From Anaerosomatales bacterium (GTDB lineage Bacteria; Actinomycetota; Coriobacteriia; Anaerosomatales; Anaerosomataceae), in NCBI GenBank assembly GCA_030019445.1, contig JASEEU010000008.1, forward strand, positions 1 to 64,000: a stretch of 64,000 bases of DNA, written 5' to 3'. The notes beneath the pieces are model-generated. The model was given only the letters and a program-made list of their open reading frames with translations, did not search any database and was not told the origin of the DNA. A program made the translations under genes and the position numbers. Positions 1 through 64,000 of the stretch are shown in pieces. How positions within the stretch are numbered: the stretch's first letter is position 1; every line of letters starts with the position of its first letter.

Positions 1-275
1 GCCGCCTCATGTCAGGCGGCCGGGCCTTCGTACACCACTACCGGGGACGTTAACATTCAATCAACCGTAGTAACCGTAGTAAGGCTGTGGAGATTGTGAA
101 TACCGCCCATTAGTCCAGGTGGGGTCCCGCGTATCTACTGTGGACGAGCCTGTTGAAAGAACGGGCCGTTTCTCCACATATCAACAGCACCTCGGATCCA
201 TCCACAGGACGGGCCCGTTATCCCCAAGCGATACCACCTTTCTCCACACCATTGTCCAGAACGACCTGGTTCCGT
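1..275. other. oriC: oriC part 1: DnaA-box cluster beyond the dnaA 3' end
   Basis: This non-coding stretch lies downstream of dnaA, where dnaN would be expected just off the left edge. It begins with a 7-bp inverted repeat (GCCGCCT/AGGCGGC, 1-20). A relatively AT-rich stretch at 50-83 contains a perfect tandem 9-mer CCGTAGTAA at 65-73 and 74-82. Several one- or two-mismatch DnaA boxes follow: CTGTGGACG near 138, CATCCACAG near 199, TTATCCCCA near 218 and TTCTCCACA near 240. The TAG-rich repeat next to a box resembles the DnaA-trio/unwinding element of Bacillus subtilis. Unwinding here is inferred from layout only. Confidence 0.6.
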
Positions 276-1643
276 CTAGTTCCTCTGCTTGATGAGGTTC
301 GTCAATGCTTGTACCTGGTTGTACACCTCGCGCTGCTCATTCATGAGCTTCTGTATCTTCGCTGTCGCGTGCATGACCGTCGTGTGGTCGCGACCACCGA
401 ATTCTGCACCGATGCGGGGTAGAGAGAGATCAGTCAGTTCCCGGGCGAGGTACATCGCTATCTGCCGAGGGAATACGATCGCCTGGCTTCGCTTGTTGCC
501 CGTGAGTTCACCTTTCGTGATCCCGTAGTGTTTACAGACCTCTTGTTGGATCACCGCGACGGAGATCGGCTTCAGGGAGCGCTCCGGGAAGATATCCTTC
601 AGGACGCTCTGCGCGATCTCGAGGTCGATCGGGTGCCGCGTCAGCGAGCTGAAAGCGACGATGCGGATCAGAGCCCCTTCGAGTTCTCGGATGTTCGACG
701 CTATCCGACCCGCCACGAAGCTGAGCACCTCATCAGGGATAGACAGCGATTCAGCTTCGACCTTCCGCCGGAGGATGGCGATCCGGGTCTCGAGGTCCGG
801 CGGCTGGATATCGGTGATCAACCCCATCTCGAACCGACTCCGGAGACGGTCTTCAATGCTGCCGATATCCTTCGGTGGTCTGTCCGAAGAGAGAACGATC
901 TGCTTACCCGCCTGCTGCAAGGTGTTGAACGTGTGGAAGAACTCCTCCTGGGTCCCCTCTTTGCCCGCGAGGAACTGGATGTCATCCACGAGCAAGACGT
1001 CGTTCTGCCGATATGAACGGCGGAACCCCTCGATTCGGCTCTTGCTTCGATCACCGATCGAGTTGATGAAGTCATTGGTGAACTGCTCGGTAGATACATA
1101 CTTAACACGCAGGTGCGGGAAGCTCGTGTGGACGTAGTGACCGATAGCCTGCAGGAGGTGCGTCTTACCGAGCCCGACACCACCGTAGATGAAGAGCGGG
1201 TTGTATGCGCCGCCCGGAGTCTCTGCGACGGCAAGAGCCGCGGCGTAGGCGAACCGGTTCGATGACCCCATCACGAACGAGTCGAACGTGTACTTCGGGT
1301 TGAAGTCGCCGGCGGAGGCTTCCTGGACGCGGCGCTGTTCAGCCTGCTCGAGATCGGGGATGGCAACGGTCTCAGGAGGCTGGGGCACAGCCGGGGCGTC
1401 CCCGGACACGCGGAACGATACCGAGAGGGGATGACCGGTGACCTGCGTAAGGGCCGATACGAGCAGGCCCGCATAGCGAGACTCCAGCCAGTCGCGGGCG
1501 AAATCGTTCTGCACCGACACGATGAAGGTGTCGTCGATGATGCCGAGAGGGGCCGTGTGCTCGAACCATGTCTTGAAGGTCGGAGTGTTCAGTTCCTGGC
1601 GGATGACGTCGAGGGTGTCGTCCCAGACCTGCTGTACTTCCAT
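276..1643 (-). CDS. dnaA: Chromosomal replication initiator protein DnaA
   Basis: The 455-residue product binds DnaA boxes in oriC, forms an ATP-dependent filament, melts the origin and helps load the DnaB helicase encoded at 50.4 kb. Visible features are the N-terminal oligomerisation domain, an AAA+ core with Walker A (GGVGLGKTH) and Walker B (LLVDDIQFL), and a C-terminal DNA-binding domain with the signature [11 protein letters not shown] chose ATG at 1643 because AGGAAG lies 8 nt upstream; a GTG at 1652 is in frame but has no well-spaced ribosome site. It follows the GHKL/winged-helix gene on the same strand after a 12-nt gap, so the two are probably co-transcribed and translationally coupled. 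Length is typical. Confidence 0.98.
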
Positions 1644-1655
1644 GAGATGCACTTC

Positions 1656-2486
1656 CTATCCCTTGAAGATCGAGTCGAGACACTGCACCCCGTACGACGT
1701 GAGCGCGCGCTTGCCTGATTCATCGGAGGTCATGAGACCTGAGTCCTCCAGAGCGGCGAGATCCCGGTACGCCGTGGAGAGGCCGACGCCGAGTTCACGA
1801 GAGACCGCTGAAGGGCCGACAGACCCCAACTCCATGGTGAGCGACAAGACCTGCTTCTGCCGGGTCGTGAGCGATGGCAACTCGAACACCGGCTGGCGGC
1901 CCTCGGCAACGGGCGACTCCGGTGGCTGCTGTGCTGCCGGTCCGGCCATGCGCAGGGTGACGACCGTACCGCGCTCCAGGTTGTCCTCCACGACGATCGA
2001 GCCGCCGGAGAATCCAAGGCACTCCTTCGCGACGGGAAGCCCCGAACCGACGCCTTTGATGACGTGCTTCATCTCGTCGGTCGCGGTGGTGAAGCCCGGC
2101 TGGAACGCCCGGTCCTTGTCGGTGATCCCGGGGCCCTGGTCGGCGAAGCGGATGGTGGCCCCGTCGTCGAGCACCGACACCACCACCTCCGAGAAGTATG
2201 CATGTATGAAGTTCTCGACCACTTCCCGGATCACGGTGTATGGGACGGCTCCCCCCGCCTCATGGGAAAGCTGGTAGGTCCGAGAAGCAAGCGCCTCGAT
2301 GAGCGCGCGCGGCGAGTCTCCGCGGACGTCTTCGACACGGGGCGAAGACGTGAGGGAATCATAGACGGCGATGCGTGCGGCAGCCTGCCGCAGAGGCGGA
2401 AGCTCCGCAGCCGGCCCGGCGGGGCCGTGCGTGAGCGCGCCGGTGGTGGCCGGCCGCCCCGCAGTGTTCCCGAAGAAAGTCTTCAT
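1656..2486 (-). CDS. GHKL ATPase / winged-helix regulator upstream of dnaA
   Basis: The 276-residue product is of unknown role. After a Gly/Ala/Pro-rich N-terminus of about 40 residues comes a GHKL-type ATP-binding domain (about residues 60-190), with an N-box-like VIREVVENFIHAYF, a G1-like FADQGPGI and a G2-like GVGSGLPVA. This resembles anti-sigma kinases of the RsbW/SpoIIAB type and histidine-kinase ATPase domains. No phospho-acceptor histidine box is seen. The C-terminal about 70 residues look like a winged helix (TTRQKQVLSL, then LGVGLSTAYRDLAALEDSGL). I chose ATG 2486 because a purine-rich AGGGGG precedes it; an in-frame upstream start at 2519 lacks one. Its position directly before dnaA, facing the DnaA-box region, suggests a nucleotide-sensing regulator of dnaA or the origin. 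That is inference. Confidence 0.75.
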   Translation of the reverse strand: MKTFFGNTAGRPATTGALTHGPAGPAAELPPLRQAAARIAVYDSLTSSPRVEDVRGDSPRALIEALASRTYQLSHEAGGAVPYTVIREVVENFIHAYFSEVVVSVLDDGATIRFADQGPGITDKDRAFQPGFTTATDEMKHVIKGVGSGLPVAKECLGFSGGSIVVEDNLERGTVVTLRMAGPAAQQPPESPVAEGRQPVFELPSLTTRQKQVLSLTMELGSVGPSAVSRELGVGLSTAYRDLAALEDSGLMTSDESGKRALTSYGVQCLDSIFKG

Positions 2487-2658
2487 CGTCCCCCTCGACG
2501 CTCGAGAAGCTTCAGCCACACAGTTTCATCCACAGCCCCCAAGGCTGAGGCGATACGAAAAACACCTGGTCAAAGGTGGAGCGGCCGACCCTCTCCCAGC
2601 GCTTGAGGGAGGAGGTGTGAAAGGCTGCACGCTGGCGTTTCCCGAGTTATCCACAGCC

Positions 2659-2678
2659 ATTTCCACAATTGTGGAAAT
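2659..2678. repeat. 20-bp perfect palindrome in oriC
   Basis: ATTTCCACAATTGTGGAAAT is a perfect 20-bp palindrome lying 3 nt after a consensus DnaA box (2647-2655). Each arm contains TTCCACA, so it could hold two head-to-head DnaA monomers or an operator for a regulator of the dnaA operon. Which of these applies cannot be decided from sequence. Confidence 0.7.
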
Positions 2679-2707
2679 GCCGACCGACCACGCGTTCGAC
2701 GGGCGCA

Positions 2708-2732
2708 TGAACATGCAGGTAACGCATGTTCA
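2708..2732. repeat. Inverted repeat with 9-bp arms in oriC
   Basis: TGAACATGC and GCATGTTCA form 9-bp perfect arms separated by 7 nt (AGGTAAC). The outer GAAC/GTTC recalls a LexA half-site, but the spacing does not match the GAAC-N4-GTTC SOS box, so an unassigned operator or cruciform is likelier. Confidence 0.6.
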
Positions 2733-3114
2733 AGGCAGGCGAAGGGCTTTCCCAGACCGTCCCGACCGTGATCGGGGGCCGGCGTCGCTGTGGACACTGT
2801 GCATATCCTAGCGAGACCACCGCGGAAGCCTGTGGAAAACGTGGCAGCCACCACGCATGATCGGCGTCAGCACGTCTCCGCATAGCCATTAACCAGGCAT
2901 TTTTCAGAGTTCACGTGCCAGCTCGGAAGCTGACTGGATGGCGCCGATTCTAGCAAAGGACCCAGCCGGTCACAACGCGGCAGAAAGGGTTATCCACAGG
3001 CTGGGTACGATTGAATCCTGGGTTTTCCACAATGTCCACAGATTTGGGACTTTTTTCGGTCATGGACCAGGAAAGGACGAGCGCGTCACCGGCTCGATCT
3101 TGGCGCCTGGCGCG

Positions 3115-3144
3115 TTGACACTCGCTTCAGGCCGCCGGTATAAT
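3115..3144 (+). promoter_or_regulatory. Consensus vegetative promoter of rpmH
   Basis: TTGACA at 3115-3120 and TATAAT at 3139-3144 are both perfect consensus hexamers with an 18-bp spacer. The rpmH start lies 60 nt downstream, preceded by GGAGG at 3195-3199. This is the strongest promoter visible in the window and probably drives rpmH-rnpA-yidD-yidC-jag. Confidence 0.9.
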
Positions 3145-3203
3145 CACCGGGCTTGGCGTCCGATCGGCCAGGCAGGCGAGGACGCCCATGAACGGAGGAC
3201 GAC

Positions 3204-3347
3204 GTGAAGCGCACGTATCAGCCCAATAACAGGAAGCGAGCCAAGACGCACGGCTTCCGCAAGCGCATGTCCACGCGCGGAGGACGCGCGATCATCGCGG
3301 CGCGGCGCCGCAAGGGTCGCAAGACCCTCTGTCCGAGCGCGGCCTAG
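3204..3347 (+). CDS. rpmH: 50S ribosomal protein L34
   Basis: This 47-residue, very basic protein of the large ribosomal subunit begins [18 protein letters not shown] and contains the conserved [19 protein letters not shown]. It starts at GTG, with a GGAGG ribosome site a few nt upstream. It is the first gene of the rpmH-rnpA-yidD-yidC-jag cluster that classically sits beside oriC. Length and sequence are standard for the family. Confidence 0.98.
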
Positions 3348-3373
3348 CGCACGCGGCCCATGGGGCCGAACCG

Positions 3374-3709
3374 ATGAGCACGATCACCTCCCCAGGGGAC
3401 ATCGACCGGCTCTTCAAGGAGGGCGCACGCGCCTCGCAGGCCCACGCGGTGGTCATAGCGATCCGCACCGAAGAACCACGCGACCCGGACGGGCGCGTGG
3501 TTTTCGTTGCCGGCAAGAAGCTCGGTGGTGCAGTCGTGCGCAATCGGAGCAAGCGGGTCCTGAGGGCCGCGTTGGCGCGTCTGGGCGGCCCATGGCCCGG
3601 CTGGGACGTGGCACTCATCGCGAGGCGGGGCGCCGGCGACCTTCCTCCACACGATCTCGACGCGGAGCTCGGGGCGGCCCTCCGGAGAGTCGGGGTGGTC
3701 CCGACGTGA
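3374..3709 (+). CDS. rnpA: Ribonuclease P protein component
   Basis: The 111-residue basic subunit binds RNase P RNA and helps remove tRNA 5' leaders. The RNR signature is clear ([20 protein letters not shown], residues about 53-72). The N-terminus is short compared with the usual family, beginning just before the DRLFKEG segment, and no longer in-frame start is obvious. It lies 26 nt after rpmH, and its stop overlaps the GTG of yidD by 4 nt, so they are translationally coupled. Confidence 0.95.
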
Positions 3710-3927
3710 AGAACCCCGCCGTGACCGTGCTCGTGCTCGTCATACGGGCGTACCGGCGCTTCATCTCGCCGCTCTTCCCGCCCACGTGCCGGTTCTACCC
3801 TACGTGCTCCTCCTACGCCGTGACCGCGCTGGAGAAGCACGGGTTGCTCCGCGGAGGGTGGATGGCCCTGCGGCGGATCGGGCGGTGCCACCCGTGGAAC
3901 CCAGGCGGCTACGACCCCGTGCCGTAG
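3706..3927 (+). CDS. yidD: Membrane protein insertion efficiency factor YidD
   Basis: This 73-residue protein begins at a GTG overlapping the rnpA stop (GTGA). An amphipathic start ([20 protein letters not shown]) is followed by the conserved [19 protein letters not shown] and the [15 protein letters not shown] tail of the family. YidD acts at the inner membrane with YidC during membrane protein insertion. Its place between rnpA and yidC is the normal one. Confidence 0.95.
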
Positions 3928-4053
3928 CGTTGGCGCAGAAAGGCGCATATCATACTGTGGATACAGAGTCGGCGACCCCCGGGATGGATCACCCCGGCGT
4001 GGATCTCTCGGAGCACCCCCGGCTCGCCCGCGGATTGAGGAGGTAGTGCGACG

Positions 4054-4776
4054 GTGAGCAGCGTGCTCGCACCCATCGAGAACATACTGTTCGAAGCCCT
4101 GCAGTTCTTCTATGGCTGGGTGAGCGACTACGGCGTCGCGATCGTCATCCTGACCATAGCCATCAGGATCGCGCTGTTCCCGCTGACACAGAAGCAGACA
4201 AAGTCGATGTACGAGATGCAGCGGATCCAGCCCAAGATCAAGGAGCTTCAAAACAAGTACAAGAACGACAAGCAGAAGCTCCAGGAGGAGACGCTCAAGT
4301 TCTACCAGGAGAACAAGGTGAACCCCTTCGGCGGCTGTCTGCCGCTGCTCCTGCAGATGCCGATCTTCTTCGCCCTCTTCCGGATGCTGGGGAGCACGGG
4401 AGGGGACACCGGGGCGTTCATCCAATATCTGGAAGGCCTACCCCCGGCGGCGGCCGAGGCGGCGAAACGGTTCTGGATAATCCTTCCAGACCTGACCCAG
4501 TCTCCGAGCCAGGTCTTCTCGGCGGACGGTCTTCTCAGCGCACTCCCCTACATCATCTTCGTCGCCCTGTTCGGCTTGAGCATCGTCGTGCCGCAGCTGC
4601 TGCAGCCAGGCGAGAAGCAGCAGAAGACGATCGGCATCTACATGGGAGTCCTCATGCTGTGGTTCGGCTGGATCACTCCCGCCGGCGTACTCGTGTACTG
4701 GGTGACGCAGTCGCTGCTGCAGGTGGCCCAGCAGCAGTTGACAATTCGCTACTACAAGCACCAGACGACCGAGTAG
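4054..4776 (+). CDS. yidC: Membrane protein insertase YidC/Oxa1 family
   Basis: The 240-residue insertase has about five membrane segments and lacks the large periplasmic domain of Gram-negative YidC, like the short forms of Gram-positive bacteria. The conserved IRIALFPLTQKQTKSMYEMQ, the basic hairpin KIKELQNKYKNDKQKL and NPFGGCLPLLLQMPIFFALF are seen. It starts at GTG after GGAGG. No lipoprotein signal cysteine is evident. It inserts membrane proteins alone or with SecYEG. The 126-nt gap after yidD holds no gene. Confidence 0.95.
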   Translation: MSSVLAPIENILFEALQFFYGWVSDYGVAIVILTIAIRIALFPLTQKQTKSMYEMQRIQPKIKELQNKYKNDKQKLQEETLKFYQENKVNPFGGCLPLLLQMPIFFALFRMLGSTGGDTGAFIQYLEGLPPAAAEAAKRFWIILPDLTQSPSQVFSADGLLSALPYIIFVALFGLSIVVPQLLQPGEKQQKTIGIYMGVLMLWFGWITPAGVLVYWVTQSLLQVAQQQLTIRYYKHQTTE

Positions 4777-4831
4777 CTGATCTCCGTGGTCCGCAGAGGG
4801 CTGCGATGCACCAACGCGAAGGAGAGTCACG

Positions 4832-5602
4832 ATGATCAGAGAGACCATCAAAGAGGGGCCGTCGGTCGCTGAGGCCCTGGACGCGGCTCTTGAAGAGATG
4901 GGAGTCCAGCAGGACGCGGTCGCTTACGAGGTCCTCGAGGAGCCCGGCCGCGGGGTCTTCGGACGCAAAGGCAGGGACGCCAAGGTCCGCGTGTGGTTGA
5001 CTGAGGAGTACGTAGCCGAACTCGAGTCGGCCGGCGAGAACGATGAGGACGAAGGTGACGAGTCGTTCGAGCCGACGACGGGCGAGGACGGCGGAGAGCG
5101 GCGCGGCTTCGAAGCGACAGAGCCGAGCGAGCTCTCAGAGGACGAGATCGACCAGATCGCCGACGAGGCTGTCGCAGTCCTCAACGAGATTCTCGCATGC
5201 TTCCAGCTCGCTCCTGAGATCGAGGAGTATGAAGGAGACGAGGGCGAGATCATCCTTGACATCGTCGGCGATGACCTCGGGATTCTCATCGGCAGGCACG
5301 GGCGGACGCTCGAGGCGCTTCAGACCGTCGTGTCATCGATTACGAACCGCCGGATCGAGCGGCGCTTCCCTGTCGTCGTTGACGTCTCCGGGTACAAGTA
5401 CCGTCGCCGCCTGAAGATCGAAGAGATCGCCAAGCGCGCTGCGGATCGTGCGAAGCGACAAGGACGGCCGGTCTCGCTGCGGCCCATGAGCAGCTTTGAG
5501 CGGAAGGTCGTCCATGTGGCGCTCCGCAACGACCGACGTGTAACGACCGCAAGCGAGGGGGAGGAGCCCTTCCGCTGCGTCGTGATTGATCCGGGGAAGT
5601 GA
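4832..5602 (+). CDS. jag: RNA-binding protein Jag/KhpB (Jag-N, KH, R3H)
   Basis: The 256-residue protein has an N-terminal Jag_N domain (residues 1-55), an acidic linker (about 60-105), a KH domain with GILIGRHGRTLEALQ (about 150-165) and a C-terminal R3H domain (RPVSLRPMSSFERKVVHVAL). Related KhpB proteins bind RNA and affect cell division and wall synthesis in Firmicutes. The start has a GGAGAG ribosome site. The linker is longer and more acidic than in many homologues. A strong terminator follows at 5638, ending the rpmH operon. Confidence 0.93.
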   Translation: MIRETIKEGPSVAEALDAALEEMGVQQDAVAYEVLEEPGRGVFGRKGRDAKVRVWLTEEYVAELESAGENDEDEGDESFEPTTGEDGGERRGFEATEPSELSEDEIDQIADEAVAVLNEILACFQLAPEIEEYEGDEGEIILDIVGDDLGILIGRHGRTLEALQTVVSSITNRRIERRFPVVVDVSGYKYRRRLKIEEIAKRAADRAKRQGRPVSLRPMSSFERKVVHVALRNDRRVTTASEGEEPFRCVVIDPGK

Positions 5603-5637
5603 ACGGGCGTCCTGAGGATGTCTGAAGAGTGGCCCGG

Positions 5638-5663
5638 AAGGGGCGGCGTATTCGCCGCCCCTT
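5638..5663 (+). terminator. Terminator after jag
   Basis: An 11-bp perfect stem AAGGGGCGGCG / CGCCGCCCCTT has a TATT loop and lies 36 nt after the jag stop codon. The T run is short, as is common in high-GC actinobacteria. Confidence 0.8.
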
Positions 5664-5703
5664 CTGCCGTTCGGCGTACGGAGGTCGACGCCTCCGGGGA
5701 CGA

Positions 5704-5736
5704 TGCCAAGACTCGACCAATCATGGAGTCTTGGCA
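5704..5736. repeat. 11-bp inverted repeat with 11-nt spacer
   Basis: TGCCAAGACTC and GAGTCTTGGCA are perfect arms around an 11-nt spacer. There is no T tract, so a simple terminator is unlikely. It lies between the jag terminator and parS. Confidence 0.6.
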
Positions 5737-5789
5737 GGAGTCCACGTTTGACGCGTAGCGCGACTGGACTGCCAGCGCGTAGCCGTGAA

Positions 5790-5805
5790 GGTTTCACGTG
5801 AAACC
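5790..5805. promoter_or_regulatory. parS: parS centromere site 1
   Basis: GGTTTCACGTGAAACC is a perfect palindrome matching the parS consensus TGTTTCACGTGAAACA except for the two outermost positions. It is the loading site for ParB encoded 2 kb away. Confidence 0.9.
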
Positions 5806-6227
5806 ATGAAGCCACAGAGACGAGGCGCCCTCTGGGCACGCGCTGTGCGCCCGCCTGAGGCACTGTGGGCATGGAGTCGCCACCAGATTGCCGCGACACG
5901 GGCGCCAAACGCCACTGCCGCATCGCGCACAGCGGAAACCGGGTCGTGTGGCCAGCACGGCGCACGCGCCGACGGTGCCGTGACGCTGGCTCGCGGGGAG
6001 GCGGAGCGGTCGGTCCCGGTAGGCGTCGACCGGAGTGAGCGCAGCTGACCCGACGGAGCAGTCGGACTTCGGGTGCCCCAAGCAAGGGGTCGAGTCTGGT
6101 CGGCAGTGTTCGGCGGGATCGACTGGCGATCGGACAGAGAACATTGCACTGTGGTCGAAGTCACGCGACAAGGGCGCTGCGCGCCGTGCACGCGACCTCC
6201 TTGTGCCGAAGCGGCGGATACAGCAGA

Positions 6228-6977
6228 ATGTTTCACGTGAAACATCTCTCACCGACACCAGGCCCTCCCCTTCTGCCCGAGGCGATCAGGGACGCCCTCC
6301 GCGCAGTCGATGTGTCGTGTGATATCGCTCAGGCGCGACTCCTTGCCGACCACTCAGCCGCGGTCGTCCGAGCCAACACCACGATGAACTTGACGCGGAT
6401 CACGGACAACGCGTCGATGCTCGTCGGGCATATCGTGGATTCATCGCTGGGTATGCGCGAAGTCGACCAGTGTCCCGCAGGCAGACTGGTCGATCTCGGC
6501 TCGGGAGCTGGGTACCCTGGCATAGTGCTTGCGATCCTCACCGGCCGGCCGACTACGCTGGTCGAGTCGGTCAAGAAGAAGGCGGCATTCCTTCACGAGT
6601 GGGTCACAGGAGCCGCGCTGGACATCGACGTCCGGGCACAGCGGGCGGAGGAGGTGGCACTGGAGGACCCATGCGGCTTCGCGGTGGTGACCGCGAGGGC
6701 GGTGGCGCCCCTTGCGTCGCTGACAGAACTCGCGGCTCCGCTGCTGCTGCGCGGGGGAAGGCTGGTCGCATACAAGGGTCAGCCTGGCGCCGCCGAGTTG
6801 GCCGCGGGAGACAAGGTCGCAGCGATCGTGGGTATGCGAGTGCTCGGGCTGAGTCGCCTCCCGGCGCCGGAGTCGCTCGGGGAGCGTTGCCTGGTCGTGT
6901 ATGAGAAGGTAGGCAGCCCCTCGATCCCCCTGCCTCGGCGCAGCGGATCCGCGCAGCGGAGACCGCTGGCCGAGTGA
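6228..6977 (+). CDS. rsmG: 16S rRNA (guanine-N7) methyltransferase RsmG
   Basis: The 249-residue SAM-dependent methyltransferase modifies G527 (E. coli numbering) of 16S rRNA. The SAM site is VDLGSGAGYPGIVLA and the family segment NLTRITD is present. I chose ATG 6228 because the product then begins MFHVKHL, a start seen in many actinobacterial RsmG proteins, encoded by parS itself. An in-frame ATG at 6144 would add 28 residues unlike the family. The C-terminal tail of about 25 residues is Arg/Ser/Pro-rich. parA follows after 60 nt. Confidence 0.93.
   Translation: MFHVKHLSPTPGPPLLPEAIRDALRAVDVSCDIAQARLLADHSAAVVRANTTMNLTRITDNASMLVGHIVDSSLGMREVDQCPAGRLVDLGSGAGYPGIVLAILTGRPTTLVESVKKKAAFLHEWVTGAALDIDVRAQRAEEVALEDPCGFAVVTARAVAPLASLTELAAPLLLRGGRLVAYKGQPGAAELAAGDKVAAIVGMRVLGLSRLPAPESLGERCLVVYEKVGSPSIPLPRRSGSAQRRPLAE
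6229..6244. promoter_or_regulatory. parS: parS centromere site 2, inside the rsmG start
   Basis: TGTTTCACGTGAAACA matches the consensus parS at all 16 positions. It overlaps the first codons of rsmG and is read there as MFHVKH, so ParB binding could also affect rsmG expression. Confidence 0.95.
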
Positions 6978-7037
6978 CTCTTCTCGGGCAGGTCGGACAT
7001 CATCTATACTGGGCGGAGTAACCTGGGAGGAGGACTC

Positions 7038-7835
7038 GTGGACGAAAGCGTGGGTGGCCTCTCGGCCAGTCGCCGCGCCAAGGTGCTGGCGGTCGTGAAC
7101 CAGAAGGGCGGCGTCGGCAAGAGCACGACCGCAGTCAATCTCGCAGCGGGGCTCGGAGAGCTCGGGCGCAAGACACTTCTAGTCGACCTTGATCCACAGG
7201 GAAACGCCACATCCGGGTATGGGCTGGACAAGAACCAGCGCGAGATGTGCATCTACAACGCGCTGCTGTCGGATACGCCGCTTGAGAGCTTGATCGAGCC
7301 GGTAGAAGTCGAACATGTGTTCGTCGTCCCAGCGACGATCCAACTCGCCGGGGCGGAGATCGAACTGGTGTCGACGATGAGCCGTGAGTCTCGTCTCCGG
7401 CGGATCCTTGAGCCGGTGGTCAACGACTTCGACTTCGTGCTCATCGACTGCCCACCGTCCCTCGGCCTCCTGACGATCAACGCGCTCACCGCTGCTGACG
7501 GCATCATCATCCCTGTTCAGTGCGAGTATTACGCCCTCGAGGGGCTGTCGAAGCTGCTTGAGAGCGTCAGGCTGGTGAAGACGCACCTCAACCACGATAT
7601 CGAGGTGTTCGGCGTGCTCATGACCATGTTCGATGCGCGCACGAACCTCTCGGCGCAGGTGGTTGCCGAGGTCAAGGACTTCTTCGACGAGAAGGTCTTC
7701 TCAACAGTGATACCGCGGACGGTGAGGCTGTCCGAGGCGCCGAGCTTCGGCCAGCCGGTGACCATCTACGACTCATCGGGTCGCGGTGCCGGGGCATATC
7801 GGAGACTAGCCGAGGAAGTGGTCAGCCGTGTCTAA
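7038..7835 (+). CDS. parA: Chromosome partitioning ATPase ParA/Soj
   Basis: The 265-residue deviant Walker-A ATPase (NQKGGVGKSTTAVNLA) works with ParB-parS in origin segregation. Other motifs are LLVDLDPQGNATSG and the Walker-B-like FVLIDCPPSLG. It begins at GTG after GGGAGGAGG. A TATACT hexamer at 7005-7010 is a possible -10 element. The 3' end overlaps parB by 8 nt, showing translational coupling. An N-terminal extension of about 14 residues precedes the core. Confidence 0.96.
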   Translation: MDESVGGLSASRRAKVLAVVNQKGGVGKSTTAVNLAAGLGELGRKTLLVDLDPQGNATSGYGLDKNQREMCIYNALLSDTPLESLIEPVEVEHVFVVPATIQLAGAEIELVSTMSRESRLRRILEPVVNDFDFVLIDCPPSLGLLTINALTAADGIIIPVQCEYYALEGLSKLLESVRLVKTHLNHDIEVFGVLMTMFDARTNLSAQVVAEVKDFFDEKVFSTVIPRTVRLSEAPSFGQPVTIYDSSGRGAGAYRRLAEEVVSRV

Positions 7836-8697
7836 ACGAGGACTGGGCAAGGGACTGTCGGCGCTCATCCCGGGGGCGACACAGGAGGTCACCGGGGGCG
7901 AGTTGCATGATCTCCCCATCGAGCTGCTCTCGCCGAACCCCGATCAGCCGCGGACGGCCATGGACGAGACCCACATCGAGGAGCTCGCGGACTCGATAAA
8001 GAAGGTCGGGGTCCTGCAGCCGATCATCGTCCGCCCGCACGGCGAAGGCTACCAGATCATCGCAGGGGAGCGGCGGTGGAGAGCAGCGAGGTCGGCCGGT
8101 CTCGCTAGCGTCCCGGTGCGCATCATGAGCATATCGGAGACGGAGTCGCTGGCATTGGCGCTGATCGAGAACCTGCAGCGCGAGGACCTGAATCCCATCG
8201 AGGAGGCGCGCGGCTACCGCAAGCTGCTCACGGAGTTTGACATGACCCAGGCACAGCTCGCGGACCAGGTCTCCAAGTCCCGCTCTGCGGTGACGAACAC
8301 CTTGCGGTTGCTGGATCTCCCCGAAGAGGTGCAGGACCTCATGTACGACGGCAAGCTCAGCGCGGGGCACGCGCGGGCGGTCCTGTCGGTCACAGGGGAG
8401 GAGACGCGCATCAAGCTCGCGCAGAAGATCGTCGAACAGGGACTGTCGGTGCGTGAAGCCGAGAACCTGGCACGCCTCTACGCGGCGGGCCAGACCGAGC
8501 GACCGCCGAGGCCGGTGACCCCGAAGTCATACAAGGTCGTCGCCCGCAAGCTGCGCCGGCTTCTTGACACGAATGTCCGGGTGCGGCAGACGGCGAAGAA
8601 GGGGAAGATCGAGATCGACTTCCAGGGGGAGCAGGAACTCGAACGCATCTTCCGCGCGCTGACCGAGGGCGAGATAGCCGGAGGAGGCCGGGCCTGA
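7828..8697 (+). CDS. parB: Chromosome partitioning protein ParB
   Basis: The 289-residue CTPase clamp loads at parS and spreads. It begins SKRGLGKGLSALIPG, typical of chromosomal ParB. The ParB/Srx domain includes GERRWRAARSAGL and ENLQREDLNPIEEARGY, the helix-turn-helix is QLADQVSKSRSAVTNTLRLL, and the C-terminal part gives dimerisation. Two parS sites lie 1.6-2 kb upstream. It starts at a GTG inside the end of parA, and its TGA overlaps the next gene's ATG by 1 nt. Confidence 0.97.
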   Translation: MSKRGLGKGLSALIPGATQEVTGGELHDLPIELLSPNPDQPRTAMDETHIEELADSIKKVGVLQPIIVRPHGEGYQIIAGERRWRAARSAGLASVPVRIMSISETESLALALIENLQREDLNPIEEARGYRKLLTEFDMTQAQLADQVSKSRSAVTNTLRLLDLPEEVQDLMYDGKLSAGHARAVLSVTGEETRIKLAQKIVEQGLSVREAENLARLYAAGQTERPPRPVTPKSYKVVARKLRRLLDTNVRVRQTAKKGKIEIDFQGEQELERIFRALTEGEIAGGGRA

Positions 8698-8996
8698 TGG
8701 GACGCAAGCTGGAATATTTTGCCATAGGACTGATCATCGGAGCGGTCGGAGGAGTGGTGATCGGTCTGCTGTTCGCGCCTGACAGCGGCGCGCGCACCCG
8801 ACGGCGCATCGCAAACGAAGCGCTCCGAGTCGCGGATGTCGCGCGTGGGATCGCTGAGCGCGCCGAGCAGACCGCCGAGGTGGTAGGGGAGCGAGTGGAT
8901 CACTACCTTGGCCGAGACGAGCAGGTCGCATGGCGCAAGGTGCGCGAGCTCCGGGAAGGGGTGCAGCGGTACTCCCGGACCGTGATGTCCTCCTGA
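8697..8996 (+). CDS. YtxH-domain membrane-anchored protein
   Basis: This 99-residue protein has one N-terminal membrane segment (FAIGLIIGAVGGVVIGLLFA), then PDSGARTRRRI, a hallmark of the YtxH family, and a charged helical tail that may form a coiled coil. YtxH proteins are small envelope- or stress-associated proteins of unknown biochemistry. The ATG overlaps the parB stop (TGATG), so it is co-expressed with parAB. A link between membrane and partition is possible but only inferred. Confidence 0.8.
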   Translation: MGRKLEYFAIGLIIGAVGGVVIGLLFAPDSGARTRRRIANEALRVADVARGIAERAEQTAEVVGERVDHYLGRDEQVAWRKVRELREGVQRYSRTVMSS

Positions 8997-9045
8997 TGTC
9001 AGAACGTCAGTGCATGCTGGTCCCGCTCCCGGGACGGAGGGATTC

Positions 9046-11955
9046 GTGGGACTGCATGTAGCGATCGGCAGGGCCAACACCGGCAAGACCGGCCTCGTGC
9101 TCGAGGCTGTTCGATCAACGCTGCGCTCGGGCGCCCGGGCACTGCTTGCGCTGCCCACAAGACCGGACGTCCTGAGGGCGCGTGACGAGTTCTCTGATGC
9201 CGCCCCGCTCGGCCTCGAGGTCTCCACGCTCGACGCGGTCCTGGACGGGACGTGGTCTCTGCTGGGGGATGGAAGGACGGTCGTGGGACCGGTCGAGCGG
9301 CGCGAGCTGCTCACATCCGCGCTCACGGCGGTAGACCCCGGTGCGCTCGGCGGCGGCGCGCGGACGCGCGGCTTCGTCGGTGTGCTCGCCTGGGCGGTAG
9401 CGCATGACGGCGCGGAGGGCCGCAGCGCGGCCGCCACAGCGCCCGTGTCGCGCGATCTCGCCGCAGTCATCCGCCGGTACGCCCGGATCTTGCGCGAGCG
9501 CGGTCTGATCGAGCGTGCCGATGCGCACCGGTCGATCTGCGAGGATGTGAGCCGCGTGCCGCTTCCGCAGACGATCGGCGTGAACCGCTTCACGGATCTC
9601 ACCTCGGTGCAGGAGTGCTTCCTCATCGCAGCGGCGAAGCGTGCCGATGTCTGGATCGGCTTGACCTACGAGTCGAGCTTCACCGCGACAGCAGCCGTGG
9701 AGCCGCTCGTGAAGAGACTGACCGTGCAGGGGGCTGAGCTGCACCGGGCAAGCGAGCAGGGTTTCACGGGACCAGCCGAGCTCGTTCGCATCGAGCGGTC
9801 GCTCTTCGACGCGGCCAGTGCTCGTCGGGATGTTCCTGCCGAGGGCGCAGTCCGCATCATCGAGGCGGCGGGGGAGCGAGCCGAAGCCGCCGCCGTGGCG
9901 CGCACGGTCCAGGACATGCATACCCTAGCGGGTATTCCACCAGGGGATATAGCAATTGTCCTACGCCAACCGGGTCAGATGATGGGAGCGCTGCGCGCCG
10001 AGTTAGCGGCGACAGGCATCTCTGCGGAGTGGGACGTCACGTTGCCCGCGCGGGCGACCGGCATCGGGGTGGCATTGGAGCTCGCCCTCGGCTTCTTGTG
10101 CGGCGACGGGACCCGGGGGCAGCTTGTCGGCTTCCTGCGGACTCCGTATGCGGGGGCAGACTCCGACGCGGTGGACGAGCTGGACGCTGACCTCCGGCGC
10201 CTTCGGCCGGACCCGGCCGCCATGTTGGCACGAGCGCATGCGCGGGGCGTCGGGTCACGGGTGCTGAGGGCGGTCGAGCACGCAGCACGAGGGCAGGGAG
10301 GCGGGGCGGCGGTCAGCGAGTGGCGACGGGCGCTCGGCGAGCTCGAGCGAGCGGCGCGCCCCGGGGCACCGCTGCTCGATGTCGACGCGCTGGCAGACGC
10401 TGCCGCCCACACTGCCCTGCTGGGCGCGGTGACCGAGCTCATCCGAGCAGGTCGTCCGGCCGACGGCGGCTCGGTCCTCGAGGCGCTTCGCGAGACGAGA
10501 GTGGCGCTGACACCGGAGGAGCGCCGTGACCGCGTGCAGGTGATGGGCCCGGAGCGGATCCGGGGGCGCCGCTTCCAGTGCGTCATCGTGAGCGGTCTGT
10601 CGGACGGCCCGCTCGCCGGGCAGGGAAGCGAAGGGTCGGTCGGTCATCCGGATGCAGCGGAGGCGCTGTACCGGCCTGAAAGCGTCCCGACCGACGAGAC
10701 GGAAACCGCCCGCCAGCGACTGCTGTTCTACCAGGTCGTCACGCGCGCCCGTAGCGTGCTCGTCCTCTCTCGGCCGGTGACGGACGAGGACGGGAAGGCG
10801 CTTCGGCCGAGTCCGCAGCTCGAGGAGTTGCTCGATCTCTATCGCGACCCCGCAGCGGATGATGCGACGGGCGCATGGTATGCGGGGGAGCCGCCCACCG
10901 TCCGTCTCACGCTCGACGCGCTCGAGGATGTCGACGCCGCGCCGAGGACCTCGCGTCGGCAGCTGCGAGAGGCGGCGGCCTGCGGTGCCGCCGCCAGCGA
11001 CGAAGCGGGGCAGGCACGTCTCGACCACGCTCGTCGCAGGCGGCGCTCGCGTGGCGCGCGGCTCTCAGACGACATCGTCCGGACTCTGGCGGAGCGAGAG
11101 GTCTTCAGCGTCAGCGATATCGAGGCGTACCTTCAGTGCCCCTACCGGTGGTACTACGAGCGGGTCCTCCGACCCGCGACCCTCGAGCACGAGCTGGACG
11201 CACCGGCGAAAGGCCGACTTGGACACGAGATCCTGCGCGCGTTCTATGCGGAGCTTGGCGGGCGGCTGGGGGTCGACCGGGTGACGTCGGAGGTGTTCGA
11301 GCAGGCCCGGCAGGTTCATCAGGCGGTGAGCGAAGCCGCGGCAGCCGGCGTGCGATGCCAGGGGCTGGCCGAGGAGGCAGCGGTCGCTCGAGTAGTCTCG
11401 GCGACATGGAAGACGATCGAGCGCGATACCACCCTCCTGCCGGGGTTCGTCCCCCGCGCGGTCGAGTGGGGATTCGGGGCAGCCGGAGAGGACCCCCATG
11501 ACTTCGGCAGCTTCAAGCTGAAAGGACGCGTCGACCGGATCGACGTCGGCCCGGACGGCGTGATCGTGACGGACTACAAACTGGGAGGCGTCGGCCCTGA
11601 GCGGCGGGCCGACGTGTTCGCCGATCAGGGCCTGGTGCAGCTGCCGCTCTATGCGAAGGTCGTCTCGGATGCATTCGATCTGTCGATCGCCGGCGGCCTG
11701 TACCGGAGCATCTCCAAGCAGGGGCGGCCCCGGGGCTTCGTCGTGGAGGCTCTGTGCGGGCCGGGATTCTACCGCGCAGACGCGAAGGACGCGGCGCAGA
11801 TCGATGCGCTCGTCGCGGATGCCGTCTCGCGCGCCGAGCGCGCCGTCGAACGGATGCGGGCAGGCGACATCGCAGCTGCGCCCCTGCGCCCGGAGCGCTG
11901 CAAGCGCTGCCCGGCGCGCACGCTGTGCGGGCAGGGGGTGACGGTTGATGACTGA
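9046..11955 (+). CDS. addB: AddB-type helicase/nuclease subunit with Fe-S nuclease domain
   Basis: The 969-residue protein begins with a Walker A (GRANTGKTG) and has an inactivated-helicase-like body. Near residue 510 comes FQCVIVSGLSDGPLA, as in AddB proteins. The C-terminal PD-(D/E)XK nuclease shows VIVTDYKLGG and QLPLYAKVV. Cysteines at about 700 (LQCPYRWYYE) and about 951-960 (CKRCPARTLC) form the C...C-x2-C-x5-C pattern that binds a 4Fe-4S cluster in AddB. I chose GTG 9046 because GGAGGGA lies just upstream; GTG 9010 would add 12 residues. It overlaps the helicase gene. The complex resects double-strand ends for RecA. AdnAB is the alternative actinobacterial enzyme, but this subunit lacks UvrD motifs. 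Confidence 0.85.
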   Translation: MGLHVAIGRANTGKTGLVLEAVRSTLRSGARALLALPTRPDVLRARDEFSDAAPLGLEVSTLDAVLDGTWSLLGDGRTVVGPVERRELLTSALTAVDPGALGGGARTRGFVGVLAWAVAHDGAEGRSAAATAPVSRDLAAVIRRYARILRERGLIERADAHRSICEDVSRVPLPQTIGVNRFTDLTSVQECFLIAAAKRADVWIGLTYESSFTATAAVEPLVKRLTVQGAELHRASEQGFTGPAELVRIERSLFDAASARRDVPAEGAVRIIEAAGERAEAAAVARTVQDMHTLAGIPPGDIAIVLRQPGQMMGALRAELAATGISAEWDVTLPARATGIGVALELALGFLCGDGTRGQLVGFLRTPYAGADSDAVDELDADLRRLRPDPAAMLARAHARGVGSRVLRAVEHAARGQGGGAAVSEWRRALGELERAARPGAPLLDVDALADAAAHTALLGAVTELIRAGRPADGGSVLEALRETRVALTPEERRDRVQVMGPERIRGRRFQCVIVSGLSDGPLAGQGSEGSVGHPDAAEALYRPESVPTDETETARQRLLFYQVVTRARSVLVLSRPVTDEDGKALRPSPQLEELLDLYRDPAADDATGAWYAGEPPTVRLTLDALEDVDAAPRTSRRQLREAAACGAAASDEAGQARLDHARRRRRSRGARLSDDIVRTLAEREVFSVSDIEAYLQCPYRWYYERVLRPATLEHELDAPAKGRLGHEILRAFYAELGGRLGVDRVTSEVFEQARQVHQAVSEAAAAGVRCQGLAEEAAVARVVSATWKTIERDTTLLPGFVPRAVEWGFGAAGEDPHDFGSFKLKGRVDRIDVGPDGVIVTDYKLGGVGPERRADVFADQGLVQLPLYAKVVSDAFDLSIAGGLYRSISKQGRPRGFVVEALCGPGFYRADAKDAAQIDALVADAVSRAERAVERMRAGDIAAAPLRPERCKRCPARTLCGQGVTVDD

Positions 11956-14900
11956 GCTCGATGCACGACAGCGCGCTGCGGTCGACGCCGGCCCGGTCGA
12001 CCTGTTCGTGAGCGCCGGAGCCGGAAGCGGCAAGACGCGGCTGCTCGTGGCCCGCTATGTGGCGGCAGTGCTCGGCCAGCCGCCATACCCTGCGTCCGAT
12101 CCCCGGGAGCTCGTAGCCGTGACCTTCACGGAGAAGGCCGCAGGGGAGTTGGCGCGACGGATCCGAGGGGAGCTGTTGGGTGCGGACGCCCCCGGACCGG
12201 CCCGGGACGTCGAGCGATCGTGGATATCGACGATCCACCGACTCTGCGGCAGGATCCTCCGGGAGAACGCGCTGGCGGCGGGGATCGACCCGCGCTTCAC
12301 CATCCTGGACGACGTGCAGTCGGGCGCACTGGCGATCGCCGCGCTCGAGGCCGCGTACGAGTCGTTGTCGCCCTCCGGCGACGCGGGGTTCACCCGGTTG
12401 ATCGACGCGTACGGCATGACCGACCTCGAGCGGGCGGTTCGCCGTGTGCATGAGCGCATGCGATCGGGCGGGTGGGGCGTTGAGCGTGTGGGACGCTGTG
12501 GAGAGCTCGCCAGGAGGCGTATCGGACCGCTGCGCGGCGGACTCCTCGACGCCGCCGCGGCCCTGGAGGCTGCCGGGGCGACCACCGCTTCGGCGCGGTC
12601 GGCCGTGGAGGCGGCGACGGCAGTCGCACGATTGCTGGAGCAGGTCGACGACGAGTCGGCCTGCGTCGACCTCGCGTGCGCGTGTGACGTCCATCGCCCC
12701 CGCAAGGCCGGGACCGAAGACGTCAAAGTGCTCATCGAGGGCGTGAAGGAGTCGATCGCCGAGGCGAGCACCATTGGTGCTCAGCTGCTGGTCGAGCCCT
12801 TCGAAGAGGCGCTTCTCGGCCTCGTGAGAGTCTACGACGGGGAGTACTCGCGGCTGAAGCGCGAGCGCGCCGCGCTCGACTTCAGCGACCTGGAGATCAT
12901 GACGGCCGATATGCTGCGCGCGCATCCGGACATCGCCGAGCGGTATCGGTCGCGCTTCCGCATGGTGATGGTGGACGAGTTCCAGGACACGAGCCCGCTG
13001 CAGCTCGAGATCGCTGAGCGGCTTTCGGCGGGCAACCTGTGCACCGTGGGCGACGTCAACCAGACGATCTACGGCTTCAGGAGCGCGGACGTGCGCGTGT
13101 ATCACGAGCGGGCCGGCCGGGTGACCGAGCATCGCACGCTCGACGTGAATTACCGCACCCATCCGGACCTGCTGGCCTCAGTGAACGCCGTGTTCAGCTC
13201 ACCGCAGCTGCTCGGCGACGGGCTGATACAGCTCGTGCCGGGCGATCGGGAATGGATGGCGGATGGCTGGCCGACGGGGCAGCCGCGGATGCGAACAGTG
13301 CTCGTGCGTCCCCCCGAGGGCGTCACGGCGCGCACGGCCCGCATCGAGGCGGTCGCCGATGAGGTCGGCCGTCTCCTGGAGGCCGGAGTCCCGGCTGCCG
13401 ACGTGGTCGTCTTGCTGCGCAAGGTGAGCAGCGTGGCAGACGACTATGAAGCGGCGTTCGAAGCGCGCGGGATACCGACCCTGCTTGTGAGCGGCGGGAC
13501 CTTCTTCGGCCAGACGGAGATCGCCGAGATGACCGCGCTGCTGCGAGCTGCGGACAACGTCCTTGACGATGAGGCGGTGGCGTTGCTTCTGGCCGGACGG
13601 CTGACGGGCGTGAGCGATGACGGCTTGTTCCGGCTCCGGGAGGCTGCGGCTCGCGGTCCGCTCTGGTCGGCCGTGAGGCGCGCCGGCGAGCTCGGACTCG
13701 GTCCGGACGACCTTACCGCCGTCGTCCGGACCGCGCACGCGGTCGAGCGGATGAGGGCCACGCGTGGGCAGCGCACGCTCGGCGAGCTCATCGTGACGGC
13801 TGCTGAGGAAGTCGACTACGACCTCGTGCTCTTCTCGCATGGATCGCCCGGGCGTCGTGCCTGGGCGAACGTGCTCAAGTTCGCGCGGATCGCCGGGGAG
13901 TTCGAAGAGCAGGGCCCGGGCGACATCGGCGCATTCATCGAGTACCTCGGCCTGAGGGAGCAGCACGCCGGGGCCGAGGGGCAGGCCGCGCTTGCGGCGG
14001 AGGGCATCGATGCCGTGCGAATCATGAGCATCCACGCGGCCAAAGGGCTCGAGTTCCCCTACGTGGTCGTCGCAGAGATCGATGGAGGGGGCTCCCGCTC
14101 GGCTGGGCCGGTGTCCGTGATCGTTGACGAGGGCCGGCCGATCCTGGGGATGCAGCTTCGCGATGACGAGGGATCGACGAAGCGTGCGACGCTCGGTCAG
14201 GAGGTCGTACGGACTATCGCGGCGCGACAGGAGGAGGCCGAGGCGACACGGCTGCTGTATGTAGCCTGCACACGGGCGGAACGAGCCCTCACCATCGTGC
14301 TCGGCAGCGATCCCGAGAAGCATGCGCGAGAGGCGCTGTCTGATCGCGTCAGAGCGGCGTTGCACATCGCCGATCCGGTATCCGCAGCGCGGACGATCGA
14401 GCTGGGTGCCGAAGGGTCGGTGCTCGTGGACGTCGTGGAGCCGGAACCGGTCGCCGCTTCGCGGCCGGGCGGGCCCATGCCCGGGCCGCGACCGACCGAC
14501 CCGGTCGCTCCGCCTGAGCCTCCGGCCGAAGAGCCCCGCTCGGCGCCGCCGCGCTTCCTGTCCTACACCGCTCTCGAGCGCCATGCGGCATGCCCGTATC
14601 GCTTCTACGTCGAACGGGTCGCCGGCATGCGCTTGCCCGATGTCGAAGGCGTTGCCGGGGCGGGCGCGCGCGAACTCGGCATCGCCGTGCACGCGGCCCT
14701 GCAACTTGGGGGGACCGAGGACGAGATGCGCGGGACGGTGCGGCGACTACTGGAGCTGCATGGATCCGCCGAGGTTCTCGAGCGAGCGTTTGAGGCGGTG
14801 CGGAGCTTCGCCGGGTCGTCGATCGCCGCGGAGATCGAAGCGGCGGACCGTGTGGAGCGCGAGCTGCCGTTCACGGTGGCGCTCGGGCCAGCCGTGCTGA

Positions 14901-15283
14901 GCGGCAGCTTCGATGTCTACGCATGCAGCGATGACGCCGCCTTCATCGTCGACTACAAGACCGGGGCAGCCGCTCTGTCCGCAGACGAGGCGCGCATGCG
15001 TTTCGCACTTCAGGCGGAGTGCTACGCATACGCGGCGCTCTCATCCGGGATCGCCGAGACACGCGTGACGTTCGTGGAACTCGAGCGCGCGTGCCGGACG
15101 ACCATCTTCCGATACCGCCACGCCGACCTTCCAGGCCTGGAGGCCCGGCTTGTCGCGCTGGTCGAGGGGATCGGCGAGGACGGCTACCCGACGAGGGACG
15201 CATACGACCCCGCAGTCTGCGAGGCCTGCCCCGCGCTCGGCGGGTGGTGCCCCGTCACCCGGTCTCAGAGCGACGCTGGGTAA
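11948..15283 (+). CDS. addA: AddA-type UvrD/REP helicase-nuclease subunit
   Basis: The 1111-residue superfamily 1 helicase has Walker A (VSAGAGSGKTRLL), a DEFQDTSPLQ motif, CTVGDVNQTIYGFR, RIMSIHAAKGLEFPYVV and YVACTRAERAL. The C-terminal RecB-like nuclease has AFIVDYKTGA and the following QAECYAYA. Unusually for AddA, it also carries cysteines in the iron-staple arrangement: HAACPYRFYVERV near residue 880 and CEACPALGGWC near 1090. ATG 11948 (or TTG 11945) lies inside the end of addB, showing coupling. The 3' end overlaps rlmN on the other strand by 29 nt. It acts with AddB in double-strand break resection. Confidence 0.9.
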   Translation: MTELDARQRAAVDAGPVDLFVSAGAGSGKTRLLVARYVAAVLGQPPYPASDPRELVAVTFTEKAAGELARRIRGELLGADAPGPARDVERSWISTIHRLCGRILRENALAAGIDPRFTILDDVQSGALAIAALEAAYESLSPSGDAGFTRLIDAYGMTDLERAVRRVHERMRSGGWGVERVGRCGELARRRIGPLRGGLLDAAAALEAAGATTASARSAVEAATAVARLLEQVDDESACVDLACACDVHRPRKAGTEDVKVLIEGVKESIAEASTIGAQLLVEPFEEALLGLVRVYDGEYSRLKRERAALDFSDLEIMTADMLRAHPDIAERYRSRFRMVMVDEFQDTSPLQLEIAERLSAGNLCTVGDVNQTIYGFRSADVRVYHERAGRVTEHRTLDVNYRTHPDLLASVNAVFSSPQLLGDGLIQLVPGDREWMADGWPTGQPRMRTVLVRPPEGVTARTARIEAVADEVGRLLEAGVPAADVVVLLRKVSSVADDYEAAFEARGIPTLLVSGGTFFGQTEIAEMTALLRAADNVLDDEAVALLLAGRLTGVSDDGLFRLREAAARGPLWSAVRRAGELGLGPDDLTAVVRTAHAVERMRATRGQRTLGELIVTAAEEVDYDLVLFSHGSPGRRAWANVLKFARIAGEFEEQGPGDIGAFIEYLGLREQHAGAEGQAALAAEGIDAVRIMSIHAAKGLEFPYVVVAEIDGGGSRSAGPVSVIVDEGRPILGMQLRDDEGSTKRATLGQEVVRTIAARQEEAEATRLLYVACTRAERALTIVLGSDPEKHAREALSDRVRAALHIADPVSAARTIELGAEGSVLVDVVEPEPVAASRPGGPMPGPRPTDPVAPPEPPAEEPRSAPPRFLSYTALERHAACPYRFYVERVAGMRLPDVEGVAGAGARELGIAVHAALQLGGTEDEMRGTVRRLLELHGSAEVLERAFEAVRSFAGSSIAAEIEAADRVERELPFTVALGPAVLSGSFDVYACSDDAAFIVDYKTGAAALSADEARMRFALQAECYAYAALSSGIAETRVTFVELERACRTTIFRYRHADLPGLEARLVALVEGIGEDGYPTRDAYDPAVCEACPALGGWCPVTRSQSDAG

Positions 15284-16331
15284 GCTGCCCGCACGCGGCG
15301 TCTATGTCCGCACCGCGCTCGACACGGACCGACGTCTCGACGCCCGCGTCCGCCAGCGCGCGCTGGAACGCCCGCACGGTCTTCTCGGCGGGTCGGTCGG
15401 ACGCCGTGGAGACGACCGGGTTCACCGGGATGAGGTTGACGTGGCAGAGCAGGCCCGAGCAGAAGGCGACGAGGGCCGAGAGCTCGGCGGGGGTGTCGTT
15501 CACCCCGGCGATCAGCGCGAACTCGAACGTGACACGTCTGCCCGTGCCGTGCGTGTAGGCGATGAGCGTCTCGCGGAGCGCCGTCAGCGGCTGTGCGCGT
15601 ACGCCCGGCATGATTCGATCGCGGGTCGCCTGGACGGCCGAGTGCAGCGAGACGGCGAGCGTGAACTGCTCGGGCTCGGTCGCCAGACGCTCGATCCCGC
15701 TCAGTATCCCGCAGGTTGAGATCGTGAGATGGCGTGCGCCGATCCCGAGGCCGTCGGGCGCGTTCATGAAGCGCAACGCGGCGAGCGTGCTGTCGTAGTC
15801 GGCGAACGGTTCGCCCTGGCCCATCGCCACCGCGTTGGTGACGCGCTCGCCGAAGTCCACCCCGACCATCCGGACCTGGTCGACCATCTCACCCGGCTCC
15901 AGGCCGCGCACGTATCCTCCCTGGCCGGTGGCGCAGAACGCGCAACCCATCGCGCACCCGGCCTGGGTGGAGAAGCACACCGTCAGCCGCGAGGCGGCTG
16001 GGATGCCGACGCTTTCGACCGTGACACCGTCGGCCAGTCGCCAGAGGTACTTCCTGGTTCCGTCCGTGCTGGAGACCTGGCGCTCCACGAGCCGCGGGAG
16101 TGCGAGATCGAAGCGGTGCGCGAGCCGGGTGCGTAACGATGCCGGCAGGTCGGTCATCTCGTCGAAGGTCACCGCACCGTCGCGGTACAACCAGCGCCGG
16201 AGCTGCCCGGCACGATAGGCGGGCTCACCAAGTTCACGCATAGCATCGGCCAGCGCGTCGGGTCCAAGGCCCTTGATGGAGACGCGCCCAGGTTCGACCC
16301 CGGACGCGTCGGCGTTCCGCTCAGGAGGCAA
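15255..16331 (-). CDS. rlmN: Dual-specificity RNA methyltransferase RlmN
   Basis: The 358-residue radical-SAM enzyme methylates C2 of A2503 in 23S rRNA and A37 in some tRNAs. The radical-SAM cluster motif is CAMGCAFCAT. FSTQAGC, MGQGEPFADYD, STCGI and LIPVNPV are family segments, and a C-terminal cysteine (AACGQL) fits the methyl-carrier site. The start is a TTG at 16331, 5 nt after the rubrerythrin stop, with GAGGA upstream. No better start is seen. It converges on addA with a 29-nt overlap. Confidence 0.93.
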   Translation of the reverse strand: MPPERNADASGVEPGRVSIKGLGPDALADAMRELGEPAYRAGQLRRWLYRDGAVTFDEMTDLPASLRTRLAHRFDLALPRLVERQVSSTDGTRKYLWRLADGVTVESVGIPAASRLTVCFSTQAGCAMGCAFCATGQGGYVRGLEPGEMVDQVRMVGVDFGERVTNAVAMGQGEPFADYDSTLAALRFMNAPDGLGIGARHLTISTCGILSGIERLATEPEQFTLAVSLHSAVQATRDRIMPGVRAQPLTALRETLIAYTHGTGRRVTFEFALIAGVNDTPAELSALVAFCSGLLCHVNLIPVNPVVSTASDRPAEKTVRAFQRALADAGVETSVRVERGADIDAACGQLTQRRSETG

Positions 16332-16336
16332 CGGCG

Positions 16337-16840
16337 TCAGTCCTCGGTGTCGAGCACCTTCTGGTAGCGATCACGATGCTGTTTCTCAAAACCGCCGACC
16401 GCACGGAAGAAGAATGCGACCTCGGGGTAGCCCTCCTCTTCGGCGATCCGTGCGAATTCGGGATACATGTCGACTGTCTCGTGATTCTCGCCCTCCCAGG
16501 CCGCGCGCAGGTTCTCCCGGGTCGAGCCGAACGCGCCCATGTAGGCGAGATGGCCGAGCGCGTGAGCCGTCTCTTCGGCAGCGGCCGCATCGAACGCAGC
16601 CTTGGCGGCATCGTCACCCTCGAGTTCGGCGATGCGGGCGAAGAGGGTGTAGCGCCGGTTCGCCTGCGACTCGCCGGCAAAAGCCGCCTGCAGGTTCTCG
16701 AGGGTCTTGGTCCCGCTCAGATCGCCGGGGCCTTCGTAGGCGACGAAGTACGACTTCGGGGCGCCGCAGACCGGGCACGTCTCGGGGGCGGGACCGATAT
16801 GGAAGTAGCCGCATCCCTTGCAGCGATACATCTCGACCAT
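16337..16840 (-). CDS. Reverse rubrerythrin (rubredoxin domain first)
   Basis: The 167-residue protein has a rubredoxin-like iron site at the N-terminus (YRCKGCGYF then ETCPVCGAPKSYF), followed by a ferritin-like di-iron domain with AAEETAHALGH, GENHETVDMYPEFARIAEEEG and GFEKQHRDRY. This order is the reverse of classical rubrerythrin and is known in anaerobes, where these proteins reduce peroxide using NADH-derived electrons. I chose ATG 16840 because GGAGAGAGGAG lies just upstream. It shares the strand with rlmN and lies 5 nt before it. Confidence 0.92.
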   Translation of the reverse strand: MVEMYRCKGCGYFHIGPAPETCPVCGAPKSYFVAYEGPGDLSGTKTLENLQAAFAGESQANRRYTLFARIAELEGDDAAKAAFDAAAAEETAHALGHLAYMGAFGSTRENLRAAWEGENHETVDMYPEFARIAEEEGYPEVAFFFRAVGGFEKQHRDRYQKVLDTED

Positions 16841-16942
16841 GGTTGCTCCTCTCTCCGGGGGCACGCGTGAACGCGACACGGATGGGTGTATCTTACCCGC
16901 GCGCTCTTCGGGGCTCACGGGGCGTGTCGTCTGCCGCTCACG

Positions 16943-18208
16943 TCACAGATCGGCGGGCTTCACGCCGACGCCCATCTCCACTTCGATAAGCTCGCCGTCG
17001 CGATACAACTCGAGCGTGACGGTGTCGCCCACGCGCCGACGCCGGACTTCCAGGATGAGGTCATCCATGCCGCGGATGCGCTCGCCATCGAGGCTGACGA
17101 TGATGTCACCCGTGCGAAGCTCGGCCTTCTCGGCCTCGGTACCAGGGGTTATCTCCACCACGTAGGCACCCTCCTCGACCGGTAGTCCCTCCTCCTCGGC
17201 GAACAGCGGGGTGACCGTCTGGCCCACGATACCGAGGAAGGGATGGCGCGCCGAGCCGGTCTCGATGATCTCGTCGGCCACCCGCGATGCGGTCCTGACT
17301 GGGACCGCGAAGCCGACGCCATCCGCGGCACCGGTGTTGGAGAAGATGGCCGCCGGGATGCCGATGAGCTTGCCTTCGCGGTCGACCATCGCGCCGCCGG
17401 AGTTGCCGGGATTGATGGACGCGTCAGTCTGGACGACGTCGACGAGCGGGTACTTGTTCTCGGCGCCGAGCGAGTCGGGGAGCGAGCGGTGCATGGCCGA
17501 TACGACACCGGACGAGACCGAGAGCTCGAGGCCGAAGGGCGACCCGATGACGACCACGAGCTGGCCGACCTCGATCTCCTCGCTGTCACCGAGCTCGATG
17601 GGGGCGATATCGGCGTCCACGCGTATGACCCCGATGTCGGTCTCCGGGTCCGAGCCGACGATCTCCGCGTCGTAGCGATCGCCGCGGTAGTCCGTCACGA
17701 CGATCTCGTCCGCGTCGGCGATCACGTGGTCGTTCGTCACGATGTAGGTCCCGCCCCCTTCGGCGGCCCGATACGCGACGCCCGAGCCGCTGGCTGCTGA
17801 GGGGACGTCGGGGTGCTCCTCGGGCAGGTCGCTTTCGGCGGCCTCCTCGACGCCCGAGACGTCGATGTTGACCACGCTCGGCATCGCGACGGCCGCCGCT
17901 GCGGTGACGGGCTCGTCGCCTGTCGCCTCGATCGTGATGCGCTGCTCGGCAGGTGCCGCGTCGGGTAACAGGGTGGGGGCGAGCAGATAGGCCGCCACGC
18001 CGCCTCCCGCGCCCGCGAACAGTGCGACCACGAGCGCGCCGGCGATGATCGGTCCTGACCGGCGCGGGGGTGAAGCCTGGTGCGCCGAAGAGGGCGTCTG
18101 CTCGGAGCGATCGGTCTGCGGAGGGGCGTCGGCGGGAAGCCCGGACGCGGGAGTCTCCGGGACTCCGGGCTCCTCGAATCCGACGGTCTCGGGAGTGTCG
18201 TGTTCCAT
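16943..18208 (-). CDS. HtrA/DegP-type trypsin-like serine protease with PDZ domain
   Basis: The 421-residue protein has an acidic, Pro-rich cytoplasmic N-terminus (about 50 residues), one membrane segment (GPIIAGALVVALFAGAG), a trypsin-like domain and one PDZ domain. The catalytic triad can be read as His in TNDHVIADADE, Asp in ETDIGVIRVD and Ser in NPGNSGGAMVD. The PDZ includes VEITPGTEAEKAELRTGDII. It is a membrane-anchored quality-control protease on the outer face. The flanking genes do not form an obvious operon with it. Confidence 0.95.
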   Translation of the reverse strand: MEHDTPETVGFEEPGVPETPASGLPADAPPQTDRSEQTPSSAHQASPPRRSGPIIAGALVVALFAGAGGGVAAYLLAPTLLPDAAPAEQRITIEATGDEPVTAAAAVAMPSVVNIDVSGVEEAAESDLPEEHPDVPSAASGSGVAYRAAEGGGTYIVTNDHVIADADEIVVTDYRGDRYDAEIVGSDPETDIGVIRVDADIAPIELGDSEEIEVGQLVVVIGSPFGLELSVSSGVVSAMHRSLPDSLGAENKYPLVDVVQTDASINPGNSGGAMVDREGKLIGIPAAIFSNTGAADGVGFAVPVRTASRVADEIIETGSARHPFLGIVGQTVTPLFAEEEGLPVEEGAYVVEITPGTEAEKAELRTGDIIVSLDGERIRGMDDLILEVRRRRVGDTVTLELYRDGELIEVEMGVGVKPADL

Positions 18209-18328
18209 CAGGCGCCTCTTCCTGTCCGGCGGGGTCGTTCCCCATCATATGCGTTCGGTCCTTACCAGAACCTATCCACCATCAAACTTCCACAGGTTCG
18301 ATCCATGTCCGCGAGCAGTCGCTGCAAG

Positions 18329-18357
18329 TTGAGCGCTCCTGGCGGCTCGACTAGACT
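18329..18357 (+). promoter_or_regulatory. Probable promoter of the 18.4-kb membrane protein gene and ddl
   Basis: TTGAGC (18329-18334) and TAGACT (18352-18357) are separated by 17 bp and lie 28 nt before the downstream GTG start. Both hexamers are partial matches. Confidence 0.55.
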
Positions 18358-18384
18358 TGCCGAGTAGCCGAACCAGGAGTCCAC

Positions 18385-18903
18385 GTGGTAGACGAACCGA
18401 TCAGCGAAGAGCAGGAAGCCCTCGAACCTTCCGACGAGGAGCAGCCGGAAGCGATCGCGGGGGCTCTCGACGAGCCGACCCCCGAGGAGCCTTCAGAGCC
18501 GGCGGCCGGCCCCGAGGAGCCTGCGGAGCCCGAGCCCGAGCCCGCCGAGCCGCGCGTGCGGCTCGTGCCCTGGTGGCCGTTCATCATCCTGCTCCTGCTG
18601 TGGCTCGCGCTCGCGGGGGGCGCCGTCGCGCTGCTCAGAGAGGCGGCAGTGGCGGGCGAGGCGCGATGGACGCGCGAGTACGATCTCATCGTCACCGTCG
18701 GGGTCGTGCTGACGGCCCTCGGCCCGCTCATGTCGCTCGGCGTGTGGCTCATCGCGCGCATCCGCGCCGATGTCGAGGCCCGGGCAGGCCTGCTCGTCTC
18801 GGCGCTGCTTCGCGGCGCGGTGGTGACCACCCTCGGCGTCGCGCTCTGGGTCGGCGCTCTCGTCGTCCTCGACCTGCTCTCCAACGGCCGACTCGTCTTC
18901 TAG
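18385..18903 (+). CDS. Membrane protein with acidic Pro/Glu-rich N-terminus
   Basis: The 172-residue protein is not recognised. Residues 1-60 are very acidic and proline-rich with PEEP/EPEPAEP repeats. Three hydrophobic segments follow (FIILLLLWLALAGGAVALL, VTVGVVLTALGPLMSLGVWL and TLGVALWVGALVVLDLL). It starts at GTG and lies 12 nt upstream of ddl, so it is probably co-transcribed with it; a link to wall synthesis is inferred from that alone. Confidence 0.7.
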   Translation: MVDEPISEEQEALEPSDEEQPEAIAGALDEPTPEEPSEPAAGPEEPAEPEPEPAEPRVRLVPWWPFIILLLLWLALAGGAVALLREAAVAGEARWTREYDLIVTVGVVLTALGPLMSLGVWLIARIRADVEARAGLLVSALLRGAVVTTLGVALWVGALVVLDLLSNGRLVF

Positions 18904-18915
18904 GAGGGAACCCGG

Positions 18916-19860
18916 GTGTCCGCTGCCGAGACCACACGCTACCGCGTCGCCGTCCTCATGGGCGGCACGTCCGCCGAGCGAGAAGTCTCGCTGCACACCG
19001 GTGAGCAGGTGGCCGAGGCGCTGCGCTCCGGCGGTCACGAGGTGACCGCGATCGACACCGCCGAGGAGGGCTTCATCGGCCGTATCACCGACGGCGGGTT
19101 CGACTCGGCGTTCATCTGTCTGCACGGGCGGGGCGGGGAAGACGGCACCATCCAGGGCCTGCTCGAGCTGCTCGGCGTCGCATACGTCGGCTCCGGCGTT
19201 CTCGCGAGCGCGCTGGCGATGGACAAGGTGATGTCGAAGCACTTCTTCTCGATCTCGGAGATCCCCACACCCGAATACGTGGTGGTGCACGCCGGGGAAC
19301 CACTCGACGTCGAGGGTATCGTCCGTGCGGTCGGACCCCGGTCGGTCGTGAAGCCGGCGAACGAGGGGTCGGCGATCGGCGTGTCGATCGTGCACGAGCC
19401 CGGCGAGCTGCAGGCCGCGATCGCCGAGGCCTTCAGGCACGACGACGTCGTGCTCATCGAGCGCTTCGTCGCCGGCGTCGAGGTGACCGTGGGCGTGCTC
19501 GGCAATCGGGACATCGTCGCGTTGCCGACGCTCGAGATCGTCCCCGAGCATGAGTTCTACGACTATGAGTCCAAGTACGTCCCGGGCATGAGCCGGCACA
19601 TCATCCCGGCGCGCGTGAGCGAAGCGGCCGCGGAAGAGTGTCAGCGGGTAGCGCTGGCAGCGCACCGCGCGCTCGGCTGCAGGGGCATGTCCCGAACCGA
19701 CACCATCGTGGGCGAGGACGGCGTCGTCTGGGTGCTCGAGGTCAACACGATCCCCGGCATGACCGCCACGAGCCTGCTGCCGGATGCGGCGGCGGCCGCG
19801 GGGATCGCCTTCCCCGAGCTGTGCGAGCGGCTCGTGCGCCTCTCCCTCGAGCAGTCTTAG
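18916..19860 (+). CDS. ddl: D-alanine--D-alanine ligase
   Basis: The 314-residue ATP-grasp enzyme makes D-Ala-D-Ala for peptidoglycan. The N-terminal VLMGGTSAEREVSLHTG, FICLHGRGGEDGTIQG, KPANEGSAIGVSIV and the C-terminal VLEVNTIPGMTATSL are family signatures. It starts at GTG after a GGAGGG site. The 3' end overlaps the convergent histidine kinase gene by 4 nt. Length is typical. Confidence 0.96.
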   Translation: MSAAETTRYRVAVLMGGTSAEREVSLHTGEQVAEALRSGGHEVTAIDTAEEGFIGRITDGGFDSAFICLHGRGGEDGTIQGLLELLGVAYVGSGVLASALAMDKVMSKHFFSISEIPTPEYVVVHAGEPLDVEGIVRAVGPRSVVKPANEGSAIGVSIVHEPGELQAAIAEAFRHDDVVLIERFVAGVEVTVGVLGNRDIVALPTLEIVPEHEFYDYESKYVPGMSRHIIPARVSEAAAEECQRVALAAHRALGCRGMSRTDTIVGEDGVVWVLEVNTIPGMTATSLLPDAAAAAGIAFPELCERLVRLSLEQS

Positions 19861-21977
19861 GCGAGCGGCAGCCGGACCACGAAGCGCGCTCCGCCGGAGC
19901 GGCCTTCCTCCACGCTGACCGATCCGTGGTGGCCCTCGACGACGGCCTTGACGATGTACAAGCCGAGCCCCATCCCTGACCCGCGCTTCTCGTCCCCGAG
20001 CCGCTCATAGCGCTCGAACACGCGCTCGCGGTCCTCGGGCGCGATCCCGTCGCCCTGGTCCTCGACGCTCACGACGCCTTGTTCGTCATCGGTGTCGACC
20101 GCGATCTCGATCTCGGTCCCCTTCGGCGTGTACTTGATGGCGTTCACGACGAGGTTCGTGAGCGCCTGCCGCAGGCGGTGCCCATCGCCGAGGACGGTGG
20201 CGTCCCGGCGCTTGATCACGATGATGTCGTGATCGGCGGTGACACGCAGCGATGCCGCGATCTCGTCGGCCATCTCGCCGAGAGAGACAGGCTCAAGGTG
20301 CGTCGGCGCCAGTCCCTGCTCGGCACGCGCGGCGTCAAGGAGGTCGTCCAGGAGGCTTGACATCCGATCCGCCGCTGAGCGAGCCTTCGCGATCGCGTTC
20401 GCGCGCAGGTCCTCAGGGATATCGCGCTCGAGGATGTCGAGATAGCCGGACATGACGGTAAGCGGCGCGCGCAGGTCGTGGGAGACAACGGAGACGATCT
20501 CGCGCCTGAGCGCGTCGAGCCGGCGCTGCTCGGTCACGTCGCGCGCGCTGAAGAGGAGCACGTCGGGGGCGAGCGCGCTGTGCGCGACGCTCACCTCCAT
20601 CCACCGGTCCTCGTCGTGCTGTGCGCATCGGACGGTCACAGTCCCGCCGAGCGCCTGCTCGACGAGCAGGTGGGCGTCGATGGCCTCACCGCTTTCAGTG
20701 AAGATCCGCATCGGAGCCAAGACCGCATCGAGGGGTTCCCGGAGCAGGCTGCCGAGCGGGCGGCCCAGGCAGCGTCCGGCGGCCGGGTTCGCGACCTCCA
20801 CGACGCCGTCGCGCAGCAGCATCTTCACCTCGGAAGACTCGTCGACGACCGAGCGGAACGCCTGCTCGGCGGCGAGCGCCTGCTCACTGGCGTGCTTGAG
20901 GAGCGCCTGCCGTTGCTGGAGGGAGGCGAGCAGGTCCTGGATCACGCCGCCGAGATCGCGGAACTCTACCGGCAGCAGCGGGTCGACGGCGAGCGCCTCC
21001 TCGGTGGGCTTGCCCTCGATGGCAGCGTGACCCTGCTCCCGGAGATACGCGATGTACTCGTTGATGGGCGTCTGGATGAGGTGCGCGAGGCCGAGACCGA
21101 GCGCGAGCGCGAGGCCGAGCGTCGCGGCGGCGAGCAGCAGCGGGGTGAGGTAGCCTGCCGGGCCGCCGGTCGCCTCGGACCACGCGTCGCGCAGCTGCGC
21201 CTCAACCACGCCCGCAGGCGCGTCCACCCCGCCGGTGAGTCTCGCTACGACGTGCACGCTGTCGCCCTCGTGTCGCGTCCAGAGCTCATCGATGTAGCCA
21301 GCCTCCACCGTGAGCTGGCGCCAGCCGTTCGCCGTATCCAGGTCGGGCAGCTCAGACAGTGTCGTCGCACGGATCACCGGGCCAGCGCTGGAGTACGGGG
21401 AGAGCTCGTCGCCGTCGAGGGGACGAGCGATCGCGAGGTAGCCGGCGGGAGACATCCCGGCATCCCCGATGACGGGCTCGGAAACGACGATGGCGCTCCC
21501 GGAAGGAAGCACGGTGGGGCCGGCGAGGCCCTCGCTCGCGCCGAACGCGATGTCCGAGAGCGCGGCGACGTCCGCCTCGCTGCCGAGCGAGTAGATGGCA
21601 GTGCCGTCCAGGTCCGTCCAGAGCACGGCGGTCGCGCCTGACTGCTCGGCCAGCCACGGGTCGACCTCGTCCACGACGAACGCCGGGTCGGGCTGCACGG
21701 TCCGGTCGTAGAAGTCGTCCCATTCGGTGTACGCCACCACGTAGGATTCGAGCTCCCGCACCGAGTAGCCGATGCGCGTCGACAGGTCCATCGCATAGTG
21801 CCGGGCGTCCGCCGCTGCGACGCCGCCCGCCTGGCGCGCGGTGATCCAGGACATCCCGCCGAAGACCATGAAGAACAGGCCGATGGCGGCGAGCGCCACC
21901 GTCACCGAGAGGCGTCCCTGCAGCGTCGGCGGGATCCACTGCAGTCGCGGTGCCTTGTCCTGCGTCGTGTCGCTCAT
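19857..21977 (-). CDS. CHASE4-type sensor histidine kinase with PAS domain
   Basis: The 706-residue membrane kinase has a first membrane helix (VTVALAAIGLFFMVFGGM), an outside domain with the CHASE4-like AYTEWDDFYDRT (about residues 45-270), a second helix (LLLAAATLGLALALGLGLA), a linker, a PAS domain (SSEVKMLLRDGVVEVANPAAG), a HisKA box with the phospho-acceptor in VSVVSHDLRAPLTV and a HATPase domain (NLVVNAIKYTP, GDGIAPEDRERVFE, GMGLGLYIVKAV). I chose ATG 21977 because GGAGGACGT precedes it. No response regulator gene is adjacent, so it is an orphan in this window. Confidence 0.92.
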   Translation of the reverse strand: MSDTTQDKAPRLQWIPPTLQGRLSVTVALAAIGLFFMVFGGMSWITARQAGGVAAADARHYAMDLSTRIGYSVRELESYVVAYTEWDDFYDRTVQPDPAFVVDEVDPWLAEQSGATAVLWTDLDGTAIYSLGSEADVAALSDIAFGASEGLAGPTVLPSGSAIVVSEPVIGDAGMSPAGYLAIARPLDGDELSPYSSAGPVIRATTLSELPDLDTANGWRQLTVEAGYIDELWTRHEGDSVHVVARLTGGVDAPAGVVEAQLRDAWSEATGGPAGYLTPLLLAAATLGLALALGLGLAHLIQTPINEYIAYLREQGHAAIEGKPTEEALAVDPLLPVEFRDLGGVIQDLLASLQQRQALLKHASEQALAAEQAFRSVVDESSEVKMLLRDGVVEVANPAAGRCLGRPLGSLLREPLDAVLAPMRIFTESGEAIDAHLLVEQALGGTVTVRCAQHDEDRWMEVSVAHSALAPDVLLFSARDVTEQRRLDALRREIVSVVSHDLRAPLTVMSGYLDILERDIPEDLRANAIAKARSAADRMSSLLDDLLDAARAEQGLAPTHLEPVSLGEMADEIAASLRVTADHDIIVIKRRDATVLGDGHRLRQALTNLVVNAIKYTPKGTEIEIAVDTDDEQGVVSVEDQGDGIAPEDRERVFERYERLGDEKRGSGMGLGLYIVKAVVEGHHGSVSVEEGRSGGARFVVRLPLA

Positions 21978-21999
21978 ACGTCCTCCGCGGGCCACGGTC

Positions 22000-22884
22000 T
22001 CACGCCTCCGTGCATCGGTCAGCGGGGCGGTCGGGTTGAGCGGCAAGCGCGCGAGCGGTCGGGGTGCCCGCGAGGCCGCCGACGGCGGTCTCGCGCAGCG
22101 ACGGCGGGAGGCTTCTGCCGACGTGGCTCATGGCGTCGACGACCTCGTCGAGCGGTATGGGGAAGCACGCGCCCGCGAGGGCCAGTTCGACCGCGACAAG
22201 CGCTACCGCGGTGCCGGTGGCGTTGCGTGCGACACAGGGGACCTCGACGAGCCCGCCCACCGGGTCGCAGACGAGGCCCAGCTGTCCCTGGAGCGCGAAC
22301 GCCGCGGCGTTGCCCGCCGCGCGCGGCGGGCCACCCGCGAGCTCGGTGGCACCGAGCGCCGCCATCGCGGCCGCCGAGCCGATCTCCGCCTGGCATCCGC
22401 CGGCGGCTCCGGACAGGAACGCGCGAGCGGCGATCACGCCGCCGAGGGCGGCGGCGGCGAGCAGGGCGAGCACAGTCTCGTCCCGGTCGGCCTCGACGCG
22501 ACGCGCGACGACCGTCAGCACCCCCGGGACGACGCCGGAGGCGCCTCCGGTCGGGGCCGCGACGATGCGTCCCATGCGTGCGTTGACCTCGGCCACCGCG
22601 ATCGCCGCGGCGATCGCGTCGCGCGTGGCGGCGTCGACGACGCGCGGCGTGGCCGAGACGAGCAGTGCGGCGTCCCCGCCGACGAGGCCCGAACGCGACC
22701 GCGACGTGTCAGCGAGACCCTCGGCGATCGCCCCCTCCATCACGGCGAGGCTGGCGCCCATGCGCTCCATCACCGCGGCGGGGGAGGTGCCGGTCTCCTC
22801 GGCCTCCCGGGCCAGCGCCGCCCGCCCGAGCGTCCCGTGCTTGTGTGCGGCCGCGAGAAGTTCGCGGAAGCTTGCGTATGCCAT
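22000..22884 (-). CDS. sdaAA: L-serine dehydratase, iron-sulfur-dependent, alpha subunit
   Basis: The 294-residue catalytic subunit deaminates L-serine to pyruvate and ammonia using an oxygen-sensitive 4Fe-4S cluster. PTGGASGVVPGVL, GAAGGCQAEIGSA and CDPVGGLVEVPC are conserved, and their cysteines ligate the cluster. ATG 22884 is preceded by AAGGAG. The partner beta subunit (25442-26116) is on the same strand but 2.5 kb upstream, separated by an opposite-strand feo block, whereas the genes are normally adjacent. Confidence 0.95.
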   Translation of the reverse strand: MAYASFRELLAAAHKHGTLGRAALAREAEETGTSPAAVMERMGASLAVMEGAIAEGLADTSRSRSGLVGGDAALLVSATPRVVDAATRDAIAAAIAVAEVNARMGRIVAAPTGGASGVVPGVLTVVARRVEADRDETVLALLAAAALGGVIAARAFLSGAAGGCQAEIGSAAAMAALGATELAGGPPRAAGNAAAFALQGQLGLVCDPVGGLVEVPCVARNATGTAVALVAVELALAGACFPIPLDEVVDAMSHVGRSLPPSLRETAVGGLAGTPTARALAAQPDRPADRCTEA

Positions 22885-22964
22885 CGGCGCTCCTTGTGCG
22901 TAGGTCTCGCTTGATTGTAGCGGTGCTCGCCTCGCCTGACAGGTTCCTGCCCGGCGGGAGGGGC

Positions 22965-22994
22965 TTGACGCGCCCGCGCGATGGGGCGTAGCAT
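22965..22994 (+). promoter_or_regulatory. Promoter of the feoAB operon
   Basis: TTGACG (22965-22970) and TAGCAT (22989-22994) are spaced by 18 bp. The iron-type operator palindrome lies just downstream at 23011. Confidence 0.6.
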
Positions 22995-23010
22995 GACGCC
23001 TGGCACGAAA

Positions 23011-23024
23011 TTAGCATGTGCTAA
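23011..23024. promoter_or_regulatory. Palindromic operator before feoA (DtxR/IdeR-like)
   Basis: TTAGCATGTGCTAA has 6-bp perfect arms (TTAGCA/TGCTAA) around TG. Placed near the expected transcription start of feoAB, it resembles half-sites of DtxR-family iron repressors (TTAGG...). Iron repression is inferred from position and palindrome; no dtxR gene is in the window. Confidence 0.55.
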
Positions 23025-23080
23025 GTCCCACAATGAACCCATGCGCCTGCGGGTGCTGAGTAGGAACGGTAGGTGACAGG

Positions 23081-23398
23081 ATGCCAGGGAGAAGGGCACA
23101 CGGTCCGCACGGTGCTGGCGGCAGGGGTCGTGGCTACCGCGGAGGTCGCGGCGTCGCGGCCCTCGGGACGCTTGCAGCGGCGCGTCGCGGTGACAGGCTC
23201 GTGGTGCTTGCGGTCGACGACGACCGCTCCCGGGCGCATGCCATCCGGTTCGGCCTTGATGAGGGAGCCGAGGTGGAGTGCGTCACGTCGCTCCCGGCGG
23301 GTCCCATCATCGTGCGCTCCGGGCGCCAGGAGATCGCGATCGGTCGCGGGCTCGCGTCGCGGGTACGCGTGCAGCCCGCTGAGCGGAAGGAAGCCTGA
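23081..23398 (+). CDS. feoA: Ferrous iron transport protein FeoA
   Basis: The 105-residue protein has an N-terminal Gly/Arg/His-rich stretch of about 30 residues followed by an SH3-like FeoA domain (ALGTLAAARRGDRLVVLAV through GRGLASRVRV). FeoA is a small cytoplasmic partner of FeoB. The N-terminal extension is unusual; an internal start could make a normal 75-residue FeoA, but no clear ribosome site marks one. feoB follows after 1 nt. Confidence 0.85.
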   Translation: MPGRRAHGPHGAGGRGRGYRGGRGVAALGTLAAARRGDRLVVLAVDDDRSRAHAIRFGLDEGAEVECVTSLPAGPIIVRSGRQEIAIGRGLASRVRVQPAERKEA

Positions 23399-23399
23399 T

Positions 23400-25250
23400 A
23401 TGGCGACGTGCCACACCCCCTCGGCCACGCCGGTCGCGTCCGGCGCCCGCACCGCCGTGCTGGTCGGCAACCCGAATGTGGGCAAGTCCGTCTTCTTCGG
23501 CGCGCTGACCGGGACGTACGTGGATGTGAGCAACTTCCCCGGCACCACGGTGGAGATCATGCGCGGCCGCCACGGCGACCTCGACGTCGTCGATACGCCC
23601 GGTGTATACGGTGTCTCGTCGTTCAACGACGAGGAGCGCGTGGCGCGCGATGTCATCCTCGGTGCCGACGTCATCGTCAACGTCGTGGACGCGGTGCACC
23701 TGGAACGCGACCTGTTCCTCACGCTGCAGCTGGCCGACATGGGCCTGCCGATGGTCGTCGCGCTCAACATGGCCGACGAGGCGCGCAAGCAGGGCGTCGC
23801 GGTCGACCGCGACCTGCTCGAGCACCTCGTCGGCGTGCCCGTGATCGAGACCGTCGCGGTCAAGGGCCGCGGCATCGCCGAGGTGTCCGGGCGACTGGCC
23901 GAGGCGCGCCCCGGCATCGCCGACCCGGAGCTCGAGACGGAGCTGCTCCCCGTGGCCGCTTCGATCGGGTCCCGCGCCGAGGCGGTCCTCGTGCTCGAGG
24001 GCGACGAGGAGGTCGCCGTGCGCAACGGCGTCGAGCCCGGCGCCGACCGCGACCGTCTCTATCAGCGTCGCCGTGCTCGCGTCAACGACATCGCCGGCCA
24101 CGTCGTCCGCGCGTCGCGCGAGGACATGGGGCTCGCCGGCCACCTCAGCTACCTGATGCTGCACCCGCTGACGGGCCTGCCGCTGCTCGCCGGCCTGCTC
24201 TACCTCATCTACCAGCTGCTCGGCGTGTTCGTCGCCGGCACGGTGGTCGGCGTCACCGAGGAGACCCTCATGCAGGGTTACTGGGAGCCGTTCGTGCGCG
24301 GCATCGTCGGGAGCTTCTCGGCGGCGGGAAGCGCGCTCAACACCTTCCTCGCGGGCGAGTTCGGCGTGCTCACGATGACCGTCACGTATCTCCTCGGCGT
24401 CATCCTCCCCCTCGTGGTGGGCTTCTACCTGCTCATGGCGGTGCTCGAGGACAGCGGCTACCTGCCGCGGATCGCCGCTCTGGCGGACCGGGCGCTCTCG
24501 TCGCTCGGCCTGAACGGACGCGCGGTGATCCCGCTCATCCTCGGTCTCGGCTGCGTGACGATGGGCACGCTTACGACGCGCGTGCTCGGCTCCAAGCGCG
24601 AGCGCTTCATCGCGACCGCCCTCATGGCGATCGCGGTTCCCTGCTCGGCCCAGATCGCCGTCATCAGCGCCCTCATGGTGCGCGCCGGCGGTTGGTACGC
24701 GCTCGGCTACTTCGCCGCGCTGCTCGCCATCTTCGTCGGCCTGGGCACGGCGCTCAACAAGATCACGCCCGGCACCTCCACTGACCTGCTCATCGACCTG
24801 CCACCGCTGCGGCTGCCGCGCATCGGCAACGTCGTGCGCAAGACGGGGATGAAGGTCTGGCACTTCATGAAGGAGGTCACGCTCTTCTTCGTGGCGGGCG
24901 CAGCGCTCATCAGCACGCTCCAGATCACCGGCGCGCTCGAGTGGATCCAGCGCACGACGGCGCCGCTCGTGGTGGGCTGGCTCGGCCTGCCCGCCGAGGC
25001 GGCCACGGCGTTCGTCATGGGGTTCGTGCGCCGCGACTTCGGTGCGGCCGGGTTCTTCACGATGGACCTCACCTCGCCGCAGTTGCTCGTGGCCATGGTC
25101 ACCATCACGCTCTTCGTCCCCTGCGTCGCGAGCGTCATGGTCATCCTCAAGGAGCGCGGCTGGCGCTACCTCGGCGGCCTGCTCGCCGGGTCGCTCGGTA
25201 TCGCGTTCGTCGTCGGCGGCCTGCTCGCGCGCATCGTGGGGGTGGTGTAG
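23400..25250 (+). CDS. feoB: Ferrous iron transporter FeoB
   Basis: The 616-residue Fe(II) permease has an N-terminal GTPase domain: G1 VGNPNVGKS, the switch region SNFPGTTVE, G3 DTPGVYG and G4 NMADE. A helical region and about ten membrane segments with two Gate-type halves follow (LPRIAALADRALSSLGLNGR, ILGLGCVTMGTL, VPCSAQIAVISALM, FVPCVASVMVILKERGW). It is shorter than E. coli FeoB (773 aa) because the C-terminus ends soon after the last helix. The ATG is 1 nt after the feoA stop. Ferrous uptake fits anaerobic life. Confidence 0.97.
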   Translation: MATCHTPSATPVASGARTAVLVGNPNVGKSVFFGALTGTYVDVSNFPGTTVEIMRGRHGDLDVVDTPGVYGVSSFNDEERVARDVILGADVIVNVVDAVHLERDLFLTLQLADMGLPMVVALNMADEARKQGVAVDRDLLEHLVGVPVIETVAVKGRGIAEVSGRLAEARPGIADPELETELLPVAASIGSRAEAVLVLEGDEEVAVRNGVEPGADRDRLYQRRRARVNDIAGHVVRASREDMGLAGHLSYLMLHPLTGLPLLAGLLYLIYQLLGVFVAGTVVGVTEETLMQGYWEPFVRGIVGSFSAAGSALNTFLAGEFGVLTMTVTYLLGVILPLVVGFYLLMAVLEDSGYLPRIAALADRALSSLGLNGRAVIPLILGLGCVTMGTLTTRVLGSKRERFIATALMAIAVPCSAQIAVISALMVRAGGWYALGYFAALLAIFVGLGTALNKITPGTSTDLLIDLPPLRLPRIGNVVRKTGMKVWHFMKEVTLFFVAGAALISTLQITGALEWIQRTTAPLVVGWLGLPAEAATAFVMGFVRRDFGAAGFFTMDLTSPQLLVAMVTITLFVPCVASVMVILKERGWRYLGGLLAGSLGIAFVVGGLLARIVGVV

Positions 25251-25445
25251 ATGGCCGAGAAGAACCCGGTGCTCGAGGCCCCGCGCCTCGCGCACCCCGT
25301 CCCCTGCCCGGCGTGCGGTCTCGTGACGCGCGAGGTGCGCTGTCCGCGCTGCAACGCGCTGACGATCACGTCGTGCGCGGGAGCATGCCTCACATGCAAG
25401 GCGTCGTGCTCGTCGGCGGGAAGCGAAGGCGAGCGGTCCGTCTAG
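25251..25445 (+). CDS. Small Cys-rich protein at the end of the feo operon
   Basis: This 64-residue protein has eight cysteines: CPAC, CPRC, then CAGACLTCKASC near the C-terminus. The first four form a zinc-ribbon-like pair; the rest could bind Zn or Fe-S. It starts directly after the feoB stop, so it is co-translated. It occupies the place of FeoC or other small feo accessory proteins but I cannot align it with FeoC, so an iron-sensing or assembly role is inference. Its 3' end overlaps the convergent serine dehydratase beta gene by 4 nt. Confidence 0.7.
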   Translation: MAEKNPVLEAPRLAHPVPCPACGLVTREVRCPRCNALTITSCAGACLTCKASCSSAGSEGERSV

Positions 25446-26116
25446 ACCGCGGGGATGCGTCGCACCTCGGCCACGCCCTCGAGCGCGGCGAGCGACGCCG
25501 CGACCTCGTCGGGCACGGGCTCATCGGTCTCGATCACCATGAGCGCCCGTGCCCCGCGCTGCTCGCGTGAGACCTGCATGCCGGCGATGTTGATGACGTC
25601 GGCGGCGAGCCGGGCGGTGACGGCTGCGACCACGCCGGGCTGGTCGTGATGGACGACCACGAGCGCCGGCAACTCGCCAGTGAGCTGCACCGGGAAGTCG
25701 TCGACGAGCGTCACCTCGACGTCCCCGCCGCCCAGCGACGACCCCTGCACGACCCACTCGCGCCCTTGGGCGTCGGTGAGTTCGAGCCGCGCGGTGTTGG
25801 GGTGCACGTCACCGAGGTCGGCCTCGTCGATCGCGAGCGCCGCAAGCCCCTCTCCCTCGGCCAGCTCGAGCGCGTCCTTGAGTCGGACGTCGTCGGGCGC
25901 GTAGCCGAGCAGTCCCGCCACGAGGGCGCGGTCGGTCCCGTGCCCCCGCCCGGTCTTGGCGAACGATCCGTGCAGCGTGAGCCGTGCAGCGCACGGTGTG
26001 CCGCCGAGGATGGCGCGGGCCAGTCCGCCGAGACGGCAGGCGCCCGCGGTGTGGCTCGATGAGGGGCCCACCATCACGGGGCCGATGATCTCGAAGAGGC
26101 TGCGTTGGCGTGTCAT
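25442..26116 (-). CDS. sdaAB: L-serine dehydratase, iron-sulfur-dependent, beta subunit
   Basis: The 224-residue subunit begins RQRSLFEIIGPVMVGPSSSH, the conserved beta-subunit start, and ends with an ACT domain (PALVVVHHDQPGVVAAVTA, IAGMQVSREQRGARALMVIE) that probably binds serine. I chose ATG 26116; a GTG at 26131 is also in frame. TACACT lies 6 nt before the ATG with no ribosome site, so the message may be leaderless. The alpha gene is on the same strand beyond feoAB. Confidence 0.92.
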   Translation of the reverse strand: MTRQRSLFEIIGPVMVGPSSSHTAGACRLGGLARAILGGTPCAARLTLHGSFAKTGRGHGTDRALVAGLLGYAPDDVRLKDALELAEGEGLAALAIDEADLGDVHPNTARLELTDAQGREWVVQGSSLGGGDVEVTLVDDFPVQLTGELPALVVVHHDQPGVVAAVTARLAADVINIAGMQVSREQRGARALMVIETDEPVPDEVAASLAALEGVAEVRRIPAV

Positions 26117-26217
26117 GTGCTGAGTGTACACTGCGGTCGTTGAACGCGCCCTGCACGCGGAGTATGCTCGTCAGGCGCTTCGGCGCCGTTCAGGCAAGCA
26201 ACAAGAAGGGAAAGCGC

Positions 26218-26748
26218 ATGTCCCAGGCTACCGGTACCAACCGCACGGTCCTCATCCTCGCGGGTGTGGTCGTCGTCCTGCTCGGAGCGATCATCGCGAT
26301 CCTGCTGCTGCAGGGCGGCCCCGCCGACACCGGCACTCCGGCCGACCAGACCGCCACGCCCGACACCGGCGGTTCGGCGATGCCGCCGACCTCCTCGGAC
26401 ACGCCGTTCGACCCGGCGACCGCGACCAAGGTCCCGGACGGTCAGACGCCCGAGGAGTACACGAAGACGTACTTCGACGCTATCGTAGCCGGCGACTTCG
26501 CCACTGCGTATGCGCTGCTGCCCGCCGACAAGAAAGCCGCGCAAGACGAGGCGTCCTTCGCCGAGCAGCTGTCGGGTTACGGCATCAGCGACTACACGAT
26601 CGACGACGTGGCCGAGGAGGGCGAGGAGGCACGCGTGACCGCGACCGCCATCACGCCCAACGGTTCGTTCCAGTACCTCTGGACGTTCGTGGCCGAGGGC
26701 GACGGCTGGCTCGTCAAGTCGCGCACCCTGCCCGGCATGGGCGGCTAG
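26218..26748 (+). CDS. Membrane-anchored protein with NTF2-like outer domain
   Basis: The 176-residue protein has one N-terminal membrane segment (VLILAGVVVVLLGAIIAILLL), a Thr/Pro-rich linker (about residues 35-75) and a C-terminal domain that looks like an NTF2/DUF4878-type fold (EEYTKTYFDAIVAGDFATAYALL). Such domains often bind small ligands outside the cell. Function is unknown. ATG 26218 has AGAAGGGA upstream. A terminator follows, so it is a single-gene unit. Confidence 0.75.
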   Translation: MSQATGTNRTVLILAGVVVVLLGAIIAILLLQGGPADTGTPADQTATPDTGGSAMPPTSSDTPFDPATATKVPDGQTPEEYTKTYFDAIVAGDFATAYALLPADKKAAQDEASFAEQLSGYGISDYTIDDVAEEGEEARVTATAITPNGSFQYLWTFVAEGDGWLVKSRTLPGMGG

Positions 26749-26786
26749 CGAACGCGCTCTGCGGCACGACCGATGCAGCATCAAGA

Positions 26787-26810
26787 CGCGGCGCCCTCCG
26801 GGGCGCCGCG
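26787..26810 (+). terminator. Terminator after the 26.2-kb gene
   Basis: The perfect 10-bp stem CGCGGCGCCC / GGGCGCCGCG has a TCCG loop, followed by TTCGCGTT. It separates this gene from the downstream helicase. Confidence 0.75.
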
Positions 26811-26875
26811 TTCGCGTTCCACACGCGTGCCGACCGGGAGCGCCGCCCGTCACACCTGCGTGCTACCCTTGCCGC

Positions 26876-29776
26876 ATGACCGCTGACGCGCTCTCACGCT
26901 TCCTCGTCCCCGGCACCGATCCGGACATCGCCGCGACCTACGCCGCGCTGGCGGACCGCGCCTCCGGAGCGGCGTACGGCTTCGAGGAGGAGCTCGCGTT
27001 CGTCGACGTCGAGACCACCGGCTTCGACTGCCTCTCGGACGAGATCATCGAGGTAGCCGTGCTCGTCGCGCGGGGCCCGGAGGTGCTGGAGCGCTTCAGC
27101 ACGCTCGTACGGCCCATGCGGTCTATCTCGGCCGAGACCACGCAGCTCACGGGCATCGATGATGCGATGGTGGCGGACGCCCCGCCCGTCGAGACGGCCG
27201 TCCAGCGGCTGGCCGAGGCGGTCGGAGGCCGCACGATGGTCGCGCACAACGCCCGCTTCGACCGTGACTTCCTCGCCGCAGCGGGCGCCGGGCCGGCGCT
27301 CCTCCCGGGTGCGTGGCTCGACAGCCTCGAGGTATCGCGCATCGCGCTTCCCCGGCTGCGATCGCACCGCCTCGTCGACCTGGCCCAGGCGTTCGGCGTC
27401 GAGACCGGCTGCTCGCACCGCGCGTGCGACGACACCGAGGCGCTCTTCGGCGTCTGGCGCGTCATCGTGACCGCGCTCGCGTCCATGCCGGCGCCGGTGC
27501 TGCACGAGCTCGCGCGGCTCGGCGGGGCATCGTGGCCGCCCGCTGCGCTCCTCGGGCATCTCGCGGAGGGAGCGGGCGGCGCGGGAGCGTTCGACCTGCG
27601 CGCGCTGCGGTCCGAGCGGCTGCGCCGCGAGAAGCACGACCCGATGGATGACGCGGCCGATAAGCCGCTCGTCTTCCCCGATGCCGCCATGGTGCTTGCC
27701 GAGTTCGCGCCCGAGGGCGTCGTGGGCCGCATGTACCCGGGCTACGAGCAACGGGGCGAGCAGGCCGAGATGGCCGAGGCGGTCCTCGGCGCGTTCTGCG
27801 ATCCCCATCACCTGGCGGTGGAGGCCGGCACCGGTGTGGGCAAGTCGGTCGCGTATCTCGTGCCGGCGGCGCGCTTCGCGCTCGCCAACAACGTCGCGGT
27901 GGGCGTCGCCACCAAGACGAACGCGCTCATGGACCAGCTCGTCTACGGCGAGCTGCCCGCGCTGGCTTCGGCGCTCGGCGACGGCCTGCGCTACGTCTCG
28001 CTCAAGGGCTACGAGCACTACGTGTGCCTGCGCAAGTTGCAGCGCGAGCTCGGGGACGATGCAGGCGAGAACGAGCGCGCCGCGGCGCTCGGGATGCTCG
28101 TGGCGTGGGTCGCGCAGTCCTCGTGGGGCGACGTGGACGCCATCAACCTCCACTGGCCGCTCGGGATGAAGTCGCGCATCGCCGCGTCCGTGGCCGACTG
28201 CACCAAGAAGCGGTGCCGCTTCTACCCCCACCTCTGCTACCTGCACGGTGCGCGCCGCCGCGCCGGCCAGGCGCACATCGTGGTAACCAACCATTCCCTG
28301 CTCTTCCGCGACCTCACCACGGACGGCGGCATCCTCCCGCCGGTGCGCCACTGGGTGATCGACGAGGCGCACGGCGCCGAGGCCGAGGCGCGCGAACAGC
28401 TCTCGTACGGCACCTCGCATGCCGGGCTCGTCGGGCTGCTCACAGCGCTGCACGCGAAGGGCCGCGGGGGAGTGCTCTCGGCCATCCGCGCGAAGGTCGC
28501 CACCGATGCGGGCGAAGGCCCGGTCACGCAGGCCATCGACGAGATGCGCGACGCGGCGGAGGTCTCGGCCACGCTCGCCGCGTCGTTCTTCGACTTCGTG
28601 AGCGACCTGGGCGCCGAGAAGACCGGCACGTACGACCGCATCGAGCTGAGGCTCACGCCCGAGATCCGGGAGACGCTCAAGTGGAGCACGGCGTCGGGGG
28701 TGGGTCGCAAGCTCGCAAAGCGGCTCGACGGGCTCATTCGGGCGGGTCGCACGGTGATGACCGGGCTCGAGGAGCTCGGCGAGGACTATACCGAGCAGCG
28801 CTTCGACCTTGCGGGGCAGCTCTCGGGCATCGCGTGGGAGTGGGAGGGCCTCGTCATGGTGCTCGAGGCCGAGGACGACGGCTACGTGTACAGCGCCACG
28901 ACCGACCGGCGGCGGGAGCAGCGCGCGGAGAGCCTGCGCGCGGCATGCCTCGACGTGGGCGCGGTGCTGGCCGAGACGTTCTACCCGCGGCTGCGCTCGG
29001 CGGTGTTCACCTCGGCCACCATCGCGGCCGGTGACGACTTCTCCCACTTCGCGCGCGCGGTGGGCCTCGACCGCCTCGAGCCCGACGCGCACGCGGCGCT
29101 GCGCCTCGCGTCCTCCTACGACTTCGAGCGGCAGATGGCGGTCTTCGTCCCGACCGACCTGCCCGAGCCGGGGCGCGCGGGGCAACGGTCGAACGCGCCG
29201 TACGTCGACGCGCTCGAGCGGCTGCTGCTCGGGGTGCATACGGCGATGGGCGGCTCGGTGCTCACGCTCTTCACGAACCGTGCCGAGATGCACGAGCTCC
29301 ACCGCCGGCTCGTGGGTCCGCTCGAGGCTGAGGGGCTCCGCCTGCTCATCCAGGGTCGTGGCGCTTCCCGCAAGCGCATCCGCGACGAGTTCCTCGCCGA
29401 CGAGCGTGTCTCGCTCTTTGCGACGAAGTCGTTCTGGGAAGGTTTCGATGCCAAGGGCGACACGCTGCGCTGCGTGGTGGTGCCACGCCTGCCCTTCGCG
29501 CCGATGAACGATCCCGTCCTCGAGGAGCGCCGCGAGCGCGACCGCGCGTGGTGGGAGCACTACTATCTACCGGAGGCGGTGCTCGAGCTCAAGCAGGCCG
29601 CCGGCCGGCTCATCCGGTCGTCCACCGACACCGGCTGCCTCGTGCTCGCCGACACCCGGCTCGTCTCCGGGCGCGGGTATGGCGCTCGCTTCCTCGACGC
29701 CCTGCCGGTGCGCGACGTCGAGCGGTTGCCCGCCGGCGACGTGCTGGCCGAGATGCAGCGCCGCTTCGGGCGCTAG
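26876..29776 (+). CDS. dinG: DinG-type ATP-dependent helicase with N-terminal 3'-5' exonuclease domain
   Basis: The 966-residue protein joins a DnaQ-like exonuclease (LAFVDVETTGFD, MVAHNARFDRDFL and HRACDDTEALF, residues about 35-200) to an XPD/DinG-like superfamily 2 helicase. Walker A is EAGTGVGKSVAYL and the DEAH box is VIDEAHGAEAE. Cysteines between them (CLRKLQ, CTKKRCRFYPHLCYL) fit the 4Fe-4S site of this family. C-terminal motifs include LFATKSFWEGFDAKGD and AAGRLIRSSTDTG. This fused form is known from Gram-positive DinG. TACCCT lies 6 nt before the ATG with no ribosome site, so the message may be leaderless. It overlaps the convergent WYL gene by 4 nt. Confidence 0.92.
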   Translation: MTADALSRFLVPGTDPDIAATYAALADRASGAAYGFEEELAFVDVETTGFDCLSDEIIEVAVLVARGPEVLERFSTLVRPMRSISAETTQLTGIDDAMVADAPPVETAVQRLAEAVGGRTMVAHNARFDRDFLAAAGAGPALLPGAWLDSLEVSRIALPRLRSHRLVDLAQAFGVETGCSHRACDDTEALFGVWRVIVTALASMPAPVLHELARLGGASWPPAALLGHLAEGAGGAGAFDLRALRSERLRREKHDPMDDAADKPLVFPDAAMVLAEFAPEGVVGRMYPGYEQRGEQAEMAEAVLGAFCDPHHLAVEAGTGVGKSVAYLVPAARFALANNVAVGVATKTNALMDQLVYGELPALASALGDGLRYVSLKGYEHYVCLRKLQRELGDDAGENERAAALGMLVAWVAQSSWGDVDAINLHWPLGMKSRIAASVADCTKKRCRFYPHLCYLHGARRRAGQAHIVVTNHSLLFRDLTTDGGILPPVRHWVIDEAHGAEAEAREQLSYGTSHAGLVGLLTALHAKGRGGVLSAIRAKVATDAGEGPVTQAIDEMRDAAEVSATLAASFFDFVSDLGAEKTGTYDRIELRLTPEIRETLKWSTASGVGRKLAKRLDGLIRAGRTVMTGLEELGEDYTEQRFDLAGQLSGIAWEWEGLVMVLEAEDDGYVYSATTDRRREQRAESLRAACLDVGAVLAETFYPRLRSAVFTSATIAAGDDFSHFARAVGLDRLEPDAHAALRLASSYDFERQMAVFVPTDLPEPGRAGQRSNAPYVDALERLLLGVHTAMGGSVLTLFTNRAEMHELHRRLVGPLEAEGLRLLIQGRGASRKRIRDEFLADERVSLFATKSFWEGFDAKGDTLRCVVVPRLPFAPMNDPVLEERRERDRAWWEHYYLPEAVLELKQAAGRLIRSSTDTGCLVLADTRLVSGRGYGARFLDALPVRDVERLPAGDVLAEMQRRFGR

Positions 29777-30741
29777 CCCTCAGTCCGGTCTCCGCCCTCC
29801 AGCTCAGCCAGGAGCTTCGTCGCCAGCTCCCGTACGGCCGCGCGCGCTTCGGCGGGACCGACCACCTCGGCCGCGCCGAGCGATGCGACCACGCGGCGCG
29901 CCAGCCAGCCCGGGGTCGCGTACGGGACGCGCAGCCGCGCGCCGGTGCCGCTGGTCGCCGGTTCGATCGTGGCACCCGGCCAGTCGCGCTCCTCGGCGCC
30001 GCTCGCGTCGTCGAGGAGGACATCAGCCGCGTGCGGTGCGCTCGACGGACGGAAGGAGGCTTCGATGTCCGGGATGCCGGCCGGCCGCTCGAAGCGCTCG
30101 CCCGTGGGTACCGCGTCACGCATGCGGTCGAGGCGGAAGGTGCGCTCCTCGGCCAGCCCCTCATCGTAGCCGACCACGTACCAGACGCCGCGCTCCACGA
30201 ACACGCGGAGCGGGCGGATCCGGCGCATGCGCGTTCGTCCGCTACCTGCCGAGAAGTACGTGGCGTCGATGCTCTCGCCACGTTCGGCGGCGCTCATGAC
30301 CGTGGCGTGCACGTCGCCCAGGCCGCCCTCGGCCGATGCGGTGCGCACGTGCGCGGCGATGTCGGTGGGGTCGACCTCGGCGGAGAGCGCCGCGGCGACC
30401 TTCGCGAGCAGCGGGTCGGTGGGGACGAACCCCGCGGTCTCGAGCGCCGCGATAAGCGCGCGCCCCTCGGCCGGGGAGAGCCGGACCGGGCGGTCGAGCG
30501 CCGGTGCCCCCATGCCGACGACGACGGTCTCGCCGTCGATGTAGACGTCCACGAGGCTCAGGGGGTCGAACGGCGGCACGCCGCAGAGCGAGAGCGTGGT
30601 GATGTCCGCGGCGAGCTCTTCGGGAGCGGCGCCGACCGAGGCGGCGAGAGACGCGAGGGGCACCTCGGCGTTCGGCTCGAGCCGGGGCAGGATGGCGAGC
30701 AGGCGTCGCGCGCGGGCCGCCGCGGTGGGCCTAGCCGCCAT
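29773..30741 (-). CDS. WYL-domain transcriptional regulator, PafC-like
   Basis: The 322-residue protein has an N-terminal winged-helix-like region (AARARRLLAILPRLEPNAEV), a WYL domain (VFVERGVWYVVGYDEGLAEERTFRLDR is the core, with WYVVGYD visible) and a C-terminal WCX-like extension. In mycobacteria a tandem PafB-PafC pair activates RecA-independent DNA damage genes, binding single-stranded DNA through WYL. Its start lies 11 nt inside the upstream WYL gene, and the pair sits tail-to-tail with a damage-type helicase, which fits that role. The Paf name is by analogy. Confidence 0.85.
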   Translation of the reverse strand: MAARPTAAARARRLLAILPRLEPNAEVPLASLAASVGAAPEELAADITTLSLCGVPPFDPLSLVDVYIDGETVVVGMGAPALDRPVRLSPAEGRALIAALETAGFVPTDPLLAKVAAALSAEVDPTDIAAHVRTASAEGGLGDVHATVMSAAERGESIDATYFSAGSGRTRMRRIRPLRVFVERGVWYVVGYDEGLAEERTFRLDRMRDAVPTGERFERPAGIPDIEASFRPSSAPHAADVLLDDASGAEERDWPGATIEPATSGTGARLRVPYATPGWLARRVVASLGAAEVVGPAEARAAVRELATKLLAELEGGDRTEG

Positions 30742-31705
30742 GGCGGGCCACCACCTTCCGCAGTCCCGCAGCGAGCGTCTCGCGCAGCGCGTCAGGCGCG
30801 ACCGGCGCGATCCCGGGGCCGTGCTCGACCATCCACGCCGCGAGTCGACCGAGGTCGCGCGCTTCGACGTGCCAGAGCAGCGAGCCGTCGTCGGCGGGGT
30901 CGAGGCGGCCCTGCCCCGCGACCAGCCGGGGCGCCCGCCAGGACTCCTCGGCCGAGAAGCGCAGCACGCAGTCGACGGCCTCGGGACCGTACTGGAAGGG
31001 GAGCAGGATGTAGTCGGCGACGGTGAAGCCGTCAGGGGGCTCGAAATCCGGTGCGCCCGGGCGCCGCTGGTCCACCCGGACGTCCGTCATGCGCCGCAGC
31101 GCATAGACCCGGACGTCGTCGCGCTCGATGTCGCGCGCTACCAGGTACCAGCGGCCATCGCGGAAGAAGACGCCGAGCGGCTCGGCCTCGTGCGTGCGAG
31201 CATCGCCGGCGGCGTTGGTGTAGCCGAAGGTGACACGCTTGCGGGACGCGACGGCCTCGGCGAGCGTCGCCGCGAGCGCGCCCTGCATATCGGGGTGCTC
31301 GTCGGTGAGGCCTCCGGCCACGACGGTCTCGCTTCCCGCGCCGCCGAGCTTCGCGATGGCGATCGCGAGGTCGTCGCCAAAAGGAAAGCCCGGATCGGTG
31401 GCGAGGGCGGCGGCGACAGCGTGCAGCGCGGCGCGCTCGGTCTCGGTGAGCGAGATCTCGGCCGCGTACGTCCCGGCGGGGTCGAGGCGGTACGCGGGGA
31501 CTCCGTCCGCATCGGTGACATCGAGTGCCAGACCGCACGCCCGCAGAAGCTTCTTGTCGCGCTCGAACATGCGGAGGAACGCATCCTCGTCCTGTCCCGC
31601 GGGATATCCGGCGACGTCCGCCCGGATCGCTTCAGCTGACACGGGGACGCGCGTGGTCGCGAGGTAGAGCGCGAGGTTCACGAGGCGCTCGGTGGCGTCG
31701 GTCAC
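30731..31705 (-). CDS. WYL-domain transcriptional regulator, PafB-like
   Basis: The 324-residue protein starts TDATERLVNLALYLA, the usual PafB start, with a winged-helix region (AEAIRADVAGYPAGQDEDAF, FERDKKLLRACGL), a WYL domain (FFRDGRWYLVARDIERDD, YALRRMTDVRV) and a C-terminal WCX-like domain. I chose GTG 31705 because GGAGACCC precedes it; the longer frame from 31777 has no ribosome site. It is the first gene of the pair. Confidence 0.86.
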   Translation of the reverse strand: MTDATERLVNLALYLATTRVPVSAEAIRADVAGYPAGQDEDAFLRMFERDKKLLRACGLALDVTDADGVPAYRLDPAGTYAAEISLTETERAALHAVAAALATDPGFPFGDDLAIAIAKLGGAGSETVVAGGLTDEHPDMQGALAATLAEAVASRKRVTFGYTNAAGDARTHEAEPLGVFFRDGRWYLVARDIERDDVRVYALRRMTDVRVDQRRPGAPDFEPPDGFTVADYILLPFQYGPEAVDCVLRFSAEESWRAPRLVAGQGRLDPADDGSLLWHVEARDLGRLAAWMVEHGPGIAPVAPDALRETLAAGLRKVVARHGG

Positions 31706-31811
31706 GGGTCTCCTCTCGGCTGGCCGGTTCGCACGACAGCACGATTCTAACGGAGCTGCCTCGCGCGTGCGGGCCACCGCTCAGGGCGGCCCGCACGACG
31801 CGGGACAAAAA

Positions 31812-32005
31812 GAAACGAGGCGCGCGGGGGGAGGCGCGCCTCGTTAGCACAGGGCCGGCGTTTCCCCGCCCCTGAGGGGGGAGGAGAGGGCGGGTCGCAC
31901 GTGCCCCTACGCGCATATAAGCAAGCGCGATGCCAAGAATCCCGGGAGTGCGCCCGGGAGCGCTTCCGGCTCAACGGCCCGCTTGCGGCGCAGGCACGCT
32001 CGGGA
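31812..32005 (-). ncRNA. Candidate structured small RNA (6S-like?) ended by a strong terminator
   Basis: Read on the minus strand, this roughly 190-nt stretch contains GCAAGCGGGCC (31986-31976) and TGAGCCG (31973-31967), which recall a conserved 5' part of E. coli 6S RNA. GGGCCG can pair with CGGCCC near the 3' end (31851-31856). Internal hairpins include TCCCGGG/CCCGGGA and CGCGC/GCGCG. The 3' end is the terminator at 31814-31845. No minus-strand gene lies just upstream for that terminator to serve. Ends and identity are uncertain. Confidence 0.3.
31814..31845 (-). terminator. Strong intrinsic terminator, minus strand
   Basis: A perfect 12-bp stem (AACGAGGCGCGC / GCGCGCCTCGTT) is followed on the minus strand by TTCTTTTTG, the best U-tract in the window. 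It lies in a divergent intergenic region with no protein-coding gene immediately upstream on that strand. Confidence 0.85.
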
Positions 32006-32039
32006 TACAAAAGGGTGTGGGTCGGAGGGAGGACCATCC

Positions 32040-33485
32040 ATGCGCGCGCGCACTGTGATCAAGAGCATGCGTGATGCCGACGAGCGTCGGATATCTCGGC
32101 TGCTCTCGACGGCCGCCGACGACGTACGTGAGTGCGTCGGCGCATCCGTCGCGTACGCGCTGCTCATGACCGAGGAGGGCCGCCTGACGTGCGTGGCGGC
32201 CGCTCCAACGGGGCGAGCTCCGCTGCCGCCCTTCGATCCCCCGGAGGGATGGGACCGCGCCGGCGTCAGCCGACCCTGGGCGGCGACGGGAGCGCCGGCG
32301 GAGCAGTGGCTCCTCGCCGCGCCCCTCGAACGCACGGGCATGCTCGAGCCGGCCGGGGTGCTGGTGGCGCTGTGCGACGCCAGGCCCGCGCCCTCCGAGG
32401 TCCGCTCGGCGTCCTGCCTTGCGCGCTACGCCGCCGACGTGCTCGATATCGCCCGGGAGAACGAGCGCCTGCGTGGCGAGGCTTCGGTCGCCAATGGACT
32501 GGCCGAGGTGCTCGAAGCCGCCTTTGCCGCGAGCGGCGACGCCGTGCTGGTGCTCGATCTCGATGGCCGGGTGGTGCGCTGGAACGACGCGTGCGAGGCG
32601 CTCTACGGGTGGTCGGTCAGAGACGCTGTGGGCAGAGTGCTCCCGATGGTCGAGTCCTCCGCGCGGACTGCCGCGCTCAGGCATCTGCGTCAGGCGGCCG
32701 CGAACGCGTGTTTCGACCGTCGACAGATCATGCATGTCACGGCGAGCGGGCACCCGCTGGCTGTGGACGTGTCGATCCTGCCCGTCGCAGACCCGGACGG
32801 TACGGCGGGGACCGTGGTCATCGTCGCCCGCGAGTCGGAGCGAGCGCGGCAGCTGGACGTGCGGTCCGCGCTTGCCGACTCGGCTCTGCGGCGCCTTGCG
32901 GCTCCGCTCACGGCGCTCACCGGCTTCGCGCAGCTGCTGAGTCGCGACTACGTGCTCCGGGACCCGGTCGGGCGTAAGGAAGTGGTGCAGAGTCTCAGCG
33001 CGCGCTGCGCCGAGGTCGAGACGGCGATCGAAGAGGTCCGCGCGGCACAGCGCTTGCTCGACACGGGCAGCCGGCTCAGCCTTGCCCCGCTGGACCTGTC
33101 GCGGGCCATCGTCGAGTCGAGCGCACGCGTGAGCACCCGGCGTGAGATCCACCTCGCTACCGGCGAGGCGCGTCTTGCGATGGCCGACCCCTGGGTGGCC
33201 GAGCGGACCCTCGACAGCCTCATGCGCCTGCTGGACGCGAACCACCCGCGCGACGTCCGCTTCTCGGTACGCGCTGCCGTCCGGGGCGACGCGTCGGTCG
33301 CGTCGATCAGTGTGCCGTGCGAGCCGTGGGCCGGCACGCCGCCGTGGTCGGACGAGTTCGGTGTGCACGTCACGCGCTTGTTCGCCGAGCGTCACGGAGG
33401 CACGTTCGAGATGGGCGGAGACGGAGCGACCAACGAGATCAGGATCGTGCTGCCTGCCGCCGAAGGAAGGACGACCGATGGCTGA
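32040..33485 (+). CDS. PAS-domain protein with degenerate histidine kinase core
   Basis: The 481-residue cytoplasmic protein has a GAF-like N-terminal region (residues about 15-140), a PAS domain (SGDAVLVLDLDGRVVRWNDA, about 165-270) and a region aligning with HisKA/HATPase. In place of the usual SHELRTPLT it reads LRRLAAPLTALTGFAQLL, so the phospho-acceptor histidine is missing. The ATPase region keeps FGVHVTRLFAERHGG but lacks a normal N-box asparagine and the DxGxG motif. It probably senses and signals by binding instead of phosphotransfer. ATG 32040 follows GGAGGGAGGA. The next gene overlaps by 8 nt. Confidence 0.8.
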   Translation: MRARTVIKSMRDADERRISRLLSTAADDVRECVGASVAYALLMTEEGRLTCVAAAPTGRAPLPPFDPPEGWDRAGVSRPWAATGAPAEQWLLAAPLERTGMLEPAGVLVALCDARPAPSEVRSASCLARYAADVLDIARENERLRGEASVANGLAEVLEAAFAASGDAVLVLDLDGRVVRWNDACEALYGWSVRDAVGRVLPMVESSARTAALRHLRQAAANACFDRRQIMHVTASGHPLAVDVSILPVADPDGTAGTVVIVARESERARQLDVRSALADSALRRLAAPLTALTGFAQLLSRDYVLRDPVGRKEVVQSLSARCAEVETAIEEVRAAQRLLDTGSRLSLAPLDLSRAIVESSARVSTRREIHLATGEARLAMADPWVAERTLDSLMRLLDANHPRDVRFSVRAAVRGDASVASISVPCEPWAGTPPWSDEFGVHVTRLFAERHGGTFEMGGDGATNEIRIVLPAAEGRTTDG

Positions 33486-34464
33486 CACGACGACCATGGC
33501 CGAGACACCCGACCCGCCGCCGCCCGCAGAAGGACCTGCCGAGCATCCTCGTCGGCGCTGGCCGCTGACCGTGCTCGTCATCGTGCTCCTCGCGCTGCTG
33601 GCGGGCGGAGTGGCGCTGGGTGTTCGCTACAGCAGCCGCGTGCGCCAGGCGCAGGCGAAGCTTGACGACGCCGTGGAGCTCATGGCCGAGGCGGAGGATG
33701 CGCTCGTGGAGATCGATGCCGTGGTCCGTTCGGAGATCACATCGGCGCTCGAGACGCGTGCCGCGAGCGCGCTCGAGACCAGACCCGATACGCTCGAGGC
33801 GGTGAAGGAGGCGAACGCGCTGCTCACCGAGGCGCTGCCCGACCTGCCCGATGAGGATGTCCCGCTCGCTGAAGCGCTGCTTGACGGGGCGGAGGCGCGC
33901 GAGCAGATGCTGACCGAGGCCGAGGTCATCCTCGAGGCCAACGTCAAAGCCTCCGGAGCGGTCGGCCCGGCCCGAGACGCCTGGACCGCCGTCGGGGAGG
34001 CCGAGCAGCTCTCCCAGGACGCGGTCAAGGAGTATAACAAGCACACCGAGGCCGGCGTGAAGCAGTCGACCGCGCTCACCGACCAGGCGATCGCCAGGCT
34101 CACCGCGGCGCGGTCGCTCCTTGAGACGGCGACGGCGACGTTCCCGCAAGCCGACATGGCGGCGTTCGTGACGTACCTGGATGACCGTATCGCGCTGCTG
34201 CAGACGTCCAAGAAGATCGACTCCACCTGGCTCGCCGGCAAGGTGGAGGAGGCGAACGCCATGCTGGACGCCTACAACAAGCAGGAAGCGGCACTCATCG
34301 AACAGGCGAAGCAGCTGCCCGAGTCCCCCACAGCCGTGGTCGCTGCGGCGTACGAGACCGCAGCGGGCGAGGCTACCGAGAACTACTACGCCGCGAGGGA
34401 CGCCGCCGAAGCGGCGGATGAACGCATCCGCACGCTGACGGCCTTGTCCGAGCAGACCGACTGA
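33478..34464 (+). CDS. Single-pass membrane protein with long Ala/Glu-rich helical domain
   Basis: The 328-residue protein is not recognised. A Pro-rich cytoplasmic N-terminus (about 28 residues) and one membrane segment (LTVLVIVLLALLAGGVALGV) are followed by nearly 280 residues rich in Ala, Glu and Thr with heptad-like hydrophobic spacing, probably a helical bundle or coiled coil outside the cell, resembling chemoreceptor-type sensor helices only in general character. It overlaps the PAS/degenerate kinase gene by 8 nt and precedes a seven-helix membrane protein, so the three likely act together. Confidence 0.7.
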   Translation: MADTTTMAETPDPPPPAEGPAEHPRRRWPLTVLVIVLLALLAGGVALGVRYSSRVRQAQAKLDDAVELMAEAEDALVEIDAVVRSEITSALETRAASALETRPDTLEAVKEANALLTEALPDLPDEDVPLAEALLDGAEAREQMLTEAEVILEANVKASGAVGPARDAWTAVGEAEQLSQDAVKEYNKHTEAGVKQSTALTDQAIARLTAARSLLETATATFPQADMAAFVTYLDDRIALLQTSKKIDSTWLAGKVEEANAMLDAYNKQEAALIEQAKQLPESPTAVVAAAYETAAGEATENYYAARDAAEAADERIRTLTALSEQTD

Positions 34465-34475
34465 GAGGATCCGGC

Positions 34476-35261
34476 ATGACGAGCGAGTTCTGGTCCGGCT
34501 GGGGGTGGCCGCTGGCCACCGGGCTCATCGGCTTCGTGTACGTGGGCCTGCTCGTCGCGCAGTGGTACCGGCGGCGCAAGCCGCACCAGCTCGCCTGGGC
34601 AGTGGGTTTCCTGTTCTACGCGGTCGCGGCGGTCATGGAAGCCGTCTCGGAGTTCTCGGGGAACTGGGACCCGACCGTCTACCGCATCTACATCGTCCTT
34701 GCCGCGTCGCTCGTGGGCTTCCTCGGCCTCGGCACGCTCTACCTCGTCACCAGGAAGAACACACTCGGCCACGCGTACCTTGTGTTCAACCTCGTCGCGC
34801 TGGCGGTCTTCTTCTACGGGACGTTCACGACCGAGCTCATCGCCGACAAGCTCGTCCCCGGTATCACGGTGGGCGGGCAGGCGCTCGGCGCGAGCATGTC
34901 GTTCCCGCGCGTGATGAGTTTCGCGTTCAACATCCCCGGCACGCTGCTGCTGCTCGGCGGATCGGCATACTCGGTCGTCAAGTTCTGGCCGAAGAAGGAG
35001 TACCGCTACCGCTCGTGGGCGAACGTGCTCATCTTCATCGGCACGCTCATCATCGCCGGGGCGGGCTCGATGGCCCGTGCCGGCCAGACAGTCGGCCTCT
35101 ACCCGGCCGAGATGGTCGCGAGCGCGGTCCTGCTCGCTGGGTTCCTCATGGCGGGCACGCTCGAGAAGGGCGCCCGTACGGTCAGGGCGCGTTTCGCGTC
35201 ACAGGGGGCGGACGCGGGAGCCGGCGAGACGTCGGACGCGGACCGCACGGGACCGGCGTAG
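34476..35261 (+). CDS. Seven-helix integral membrane protein
   Basis: The 261-residue protein is not recognised. About seven hydrophobic segments are seen, beginning ATGLIGFVYVGLLVAQWY and ending MVASAVLLAGFLMAGTL, with a charged C-terminal tail. The seven-helix layout recalls 7TM sensory or histidine-kinase-attached membrane domains, but no fused output domain is present. It lies 11 nt after the helical membrane protein gene. Its stop is part of a palindrome (GGCGTAGCGCGCTACGCC) shared with the convergent Crp/Fnr gene. Confidence 0.7.
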   Translation: MTSEFWSGWGWPLATGLIGFVYVGLLVAQWYRRRKPHQLAWAVGFLFYAVAAVMEAVSEFSGNWDPTVYRIYIVLAASLVGFLGLGTLYLVTRKNTLGHAYLVFNLVALAVFFYGTFTTELIADKLVPGITVGGQALGASMSFPRVMSFAFNIPGTLLLLGGSAYSVVKFWPKKEYRYRSWANVLIFIGTLIIAGAGSMARAGQTVGLYPAEMVASAVLLAGFLMAGTLEKGARTVRARFASQGADAGAGETSDADRTGPA

Positions 35262-35265
35262 CGCG

Positions 35266-35979
35266 CTACGCCTCCTCGTACCCGCTGCCGAGACGAGCGA
35301 GCGCTCCGACGTCGAGCACGACGACGTCGGTCCCCCGCACGATGACCACCTCGTCGTCCCGCAGACGGGCGAACGCCCGCGAGAGCGTCTCGGGCACGGT
35401 GCCGAGCGCGGCGGCGAGCTCGGTCTTGGTCATGCCGAGGGATACGACGAGTCCCTCGGCCGTCGGCGTCCCCGCCGCAAGGGAGCGCTGGAACAGGTAG
35501 CGCGCGAGGCGCCCGGGGACATCGAGCGCGAGCGTCTGCACGACGCTCGTCAGGTTGACGACCCGGGTGGCGAGGTCGGCGATGAGGCTGCGTGCCACTG
35601 CGGGCTCGGCCTCGATGAGGTCGAAGAGCGCCTCACGAGGGAGCCAGGCGACCGTCGCCGGCGTCGTGGCGTCGACGTTCGCCGGGTAGCGGCCGCCCGC
35701 CAGGGCGGCGACGGCCGCGAGCGGGTCGCCGGCTTCAAGGGCCTCGAGCGTTATCGTGCGACCATCAGCCTGCAGGTGGAAGACGCGCGCTTTGCCCGCG
35801 ACGAGGACGCCGAAGCGCTCGGCAGGCTCGCCTTCAGCGGCCAGGGGCGTGCCGCGCGGCACGTCGCTCACGCTCGCGAGCTCCGCGAGCCGCCGGACGG
35901 CTCCGTCGCTCGCGGTGCGCCAGAGGCGTGAGCCGCGGAACGCGGCGTAGACGTCCGGTCTGACGGGCTTGGTCGCCAC
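35266..35979 (-). CDS. Crp/Fnr-family transcriptional regulator (HcpR/DNR-like)
   Basis: The 237-residue regulator has a cyclic-nucleotide-type beta-roll (LAAEGEPAERFGVLVAGKAR), a dimer helix and a C-terminal Crp helix-turn-helix (MTKTELAAALGTVPETLSR). It has no cysteine, so it cannot be an FNR-type 4Fe-4S sensor; a heme/NO sensor such as DNR or HcpR is likelier. I chose GTG 35979 because GAGAGGA lies just upstream; ATG 36006 is in frame but lacks a site. It is divergent from the hcp unit, with a TTGAC-N4-GTCAA palindrome between them, and probably controls that unit. Confidence 0.87.
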   Translation of the reverse strand: MATKPVRPDVYAAFRGSRLWRTASDGAVRRLAELASVSDVPRGTPLAAEGEPAERFGVLVAGKARVFHLQADGRTITLEALEAGDPLAAVAALAGGRYPANVDATTPATVAWLPREALFDLIEAEPAVARSLIADLATRVVNLTSVVQTLALDVPGRLARYLFQRSLAAGTPTAEGLVVSLGMTKTELAAALGTVPETLSRAFARLRDDEVVIVRGTDVVVLDVGALARLGSGYEEA

Positions 35980-36012
35980 GCGGGTCCTCTCATCGGCTAC
36001 GACCATCCGATT

Positions 36013-36026
36013 TTGACAGAAGTCAA
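36013..36026. promoter_or_regulatory. Crp/Fnr-type palindrome between regulator and hcp unit
   Basis: TTGACAGAAGTCAA is a perfect 5-bp-arm palindrome (TTGAC-AGAA-GTCAA) with the spacing of FNR/DNR-type boxes. It sits 34 nt before the regulator start and 58 nt before the ygbA-like start, so it could serve both directions. Confidence 0.75.
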
Positions 36027-36083
36027 GGAGCGCGTCGCACAGCCGACGGTACGCTGCAGGGCGTCGACCGGAACGGAGGATGC

Positions 36084-36518
36084 ATGAGCGAGCGGTTCGC
36101 CGAGAAGATGCACGACCCGGAGGTCATCAAGGACACGCGGCTGCTCGGTGACTTCTCGGTCATCTACTGCCGCGGCGTGCACACCGACGCGGTGCGGATG
36201 CCGCTCGTGAGCGACGGCGCCGAGCTCGGCGTGTACGGGGACGCGCTGCCGGTGGTCTGCGCCGAGTGCGCGGAGCTGCTCCGCTATGCCGAGAAGCGCC
36301 GCGCGTTCTGCCCCAAGGACCCCAAGCCGTTCTGCAGCTACTGCGACACCCACTGCTACAAGCCCGACATGCGGGAGCAGATGCGTGAAGTGATGCGCTA
36401 CGCGGGCCCGCGCTCGATGCTGCACGGGCACGCGGTCGACGGCATCAAGCACCTGATCGAGGGACGGAAGCACAAGCGCGCGGCGCGTCGGGCCCAGGAT
36501 ACCGACGGCGCCGTCTGA
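36084..36518 (+). CDS. YgbA-like protein (nitrous oxide-stimulated promoter family)
   Basis: The 144-residue protein is rich in cysteine and basic residues: YCRGVHTD, VVCAECAELLRYAEKRRAFC, PKPFCSYCDTHCYKPDMREQ. This matches the YgbA family, linked in enterobacteria to nitrosative stress and NsrR control. The cysteines may bind metal or a cluster. ATG 36084 follows GGAGGATGC. It is the first gene of the unit with ferredoxin and Hcp. Confidence 0.85.
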   Translation: MSERFAEKMHDPEVIKDTRLLGDFSVIYCRGVHTDAVRMPLVSDGAELGVYGDALPVVCAECAELLRYAEKRRAFCPKDPKPFCSYCDTHCYKPDMREQMREVMRYAGPRSMLHGHAVDGIKHLIEGRKHKRAARRAQDTDGAV

Positions 36519-36536
36519 GACGGAGAGAGGGACACC

Positions 36537-36923
36537 ATGTCAAGCACCATCACCCGACAGATCGTGAGGATCGACGAGGAGCTCTGCAACGGTTGCGGGC
36601 TGTGCGTGAGCCCGTGTGCCGAGGGAGCGATCGAGCTCATCGACGGCAAGGCCAGGGTCGTCCGCGACGAGCTCTGCGACGGCGCGGGCTTCTGCCTGGG
36701 CGTCTGCCCGACCGGCGCGCTCACCATCGAGGTTCGCGAGGCGGTGCCGTTCGACCACGCGGCCGCCGAGCCCATCATCGCCGAGAAGCAGCGGACCTAC
36801 ATCCCGCAGGTCTGCTTCCGCTGCGGCACCGACGAGGACCACGCGCCGTTGCTGCCGGTGCGTCAGCAGGGCAGGAGCGAGTGGGTATGTACTCGCTGCC
36901 TCCCCACGCTCATCCACGGATAG
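36537..36923 (+). CDS. 4Fe-4S ferredoxin-type protein with extra Cys-pair domain
   Basis: The 128-residue protein has a first cluster motif CNGCGLCVSPCAEGA, a second, modified site CDGAGFCLGVCPTGA in which the usual second cysteine is Ala, and a C-terminal zinc-ribbon-like part (CFRCG and CTRCLP). It probably carries one intact 4Fe-4S cluster, perhaps a second 3Fe-type one, and delivers electrons to Hcp encoded 23 nt downstream. The ribosome site is GGAGAGAGG. Confidence 0.88.
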   Translation: MSSTITRQIVRIDEELCNGCGLCVSPCAEGAIELIDGKARVVRDELCDGAGFCLGVCPTGALTIEVREAVPFDHAAAEPIIAEKQRTYIPQVCFRCGTDEDHAPLLPVRQQGRSEWVCTRCLPTLIHG

Positions 36924-36946
36924 GACACGACGGAGAGGAGAACGAC

Positions 36947-38587
36947 TTGTTCTGCAATCAGTGCGAACAGGCCAGCAAGGGGATCGCGTGCACCACGACC
37001 GGCGTCTGCGGCAAGACGCCCGAGGTGGCCGCGCTGCAAGACCTGCTGCTGCACCAGCTCAAGGGCATCTCGGCCATCGCGGTCGCGGGTGCGGCCGTGG
37101 GCGCCACCGATGACACGGCCGATGAGTTCGTGAACGGCGCGCTGTTCACGACCGTCACGAACGTGGACTTCGACGCCGAGCACATCGCCGGCATCATCCG
37201 CCGCGGCGACGAGGTCAAGCGCGCGCTTCGCGAGAAGGTCGAAGCTGCGGGCGGCGCCGTTCCCGCGGGCGATCCCGCGGTCGACTTCGAGCCGGCCGCC
37301 GACGTGGCCGGGCTCGTCGCTCAGGGTGAAGCGGTGGGCATCTTCTCGGACCACGACCGCGACGAGAACGTGCAGGCGCTCCAGCAGACCGCCGTCTACG
37401 GCCTCAAGGGCATCGCGGCGTACGCGGACCACGCCCGCGTCCTCGGCCACACGGACCCGGCGATCTACGCGTTCGAGCACGAGCTGCTCGCGGCGCTCTC
37501 CGACCGTGACCTCACGCTCGAGGACTGGGTCGGTCTCGCGCTCAGGACCGGCGAGGTGAACCTGCGCGTCATGGAGCTGCTCGACGCGGCGAACACGGGC
37601 GCGTACGGTCATCCGGTGCCCACGGAGGTCCCGCTCGGACACCGCCCCAACAAGGCGATCGTGGTCTCAGGCCACGACCTCGCAGACCTCAAGGAGCTGC
37701 TCGAGCAGACGGAGGGCCTCGGCATCGACGTCTACACGCACGGCGAGATGCTTCCGGCGCACGGCTACCCGGAGCTCAAGAAGCACAGCCACTTCTACGG
37801 CCACTACGGAACGGCGTGGCAGAACCAGCGCAAGGAGTTCGACGCGTTCCCGGGCGCGGTGCTCATGACCACCAACTGCATCCAGAACCCGCGTGAGAGC
37901 TATGCCGAGAACATCTTCACGACCGGGCGCGTGGCACACCCGAGCGCTGTCCACGTGAAGAACGGCGACTTCAAGGCGGTCATCGACCGCGCCCTGGAGC
38001 TCCCCGGCTTCACCGATGAGGTCGACGCCGGCAGCGTGATGGTCGGCTTCGGGCGGAACGCGGTGCTCTCAGTGGCGCCAACGGTGATCGAGGCCGTGAA
38101 GAACGGCGACATCCGCCACTTCTTCCTCGTTGGCGGCTGCGACGGCGCCAAGCCGGGCCGCAGCTACTACACCGACTTCGTCGAACAGGCGCCGTCGGAC
38201 ACGATCGTGCTCACGCTCGCATGCGGCAAGTTCCGCTTCTTCGATCGCGAGCTCGGCGATATCGGCGGCATCCCGCGCCTGCTCGATGTCGGTCAGTGCA
38301 ACGACGCATACTCGGCCATCAAGATCGCGGTGGCGCTCGCCGATGCGTTCGAGGTCGGCGTGAACGACCTGCCGCTCTCGATGGTGCTCTCGTGGTACGA
38401 GCAGAAGGCCGTGGCCATCCTGCTCACGCTGCTGCACCTGGGGATCACCGACATCCGTCTTGGTCCCACGCTCCCGGCGTTCATCACGCCGGCCGTGCTG
38501 CAGGTGCTCGTCGACACCTTCGACATCAAGCCGATCGGCGAGAGCGCAGCCGCTGACCTCGAGGCCATCCTCGGCCCGGCGGCGTAG
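36947..38587 (+). CDS. hcp: Hydroxylamine reductase / hybrid cluster protein
   Basis: The 546-residue protein has an N-terminal cluster motif CNQCEQASKGIACTTTGVC (C-x2-C-x8-C-x5-C), as in strict-anaerobe class Hcp, and hybrid-cluster segments such as GHPVPTEVPLG, THGEMLPAHGYPEL, TTNCIQNPRESY, FLVGGCDGAKPGRSYY and LACGKFRF. Hcp reduces NO to N2O and hydroxylamine to ammonia. The start is a TTG at 36947 so that the protein begins (M)FCNQC; GGAGAGGAG lies 6 nt upstream. It belongs with the ferredoxin and YgbA-like genes. Confidence 0.96.
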   Translation: MFCNQCEQASKGIACTTTGVCGKTPEVAALQDLLLHQLKGISAIAVAGAAVGATDDTADEFVNGALFTTVTNVDFDAEHIAGIIRRGDEVKRALREKVEAAGGAVPAGDPAVDFEPAADVAGLVAQGEAVGIFSDHDRDENVQALQQTAVYGLKGIAAYADHARVLGHTDPAIYAFEHELLAALSDRDLTLEDWVGLALRTGEVNLRVMELLDAANTGAYGHPVPTEVPLGHRPNKAIVVSGHDLADLKELLEQTEGLGIDVYTHGEMLPAHGYPELKKHSHFYGHYGTAWQNQRKEFDAFPGAVLMTTNCIQNPRESYAENIFTTGRVAHPSAVHVKNGDFKAVIDRALELPGFTDEVDAGSVMVGFGRNAVLSVAPTVIEAVKNGDIRHFFLVGGCDGAKPGRSYYTDFVEQAPSDTIVLTLACGKFRFFDRELGDIGGIPRLLDVGQCNDAYSAIKIAVALADAFEVGVNDLPLSMVLSWYEQKAVAILLTLLHLGITDIRLGPTLPAFITPAVLQVLVDTFDIKPIGESAAADLEAILGPAA

Positions 38588-38588
38588 C

Positions 38589-38864
38589 GTGCGAGTCCTC
38601 AAGAGCATCGCTATCGGCTTCGGTGCGACGCTCGTGGTGCTCGCCGTGGTTGGTGTGGCGCTCTACTTCCTGGGCGGGCCGTCCGGCCCGTCCAGGGAGG
38701 TCCGCGCCGCGTACGCCGAGCTCGCGGCGGCGGGCGCCACGCCCCCTCCACCCGCCGAGCAGTTCGTGCTGCCGATCCCCGGCTGCCGGTGCCACAGCGA
38801 CGACCCTGTCGCCATCGTCCATCACGCCGAGTACCGCATGCGGGACTGCGCGAGCTGCCACTAG
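38589..38864 (+). CDS. Small membrane-anchored protein with CxxCH motif
   Basis: The 91-residue protein has one N-terminal membrane segment (IAIGFGATLVVLAVVGVALYF), a short Pro-rich linker and a C-terminal region with GCRCHSDD and a terminal CASCH. CxxCH is the heme c attachment motif, and two other histidines (VHH) could be ligands. It starts 1 nt after the hcp stop, so it may pass electrons to the hcp system. It is a candidate monoheme cytochrome, and cytochrome c assembly genes lie 2 kb away. Not recognised as a named family. Confidence 0.7.
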   Translation: MRVLKSIAIGFGATLVVLAVVGVALYFLGGPSGPSREVRAAYAELAAAGATPPPPAEQFVLPIPGCRCHSDDPVAIVHHAEYRMRDCASCH

Positions 38865-38981
38865 TGGTCGGGCTTCTGCGGATGGCGCGTCTGCGCGCGT
38901 GATGCAGCGGCGCGCTGCGGTATGATTCCTCCAGGGCGCTCCTTCGGCGCGCCGGCCGCCCGCCGCACCACGGGAGGATCG

Positions 38982-40763
38982 ATGACGCAGCTTCTCACGC
39001 ACGTGCAGGAACTCGCTGAGGGCATCGGCCCCCGGCCGGCCACCACCGACGCCGAAGCGCAGGCTGCCGACTACATCCAGCACCAGTTCGAGGCGCGCGG
39101 GCTTGAGACCGAGCGGCAGGAGTTCGACTGCCCCCGCACCTACGGCTGGGCGTACGTGCTCTATCATGCGCTGACCATCGGTTCGGCGGTCCTGGCGGGC
39201 TGGTTCGCCTGGCCCGCGTTCGTGATCGCCGTCATCGTCGCGGTCGTCATGTTCTTCGACCTGTCGACCCGGTGGGGGCTCTCGGGTTGGCTCCCGCCCA
39301 AGGGGCCGAGCCAGAACGTCATCGCCCGGCACACGCCCAAGCTTCGCAGGGGCGAGCGGCTCAAGCGCGTGGTCATCGTCGCGCACTACGACTCGGCTCG
39401 CGCGTCGCTCGCGTTCAGCCCGGGCCTGGTCAAGAACTTCTCGGTCACCTTCGGCCTCATGAAGTGGCTGACGGTGCTCGTTCCCGTCGCGATCCTGGTC
39501 ACCGCGCTGCCGTGGACGCAGGAGCTCCGGCCGTGGACCTGGTACGCGACGCTCGCCGTCTCGGCGTATCTCGTCGTGCCGCTGCTCATCAACGTCCATC
39601 GCGAACTCTTCATGGCGTCCACCGACGGCGCCAACGACAACGCGTCGGGCGTCGCCGTGATGCTCGAGGTCATGACGCGCATCGTGCCCGAGCCGGAGGA
39701 CACCGGGCGTCCCACGGAGCCCATCAGGCGTTCGGCCGAGGCTGCCGAGGAGGCCGACGTCGTCTTGGAAGACGCGCTGCTCAGCTACACGCCGCTCGAG
39801 GCACCGGGCGTGCCCGCGGGTCCGCTCGAGCCGGCCGAGCCCGTGGCCCCGGCTCCGGCGCGCATGGACACCTTCGACGACCTCGGTTGGGAGACCGGCG
39901 CGGCGGCGTCCGTCGGGCCGGAGCAGGAGCGTATCGACTTCGGCGCACCCGCGAGCCCGGTCTCGCCAGCCGCGGAGCCCGAGCCCTACCACGAGGAGCC
40001 GCTCGCATCCGATGACTTCGGTTTCACCGAGACAGAACGGCCGCGCCGGCGCGGCCTCGGCGGTCTGTTCCGCCGCAAGCAGCGCGAAGAGCCGGCCGGG
40101 GGCGCCGACGAGTGGCTCGGCGTCGATGACGGGTTCGATGTCCGGCAGGAGGGTCGCAAGCTCGGCTCGTGGAACAACCTCGGCGACGAGGAGCCGGAAG
40201 AGGACGAGTGGGGTCGCAAGGGCGGCGCCGCCGGCCCGGTGGACTTCGAGGACCCGGACTTCGCGTCGGAGGAGGCTGCGCGCATCCGGCGACGCGTCAC
40301 GCAGGGCATCGATCGCGAGCTGGCCGAGAAGGAGATCTGGTTCGTCGCGACGGGTGCCGAGGAGGCCGGCACGTGGGGGATGCGCGCGTTCATCGCCGAG
40401 TACGCCGATGAGCTTGCCGAGTCCCTCATCATCAACATCGACAACGTCGGAGCCGGGTCGGTCTACTGGATCACCGAGGAAGGCATGATCCGACGTCTGC
40501 ACTGCGACCGCCGGCTGGCGTCTGCGGCGCGCCGGGTGGCGCGCGAGGCGGAGCTGCCGGTGAAGGGCAGGCCCTATCGCGGGCTATCGACCGATGCGAC
40601 GCCCGCGCTCGCGCGAGGACTGCGCGCCATGAGCGTCATGGCGTTCGACATCAACGGCCGGCTGCCGAACTGGCACTGGCGCACGGACACCGTCGAGAAC
40701 GTGCAGGAGCGGACGCTCGAGGTCGCGGCCGACCTCGTGACGGGCTTGATCCGGGAGGTCTAG
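38982..40763 (+). CDS. M28-family metallopeptidase with membrane helices and a large insert
   Basis: The 593-residue protein has the zinc aminopeptidase motifs HYDSARA (H-x-D), DGANDNASG, ATGAEEAGTWG, IDNVGAGS and a late His in NWHWRTDT. Membrane segments occur early (about residues 60-95) and at about 165-205, between the first and second zinc motifs. Between the second and third motifs (about residues 236-440) there is an acidic, Pro-rich insertion unlike the family core, probably disordered. ATG 38982 follows GGGAGGATCG. The 3' end overlaps the convergent gene by 4 nt. Substrate is unknown. Confidence 0.85.
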   Translation: MTQLLTHVQELAEGIGPRPATTDAEAQAADYIQHQFEARGLETERQEFDCPRTYGWAYVLYHALTIGSAVLAGWFAWPAFVIAVIVAVVMFFDLSTRWGLSGWLPPKGPSQNVIARHTPKLRRGERLKRVVIVAHYDSARASLAFSPGLVKNFSVTFGLMKWLTVLVPVAILVTALPWTQELRPWTWYATLAVSAYLVVPLLINVHRELFMASTDGANDNASGVAVMLEVMTRIVPEPEDTGRPTEPIRRSAEAAEEADVVLEDALLSYTPLEAPGVPAGPLEPAEPVAPAPARMDTFDDLGWETGAAASVGPEQERIDFGAPASPVSPAAEPEPYHEEPLASDDFGFTETERPRRRGLGGLFRRKQREEPAGGADEWLGVDDGFDVRQEGRKLGSWNNLGDEEPEEDEWGRKGGAAGPVDFEDPDFASEEAARIRRRVTQGIDRELAEKEIWFVATGAEEAGTWGMRAFIAEYADELAESLIINIDNVGAGSVYWITEEGMIRRLHCDRRLASAARRVAREAELPVKGRPYRGLSTDATPALARGLRAMSVMAFDINGRLPNWHWRTDTVENVQERTLEVAADLVTGLIREV

Positions 40764-41398
40764 CCGCCCGAGGGGTCGGTCGGACGTGGGCGCGCCCAGA
40801 AAGAGAGCGCCGAGCCCCCGACGAGCAGCAGCGTCGCGCTCCAGAACACGGGGAGCATCCACCGCGACCCCTGCAGGCTCACGACCACGAGGCAGAAGAG
40901 CACGAAGCCGAGGTGCAGCAGGCCCGATCCCGTCTTCGCCAGCACGCCCTCGGTCACGTACGTGAGCCCGCCCGCGTTCGCGAGCGTGAGCGCCACGACC
41001 GCGACCTGGATGAGCGCTGCGAGCCCCAGGTAGACGCCCAGGCCCGTGTCGACCGACCGGGCCACGACGCCGGCACCGACGCCGGCTGCGAGCATGAGCG
41101 CCGACGCGGCCACGAGCGCGCGCCGTCTGAACAGCCGTTTCGGCACGCAGAGGCCCATCACCACGACGAGCGCGATCACGAGCGGGCCGGCGATCGCGTT
41201 CATCGTGTCGACGAACGCGGGGTAGCCGAGCTGCTCCCACCCCGGCTGCGCCCGGTACGCCCACCACGCGTAGAGCGTGCCGACGAACGACTGCACGCCG
41301 AGGGCGGCGAGCAGGGCGACCGTGAGCGCCATGAGCGTGAAGTCCCAGGCCCCTCTACGGGGAGCTCGGACCGCGGGTCCTGTCTCGGCCATCGGCAT
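40760..41398 (-). CDS. Membrane protein in cytochrome c assembly unit
   Basis: The 212-residue protein has about five hydrophobic segments (LMALTVALLAALGVQSFVG, GPLVIALVVVMGLCV, ALVAASALMLAAGVGAGVV, LIQVAVVALTLANA, LLHLGFVLFCLVVVSL). I do not recognise a family. It begins at ATG 41398, 4 nt after the CcsA-like gene, so it is co-translated and probably belongs to the same membrane complex. Confidence 0.7.
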   Translation of the reverse strand: MPMAETGPAVRAPRRGAWDFTLMALTVALLAALGVQSFVGTLYAWWAYRAQPGWEQLGYPAFVDTMNAIAGPLVIALVVVMGLCVPKRLFRRRALVAASALMLAAGVGAGVVARSVDTGLGVYLGLAALIQVAVVALTLANAGGLTYVTEGVLAKTGSGLLHLGFVLFCLVVVSLQGSRWMLPVFWSATLLLVGGSALSFWARPRPTDPSGG

Positions 41399-41402
41399 CA
41401 CC

Positions 41403-42371
41403 TCACGCCACCGAATGCGCGCCGGGGACGATATACGTCGCGAGGTAGGTGAGCACGAGCGTCAGGAACGAGAGCGCCGCCAGGCCCACCGCCACCTTCC
41501 ACATCCCGCGTCGCCGCAGGTAGAGACGGCCATGCAGGTAGGCCGTGTAGAGCAGCCACATCATGATCGACATGTTCACCTTGCCCGACCACCACCAGGC
41601 CTCGCCCTGCCACGCCATGATCGCCCACGGGAAGCCGAGCAGCATGCCGAGGGTGAGCGGCAGGTAGCCGAGCCGCGCCCAGCCGTACGCGGTGCGCTCG
41701 AACGACGAGCGGCGATGGCGGATGGTGAGGACGGTCGCGACGAACGACGCCACGAACGAGGCGTACGAGACGAAGAGCAGCGGTGGATGCACCCACATGT
41801 ACCACGTGTTGTAGTAGAAGCGCCGCGCGCCCTCGATCCCCTGCCACGCCGCCATGGCGAGCTCGGTCGAACCGCTGCCGAGCGCCTGCAGGTACCCCCG
41901 GTACTGGCCGAGAAAGTCGGGGAGCGGGTCGGTGAACGGTCGACCCCAGATGATCGCGCCGAGCGTGAGCACGGCGACGGCCAGCGCGAGTCCGGGCGCG
42001 AGCTCATCGCGGTGACGCCGCGCGACGATCGCCATCACCGCGAGCGCGAGCGCCCATACGTAGAGCTTCTCCGACTCGACCCACGGCGAGACGGCGATCC
42101 GGCCGGTGACGCCTCCGGTGAGCGGGTCGATGACGACCGCGGCGTTCCACAGCCGCCAGTGGAACCAGAGCAGGAGCGCCTCGCCGACCGCGAGCAGCGA
42201 GGTATGCGCGACGAGCGCCGTGCGCAGGCGCGCACGGGCGGGCGGGTAGAGGGCAGCGAACACGAGCGCCAGCGCGCTCAGGACGAGACCCGCCGAGAGG
42301 ATCGCGCCCACCCCGCGCAACGACGCCGCTGCGGCGTCGACGTCAGCGGCTATCGTGAGAAGGTCAGGCAT
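41403..42371 (-). CDS. CcsA/CcmF-like cytochrome c assembly protein
   Basis: The 322-residue protein has eight or so membrane segments. WVHPPLLFVSYASFVASF carries the histidine motif of heme-handling CcsA/CcmF proteins, and the Trp-rich WQGEAWWWSGKVNMSIMMW corresponds to the WWD segment, though the usual aspartate is not seen. These proteins present heme to apocytochromes outside the membrane. No ResB/CcsB partner is visible in the window. TATACT at 42397-42402 on this strand is a possible -10. The nearby CxxCH protein could be a client. Confidence 0.82.
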   Translation of the reverse strand: MPDLLTIAADVDAAAASLRGVGAILSAGLVLSALALVFAALYPPARARLRTALVAHTSLLAVGEALLLWFHWRLWNAAVVIDPLTGGVTGRIAVSPWVESEKLYVWALALAVMAIVARRHRDELAPGLALAVAVLTLGAIIWGRPFTDPLPDFLGQYRGYLQALGSGSTELAMAAWQGIEGARRFYYNTWYMWVHPPLLFVSYASFVASFVATVLTIRHRRSSFERTAYGWARLGYLPLTLGMLLGFPWAIMAWQGEAWWWSGKVNMSIMMWLLYTAYLHGRLYLRRRGMWKVAVGLAALSFLTLVLTYLATYIVPGAHSVA

Positions 42372-42487
42372 GCGGCTCCGCAGGTCGGCGTGAGTGCAGT
42401 ATAGCGGCGCGGGCGGCGGTGCGCGTGATACACTCGGCGGGGACGGGGCGCGCTACGGCGCGCCCGCTGGATTCAGGAGGCGTTGCG

Positions 42488-43738
42488 TTGCCCCAGGGCA
42501 GGATCGCCAAGACGCTCGCGCGCACCGCGGTGGTCTCGTGGCGCGAGCAGCCTACCCAGTACGATATCGAGGCGCTGCGCGCCAACATCGAGCGCGTGGG
42601 GCTCGTCATCCGCGTCCGCTGGGCGATCGTCGCGGCCCTGGCGATCTTCTCGGTGGTCGCCGCTTCGGTCTACGCGCTCGAGGTGCCGTTCGGCGAGCTT
42701 GCGCGGAACATGACCATCCCCGCCATCGCCCTGCTGTTCGTGCTGATGTACAACGGCTTCTACCAGATCACGTATCGCAAGGTCGGCAATATCGCGTTCC
42801 TGAACCAGGCGCAGCTGCTCTTCGACATCCTCGTCACCACGGTCCTCGTGTACTACAGCGGCGGCGTGTACTCGTGGTTCGCGAACATGTACCTGCTGTT
42901 CATCCTCGAGGGCGCCTTCATCCTGCCGAGACGGTCCCACGTATGGCTGCTCGTGCTCGCCTCGGCGGCGATGTACGGTTTCGTTCTCGGCGCCGAGTAC
43001 TGGGGCTGGATCCCGCACGTCGACATGCCGTTCGTGGAGAACGGGCTCTATCTCAACCAGACGTACGTGCTCGTGCGCTACCTCTGGAAGCTGACGCTCT
43101 ACGGCGGCGCCGGGACGGTCGGGATGCTTATGATGAAGCGCATCCACGAGCGTGAGCAGGAGCTGGCCGAGTGCTCGTTCGTCGATGAGACGACCGGGCT
43201 GTTCAACCGTCCGTACTTCTACCGGACGTTCGCGAGCGAGCTGGAGCGCGCCCGCCGGGGCAACCGCGCGCTCGCCCTCATGCTCGTGGACATCTATCAG
43301 TTCGGCGAGTTCAACCGGACCTTCGGCATGGATGTCGGCGATGAGATGCTCGCCGCTGTGGCCGCCAGGATACGGGAGGTGGCTCACGGTGAGACTGCGG
43401 CAGCGGGGTGCGACGTGAACGTCGCCTGCCGGCTCGGCGGTGAGGAGATCGCGCTCATCATCCCCGAGGTGCGGGGGTACGAGCCCGAGCCGATCGATCA
43501 CCGCGAACGCGCGCTCGCCCTGGCAGAGCGACTACGTGCCGAGGTGGAGAGCACGCGCGTCCGTGGCCTCGGCGTGGTGGTGAGCGTGGGCGTGTCGATC
43601 ATGCCGGCCGACGGCGATACCGCCGAGGCGCTGCTGGAGGCCGCTGACACCGCGCTCTCGCGCGCCGCCGATCAGGGCGGTAACGTCGTCGTGGCGTCAT
43701 GGCAGCTCGACGCCGCTCTTCAGGGCCCGCGGTCATGA
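42488..43738 (+). CDS. Membrane GGDEF-domain protein (possible diguanylate cyclase)
   Basis: The 416-residue protein has about six membrane segments in the first 230 residues and a C-terminal GGDEF domain. The signature is RLGGEEIALIIPE (GGEEI), close to active GGEEF. Upstream MLVDIYQFGEFN differs from the usual DIDxFKxxND: the first Asp and Asn are kept, the second Asp is Tyr and the Lys is Gly, so activity may be weak. I chose TTG 42488 because AGGAGG lies 7 nt upstream; longer starts lack a site. The stop overlaps the next ATG (ATGA). Confidence 0.85.
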   Translation: MPQGRIAKTLARTAVVSWREQPTQYDIEALRANIERVGLVIRVRWAIVAALAIFSVVAASVYALEVPFGELARNMTIPAIALLFVLMYNGFYQITYRKVGNIAFLNQAQLLFDILVTTVLVYYSGGVYSWFANMYLLFILEGAFILPRRSHVWLLVLASAAMYGFVLGAEYWGWIPHVDMPFVENGLYLNQTYVLVRYLWKLTLYGGAGTVGMLMMKRIHEREQELAECSFVDETTGLFNRPYFYRTFASELERARRGNRALALMLVDIYQFGEFNRTFGMDVGDEMLAAVAARIREVAHGETAAAGCDVNVACRLGGEEIALIIPEVRGYEPEPIDHRERALALAERLRAEVESTRVRGLGVVVSVGVSIMPADGDTAEALLEAADTALSRAADQGGNVVVASWQLDAALQGPRS

Positions 43739-44391
43739 TGCGCTTCGTACGGGTCCTCGAGACCGCGCTCATCGCGATGCTGGCCGCCGTCGTGATCGTC
43801 GGCATCTCCGTCTGGATCCTGGAGCTCCCCTGGTTCACGAGCGCGGTGGTCCCCCGTGTGACGTCGCCCGAGGCGACCGGCCTCGAGCCCCAAGTCATAC
43901 TCGACCAGGCGCAGGCCGTGCGGGAGTTCGTGACGAGCCGCGCGGCAGAGCCGCTGCCCGCCACGATCGGAGGGCGTGCGGCGTTCGACGAAAGCGCGGT
44001 CGCCCACCTCGTCGACGTCCGTGAGCTCATGCTGGATGCCCGACAGGTCACGATGCTGCTCGCGGTGCTGCTCATCGCGCTGATCGGGCAGTGCCTCCTG
44101 ACGGGCTGGGAGCGGGTCGCGTCGAGCGGTCTGCGCGCGGGTGGGTGGGTCGCCCTGGCCGGTGTCGCGTTCGCCGCGTTCTTCGGGACGGCCGACTTCG
44201 GGGCGTTCTTCGCGCGCTTCCACGACCTGTTCTTCGAGCCCGGCACATGGGTCTTCGCCAGCAATGCCTTGCTCATCCAGCTGTTCCCAGAGACGTTCTG
44301 GACCATCGCCGGTCTCATCCTCGGTCTGTTCGTGGCGATCGGGGCGCTCGGCATCATCGTGGCGGGGCGCCTCGTGGACGTGTTCTCTTAA
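43735..44391 (+). CDS. DUF1461-like integral membrane protein
   Basis: The 218-residue protein has four or five membrane segments, an outside loop after the first, and the late WVFASNALLIQLFPETFW segment typical of the TIGR01906/DUF1461 family, known mainly from Gram-positive bacteria. Function is unknown. Its ATG overlaps the GGDEF gene stop, so it is co-expressed and could be a partner of that membrane signalling protein. Confidence 0.78.
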   Translation: MMRFVRVLETALIAMLAAVVIVGISVWILELPWFTSAVVPRVTSPEATGLEPQVILDQAQAVREFVTSRAAEPLPATIGGRAAFDESAVAHLVDVRELMLDARQVTMLLAVLLIALIGQCLLTGWERVASSGLRAGGWVALAGVAFAAFFGTADFGAFFARFHDLFFEPGTWVFASNALLIQLFPETFWTIAGLILGLFVAIGALGIIVAGRLVDVFS

Positions 44392-44393
44392 TG

Positions 44394-44421
44394 TTCACAA
44401 AGGCGAGAGTTCGTGTACTAT
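44394..44421 (+). promoter_or_regulatory. Probable promoter of the small DUF5679-like gene
   Basis: TTCACA (44394-44399) and TACTAT (44416-44421) are separated by 16 bp, about 95 nt before the ATG. Confidence 0.45.
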
Positions 44422-44515
44422 GGCGACGAAGCCGCACGGCTTCGCGCCAGGAGCCGCTTTCGGCGAGGGGGCCGGAAGCTCCAGATACCATTCCGTGAGG
44501 GAGGTGAGTTGCACG

Positions 44516-44662
44516 ATGGCAGCCAAGGAAGGTTACTGCGTCAAGTGCAAGGAAAAGCGTGAGATCAAGGACGCCCAGGAGATCACCATGAAGAACGGTC
44601 GTCCGGCCACGCAGGGCACCTGCCCGGTCTGTGGGACCAAGATCTTCAAGATCGGCAAGTAG
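44516..44662 (+). CDS. Small zinc-ribbon protein (DUF5679-like)
   Basis: The 48-residue protein has two Cys pairs (YCVKCKEKREI and TCPVCGTKIFKIGK) forming a zinc ribbon and matches the small DUF5679 family by its KxxYCVKCK start and FKIGK end. A strong GGGAGGTGAG ribosome site and a following terminator show it is a separate, well-expressed gene. Function is unknown. Confidence 0.85.
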   Translation: MAAKEGYCVKCKEKREIKDAQEITMKNGRPATQGTCPVCGTKIFKIGK

Positions 44663-44686
44663 CTCACCCTTTCGCGACCAGAACGA

Positions 44687-44716
44687 CGATGGGCGCCGCA
44701 CCTGCGGCGCCCATCG
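44687..44716 (+). terminator. Terminator after the DUF5679-like gene
   Basis: CGATGGGCGCCGCA / TGCGGCGCCCATCG is a 14-bp perfect inverted repeat around CC, followed by CGTCTTTCC. Confidence 0.85.
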
Positions 44717-44739
44717 CGTCTTTCCGGCGTCTGCCGCTA

Positions 44740-44768
44740 TTGACGGGGCCAAACGGCAGGTCTAGGTT
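44740..44768 (+). promoter_or_regulatory. Probable promoter of the trkA pair
   Basis: TTGACG (44740-44745) and TAGGTT (44763-44768) are separated by 17 bp, about 57 nt before the first TrkA start. Confidence 0.55.
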
Positions 44769-44824
44769 GTGGTGATGTTCGCGGGGCGTCCGGCCTCGCG
44801 AGAGAACGGAGGCCGAGGGACGCC

Positions 44825-45469
44825 ATGAACATCATCGTCGTCGGGTGCGGACGCGTCGGCTCGCAGCTGGCGACGATGCTCTCGGTGGAGGGCCACAACG
44901 TGGTCGTCATCGACCGCGACGAGCGCGCCTTCCGTCGCCTCGGCTCCATCTTCAATGGCGTCACCATCAAGGGCCTCGGCTTCGACGAGGAGATCCTTGA
45001 AGAGGCGGGCATCCGTGAGGCCGACGCCTTCGCCGCGGTCACCGACCTCGACAACACGAACCTCATGGCAGCCGAGGTAGCGCGGAAGATATTCGGCGTC
45101 CCGCACGTCGTGGCGCGCCTCTACAACCCGGTCCGCGAGCGGACGTACCAGCAGCTGAATCTCGACTACGTCTGCGGCACGACGCTCGTGGCCGAGCAGC
45201 TGATGGACAAGATCCGGTCCGGCCACGGCCATCACCTCGATACGATCGGGGACATCGAGGTCATCGAGTTCAAGGCCGCCGAGGGCATCGAGGGGCTGAA
45301 GGTGGCCGATGTCGAGCTCGACAACCGCTTCCGCATCTACGCCATCGCCCGCGGCGGGATCTCGTTCATCCCCGAGCCGGGCTCCGAGCTGCACAAGGGT
45401 GACATCATCTACGCGTCGGTCAAGGACGACGCGTATCCCAAGGTCGAGCGCTTCATGGAAGAGGGGTAG
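44825..45469 (+). CDS. TrkA-family potassium uptake regulatory protein, first copy
   Basis: The 214-residue cytoplasmic protein has a Rossmann TrkA_N domain (IIVVGCGRVGSQLATML, VVVIDRDERAF) that binds NAD(H)/ATP and a C-terminal TrkA_C domain (about residues 140-214). Such proteins gate Trk/Ktr potassium channels. It is paired with a second TrkA 3 nt downstream, like CeoB/CeoC of mycobacteria. No TrkH/KtrB channel gene lies in the window. Confidence 0.92.
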   Translation: MNIIVVGCGRVGSQLATMLSVEGHNVVVIDRDERAFRRLGSIFNGVTIKGLGFDEEILEEAGIREADAFAAVTDLDNTNLMAAEVARKIFGVPHVVARLYNPVRERTYQQLNLDYVCGTTLVAEQLMDKIRSGHGHHLDTIGDIEVIEFKAAEGIEGLKVADVELDNRFRIYAIARGGISFIPEPGSELHKGDIIYASVKDDAYPKVERFMEEG

Positions 45470-45472
45470 GTC

Positions 45473-46138
45473 GTGTACGTTGTCATCAACGGCGGCGGCA
45501 AGGTCGCCTCGTACCTGGCCCGCCAGCTCCTTGAGCGCGGTCATGACGTGGCGCTCATCGAGAAGCGCGAGGAGATCGCGCACAAGCTCGCCGGAGAGCT
45601 GCCGGGACACCCGCTGATCGTGCACGGTGACGGCTGCGACGCGGCGTTCCTCGAGGACGCAGGCGTGATGCGCGCTGACGTGTTCGTCGCCGCGACGGGC
45701 GACGATGACGACAACCTGGTCTCGTGCCAGCTGTCGAAGGTCGCGTTCGGTGTGCCGCGTGCGGTGGCGCGCGTCAATAACCCCAAGAACGAGCACATCT
45801 TCAACACGCTCGGCATCGAGGCGATCTCGTCCACCACGATCATCTCCCGGATGATCGAGGAAGAGGCGACCGTCGGCGATATCCACACGCTGAGCCAGCT
45901 CCGCAAGGGCAACATGGCCATCGTCGAGGTGCGGCTGCCGGTCGACCGGTGCGTCGTGTGCGGCAAGCGTGTCGCAGACCTCAACCTCCCCGTCGACTGC
46001 ATCCTCATCGCCCTCATCCGAGGCGACGACGTCATCCCGGTCCATGGAGACACCGAGATGCAGCCCGGAGATATCGTCATCGCCTTCACCAACACCGAGC
46101 ACGAGAAGGCGCTCAAGAAGGCCCTGACGGGAGAGTGA
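45473..46138 (+). CDS. TrkA-family potassium uptake regulatory protein, second copy
   Basis: The 221-residue protein begins at GTG with YVVINGGGKVASYLARQLL (glycine-rich dinucleotide loop) and HDVALIEKREE, then a TrkA_C domain. Unlike the first copy it has a CVVCGKRV segment in the C-terminal half, a possible metal or redox site. Together the two probably form the regulatory ring of a potassium channel encoded elsewhere. Confidence 0.91.
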   Translation: MYVVINGGGKVASYLARQLLERGHDVALIEKREEIAHKLAGELPGHPLIVHGDGCDAAFLEDAGVMRADVFVAATGDDDDNLVSCQLSKVAFGVPRAVARVNNPKNEHIFNTLGIEAISSTTIISRMIEEEATVGDIHTLSQLRKGNMAIVEVRLPVDRCVVCGKRVADLNLPVDCILIALIRGDDVIPVHGDTEMQPGDIVIAFTNTEHEKALKKALTGE

Positions 46139-46208
46139 CCACCGGTCCGGCCGCAAGAGCCGGCCGCTACCCCGTCCGGCCCGGGGGGTGTTACAATACG
46201 CGCCGCGG

Positions 46209-46284
46209 GCGGGCGTAGCTCAGTTGGTAGAGCGAGAGCTTCCCAAGCTCTAGGCCGCGGGTTCGAGACCCGTCGCCCGCTCCA
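46209..46284 (+). tRNA. tRNA-Gly (anticodon CCC)
   Basis: The 76-nt cloverleaf has acceptor arms GCGGGCG/CGCCCGC, a D arm GCTC/GAGC, an anticodon stem AGAGC/GCTCT with loop TTCCCAA (anticodon CCC, codon GGG), a T arm CGGGTTCGAGACCCG and an encoded CCA end. A terminator follows. Confidence 0.96.
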
Positions 46285-46294
46285 TGATGATCAG

Positions 46295-46316
46295 AGGGGC
46301 CGCTTCGGCGGCCCCT
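46295..46316 (+). terminator. Terminator after tRNA-Gly
   Basis: The stem AGGGGCCGC / GCGGCCCCT has a stable TTCG tetraloop 10 nt after the tRNA. Confidence 0.85.
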
Positions 46317-46450
46317 TCGCATCTCGTCTGTCGGCCCCACGCGCCGCTCGTCGGCAGGGGTCTTGCGTGCCGGCCACCGCGTGGTACGCTAGCGAACACA
46401 GGTTCGATAGCGCCGCCCCTCTCTCCTCGGCGCATGATGGCGAGGAGGCC

Positions 46451-47341
46451 ATGATGGGGCGGTTTCGTGTTCTGATGGCGCTATGCGCTCTTGCGGCGCT
46501 GTCCCTGCCGGGAACGGCGTACGCGGCCGAGGAAGTACTGCTCGGCTTCGGATCCGCGTACGACCTCGACGGCCGCACGGTCGTGCACCGGGGTATGGAC
46601 GTGGCGGCTGCCGCGGGTGCGCCGGTCCGGGCGCTCGTGGACGGGACGGTGCGGTTCGCCGGACCTGTCCCCGCCGATGGCGGGGGGTCGGTGATCGCCG
46701 TGACGGTCGAGCTGGCCGAGGGAGACCTCGTCACCGTGCATCCGCTCTCGGATGCGCGCGTAGAGGCTGGCGACGTCGTTGCTCGCGGCGACGCGCTCGG
46801 CACCCTCGCCGAAGCTGGTGACCGGTCGTCGGCGTCTGCGCACGTGCACGTGAGCTGTCGTCGTGACGGCACGTACGTGGATCCACGGTTCCTTCTTGCG
46901 ACTCCGGCTCCGTCCGAGCCGGCGGAGCGTCCCGCACCGCTTCCGACGGCCGCAGCTCCGGTGGCCGTCACGCCGAGCGTGACGGTCGTCGGCAGCCACA
47001 GCGAGGTCCCAGCGGGGACGGGCGAGGTCGACGGCATGGCGCCGGTGCTCGCGACGCCCGCTCAGGCGCCTGTGGGGAGCGTCTCGACCTGGCGCGGCGC
47101 GCCGCGGCCGACGCAGGCTCTCGAGCCGCTGGAAGCGGGCGTGCCGAGTGCCGTGGGGACAGGCGTCGTGGTGAGAGGGCCGGTGCGCGGACCGTCATCG
47201 GTCGACGTCCGCACGGGCTGGGCGCTCGCTCCCATCACATCCTCCGGCTCGCGGCTCGCTCTGCTGGCGGGTGCCGCCGCGTCGGGTCTGCTGGCAAGCG
47301 CGGTGACGAGACACGCGCAGGCCGTGAGCGCGCAACGGTAG
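46451..47341 (+). CDS. Secreted M23-family peptidase-like protein
   Basis: The 296-residue protein has a signal peptide (VLMALCALAALSLPGTAYA, cleavage after AYA), an M23/LytM domain with VVHRGMDVAAAAGAPV (H-x3-D) and AHVHVSCRRDG (HxH), a Pro/Ala-rich linker and a C-terminal hydrophobic stretch (LALLAGAAASGLLASAV) that may anchor it. It probably cuts or binds peptidoglycan. The domain is short and lies at the N-terminus. ATG 46451 follows GAGGAGG. Confidence 0.85.
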   Translation: MMGRFRVLMALCALAALSLPGTAYAAEEVLLGFGSAYDLDGRTVVHRGMDVAAAAGAPVRALVDGTVRFAGPVPADGGGSVIAVTVELAEGDLVTVHPLSDARVEAGDVVARGDALGTLAEAGDRSSASAHVHVSCRRDGTYVDPRFLLATPAPSEPAERPAPLPTAAAPVAVTPSVTVVGSHSEVPAGTGEVDGMAPVLATPAQAPVGSVSTWRGAPRPTQALEPLEAGVPSAVGTGVVVRGPVRGPSSVDVRTGWALAPITSSGSRLALLAGAAASGLLASAVTRHAQAVSAQR

Positions 47342-47388
47342 CGGCTCCCTGGGTATCCGAGGTGTCAGAGCGCTGGGGTAAGCAGGAA

Positions 47389-47417
47389 TTGTGGACGTGA
47401 CGGGACTCTGTTACACT
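47389..47417 (+). promoter_or_regulatory. Probable promoter of the rpsF operon
   Basis: TTGTGG (47389-47394) and TACACT (47412-47417) are separated by 17 bp, with about 70 nt of leader before rpsF. Confidence 0.5.
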
Positions 47418-47490
47418 TCGGAGGCTCATTTCCTGCTCCGGGCGGGAGCCTTCGCGACCCGGGGCCGTATCAGTCCAAGGGAGGTGAACA

Positions 47491-47787
47491 ATGAAGGCGT
47501 ACGAACTCATGCTCATCATCAACCCCAGCCTCGACGAGGAGGCGCGGGAGGCCGTGCTGGAGAAGACCCGCTCGGTCATCACCGCTGACGGGGGTGTCAT
47601 CGATTCCGACGACGTGTGGGGCAAGCGCTCCATGGCCTACGAGATCGACGGGCTCATGGAGGGCGACTACCACGTCATCCTCTTCCACGGCACCACCGAC
47701 TCCGTTGCCGAGCTCGATCGCGTGTTGCGTATCACGGACCAGGTCATGCGTTTCATGATCGTCCGGCGCGACGACATCAAGGAGTAG
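47491..47787 (+). CDS. rpsF: 30S ribosomal protein S6
   Basis: The 98-residue protein contains KAYELMLIINPSLDEE, WGKRSMAYEIDGLMEGDYHV and a C-terminal RFMIVRRDD, as in S6. GGGAGGTGA precedes ATG. It is the first gene of the rpsF-ssb-rpsR cluster; in this family S6 and S18 bind each other and can autoregulate the operon. Confidence 0.97.
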   Translation: MKAYELMLIINPSLDEEAREAVLEKTRSVITADGGVIDSDDVWGKRSMAYEIDGLMEGDYHVILFHGTTDSVAELDRVLRITDQVMRFMIVRRDDIKE

Positions 47788-47851
47788 CGCGACCGGCACG
47801 GCATGGCACGCACTACCGCGGCCACGCGCCGCAGGAACGAGGTGGGTAGCA

Positions 47852-48256
47852 GTGAGCATCAACAGGGTGGTCATCTCAGGGAACCTGACGCGAGACCCGG
47901 AGCTTCGCTCGACGAACTCCGGCATGAGCGTGCTCAAGCTCGGCGTGGCGGTCAACGACCGCCGCAAGAACCAGAGCACCGGCGAGTGGGAAGACGTGCC
48001 GAACTTCGTCGACGTGACGATCTTCGGCGCCCGCGCCGACGCCCTCGCCCGGTTCCTCAGCAAGGGGACCAAGGTCGCGATCGAAGGCAAGCTGCGGTGG
48101 AGCCAGTGGGAGACACCCGAAGGCGACAAGCGCAGCAAGCTCGAAGTGATCGCCGACGAGATCGAGTTCATGACGCCGCGGGACGGAGGCTCGGGCGCTT
48201 CGGCTCCGAGTTCCGGCGGCGGCTCGGACGACATCGGCGAGGAGATCCCCTTCTAG
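47852..48256 (+). CDS. ssb: Single-stranded DNA-binding protein
   Basis: The 134-residue protein has an OB fold (SINRVVISGNLTRDPELR, FVDVTIFGARADALARFL, KVAIEGKLRWSQWETPEGDK), a Ser/Gly-rich linker and the acidic C-terminal tip DDIGEEIPF that recruits replication partners. It starts at GTG after GAGGTGG. Shorter than many actinobacterial SSB proteins because of the brief linker. Confidence 0.97.
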   Translation: MSINRVVISGNLTRDPELRSTNSGMSVLKLGVAVNDRRKNQSTGEWEDVPNFVDVTIFGARADALARFLSKGTKVAIEGKLRWSQWETPEGDKRSKLEVIADEIEFMTPRDGGSGASAPSSGGGSDDIGEEIPF

Positions 48257-48352
48257 CCCACGACGAGACGGCACGACCCGGGAGCGGAACCCTCCCGCCC
48301 GGGTCGGCACATGAAATCGGCCCCGATGGGGTCTGAAAGGAGGTCGTCGCAC

Positions 48353-48616
48353 ATGAGCGATTACGCCCGCCGTCCTCGGCGGAAGTACTGCAACTTCTGC
48401 AAGGACCATGTGGACTACATCGATTACAAGGACGTGAACACGCTTCGCAAGTACATGACCGACCGCGGCAAGATCAAGCCGCGCCGTGTCACCGGAAACT
48501 GCGCGCAGCATCAGCACCAGCTGTCGACCGCGATCAAGCGCGCTCGCGAGATGGCACTCGTTCCCTACGCTGTGCCGGTCGTGAGCGGAAGGGTCGATGG
48601 CAAGGGTCGCCGATAA
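48353..48616 (+). CDS. rpsR: 30S ribosomal protein S18
   Basis: The 87-residue protein contains [38 protein letters not shown] and [13 protein letters not shown]. The CNFC pair and later NC suggest the zinc-binding (C+) form of S18. AAGGAGG precedes ATG. It overlaps the next gene by 20 nt. Confidence 0.97.
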
Positions 48617-49661
48617 CGGCCTCGTGCCGCAGGCGCCGACCCCTTCGGCGGTCTTCGGCGCGGCGTTCCTGGCCCTGCTGGGAGGAGCGCTTGCGCTCCT
48701 GCTGCCGATGGTCGGGGTGCCGCTCGCTGCGGGAGCATTGGCGTGGCTCGCGTATCGCCGCCGCATGATCGTCGCGGTGGTCGTCGCGATAGCGGCAGGG
48801 CTCGCGCTCTGGCCCGTCGATCCTGCTGCGGTGCTGTACGTCAGTCCGTGGCTGATCGTCGCAGGGCCGCTGAGCGTGCTTCTGTTGCGCCGATGGCGGA
48901 TGACGAGCGTCGTGCTCACCGTGACCGTGGTGCTCGCCGGTGTCATGCTCGGCGGCATCTGGTACGCGGCGGCGGCGAACGACCTCGGTCTGCAGGCGTA
49001 CGTCGCCGAGATCGTCGAGTCGGCCACGGGGCCGGCGACCGAGACCGCGATCGAGGCTGGCCAGCCGGAGACCGAGGTGCGCGAGCAGATCGAGGCCGTC
49101 GAGGAGCTCTTCCTCTCGTACTGGCCTTCGATGGTGCTCGTGGTCTCAGGGATCACGGCGCTCCTTTCGGTGGCGGTGGTGGCGGTCGTCGCGTTGCGGT
49201 CGGGTCAGCGGGTAAGAGCGCCGCTCAGCCTGCAGCGGTTCGACCTCAGCCCGCATACGGCGTGGGGCGTGATCGCCGCGCTCGTGCTCATGGCAGCCGC
49301 GCGGTTCGGAGGCGAAGGGTTCGAGCTGGTCGGTACGCTCGGCGAGAACATCCTCCTCATCATGCGTTGGGTGTTCTTCGTCCAGGGAGTGGCGGTGTTC
49401 GCGGGGCTCTACGAGCGAGCGGGATTCTCCCGCGCCAGCAGGGCGATCGGGTTCGTCGTGCTCGGTGTGACCGAGGCGCTGCTTCCGCTGGTGAGCCTTA
49501 CGGGACTCGCCGATCTGTGGGTGAACGTCCGCAAGCTGCCTCGTGACGGCAGCGCGGAGGATGGCGGCGGCAACGGGCCGATCTCGGCCGCCGTCGGGCA
49601 CGATGAGTCGAGCGCCGAACAGGCGTCGGGGTCGCTTGAGGACCCCCCTGATAGCGATTAG
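48597..49661 (+). CDS. DUF2232/YybS-like membrane protein
   Basis: The 354-residue protein has about eight membrane segments ([20 protein letters not shown] first) with an acidic outside loop near residues 140-170. Its position between rpsR and rplI and its general layout match YybS of Firmicutes (DUF2232), of unknown function. The start overlaps the rpsR end by 20 nt. The C-terminal 40 residues are charged and Gly/Ser-rich. Confidence 0.8.
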
Positions 49662-49712
49662 AGTGGGAAGCACCCTCCGGGTGCTCAACGGAGGGAACGA
49701 CGAGGAGAGACG

Positions 49713-50306
49713 ATGAAGGTCATTCTGACGCAGGACGTGAAAGGTCGCGGCAAGGAGGGCGACGTCATCGAGGTCGCTCGCGGCTTCGCCGTGAACTACC
49801 TGCTGCCGCGCAAGATCGCCGTCGAGGCCACCCCGGGCAATCTGAAGCAGCTCGAGGCGCGCATGCACAACATCAAGCAGCGCGAAGAGGCCAAGCGGGG
49901 CGACGCCGAGTCGCTCGCCGCCGCGATCGAGGGCAAGACGATCACGATCGAGGCCAAGGCAGGCGAGGAGGGCCGTCTCTACGGCTCGGTCACCTCGGCC
50001 ATGATCGGTGAGGCGATCGCCGCGCAGCTCGGTGTCGAGGTCGACCGGCGCAAGCTGGACATCCAGGGTCACATCAAGACCCTCGGCGAGCACGAGGTCG
50101 CCGTGCAGGTCTACTACGACGTGAAGGCCGATCTGGTCGTCAAGGTGGTCCCCGAGGGCGGCGAGCTCCTGGCGCCCGTGGAGACCGAGAAGACCCAGGC
50201 CGAGGTCATAGAGGAGATCGTGGCACAGGCCGAGGCTCTCGAGGCGGCGGCTGAGGCCGCGGCCGAGGAGGAGCAGGAAGCCGCCGAGGACGCCGAGCAG
50301 GAGTAG
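49713..50306 (+). CDS. rplI: 50S ribosomal protein L9 with acidic C-terminal extension
   Basis: The 197-residue protein has the L9 N-domain (MKVILTQDVKGRGKEGDVIE, GFAVNYLLPRKIA), the connecting helix and the C-domain (RKLDIQGHIKTLGEHEV). About 45 extra residues follow the usual end, made almost only of Glu and Ala (EALEAAAEAAAEEEQEAAED). L9 is usually near 150 residues. GAGGAGAG precedes ATG. Confidence 0.96.
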   Translation: MKVILTQDVKGRGKEGDVIEVARGFAVNYLLPRKIAVEATPGNLKQLEARMHNIKQREEAKRGDAESLAAAIEGKTITIEAKAGEEGRLYGSVTSAMIGEAIAAQLGVEVDRRKLDIQGHIKTLGEHEVAVQVYYDVKADLVVKVVPEGGELLAPVETEKTQAEVIEEIVAQAEALEAAAEAAAEEEQEAAEDAEQE

Positions 50307-50322
50307 CGGACAGCCGAACGTG

Positions 50323-50350
50323 CGAGGCGCCGCCGTGCGGCGGCGCCTCG
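50323..50350 (+). terminator. Terminator or attenuator between rplI and dnaB
   Basis: CGAGGCGCCGCC / GGCGGCGCCTCG is a 12-bp perfect stem with a GTGC loop, followed by GCGGTCTTGT. It likely reduces readthrough from the ribosomal genes into dnaB. Confidence 0.7.
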
Positions 50351-50375
50351 GCGGTCTTGTGAGGGAGCGCAGCGG

Positions 50376-51743
50376 ATGGCGGGAAGCGGCACGCGGAACC
50401 CCGAGGAACGGGTGCCTCCGCACAACCTGGAGGCGGAACAGTCCGTGCTCGGCTCCATGCTGCTGTCCGCTGACGCCACCGAGACCTGCCTGCGCATGCT
50501 CTCCCGGGACGATTTCTATCGCCCCGCGCACGGGTACGTCTTCGACGCCATCAACGACCTGAACGGTCGCGGCGAGCCGGTCGACCAGATCACGGTCGCT
50601 GACCGGCTCGAGGCGATGGAGAAGCTCGACGTGGCCGGTGGCAAGCCGTACCTGCTCGATCTCGCCAGCGTCGTCCCTACCGCGGCCAACGCCGCGCACT
50701 ATGCCGAGATCGTGAAGCGGACCTCGATGCTGCGACAGCTCATCGGGGCGGCGACGTTCATCAGCGCCGAGTGCTACCGCAACCCCGACGACATCGACGC
50801 GGTCGTCGAGGACAGCGAGCGCGCGATATTCAACGTGACCAACAAGCGGGTCTCGAGCAACTTCCGCAACCTGGAAGATCTCATGAAGACGGGCTTCGAC
50901 CAGATCGAGAAGCTCTACGACCGCAAGGAGCACATCACCGGGGTGCCCACCGGCTTCGAGGACCTCGACAAGATCCTCGCCGGACTGCATCGTGGCGACC
51001 TCATCATCCTCGCGGCACGACCGTCCGTGGGGAAGACGGCCTTCGCGCTCAACATGGCCGTCAACGCCGCCAAGAAGGGGCATCCCACCGCCGTCTTCAG
51101 TCTCGAGATGTCAAGCGAGCAGCTCGTGCAGCGCATCCTCTGCTCGGAGGCGCGGATCGACAGCCAGCGGTTGAGGACGGGCTATCTGAAGGACAGCGAC
51201 TGGCCGCAGATCATGCAGGCCATGGGGCGGCTCCACAACATCCCGCTGTGGGTGGACGACACGCCGTCGATCTCGATCCTCGAGGTGCGCGCGAAGGCAA
51301 GACGCCTCCTCCGGGACAAGGAGGACGGTCTCATCATCGTGGACTACCTCCAGCTGATGCAGCCACAGAACCGCCGGTCCGAGAACCGCCAGGTGGAGAT
51401 CGCCGAGATCAGCCGGGGACTGAAGATCCTCGCCAAGGAGCTCAACGTCCCCATCATCGCGCTCTCGCAGCTCTCGCGTGCCGTCGAGCAGCGCACATCC
51501 AAACGGCCGGTCCTCTCGGACCTGCGCGAGTCGGGCGCGATCGAGCAGGACGCCGATGTCGTCATGTTCATCCACCGGGACGTCTACGAGTCGACCTCCG
51601 ATGACGGCGATCGCTCAGGCATGCCTCCAAAAGGAGAGGCCGAGGTGATCGTCGCCAAGCACCGTAACGGCCCCACCGACAGCTGCCACGTGGCGTACCT
51701 GTCCAACTACACGAAGTTCGTGTCGATCGCGAAGAACGTGTAG
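50376..51743 (+). CDS. dnaB: Replicative DNA helicase DnaB
   Basis: The 455-residue hexameric helicase has the N-terminal DnaG-binding domain (PPHNLEAEQSVLGSMLLSAD) and a RecA-like core with Walker A (AARPSVGKTAFALNMA), FSLEMSSEQLVQRILCSEA, Walker B (LIIVDYLQLM) and SQLSRAVEQR, RESGAIEQDADVVMFIHR. No intein is present. It starts at ATG after the rplI terminator. It acts at forks loaded from the dnaA/oriC locus. Confidence 0.97.
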   Translation: MAGSGTRNPEERVPPHNLEAEQSVLGSMLLSADATETCLRMLSRDDFYRPAHGYVFDAINDLNGRGEPVDQITVADRLEAMEKLDVAGGKPYLLDLASVVPTAANAAHYAEIVKRTSMLRQLIGAATFISAECYRNPDDIDAVVEDSERAIFNVTNKRVSSNFRNLEDLMKTGFDQIEKLYDRKEHITGVPTGFEDLDKILAGLHRGDLIILAARPSVGKTAFALNMAVNAAKKGHPTAVFSLEMSSEQLVQRILCSEARIDSQRLRTGYLKDSDWPQIMQAMGRLHNIPLWVDDTPSISILEVRAKARRLLRDKEDGLIIVDYLQLMQPQNRRSENRQVEIAEISRGLKILAKELNVPIIALSQLSRAVEQRTSKRPVLSDLRESGAIEQDADVVMFIHRDVYESTSDDGDRSGMPPKGEAEVIVAKHRNGPTDSCHVAYLSNYTKFVSIAKNV

Positions 51744-51786
51744 CGCTTCGATCGGAGTCCCTCCGGCCCGATCCCGCTGCCGCGCG

Positions 51787-52257
51787 CTACTCGGCGGGGA
51801 ACTCCTTGGGCACGCGGCCGATGGCGCGTATCGAACACCGGGACACGCGATTCAACCCCAGTTCGTCCGCGCGCTCCCGAACGGCCCGCTTCCCGACGCC
51901 GGGGTTCAGGTACACGTCCTGGATGCTGCGACCGTACCGCTCCTCGAGCGCCGCAAGCGCATCGAGCGCCTGCAGCGCCGGCTCCTCCGGCAGGTAGAGG
52001 CTCGCACGCTGGGGAAGGTCAGGAAGGTCGGCGATGTCCTCGTAGACCGGCAGACTCTCGATCCGGCCCCCGCGCGGGTTGACGGGCCAGACCTCCCACC
52101 CCTCTTCGGCGTACGCCCTGACGGCCTTGTTGCCGTACTTGGCGCGGTCGGCCGACGCGCCGATGATCGCCACGCGCGGGCGATGGGCGAGCGGCTCGGC
52201 GTCGTGATCGGCGGTCGGCAGCGCCCGCAAGGAGCCCTCGGCGTGCACCTCGCCCAT
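51787..52257 (-). CDS. CoA-binding domain protein
   Basis: The 156-residue Rossmann-fold protein contains VAIIGASADRAKYGNKAVRA, GWEVWPVNPRGG and VYLNPGVGKRAVRERADELG, typical of the CoA_binding_2 family (YccU-like). Cofactor role is unknown. Its ATG at 52257 overlaps the TGA stop of the upstream selenocysteine glutaredoxin gene (TGATG), so the two are translationally coupled; GTG 52260 is an alternative start. The shared operon suggests a joint redox or thiol role. Confidence 0.87.
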   Translation of the reverse strand: MGEVHAEGSLRALPTADHDAEPLAHRPRVAIIGASADRAKYGNKAVRAYAEEGWEVWPVNPRGGRIESLPVYEDIADLPDLPQRASLYLPEEPALQALDALAALEERYGRSIQDVYLNPGVGKRAVRERADELGLNRVSRCSIRAIGRVPKEFPAE

Positions 52258-52508
52258 CACGCGTCGCGCAGCTTCTCGAACTCGGTCGGATGCCAGCCGA
52301 CCATCGCGCGCTCTCCGACGAGGATGACCGGGACGCCGTACTGCCCCGTCATCGTCACCATGCGGCGCAGCCCTGCGCGGTCCTTCGACACGTCGATGTC
52401 GGTGAAGTCGATCTGGTGCTCAGCGAAGTACCTCTTCGCGTACTCGCAGTAGGGTCATGTCGGCGTCGTGAAGATCGTGACGCTCTTGGGCATCTCCGCA
52501 GCGCACAT
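52257..52508 (-). CDS. Selenocysteine-containing glutaredoxin (UPYC active site)
   Basis: Read through one in-frame UGA (52457-52455) this gives an 83-residue glutaredoxin. The active site reads TTPTUPYCEYAKRYF, so Sec replaces the first Cys of CPYC. The thioredoxin fold is complete on both sides of the UGA: IDFTDIDVSKD, the cis-Pro segment YGVPVILVGE and the C-terminal GWHPTEFEKL. It resembles YruB/NrdH-type glutaredoxins, and Sec forms of this family are known. ATG 52508 follows AGGAGGGCACG; ATG 52493 is internal. A SECIS-like hairpin lies at the right distance after the UGA. Ordinary gene calling would miss or truncate it. No selA/B/C/D genes lie in the window. Confidence 0.87.
52423..52447 (-). 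promoter_or_regulatory. SECIS-like hairpin for the glutaredoxin UGA
   Basis: Beginning 8 nt after the UGA, GCGAGUAC pairs with GUACUUCGC through 8 bp and one bulged U, with the 8-nt loop GCGAAGAG. The loop begins 16 nt after the UGA, close to the spacing of E. coli fdhF SECIS. Bacterial SECIS elements lie inside the coding region right after UGA, as here. Confidence 0.7.
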
Positions 52509-52646
52509 CGTGCCCTCCTCGGTCGTGGCGACACCCATTACCTGCCCTGCCGTCACGGGTACAAAACACCTGGACACCGGGCGCCCCGGCGTGCCGCCCC
52601 GCGGCTGCGCGCGTCGCGCTCACGCACGCTCCGCCGAGGAGGACGC

Positions 52647-54035
52647 ATGACTGCCGAACGATACGACGTCGTGGTCGTCGGAGCCGGCCCCGCCGGCATC
52701 TTCGCCGCGATCGAGCTGCTGCGGACGCGTCCGGCGATGCGGGTGCTGATCGCCGAGCGCGGCAAGCCCATCGCCAAGCGACGCTGCCCTGCGCGTGAGA
52801 CACACTGCGCCGACTGCGAGACCTGCTCGATCATGACGGGATGGGGCGGAGCCGGGGCCTTCTCGGACGGCAAGCTCACCCTCACCACCGAGGTGGGGGG
52901 CTGGCTCGCCGAGTACGTCGGCGTCGAACGCCTGCACCGATTGATCGACGATGCGGATGAGCTCTGGCTCGAATTCGGTGCGACGCCACAGGTGCACGGG
53001 CCGGATGCCGAGACCGCGACGCGGCTGCGGCGGGAAGCGACGCTCGCCGAGATGAAGCTCGTGCCGATGCGCATCCGGCACATCGGCACAGACCGCTCGC
53101 CCGACGTGCTCCAGGCCATGCACGACCACCTGCTCGCCAACGGCGCGACGATACGCACGTCCACACGGGCGCGTCGTGTCCTGGCCGAGCACGGGCACGT
53201 GACGGGCATCGAGCTGGAGGACGGCTCGGTCATCCATGCTGACGCGGTCATCGCCGCGCCGGGTCGCGACGGAGCGGACTGGCTGGCCGAGCAGGCGGCC
53301 ACGCTGGGCGTCGGGCTCGTGAGCAACGCGGTGGACATCGGGCTGCGCGTCGAGGTCCCCGCGCCGGTCATGGAGCGCCTGACCGACCACCTCTACGAGG
53401 CTAAGCTCATCTACTACTCCAAGCGGTTCGGGGATCAGGTCCGCACGTTCTGCATGAACCCGTACGGTGAGGTGACCACCGAGAGCTACGGTGAGATCGT
53501 GACGGTGAACGGCCATTCGTACGCCGCACGGCGCACCGACAACACCAACTTCGCCGTGCTGGTGAGCCAGTCGTTCACCCACCCGTTCCGCGAGCCGATC
53601 ACGTACGGCTCGTCGATCGCCCGGCTCGCCAATCTGCTCGGCGAGGGCATCCTGGTGCAGCGGCTCGGCGATCTGCGCGAGGGTCGCCGTTCCACCGAGA
53701 AGCGCATCGCGCAGTCGGTCGTCGTTCCGACGCTGCTCTCCGCGACCCCCGGCGACCTCTCGTTCGTGCTGCCCTACCGGCACGTCGTCGACATCCTCGA
53801 GTTCCTTGGCGCGATGGACCGGCTCGCTCCGGGCGTGGCAGGCGATGGGACGCTGCTCTACGGTGTCGAAGTGAAGTTCTACTCGTCGCGTCTCGAGCTG
53901 GACGCCGACCTGCAGACGCAGATCGCGGGGCTGTATGCCATCGGCGACGGCGCGGGCGTCACCCGCGGTCTCATCCAGTCGAGCGCCAGCGGCCTCGTCG
54001 CGGCGCGCGCCGTGGTGCGCTCGACCGAGGGCTGA
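52647..54035 (+). CDS. FAD-dependent oxidoreductase (NAD(P)/FAD-binding protein)
   Basis: The 462-residue flavoprotein has the N-terminal dinucleotide fold (YDVVVVGAGPAGIFAAIELL), a Cys-rich segment CPARETHCADCETCSIMTG (five cysteines), GWGGAGAFSDGKLTL and the C-terminal GLYAIGDGAGVTRGLIQSSASG. It belongs to the group of FAD-dependent dehydrogenases often annotated as uncharacterized or HI0933-like. The cysteines may be a redox or metal site. ATG 52647 follows GAGGAGGACGC. It is divergent from the glutaredoxin operon. Confidence 0.85.
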   Translation: MTAERYDVVVVGAGPAGIFAAIELLRTRPAMRVLIAERGKPIAKRRCPARETHCADCETCSIMTGWGGAGAFSDGKLTLTTEVGGWLAEYVGVERLHRLIDDADELWLEFGATPQVHGPDAETATRLRREATLAEMKLVPMRIRHIGTDRSPDVLQAMHDHLLANGATIRTSTRARRVLAEHGHVTGIELEDGSVIHADAVIAAPGRDGADWLAEQAATLGVGLVSNAVDIGLRVEVPAPVMERLTDHLYEAKLIYYSKRFGDQVRTFCMNPYGEVTTESYGEIVTVNGHSYAARRTDNTNFAVLVSQSFTHPFREPITYGSSIARLANLLGEGILVQRLGDLREGRRSTEKRIAQSVVVPTLLSATPGDLSFVLPYRHVVDILEFLGAMDRLAPGVAGDGTLLYGVEVKFYSSRLELDADLQTQIAGLYAIGDGAGVTRGLIQSSASGLVAARAVVRSTEG

Positions 54036-54049
54036 CGCCGGGTCCCGGT

Positions 54050-54415
54050 CTAGCGCCGGTAGCGTCGGACGAACTGCAGGGCGGCGAGATCGGAGCTGAG
54101 CCCCACGGCCTTCACGTCCTCGAGGCCGGCGGCAAGGCCCGCCTCGACGACCTGTCGATGGCCGAGCGAGACGAGCTGCTCGGGCCAGAGCACCCAGATC
54201 GAGCCCGTCGAGGTCACCTGATCGCGGAGGTCGTGCAGTCGCTCGAGGGCGCGGGTGTTCTCGGCATAGAGGAAGCCGACCTCGGCCGGGCCGTCGGTGA
54301 CGATGTCGACACCCACTGCCACGAGGACCCGGTGGAGCTCGGGCGGCACCGGGCTCGCGAGCACGCACCGGTCGCCGCTTCGCAGGCGCATCAGTTGCGA
54401 GATGTGGTCGCTCAT
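54050..54415 (-). CDS. DUF3052-like protein
   Basis: The 121-residue cytoplasmic protein contains VLASPVPPELHRVLVAVGV, VGFLYAENTRALERL and SIWVLWPEQLV, features of the actinobacterial DUF3052-like family. Function is unknown. It converges on the FAD gene and is divergent from the Acr3-like transporter. Confidence 0.72.
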   Translation of the reverse strand: MSDHISQLMRLRSGDRCVLASPVPPELHRVLVAVGVDIVTDGPAEVGFLYAENTRALERLHDLRDQVTSTGSIWVLWPEQLVSLGHRQVVEAGLAAGLEDVKAVGLSSDLAALQFVRRYRR

Positions 54416-54523
54416 ACACCGAGCCTACCTCGTAGCGTCCGGCTGGCCATCCCTTTCCTGACGAGCGGCACACACCCGAACGGCTCCCCGGCGCTCCCCG
54501 GGGCTTGCGGGAGCGGCAGCGGC

Positions 54524-54553
54524 TTGGTACTCTGATACCCCAGGGGGTATAGG
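54524..54553 (+). promoter_or_regulatory. Promoter with CsoR-type operator before the Acr3-like gene
   Basis: TTGGTA (54524-54529) and TATAGG (54548-54553) are 18 bp apart. Between and over them lies ATACCCCAGGGGGTAT (54535-54550), a palindrome with 7-bp arms. This closely resembles the TACCC...GGGTA operators of CsoR/RcnR-family metal sensors. A bound repressor would block RNA polymerase. No csoR gene is in the window. Confidence 0.75.
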
Positions 54554-54580
54554 TTCCCCCACCATGACCGAGAGGCAGAC

Positions 54581-55657
54581 ATGTCCGCACCGACGCCAGG
54601 AACAGAGAACGCGTCCGTCGCACCGACGCCCGCCGCGCGAGCATCCGCCGCGCCTGACGCGCCCGTGCATCCCGTCGTGCGTGCGCTCGCCGGGCTCTCG
54701 AAGCGGCTCGTCGTGCTCATCCCGGCAGCCATGGCGCTCGGGCTCGTGACCGGGCTGCTTATCGACCTCTCGGCACTCAAAGCGCTCGTCCTACCCATGA
54801 CGATGCTCATGGTCTACCCGATGCTCGTGAACTTCCGTCCCAGAGAAGCGCTCGACCTTGCCGACAGCAAGGCGGTCGGCCTGGCCATGGCGCTCGACTT
54901 CATCGCGCTTCCCGCGATCGCCTGGCTGCTCGCCGTCGCATTCTTCCGTGATGAGCCGGGCCTGTATGTCGGCATGGTGCTGGCGGGGCTCTTCCCGACG
55001 AGCGGCATGACGATCTCGTGGACCGGCTTCGCCAAGGGCAATGTGGGGGCCGCGGTGAAGATGACCGTGATCGGGCTCATCGCCGCCTCGCTGCTCGCCC
55101 CCGCCTACCTGCTCCTGCTCGCGGGCGCGGTCGTGCCGGTCGACATAGCCGAGGTGCTGCGCACCGTGCTCTTCGTGGTCGGCATCCCCATGATCGCCGG
55201 CACGCTCACCCGCGTAGGCCTCGTGCGCCGGCTCGGGCAGCAGCGCTACCGACAGCGGGTCGCGCCCGTCTTCCCCGGGCTCTCGACCGTGGGCGTGCTG
55301 GCCATCGTCTTCATCGCGATCGGCTTGAAGGCCCCCATGATCGTCGGCGAGCCGGCGTTGCTGCTGAGGATCCTCGTGCCGCTCACGGCGTTCTACGCGC
55401 TCAACTTCCTGCTCGCGACGCTTCTGGGGCGCTGGCTGCTCGACCGGGGCGACGCCATCGCCGTGGTCTACGGCACCGTGATGCGCAATCTCTCGATCGC
55501 CCTCGGCATCGCGATCGCGTCGTTCGGCGCCGAGGCGGCCCTCGTCCTGGCCGCCGCGTACATCGTGCAGGTCCAGTCGGCGGCGTGGTACGTGAAGGCG
55601 ACGGACCGCGTCTTCGGCCCGGCCGCGGAAGCGCCGACAGCCGCCGAAGCGGCGTAG
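54581..55657 (+). CDS. Acr3/bile-acid-sodium-symporter-family transporter
   Basis: The 358-residue protein has an N-terminal Ala/Pro/Thr-rich stretch (about 35 residues) and about ten membrane segments. ALVLPMTMLMVYPMLVNFRP, AGLFPTSGMTISWTGFAKG and VYGTVMRNLSIALGIAIASF match the bile acid:Na symporter/Acr3 superfamily. The catalytic cysteine of true Acr3 (PCTAM) is replaced by FPTSGMT, so the substrate may not be arsenite. The CsoR-type operator upstream suggests metal control. A canonical acr3 lies at 60.9 kb. Confidence 0.85.
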   Translation: MSAPTPGTENASVAPTPAARASAAPDAPVHPVVRALAGLSKRLVVLIPAAMALGLVTGLLIDLSALKALVLPMTMLMVYPMLVNFRPREALDLADSKAVGLAMALDFIALPAIAWLLAVAFFRDEPGLYVGMVLAGLFPTSGMTISWTGFAKGNVGAAVKMTVIGLIAASLLAPAYLLLLAGAVVPVDIAEVLRTVLFVVGIPMIAGTLTRVGLVRRLGQQRYRQRVAPVFPGLSTVGVLAIVFIAIGLKAPMIVGEPALLLRILVPLTAFYALNFLLATLLGRWLLDRGDAIAVVYGTVMRNLSIALGIAIASFGAEAALVLAAAYIVQVQSAAWYVKATDRVFGPAAEAPTAAEAA

Positions 55658-55663
55658 GGGCGG

Positions 55664-56773
55664 CTAGATGCGGCGGTACTTCCTCAGCGCGAGGATGTTG
55701 CCGATGAAGAACACCGCGAGAAAGCCCCAGAGCACCGCGAGGTCTACCGCGACTGAGGCGAAGTCCGCCCCCCGGAGCATGACGGCACGCATCGCCTCGG
55801 CGCCGTAGGTGATGGGGAACGCCCGGCTGAGCAGCTGCATCCACTGCGGCGTCTGTGACAGGTCGAACATCCCCGAGAGCAGGATCTGCGGCACCACGAT
55901 GATCTGCAGCAGCTGGATGACCTGCAGCTCCGTGTTGGCGAACTCGCTGACGAGGATACCGAGGGTCAGCGAAACCAGCGCCATGGACAGCGCGATCACC
56001 AATACCAGCCCGAAGCTCCCGAAGTTGGGGAAGCCCACCCAGTAGATGCTCGCCGCCACCACGATGGCGCTCTGGACGAGCGTGAACAGGCCGAAGCCCT
56101 GCACGTATCCCAGCACGAGCTCCCAGCGACGGATGGGGGTCGCCATCAGCCGTTCGAGCGTGCCGCCCGTGCGCTCGCGCACGAAGCTGATGCCGCTCGT
56201 GATGAACACGAAGAAGAAGACGAAGACGCCGATGAAGACCGGCCCGTAGAAGTCGAACGTCTCCATCCCCTCCTCGCCATGCACCCACGTGACCTCGGGC
56301 TGTGGGGGCGCCTCGAACGAGGGGAGGTCGATGAAGTCCGTGATGTCGAGCGTGATGCCCCCGGGCAGCGTGATCGGCTCGATATCGAGCTCCACCGAGG
56401 CGAGCGCCTCAATCTGCGCGGTGTTCACCGCTCGCAGCACGGCGCCCGTCTTGGAGGGATCGGAGCCCTCGACCCAGACGCGGAGCGCGTCCCCCTCGCG
56501 CGTGACGAAGCCATCGGCCTCGACGTCCGCGAGGCGTTGCAGGGCGTCTGTCTTCTCGGCCACCTCGGTGCGCGCGCCGGCGTCCTGAAGCGCCTCGGTG
56601 AAGTCGCTCGGGAGGTCGGCGGTGAGCACGAGCGGCTCGTAGTCGGGCGACCCGAAGATGACGTTGAGCAGGAAGAGCGCGAGCACCGGCGCGACGATCA
56701 TCATGAACAGCGTGCGCGGGTCATGCCTGAACTGACGCAGGATGCGGAGCGTCACGGCCAGCGCGTTACGCAT
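55664..56773 (-). CDS. ABC-2 type exporter permease
   Basis: The 369-residue permease has one N-terminal membrane segment (LFMMIVAPVLALFLLNVIFG), a large outside domain (about residues 50-170) and five C-terminal segments with GISFVRERTGGTLERLMATP, the hallmark of ABC-2 permeases. The start is ATG 56773 (GTG 56782 is possible); it overlaps the ATPase gene by 8 nt. It forms a drug- or lipid-type exporter with that ATPase. Confidence 0.93.
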   Translation of the reverse strand: MRNALAVTLRILRQFRHDPRTLFMMIVAPVLALFLLNVIFGSPDYEPLVLTADLPSDFTEALQDAGARTEVAEKTDALQRLADVEADGFVTREGDALRVWVEGSDPSKTGAVLRAVNTAQIEALASVELDIEPITLPGGITLDITDFIDLPSFEAPPQPEVTWVHGEEGMETFDFYGPVFIGVFVFFFVFITSGISFVRERTGGTLERLMATPIRRWELVLGYVQGFGLFTLVQSAIVVAASIYWVGFPNFGSFGLVLVIALSMALVSLTLGILVSEFANTELQVIQLLQIIVVPQILLSGMFDLSQTPQWMQLLSRAFPITYGAEAMRAVMLRGADFASVAVDLAVLWGFLAVFFIGNILALRKYRRI

Positions 56774-57548
56774 CCCGGCCACCCGCCTCGGGTGCGGCGT
56801 GCTCCGTCGCTTGCTCGCGGTCCGCTTGCGCGGTCTCGGCCCGCGCGAAGTGGAGGAATGCGTCCTCGAGCGTGGCGGCGCCCGCGCGCTCCCGGAGCTC
56901 GCGCGGCGAGCCGATGGCGATGAAGACGCCGTCGCGGATCATCGCGAGGCGGTCGCAGCGCTCGGCCTCGTCCATCACATGCGTCGTGACGACGATCGTC
57001 GTGCCGTTCTCGGCCATGCGCGAGAAGGACTCCCAGATGTCGACGCGGTGCAGCGGGTCGAGACCGATGGTGGGCTCGTCGAGGATGAGCAGCTCGGGCT
57101 CGTGCAGGATCGCGGTGGCGAGCGACAGGCGCCGCCGCATGCCGCCGGAGTAGTCGCGGACGAACTTGCGCGGGTCGACCGTGAGGCGCGCCGTGTCGAG
57201 CGCGCGTTCCCCGGCGCGCTTGAGCGCGGCCCCGGTAAGCCCGTAGATGGCGCCGAAGAACTGCAGGTTCTCGGCGGCGGTGAGGTCGTAGTAGAGCGCG
57301 TCGGACTGCGCCATGTAGCCCATCCGGCGCATGAGCTCGAGCGAGGGCATGCGCTCGCCGAAGGCGTCGACGGTGCCCGAGACCGGCTCGGCCACCCCGG
57401 CGAGGATGTTCACGAACGTCGTCTTGCCCGCTCCCGACGGGCCGAGCAGTCCGAGCACCTCGCCCTTCTCGACACCGAGCGAGACGCCGTGCAGCACTTC
57501 CTGCTTGCCGAAGCGCTGGACGATGTCGCGGGCGACCAGTACGGGCAT
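56766..57548 (-). CDS. ABC exporter ATP-binding protein
   Basis: The 260-residue ATPase has Walker A (LLGPSGAGKTTF), a Q-loop (GYMAQSDALYYDL), the signature YSGGMRRRLSLA, Walker B (ELLILDEPTIGLD) and the H-loop (VVTTHVMDEAERC). I chose ATG 57548 because AGGAGAG lies 6 nt upstream; further starts lie at 57551 and 57590. It is coupled to the ABC-2 permease. Substrate unknown. Confidence 0.95.
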   Translation of the reverse strand: MPVLVARDIVQRFGKQEVLHGVSLGVEKGEVLGLLGPSGAGKTTFVNILAGVAEPVSGTVDAFGERMPSLELMRRMGYMAQSDALYYDLTAAENLQFFGAIYGLTGAALKRAGERALDTARLTVDPRKFVRDYSGGMRRRLSLATAILHEPELLILDEPTIGLDPLHRVDIWESFSRMAENGTTIVVTTHVMDEAERCDRLAMIRDGVFIAIGSPRELRERAGAATLEDAFLHFARAETAQADREQATEHAAPEAGGRDA

Positions 57549-57691
57549 CATCTCTCCTGGGACGGGCATGGTTGTCAGCGTACGCTTCAAGGGGCCGGCC
57601 GAGAAGTGCGCTCTCGCGCGCGACGTTCGGTCACGCTATCGTGAGTGCATAGGATTCGACCGGTTCTGCATGAGATGTGGAGGGTGATCCG

Positions 57692-58702
57692 ATGATCAAG
57701 GTCGCGGTGTGGGGCACGGGGATGATGGGTCAGGGGCTTCTCGGCTTCCTGCTCGACCGACCCAAGGACGTCGAGCTCGTCGGCGCCATCGTCACGAACC
57801 CCGCCAAGGAAGGCAAACCGGTCGGCGAGCTGCTCGGCCGCGACTGCGACGTGAAGATGACCACCGACGCCGCCGCCGTGCTCGCCCGGCAGCCCGACGT
57901 CGTCTGCATCTGCACGCAGAGCAACCTGCATGAGATCACCGCGCAGGTGGAGCCGTGCATCCGCGCGGGCGCGAACGTGCTCTGCATCGCCGAGACCCTC
58001 GCATACCCGTGGGCGAGCGACCCGGACTGGGCCGAGCGCATCAACGGCCTGGCCGAGGAGCACGGTGTGACCGTGCTCGGGACCGGGATCAACCCCGGGT
58101 TCATCCTGGATGCGCTCATCGTGGCGTGGAGCTCCATCTGCCTGCGCATCGACAAGATCGAGGCCCAGCGCGTCAACGACCTCTCGCCGTTCGGGCCGAC
58201 CGTCATGGCGAGCCAGGGAGTCGGCACCACCGTCGAGGAGTTCGAGCGCGGCGTGGCCGACGGCACGATCGTGGGGCACATCGGCTTCCAGGAGTCCATC
58301 AACCTGATCGCCGACGCGCTCGGCTGGGACATCGACCGCATCGAGGAAACGCGCGAGCCGATCGTCTCGGCGGTCGAGCGTTCCACGCCGCACGTGCACG
58401 TGAAGCCGGGCGACGTCGCCGGCTGCCGGCACATCGGACGCGGTTACGCCGGCGACGAGCTCAAGATCGAGCTTGTGCACCCGCAGCAGATCCATCCGGA
58501 GCTCGAGGGCGTGAGCACCGGCGACTACATCACCATCCACGGCGATCCGACCGTGCAGATGGCGAACAGCCCCGAGATCCCCGGCGGCAAGGGCACGTAC
58601 GCGAGCACCGGCAACTACATCCCGCTCGTCCTTGACGCCCCTCCGGGCATACTCACGGTGACGGACATGCCGGTCCCGCGCTTCTGGGCGCCGACCGAGT
58701 AG
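57692..58702 (+). CDS. ord: 2,4-diaminopentanoate dehydrogenase
   Basis: The 336-residue NAD(P)-dependent enzyme deaminates 2,4-diaminopentanoate to 2-amino-4-oxopentanoate in anaerobic ornithine degradation. The N-terminal Rossmann motif is VAVWGTGMMGQGLLGF, and VLGTGINPGFILDAL, HIGFQESI and a C-terminal DMPVPRFW match the Ord family within the dihydrodipicolinate-reductase-like group. ATG 57692 follows GGAGGGTGATCC. ortA and ortB follow, which supports the call. Confidence 0.9.
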   Translation: MIKVAVWGTGMMGQGLLGFLLDRPKDVELVGAIVTNPAKEGKPVGELLGRDCDVKMTTDAAAVLARQPDVVCICTQSNLHEITAQVEPCIRAGANVLCIAETLAYPWASDPDWAERINGLAEEHGVTVLGTGINPGFILDALIVAWSSICLRIDKIEAQRVNDLSPFGPTVMASQGVGTTVEEFERGVADGTIVGHIGFQESINLIADALGWDIDRIEETREPIVSAVERSTPHVHVKPGDVAGCRHIGRGYAGDELKIELVHPQQIHPELEGVSTGDYITIHGDPTVQMANSPEIPGGKGTYASTGNYIPLVLDAPPGILTVTDMPVPRFWAPTE

Positions 58703-58790
58703 CGACCGCCGTCCGCGCGGGGCCGCGCGCCGCACGCTCGTACGCCGGGCGCTGCGGACGCGACCGCACGACGATCACGAGGAGGCCGAG

Positions 58791-59129
58791 ATGGCGAGCT
58801 CCGATGGATGCCGTACGGGCGACTGGGTGGAGATCGAGCGCGTGCTGCTCGAACCCGCCGAGCGTTCGAGCAACCTGCCCGAGGACACGGCGGCCCAGCC
58901 GCTCCGCGTGTGGCTCAAAGGGTTCGCGCGCGGCGACGCACGCATCGGCGACGAGGTCGACATCGAGACGATGACGGGTCGCGTCGTCCGCGGCGTGCTC
59001 ACCGACGTGAATCCCGGCTACACGCACACCTTCGGACGGCCCGCTCCGGAGCTCACCGCCGTCGGTCGCGACCTGCGTGCGCGGATCGACGCATACCGCG
59101 CCGACGCCGACGCGAAGGCGGGTGAGTGA
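58791..59129 (+). CDS. ortA: 2-amino-4-oxopentanoate thiolase subunit OrtA
   Basis: The 112-residue small subunit contains GDWVEIERVLLEPAERSSNL, PLRVWLKGFARGDARIGDEV and DVNPGYTHTFGRP, all typical of OrtA. With OrtB it splits 2-amino-4-oxopentanoate with CoA into alanine and acetyl-CoA. GAGGAGGCC precedes ATG. It lies between ord and ortB. Confidence 0.93.
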   Translation: MASSDGCRTGDWVEIERVLLEPAERSSNLPEDTAAQPLRVWLKGFARGDARIGDEVDIETMTGRVVRGVLTDVNPGYTHTFGRPAPELTAVGRDLRARIDAYRADADAKAGE

Positions 59130-59130
59130 C

Positions 59131-60543
59131 ATGCCGAGCAAGACCGACGCGATCATGGCGCGGCGCGGGGAGATCATGAAGCGCGCGCTCGGCATGGATT
59201 ACGCGGAGTTCGAGGAGAGCCCCATCGCGTTCGACTACGAGGGCCTCATGACCGCTCACGGCTACTCGCTTCAAGACATCATCCGGATCCAGCGTTCGGC
59301 AGGCGTCGGGCAGACGCCGCTGCTGGAGCTGCGCAACCTCACCGACCTGGTGCGCAGCTACGCCGAGCCCGGGATGGGCGCGCGCATCTTCGTCAAGGAC
59401 GAGGCCGCCAACATGGCCGGGTCGTTCAAGGACCGGCGCGCATCGATCAGCATCCACGTCGCCAAGCAGAAGGGTTATGCGGGCGTCATCGCCGCCACGA
59501 GCGGCAACTACGGCGCCGCGGTCTCCAGCCAGGCCGCGCGTGCGGGCCTGGCGTGCATCATCGTGCAGGAGGCGTTCGACTCCCGGCACGTGGGGCAGCC
59601 CGAGATCATCGAGAAGTCGCGCATCTGCGAGGCGTTCGGCGCCGAGGTGCTCCAGCTGACGGTGGGGCCCGAGCTCTTCAGCCACATGCTCGAGCTGCTG
59701 GACGAGACCGGCTATCTGGCCGCTTCGCTGTACTCGGCGTTCGGCGTGTCGGGCATCGAGACGCTCGGCTACGAGCTTGCCGAGGAGATGACGGCGCTCA
59801 CCGGCGCTCCGCCCACGCACGTGGTCGTCACGCACGCCGGCGGCGGCAACACGACCGGCACGGCGCGCGGGCTCAAGCGCGCGGGCGCCACCGCGACGCA
59901 GATCGTGAGCGCGAGCGTGGACCTCTCGGGCCTGCACATGGCGAGCGACACGGACTTCAACCGCAAGAGCTTCACCACGGGACACACCGGCTTCGGCGTG
60001 CCGTTCGCCACGTGGCCCGACCGCGCTGACGTGCCCCGCAACGCCGCACGGGCGCTGCGCTACATGGACCGCTACCTGACCGTCAGCCAGGGCGAGGTCT
60101 TCTACGTGACCGAGGCGATGTCCAAACTGGAAGGCCTGGAGCGCGGGCCGAGCGGCAACACCGCGATGGCCGCGGCGCTCTCGCTCGCCCGGGAGCTGCC
60201 GGCCGACGCGACCGTCGTCGTGCAGGAGACCGAGTACACCGGCGCCGGCAAGCACCACTGGGCGCAACTGAACTTCGCCCGGGAGCAGGGCATCGAGGTG
60301 CGTGCGGGCGACCCGGCCGAGAGCGTGCCCGGGCAGAACATCATCATCCCCGAGCGGCCCGAGCAGATCCGCGCCAAGGACTTCCCGCTCGCCAAGATGC
60401 GGCGCAGCTACGTCCGCAACGCGCTCGCCCACGCGCCGGAGGGCTACGCGCCCACCGACGCCGATATCGAGTTCCTCGCCGCGGACACGAACAGCGACGC
60501 GGAGACCGTCGAGCGCATCATCGCGGAGCTGGCTGAGGGGTAG
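59131..60543 (+). CDS. ortB: 2-amino-4-oxopentanoate thiolase subunit OrtB (PLP-dependent)
   Basis: The 470-residue PLP enzyme is related to threonine synthase-type folds. The PLP lysine is probably in NMAGSFKDRRASIS, and the phosphate loop in THAGGGNTTGTARG. It begins SKTDAIMARRGEIMKRALG, as in OrtB. It starts 1 nt after ortA. The ornithine aminomutase genes oraS/oraE and the racemase orr, which flank these genes in Clostridium, are absent here. Confidence 0.93.
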   Translation: MPSKTDAIMARRGEIMKRALGMDYAEFEESPIAFDYEGLMTAHGYSLQDIIRIQRSAGVGQTPLLELRNLTDLVRSYAEPGMGARIFVKDEAANMAGSFKDRRASISIHVAKQKGYAGVIAATSGNYGAAVSSQAARAGLACIIVQEAFDSRHVGQPEIIEKSRICEAFGAEVLQLTVGPELFSHMLELLDETGYLAASLYSAFGVSGIETLGYELAEEMTALTGAPPTHVVVTHAGGGNTTGTARGLKRAGATATQIVSASVDLSGLHMASDTDFNRKSFTTGHTGFGVPFATWPDRADVPRNAARALRYMDRYLTVSQGEVFYVTEAMSKLEGLERGPSGNTAMAAALSLARELPADATVVVQETEYTGAGKHHWAQLNFAREQGIEVRAGDPAESVPGQNIIIPERPEQIRAKDFPLAKMRRSYVRNALAHAPEGYAPTDADIEFLAADTNSDAETVERIIAELAEG

Positions 60544-60567
60544 GCAAGCCCGGGCGCGTCCTCGTCA

Positions 60568-60597
60568 TTGACATTCAAATGCGCGTTTGATTATAGT
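60568..60597 (+). promoter_or_regulatory. ars promoter with overlapping ArsR operator
   Basis: TTGACA (60568-60573, perfect) and TATAGT (60592-60597) are 18 bp apart. The spacer holds TCAAATGCGCGTTTGA (60575-60590), a near-perfect palindrome of the TCAAAT...TTTGA type bound by ArsR/SmtB repressors. The -10 lies 6 nt before the arsR ATG, so the transcript probably starts at that ATG. Confidence 0.85.
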
Positions 60598-60603
60598 GCG
60601 CGC

Positions 60604-60954
60604 ATGGACGTGGATGCCCTCAAAGCCCTCGCGGACGAGAACCGTCTCGGCATCGTGCGACTGCTCGCCGATGGCGAGCGGTGCGTCTGCGAGCTCGCCT
60701 CGGCGCTCGAGCTCTCCGACGCGCTCGTCTCGCACCACGTGAAGCGCCTGGCCGACGCCGGGCTCGTGCGCACGCGCCGTGTGGGTCGCTGGCTGCACTG
60801 CACCCTCGCGGCCGATGCGCTCACGTCGCTCGGGGCGGATCTGGCCGAGACGGGCTCGCGCGCCGCCGAAGCGGAAGCGGCGCGCGCGGATCAAGACCCG
60901 GGATGCGGGGCCTGCGTCCCGGCGGTCACGACGGACCGAAAGGCGGAGCGGTGA
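60604..60954 (+). CDS. arsR: ArsR-family metalloregulator
   Basis: The 116-residue repressor has the winged helix ALELSDALVSHHVKRLADAG and the As(III)-binding ERCVCELAS (CxC) in the first DNA-binding helix. A Cys-rich tail (GCGACVPA) could give further thiolate ligands. ATG 60604 is 6 nt after the -10, with no ribosome site, so the mRNA is probably leaderless. The stop overlaps the acr3 GTG (GTGA). Confidence 0.94.
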   Translation: MDVDALKALADENRLGIVRLLADGERCVCELASALELSDALVSHHVKRLADAGLVRTRRVGRWLHCTLAADALTSLGADLAETGSRAAEAEAARADQDPGCGACVPAVTTDRKAER

Positions 60955-62066
60955 GCGAGAAGGCGGCGACCGAGCGCAAGCGGATGGGGTTCTTCGAGCG
61001 CTATCTCACGGTATGGGTGGCGCTCTGCATCGCGGCCGGCACGGCGATCGGCACCGTGTGGCCCCAGACGGCCGAGTGGCTCTCGCGCTTCACCTACGCG
61101 CAGATCTCCATCCCCGTGGCGGTGCTCATCTGGCTCATGATCTTCCCGATGATGCTCCAGATCGACTTCGCTTCCCTCAAGCGGGTCGGCGAGAAGAAGC
61201 AGGGGCTCATCGTGACCACCGTGACCAACTGGGTCATCAAGCCCTTCACGATGTACGCCATCGCGTGGTTCTTCTTCAACGTGGTATTCACGCGGTGGAT
61301 CCCGGTCGACCTGGCGCGCGAGTACCTCGCCGGCGCGGTCCTGCTCGGCGCGGCGCCCTGCACCGCCATGGTGTTCGTCTGGTCGTACCTGGCCGATGGC
61401 GACCCGCCCTACACGCTCGTGCAGGTGGCGCTCAACGACCTCATCCTGCTCTTCGCCTTCGCGCCCATCGTCATGTTCCTGCTCGGCCTCTCGGACGTGG
61501 TCGTTCCCTACGACACGGTGGCGCTCTCGGTGGTGCTCTTCGTCGTGGTGCCGCTCGCCGCCGGCTGGCTGACCCGCTCGCAGCTCATCAGGCGGCGCGG
61601 CCCAGAGTGGTTCGAGCAGCGCTTCCTGCCCGCTTTCGGGCCTGCCACCATCGTGGCGCTGCTCGCCACGCTCGTCATCATCTTCATCTTCCAGGGCGAG
61701 ATCATCGTGGCGAACCCGCTGCACATCCTGCTCATAGCGGTGCCGCTCGCCATCCAGACGTACCTGATCTTCGCCATCTCGTACGGATGGTCGTGGGCGT
61801 GGCGGCTGCCGCACCGCATCGCGGCGCCGGCGGGCTTCATCGGCGCCTCCAACTTCTTCGAGCTCGCTGTGGCCGTGGCGATCGCGCTCTTCGGGCTCTC
61901 GTCGGGCGCCACGCTCGCCACCGTCGTGGGCGTGCTCGTCGAGGTGCCCATCATGCTGTCGCTCGTGTGGATTGCGAAGCGGACGCGCACGCAGGTGGAG
62001 TGCCGGGCGTGCCCGGTGGCCGTGCCGGTCGCCGACTGCCCGGCTGGGGAAGGTGACCCGCGATGA
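60951..62066 (+). CDS. acr3: Arsenite efflux transporter Acr3
   Basis: The 371-residue transporter has ten membrane segments. GAAPCTAMVFVWSYLADGD holds the catalytic cysteine of Acr3, and ALNDLILLFAFAPIVMFLLG, GASNFFELAVAVAIALFG and LVEVPIMLSLV are conserved. It exports As(III). The C-terminus has a Cys-containing tail (VECRACPVAV, DCPAGE) not usual in the family. It begins at GTG overlapping arsR, and its end overlaps the DUF2703 gene. Confidence 0.96.
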   Translation: MSEKAATERKRMGFFERYLTVWVALCIAAGTAIGTVWPQTAEWLSRFTYAQISIPVAVLIWLMIFPMMLQIDFASLKRVGEKKQGLIVTTVTNWVIKPFTMYAIAWFFFNVVFTRWIPVDLAREYLAGAVLLGAAPCTAMVFVWSYLADGDPPYTLVQVALNDLILLFAFAPIVMFLLGLSDVVVPYDTVALSVVLFVVVPLAAGWLTRSQLIRRRGPEWFEQRFLPAFGPATIVALLATLVIIFIFQGEIIVANPLHILLIAVPLAIQTYLIFAISYGWSWAWRLPHRIAAPAGFIGASNFFELAVAVAIALFGLSSGATLATVVGVLVEVPIMLSLVWIAKRTRTQVECRACPVAVPVADCPAGEGDPR

Positions 62067-62542
62067 GCGGCTGCTGTTCTCCCGAGACGCGCATCAGCGT
62101 GGAGGTCGAGCGCGTGATGATCGACGGCGAGACGTGCGAGCGGTGCGGCTCGACGTGGGACGCTGCGCGGGCCGCCGTGGCGGCGGTGGCGGGCGAACTC
62201 GCCGGTCTCGGCATAGCGGTCGACCTGCACGACCGGCCCCTGCCCGCCGACCGCGTCGCCGACTCCAACCGCGTGCTCGTGAACGGCCGGTCCGCCGAGG
62301 CGTGGCTCGGCGCGACGGCGGTCGAGAACGACTGCCCGTCCTGCGGCGACCTGCTCGGCGAGCCGACGTGCTGCCGCGCGTACGAGTTCGACGGCGAGGT
62401 AGCCGAGTCTCTCTCGGCGGAGCTCATCGCACAGGCGATCCGGCGGGCCGCCGGCATCGCACCCACCACGGCGGCCGGTGCGCACACGGCCGCGGGGCCC
62501 TCGCTGCGCGTCACGCTCGTGACGAGCGACGCCTGCGGTTGA
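62063..62542 (+). CDS. DUF2703 protein; may continue through UGA to 62842
   Basis: Up to the first UGA the product is 159 residues. DUF2703 features are SGCCSPE at the start, GETCERCGSTWD, VLVNGRSAEAWLG, NDCPSCGDLLGEPTCC and AYEFDGEV. After the usual family end (near residue 132) there is an Ala/Thr-rich linker and then LRVTLVTSDACG, which looks like the first strand and active-site turn of a thioredoxin fold, cut off by UGA at 62540-62542. The same frame continues, with one more UGA, to 62842. Sec readthrough would give a 259-residue protein with Sec160 and Sec182. The ATG overlaps the acr3 stop. Confidence 0.8.
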   Translation: MSGCCSPETRISVEVERVMIDGETCERCGSTWDAARAAVAAVAGELAGLGIAVDLHDRPLPADRVADSNRVLVNGRSAEAWLGATAVENDCPSCGDLLGEPTCCRAYEFDGEVAESLSAELIAQAIRRAAGIAPTTAAGAHTAAGPSLRVTLVTSDACG

Positions 62543-62547
62543 GGCGG

Positions 62548-62561
62548 CGCGCTCATGTGCG
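62548..62561 (+). promoter_or_regulatory. Weak SECIS-like hairpin after the first ars UGA
   Basis: CGCGC / GUGCG forms 5 bp (one G-U) around UCAU, starting 6 nt after the UGA at 62540-62542; outer G-C pairs may extend it. This is weaker evidence than the hairpin after the second UGA. Confidence 0.35.
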
Positions 62562-62842
62562 ACCCCCGTGCGGAGGTCGGGTTCGAGGCGCCGGAAGGCT
62601 CCACTTGAGAGATGCCGACGGCGTGGCGTGTCCGCGTCATCGGACAGCGGCTGGCGGCCGAGGGCTTCTCGGCCGAGGTGCGCACGTGCGACATCTACGC
62701 GCTTGAGGGCGACGAGCGCCACGCGGTGCTCGACGCGATGGTGCGCGAAGGCGCGGAACCGCCGTTCGTGATCGTCGGCGGGAAGGTCGCGTGTGCGGGA
62801 GATATCGATATGGACGCCGTGCTGAGCGCGGCGCGCCGATAG
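62555..62842 (+). CDS. Candidate selenocysteine thioredoxin-fold domain of the ars operon
   Basis: This is in the same frame as the DUF2703 gene. From ATG 62555 it reads MCDPRAEVGFEAPEGST, then UGA (62606-62608), then EMPTAWRVRVIGQRLAAEGF, a second strand AEVRTCDIY and PPFVIVGGKVACAGDIDMDA, a cis-Pro-type thioredoxin ending. By itself the segment lacks the first strand, which sits just before the UGA at 62540, so a continuous product from 62063 is my preferred reading. A SECIS-like hairpin follows the second UGA at 62615-62643. If UGA is not read, only a fragment from ATG 62612 remains. Confidence 0.6.
62615..62643 (+). promoter_or_regulatory. SECIS-like hairpin after the second ars UGA
   Basis: CCGACGGCGUGG pairs with CCGCGUCAUCGG through 11 of 12 positions (one C/A mismatch, two G-U) with a 5-nt CGUGU loop. 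The loop starts 19 nt after the UGA at 62606-62608, within the range of bacterial SECIS elements. Confidence 0.6.
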
Positions 62843-62860
62843 GAGAGAGGACGCAGGGCG

Positions 62861-63097
62861 ATGGTCATCAAGGTGCTCGGCTCGGGATGCTGCAACTGTG
62901 ACAAGCTCGCCGACGTGGCGAAGCGGGCCGCCGATGAGCTCGGCCTGGACGCCACGATCGAGAAGGTGACCGACATCGCCGACATCATGGCGTACGGCGT
63001 CATGTCGACCCCGGCGCTTGTCATCGGCGAGGAGGTCAGGATCGCCGGGCGCGTCCCGAGCCTGGCCGAGGTCAAGACCGTCCTCGCGCGCGGTTAG
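62861..63097 (+). CDS. Small redox thioredoxin-family protein
   Basis: The 78-residue protein contains VIKVLGSGCCNCDKLADVAK (the CCNC active site) and YGVMSTPALVIGEEVRIAGR, as in the small archaeal/bacterial thioredoxin-like family near permeases of the ArsP type. It probably cycles thiols in arsenic metabolism. AGGAGAGAGG lies upstream of ATG 62861. The ArsP-like permease follows after 9 nt. Confidence 0.88.
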   Translation: MVIKVLGSGCCNCDKLADVAKRAADELGLDATIEKVTDIADIMAYGVMSTPALVIGEEVRIAGRVPSLAEVKTVLARG

Positions 63098-63106
63098 GCG
63101 GGCGAC

Positions 63107-64000
63107 GTGGACGTCTTCTACCCGCTCGAGTGGCTTGCGGGCTGGCTCACCTTCGACCTCTTCGGCCTCGAGCGCGGCAGCCGTCTCGGCGAGGCGCTCG
63201 CGTTCTTCCTCTACGATGTGCCGAAGATCCTGCTGCTGCTCGTGGTCGCCGTCTTCGTCGTCTCTTTCGTGCGCTCCTACCTTCCACCCGAGAAGACCAA
63301 GAAGTACCTGACTCGTGGCCGGGAGTGGATCGGCAACGTCATCGGCGCCGCCGTCGGCGTCGTCACACCCTTCTGCTCGTGCTCGGCCGTCCCGCTCTTC
63401 ATCGGCTTCGTGGAGTCCGGCGTCCCGCTCGGCGTGACGTTCTCCTTCCTCATCGCGAGCCCGCTCGTCGACCTCGTGGCGCTCTCGCTCATCACGGCGC
63501 TCTTCGGCTGGAAGATCGCGGCGATGTACTTCGTCTCGGGCCTGATGGTGGCGATCATCGGCGGCTTCATCCTCGGCCGTCTCAACCTTGAGGGCGAGAT
63601 CGAGGAGTACGTCTGGAAGATCCGTATGGCCGAGGCGGCCTCGCCCGAGATGACGCGGGCCGATCGCGCACGCGGGGCATGGTCCGAGGTGCGCACCATC
63701 GTCGGACGGGTGTGGCTCTACGTGATCATCGGCATCGCCATCGGCGGGCTCATGCATGGCTACGTGCCCGCCGAGGTGCTCTCGCGCTGGGCGGGTCCGG
63801 GCAACCCGCTGGCAGTCCCGGTCGCGACCGCGTTCGGCATCCCGCTCTACAGCAGCGTCGCCGCGGTCATCCCGGTCGCCGGCGTCCTGGTGGACAAGGG
63901 CGTGGCGATCGGCGCGGTCATCGCGCTGCTCATGGCCACCGTCGGGCTCTCGGTGCCCGAGTTCATCATCCTGCGCAAGGTCATGAAGCCCAGGCTCATC
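63107..64000 (+). CDS. ArsP/DUF318-type permease (partial, runs off the window)
   Basis: At least 298 residues are present; the 3' end lies beyond the window. Membrane segments flank VVTPFCSCSAVPLFIGFVES, the conserved CSCS of the permease family PF03773 that includes the organoarsenical exporter ArsP, and IASPLVDLVAL. A cytoplasmic loop (about residues 165-205) precedes the second half (AFGIPLYSSVAAVIPVAGVL). It begins at GTG with only a weak ribosome site. With the thioredoxin-family gene it is the common pair of this family. Confidence 0.9.
   Translation, partial: MDVFYPLEWLAGWLTFDLFGLERGSRLGEALAFFLYDVPKILLLLVVAVFVVSFVRSYLPPEKTKKYLTRGREWIGNVIGAAVGVVTPFCSCSAVPLFIGFVESGVPLGVTFSFLIASPLVDLVALSLITALFGWKIAAMYFVSGLMVAIIGGFILGRLNLEGEIEEYVWKIRMAEAASPEMTRADRARGAWSEVRTIVGRVWLYVIIGIAIGGLMHGYVPAEVLSRWAGPGNPLAVPVATAFGIPLYSSVAAVIPVAGVLVDKGVAIGAVIALLMATVGLSVPEFIILRKVMKPRLI

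Follow-up and report, generated by a model that had tools for sequence, protein, structure and literature searches.

Genes and features at the locus

The window (the whole stretch of 64,000 nucleotides that was analyzed) comes from a genome assembly of the order Anaerosomatales and contains a glutaredoxin gene interrupted by an in-frame TGA, which lies together with a gene for a CoA-binding protein between dnaB and a gene for an FAD-dependent oxidoreductase. The features are as follows:

50376-51743, plus strand: dnaB, the conserved neighbor that marks the slot, convergent with the glutaredoxin gene (named from its sequence)
51787-52257, minus strand: gene for a CoA-binding protein, 156 aa from its ATG (Pfam PF13380; its start overlaps the glutaredoxin stop in TGATG)
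52257-52508, minus strand: predicted Sec-glutaredoxin gene, 83 aa, active site TPTUPYC (translation with TGA read as U, Pfam PF00462, orthologs)
52423-52439, minus strand: conserved bSECIS-like hairpin, GCGAAG-AGGUA-CUUCGC (GCGAAGAGGUACUUCGC; conservation and the rule of PMC13188914)
52455-52457, minus strand: predicted Sec codon, in-frame TGA at codon 18 (all 11 Sec orthologs align with TGA here, 14 others with a Cys codon)
52514-52519, minus strand: Shine-Dalgarno sequence AGGAGG, 5 nt 5' of the glutaredoxin ATG (sequence)
52647-54035, plus strand: divergent gene for an FAD-dependent oxidoreductase with a PF21688 C-terminal domain, a conserved neighbor (Pfam, synteny)

An initial annotation, made without indication of strand, had described a full glutaredoxin with TPTUPYC at 52257-52508 and an AGGAGG ahead of its start. 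Both were recovered on the minus strand (the Shine-Dalgarno sequence reads from 52519 to 52514), and no glutaredoxin was found by translation of the plus strand at 52257-52508. With TGA read as U, translation of the minus strand from 52508 to 52257 gives MCAAEMPKSVTIFTTPTUPYCEYAKRYFAEHQIDFTDIDVSKDRAGLRRMVTMTGQYGVPVILVGERAMVGWHPTEFEKLRDA, and the gene ends at a second TGA (52259-52257). The product matches the Pfam glutaredoxin family PF00462 above its gathering cut-off (1.3e-15; 57.8 bits, cut-off 22.9) and contains both the UPYC active site and GVPVI, the combination of C/U-P-x-C and VPV that is asked of a glutaredoxin; in this fold the VPV is the cis-Pro loop. The HMM and PDB matches settle the predicted fold as that of a glutaredoxin. 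The gene is missing from the list of open reading frames of the window because the TGA cuts its frame, which may serve as a warning to gene callers.

Orthologs, gene neighborhood, and evolution of the Sec form

The search for orthologs covered 400 genomes at the level of the class, followed by every one of the 69 genomes available for the order, and gave 26 close orthologs. TGA is present at codon 18 in 11 of them (the window's genome counted), distributed over three families of the order, 14 have Cys at this codon, mostly in a CPWC or CxWC motif, and in the remaining ortholog, that of G130, Arg occupies the two active-site positions. In the alignment the UGA thus falls on the first active-site Cys, as the initial annotation had anticipated. 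Among the matches listed from class members outside the order, the best showed about 33% identity, all were weak, and none contained a stop.

Nearly all orthologs, whether Cys or Sec forms, share the slot between dnaB and the divergent FAD-enzyme gene, and at every close ortholog examined one or both of these genes adjoin the glutaredoxin. In 27 of the 28 genomes tested that have no close ortholog of the glutaredoxin, the FAD gene still adjoins dnaB, and it is thus not a dedicated partner of the glutaredoxin. The enzyme of the window contains a Cys-rich segment, CADCETC. A single TGA in one FAD gene (L080, G062) suggested a second selenoprotein gene; this was rejected, since the aligned region is free of stops, which places the TGA at the C-terminal end or past it.

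In the phylogenetic tree, which has few strongly supported branches and low internal support, the Sec forms make up one group (support 93/96, or 89/96 when the Sec column is omitted). A rooted tree was also computed, in which one outgroup row (L053) was on the wrong strand, so its rooting is weak and indicative only. The grouping is consistent with one switch from Cys to Sec.

Two further genomes show the gene in altered states. In G070 (L059, about positions 1270-1400, minus strand), a glutaredoxin remnant keeps the start and the GERAMVGW end without the active-site half; dnaB, the CoA-binding gene, and the FAD gene are retained beside it, and selA and selB are still found in the genome. Judged from this arrangement, the remnant represents a selenoprotein gene in the course of loss. 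The shortened ortholog of G130 (L049, L090; G130:C46:4765-4959) has CGA and CGC at the two active-site codons, its GCGAAGAGGTACGTCGC is a nearly intact bSECIS-like sequence, and SelB is present above the cut-off in its genome; either the copy has decayed or the assembly is at fault here. Cys-containing, Sec-containing, and decayed versions of a single gene occur in synteny within the order and make a clean series for studying the switch between the two residues.

Selenocysteine machinery and predicted decoding of the UGA

The initial annotation had expected the Sec machinery to be encoded in the genome, and all four components looked for were found: in the 2.09-Mb assembly (97.6% complete), selD, selA, selB, and tRNA-Sec are clustered at 287.7-294.0 kb of contig 16 (C16), the tRNA-Sec having the anticodon TCA (ARAGORN). 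The selD gene has an in-frame TGA before AAKWGPGDL (L018, G000:C16:287768-287770), and is probably a selenoprotein gene itself. SelA was identified in 9 of the 11 Sec-glutaredoxin genomes; the other two have a completeness of 86%, and in one of these SelB scores above the cut-off.

If the UGA were a true stop or an assembly error, the gene would be a pseudogene or encode a 17-aa peptide. Most of the sequences are indeed draft assemblies and decayed copies do exist in the order (the G070 remnant without an active site and the shortened G130 copy with Arg at both active-site positions), but the identical TGA occurs at the same codon in 11 genomes of three families, the conserved frames are intact on both sides of it with conservation at the codon level continuing beyond it, and the Sec machinery of the genome is complete. 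We consider this explanation very improbable. Sequencing error in particular, the possibility that the initial annotation had singled out, is refuted because ten other genomes have the same TGA.

The open frame beyond the TGA would also agree with decoding of the UGA as another amino acid (e.g., Trp), and nothing else speaks for it. Several members of the family use TGA as their own terminal stop, orthologs have Cys at the aligned position, the gene contains a single internal TGA, and selA, selB, selD, and tRNA-Sec are present, all of which make such decoding hardly conceivable. A glutaredoxin with Sec at its UGA-encoded active site is, on comparative grounds, a well-supported reading, and it represents a genuine, additional branch of a known kind of selenoprotein.

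The candidate recoding hairpin

In the published bSECIS model, the stem has 4-16 bp, the loop 3-9 nt, the spacing is 16-37 nt, and the minimum free energy (MFE) is at most -7.5, with a G within the first two loop positions (PMC13188914). The conserved hairpin of the window has a 6-bp stem, a 5-nt loop (AGGUA), a distance of 21 nt from the UGA to the loop, and -8.0 kcal/mol, and lies within all four constraints of PMC13188914. The helix GCGAAG/CUUCGC is shared by the Sec genes (loop AGGUA or AGUUA): six of six stem pairs are kept in 11 of 11 Sec genes compared to two to five of the six in orthologs without TGA. Taken by itself, the stem is weak evidence: the residues AKRYFA predispose the sequence to pairing, and sampling of synonymous sequences gave no significance for it (34-52% of the samples form all six pairs), significance being confined to the codons and the loop; the stem is invariant across the 11 Sec genes and shows no covariation.

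Unlike the stem, the loop codon provides strong sequence evidence in favor of the conserved hairpin. Arg-26 is encoded by AGG in all nine Sec genes that have Arg at this position, and AGG accounts for 30 of the 672 Arg codons in neighboring genes (here and in the following counts related genomes are treated as independent, and p-values are indicative only). All six Cys orthologs with Arg at position 26 encode it by CGC; where Ser takes this place, in two Sec genes, its codon is the rare AGT (16 of 559 Ser codons), by which the AG of the loop is kept. Two-fold codons at positions 20-28 are in the preferred form in 65 of 65 cases, compared to 163 of 196 downstream. How the candidate hairpin was built up through codon choice (rare AGG and AGT) can likewise be studied in the syntenic series.

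The initial annotation had pointed to a different element, an 8-bp hairpin with a bulged U right after the UGA. This hairpin is indeed present: the window sequence has it as its MFE fold (-10.3 compared to -8.0 kcal/mol, i.e., 2.3 kcal/mol more stable than the conserved hairpin, with which it overlaps so that the two are mutually exclusive). Its 5' arm GCGAGUAC, however, lacks conservation among the ten remaining Sec genes, the distance from the UGA to its loop is 15 nt (the model minimum being 16), and the loop begins with G-C where G-G or G-U is usual. It was rejected as the recoding signal on account of these three properties, and we regard it as unlikely to have that role. For the 60-nt segment that begins at the UGA, the MFE structure contains the 8-bp hairpin and reaches -10.7 kcal/mol in all; with a z of +0.26, this structure is not more stable than shuffled sequence.

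The CoA-binding gene

The product of the CoA-binding gene matches PF13380 (CoA_binding_2; 2.1e-19, 70.5 bits, cut-off 22.8), and its nearest solved structures are 1y81 (2.1e-9) and 2d59. It resembles single-domain PF13380 proteins such as Pyrococcus PH1109 and 1y81, and differs from them in the start/stop coupling of its gene to a Sec-glutaredoxin in three genomes here. The TGATG overlap on which the initial annotation had based a small redox operon is present (52259-52255), but the operon itself is weak, since coupling was found in only 3 of the 11 Sec genomes: in the window (TGATG), in G020 (GTGA; read across two contigs that have 8 bases in common at their ends), and in G052 (ATGCCTGA). In the order, the CoA-binding gene occurs in 5 of the 69 genomes, of which four also carry the Sec form and the fifth its remnant; in G102 it is on another contig than the glutaredoxin, and in G070 it stands beside the remnant.

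In the genomes that have it, the pair is genuine and probably translationally coupled, and the two proteins may cooperate in these few genomes. By its distribution, the CoA-binding gene appears as a minor, lineage-limited partner, which most Sec glutaredoxins of the group lack. That the two proteins form a glutathione-free redox pair whose selenoenzyme acts on CoA disulfides or protein-bound CoA seems distinctly improbable to us.

Relationship to known redoxins and proposed mechanism

Sec glutaredoxins are already known: they were counted in Geobacter, Moorella, and Alkaliphilus in 2006 (PMC1794560) and are listed as UxxC, PF00462 in a 2026 review (PMC13188914). The protein of the window resembles the Sec glutaredoxin of Clostridium/Alkaliphilus oremlandii (4tr0/4tr1) in its PF00462 fold (by HMM) and in having Sec first in the UPxC/UxxC motif, and it matches 4tr0 with 1.3e-7 (sequence). 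It differs in its greater sequence similarity to redoxins of the YruB/NrdH type (74.5 and 46.5 bits) than to Grx3 (49.0 bits), in its lineage (uncultured Coriobacteriia-type actinobacteria), and in coming from a genome without the GCS2-type ligase of the glutathione pathway. Among the NCBIfam models, that of the YruB family (TIGR02196) gives the best match (7.1e-21, covering almost the full model), but its 74.5 bits are below the curated cut-off of 88.55, and Sec replaces Cys in the protein of the window. The Uxx-star glutaredoxin-like (seleno)proteins (NF041212, NF041114, NF041211) are likewise small and Grx-like with Sec at the same position; the scores of 62.9, 44.3, and 43.6 bits are all below the respective cut-offs of 66, 72, and 100. 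Uxx-star family 1 has UxxT (PMC13188914), whereas UPYC keeps the resolving Cys. A limited full-text literature search, which does not establish absence, returned no relevant paper on selenoproteins in Coriobacteriia. The locus places Sec glutaredoxins in an uncultured actinobacterial order, a new lineage for a kind already known, and it leaves the picture of selenoprotein chemistry unchanged.

We consider it very likely, from the comparative sequence evidence, that the gene encodes a functional Sec-glutaredoxin, that its recoding is directed by a bSECIS element, and that it arose once from a Cys form in the dnaB/FAD slot. The product would be a glutaredoxin-like thiol-disulfide oxidoreductase in which, by analogy with known UxxC redoxins, Sec-18 attacks and Cys-21 resolves. 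The hairpin GCGAAG-AGGUA-CUUCGC would bring in SelB and its Sec-tRNA-Sec for insertion of Sec at the internal UGA, yielding a Sec-containing protein, and the terminal UGA of the same gene would end translation. A single origin of the Sec form is most likely, from a CPWC-like Cys glutaredoxin in one lineage of this Coriobacteriia-type order of Actinomycetota, and at least one relative would later have lost the Sec half of the gene. As reductant, either the thioredoxin reductase of the genome or a small thiol other than glutathione may act. The thioredoxin reductase is favored over glutathione because it is present in the window's genome, because a search for the GCS2 type of glutamate-cysteine ligase found none there, and because the glutaredoxin sequence is YruB/NrdH-like.

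A second glutaredoxin-like gene is found elsewhere in the window's genome (G000:C17:128795-129028, plus strand); it is Cys-only and 27% identical.
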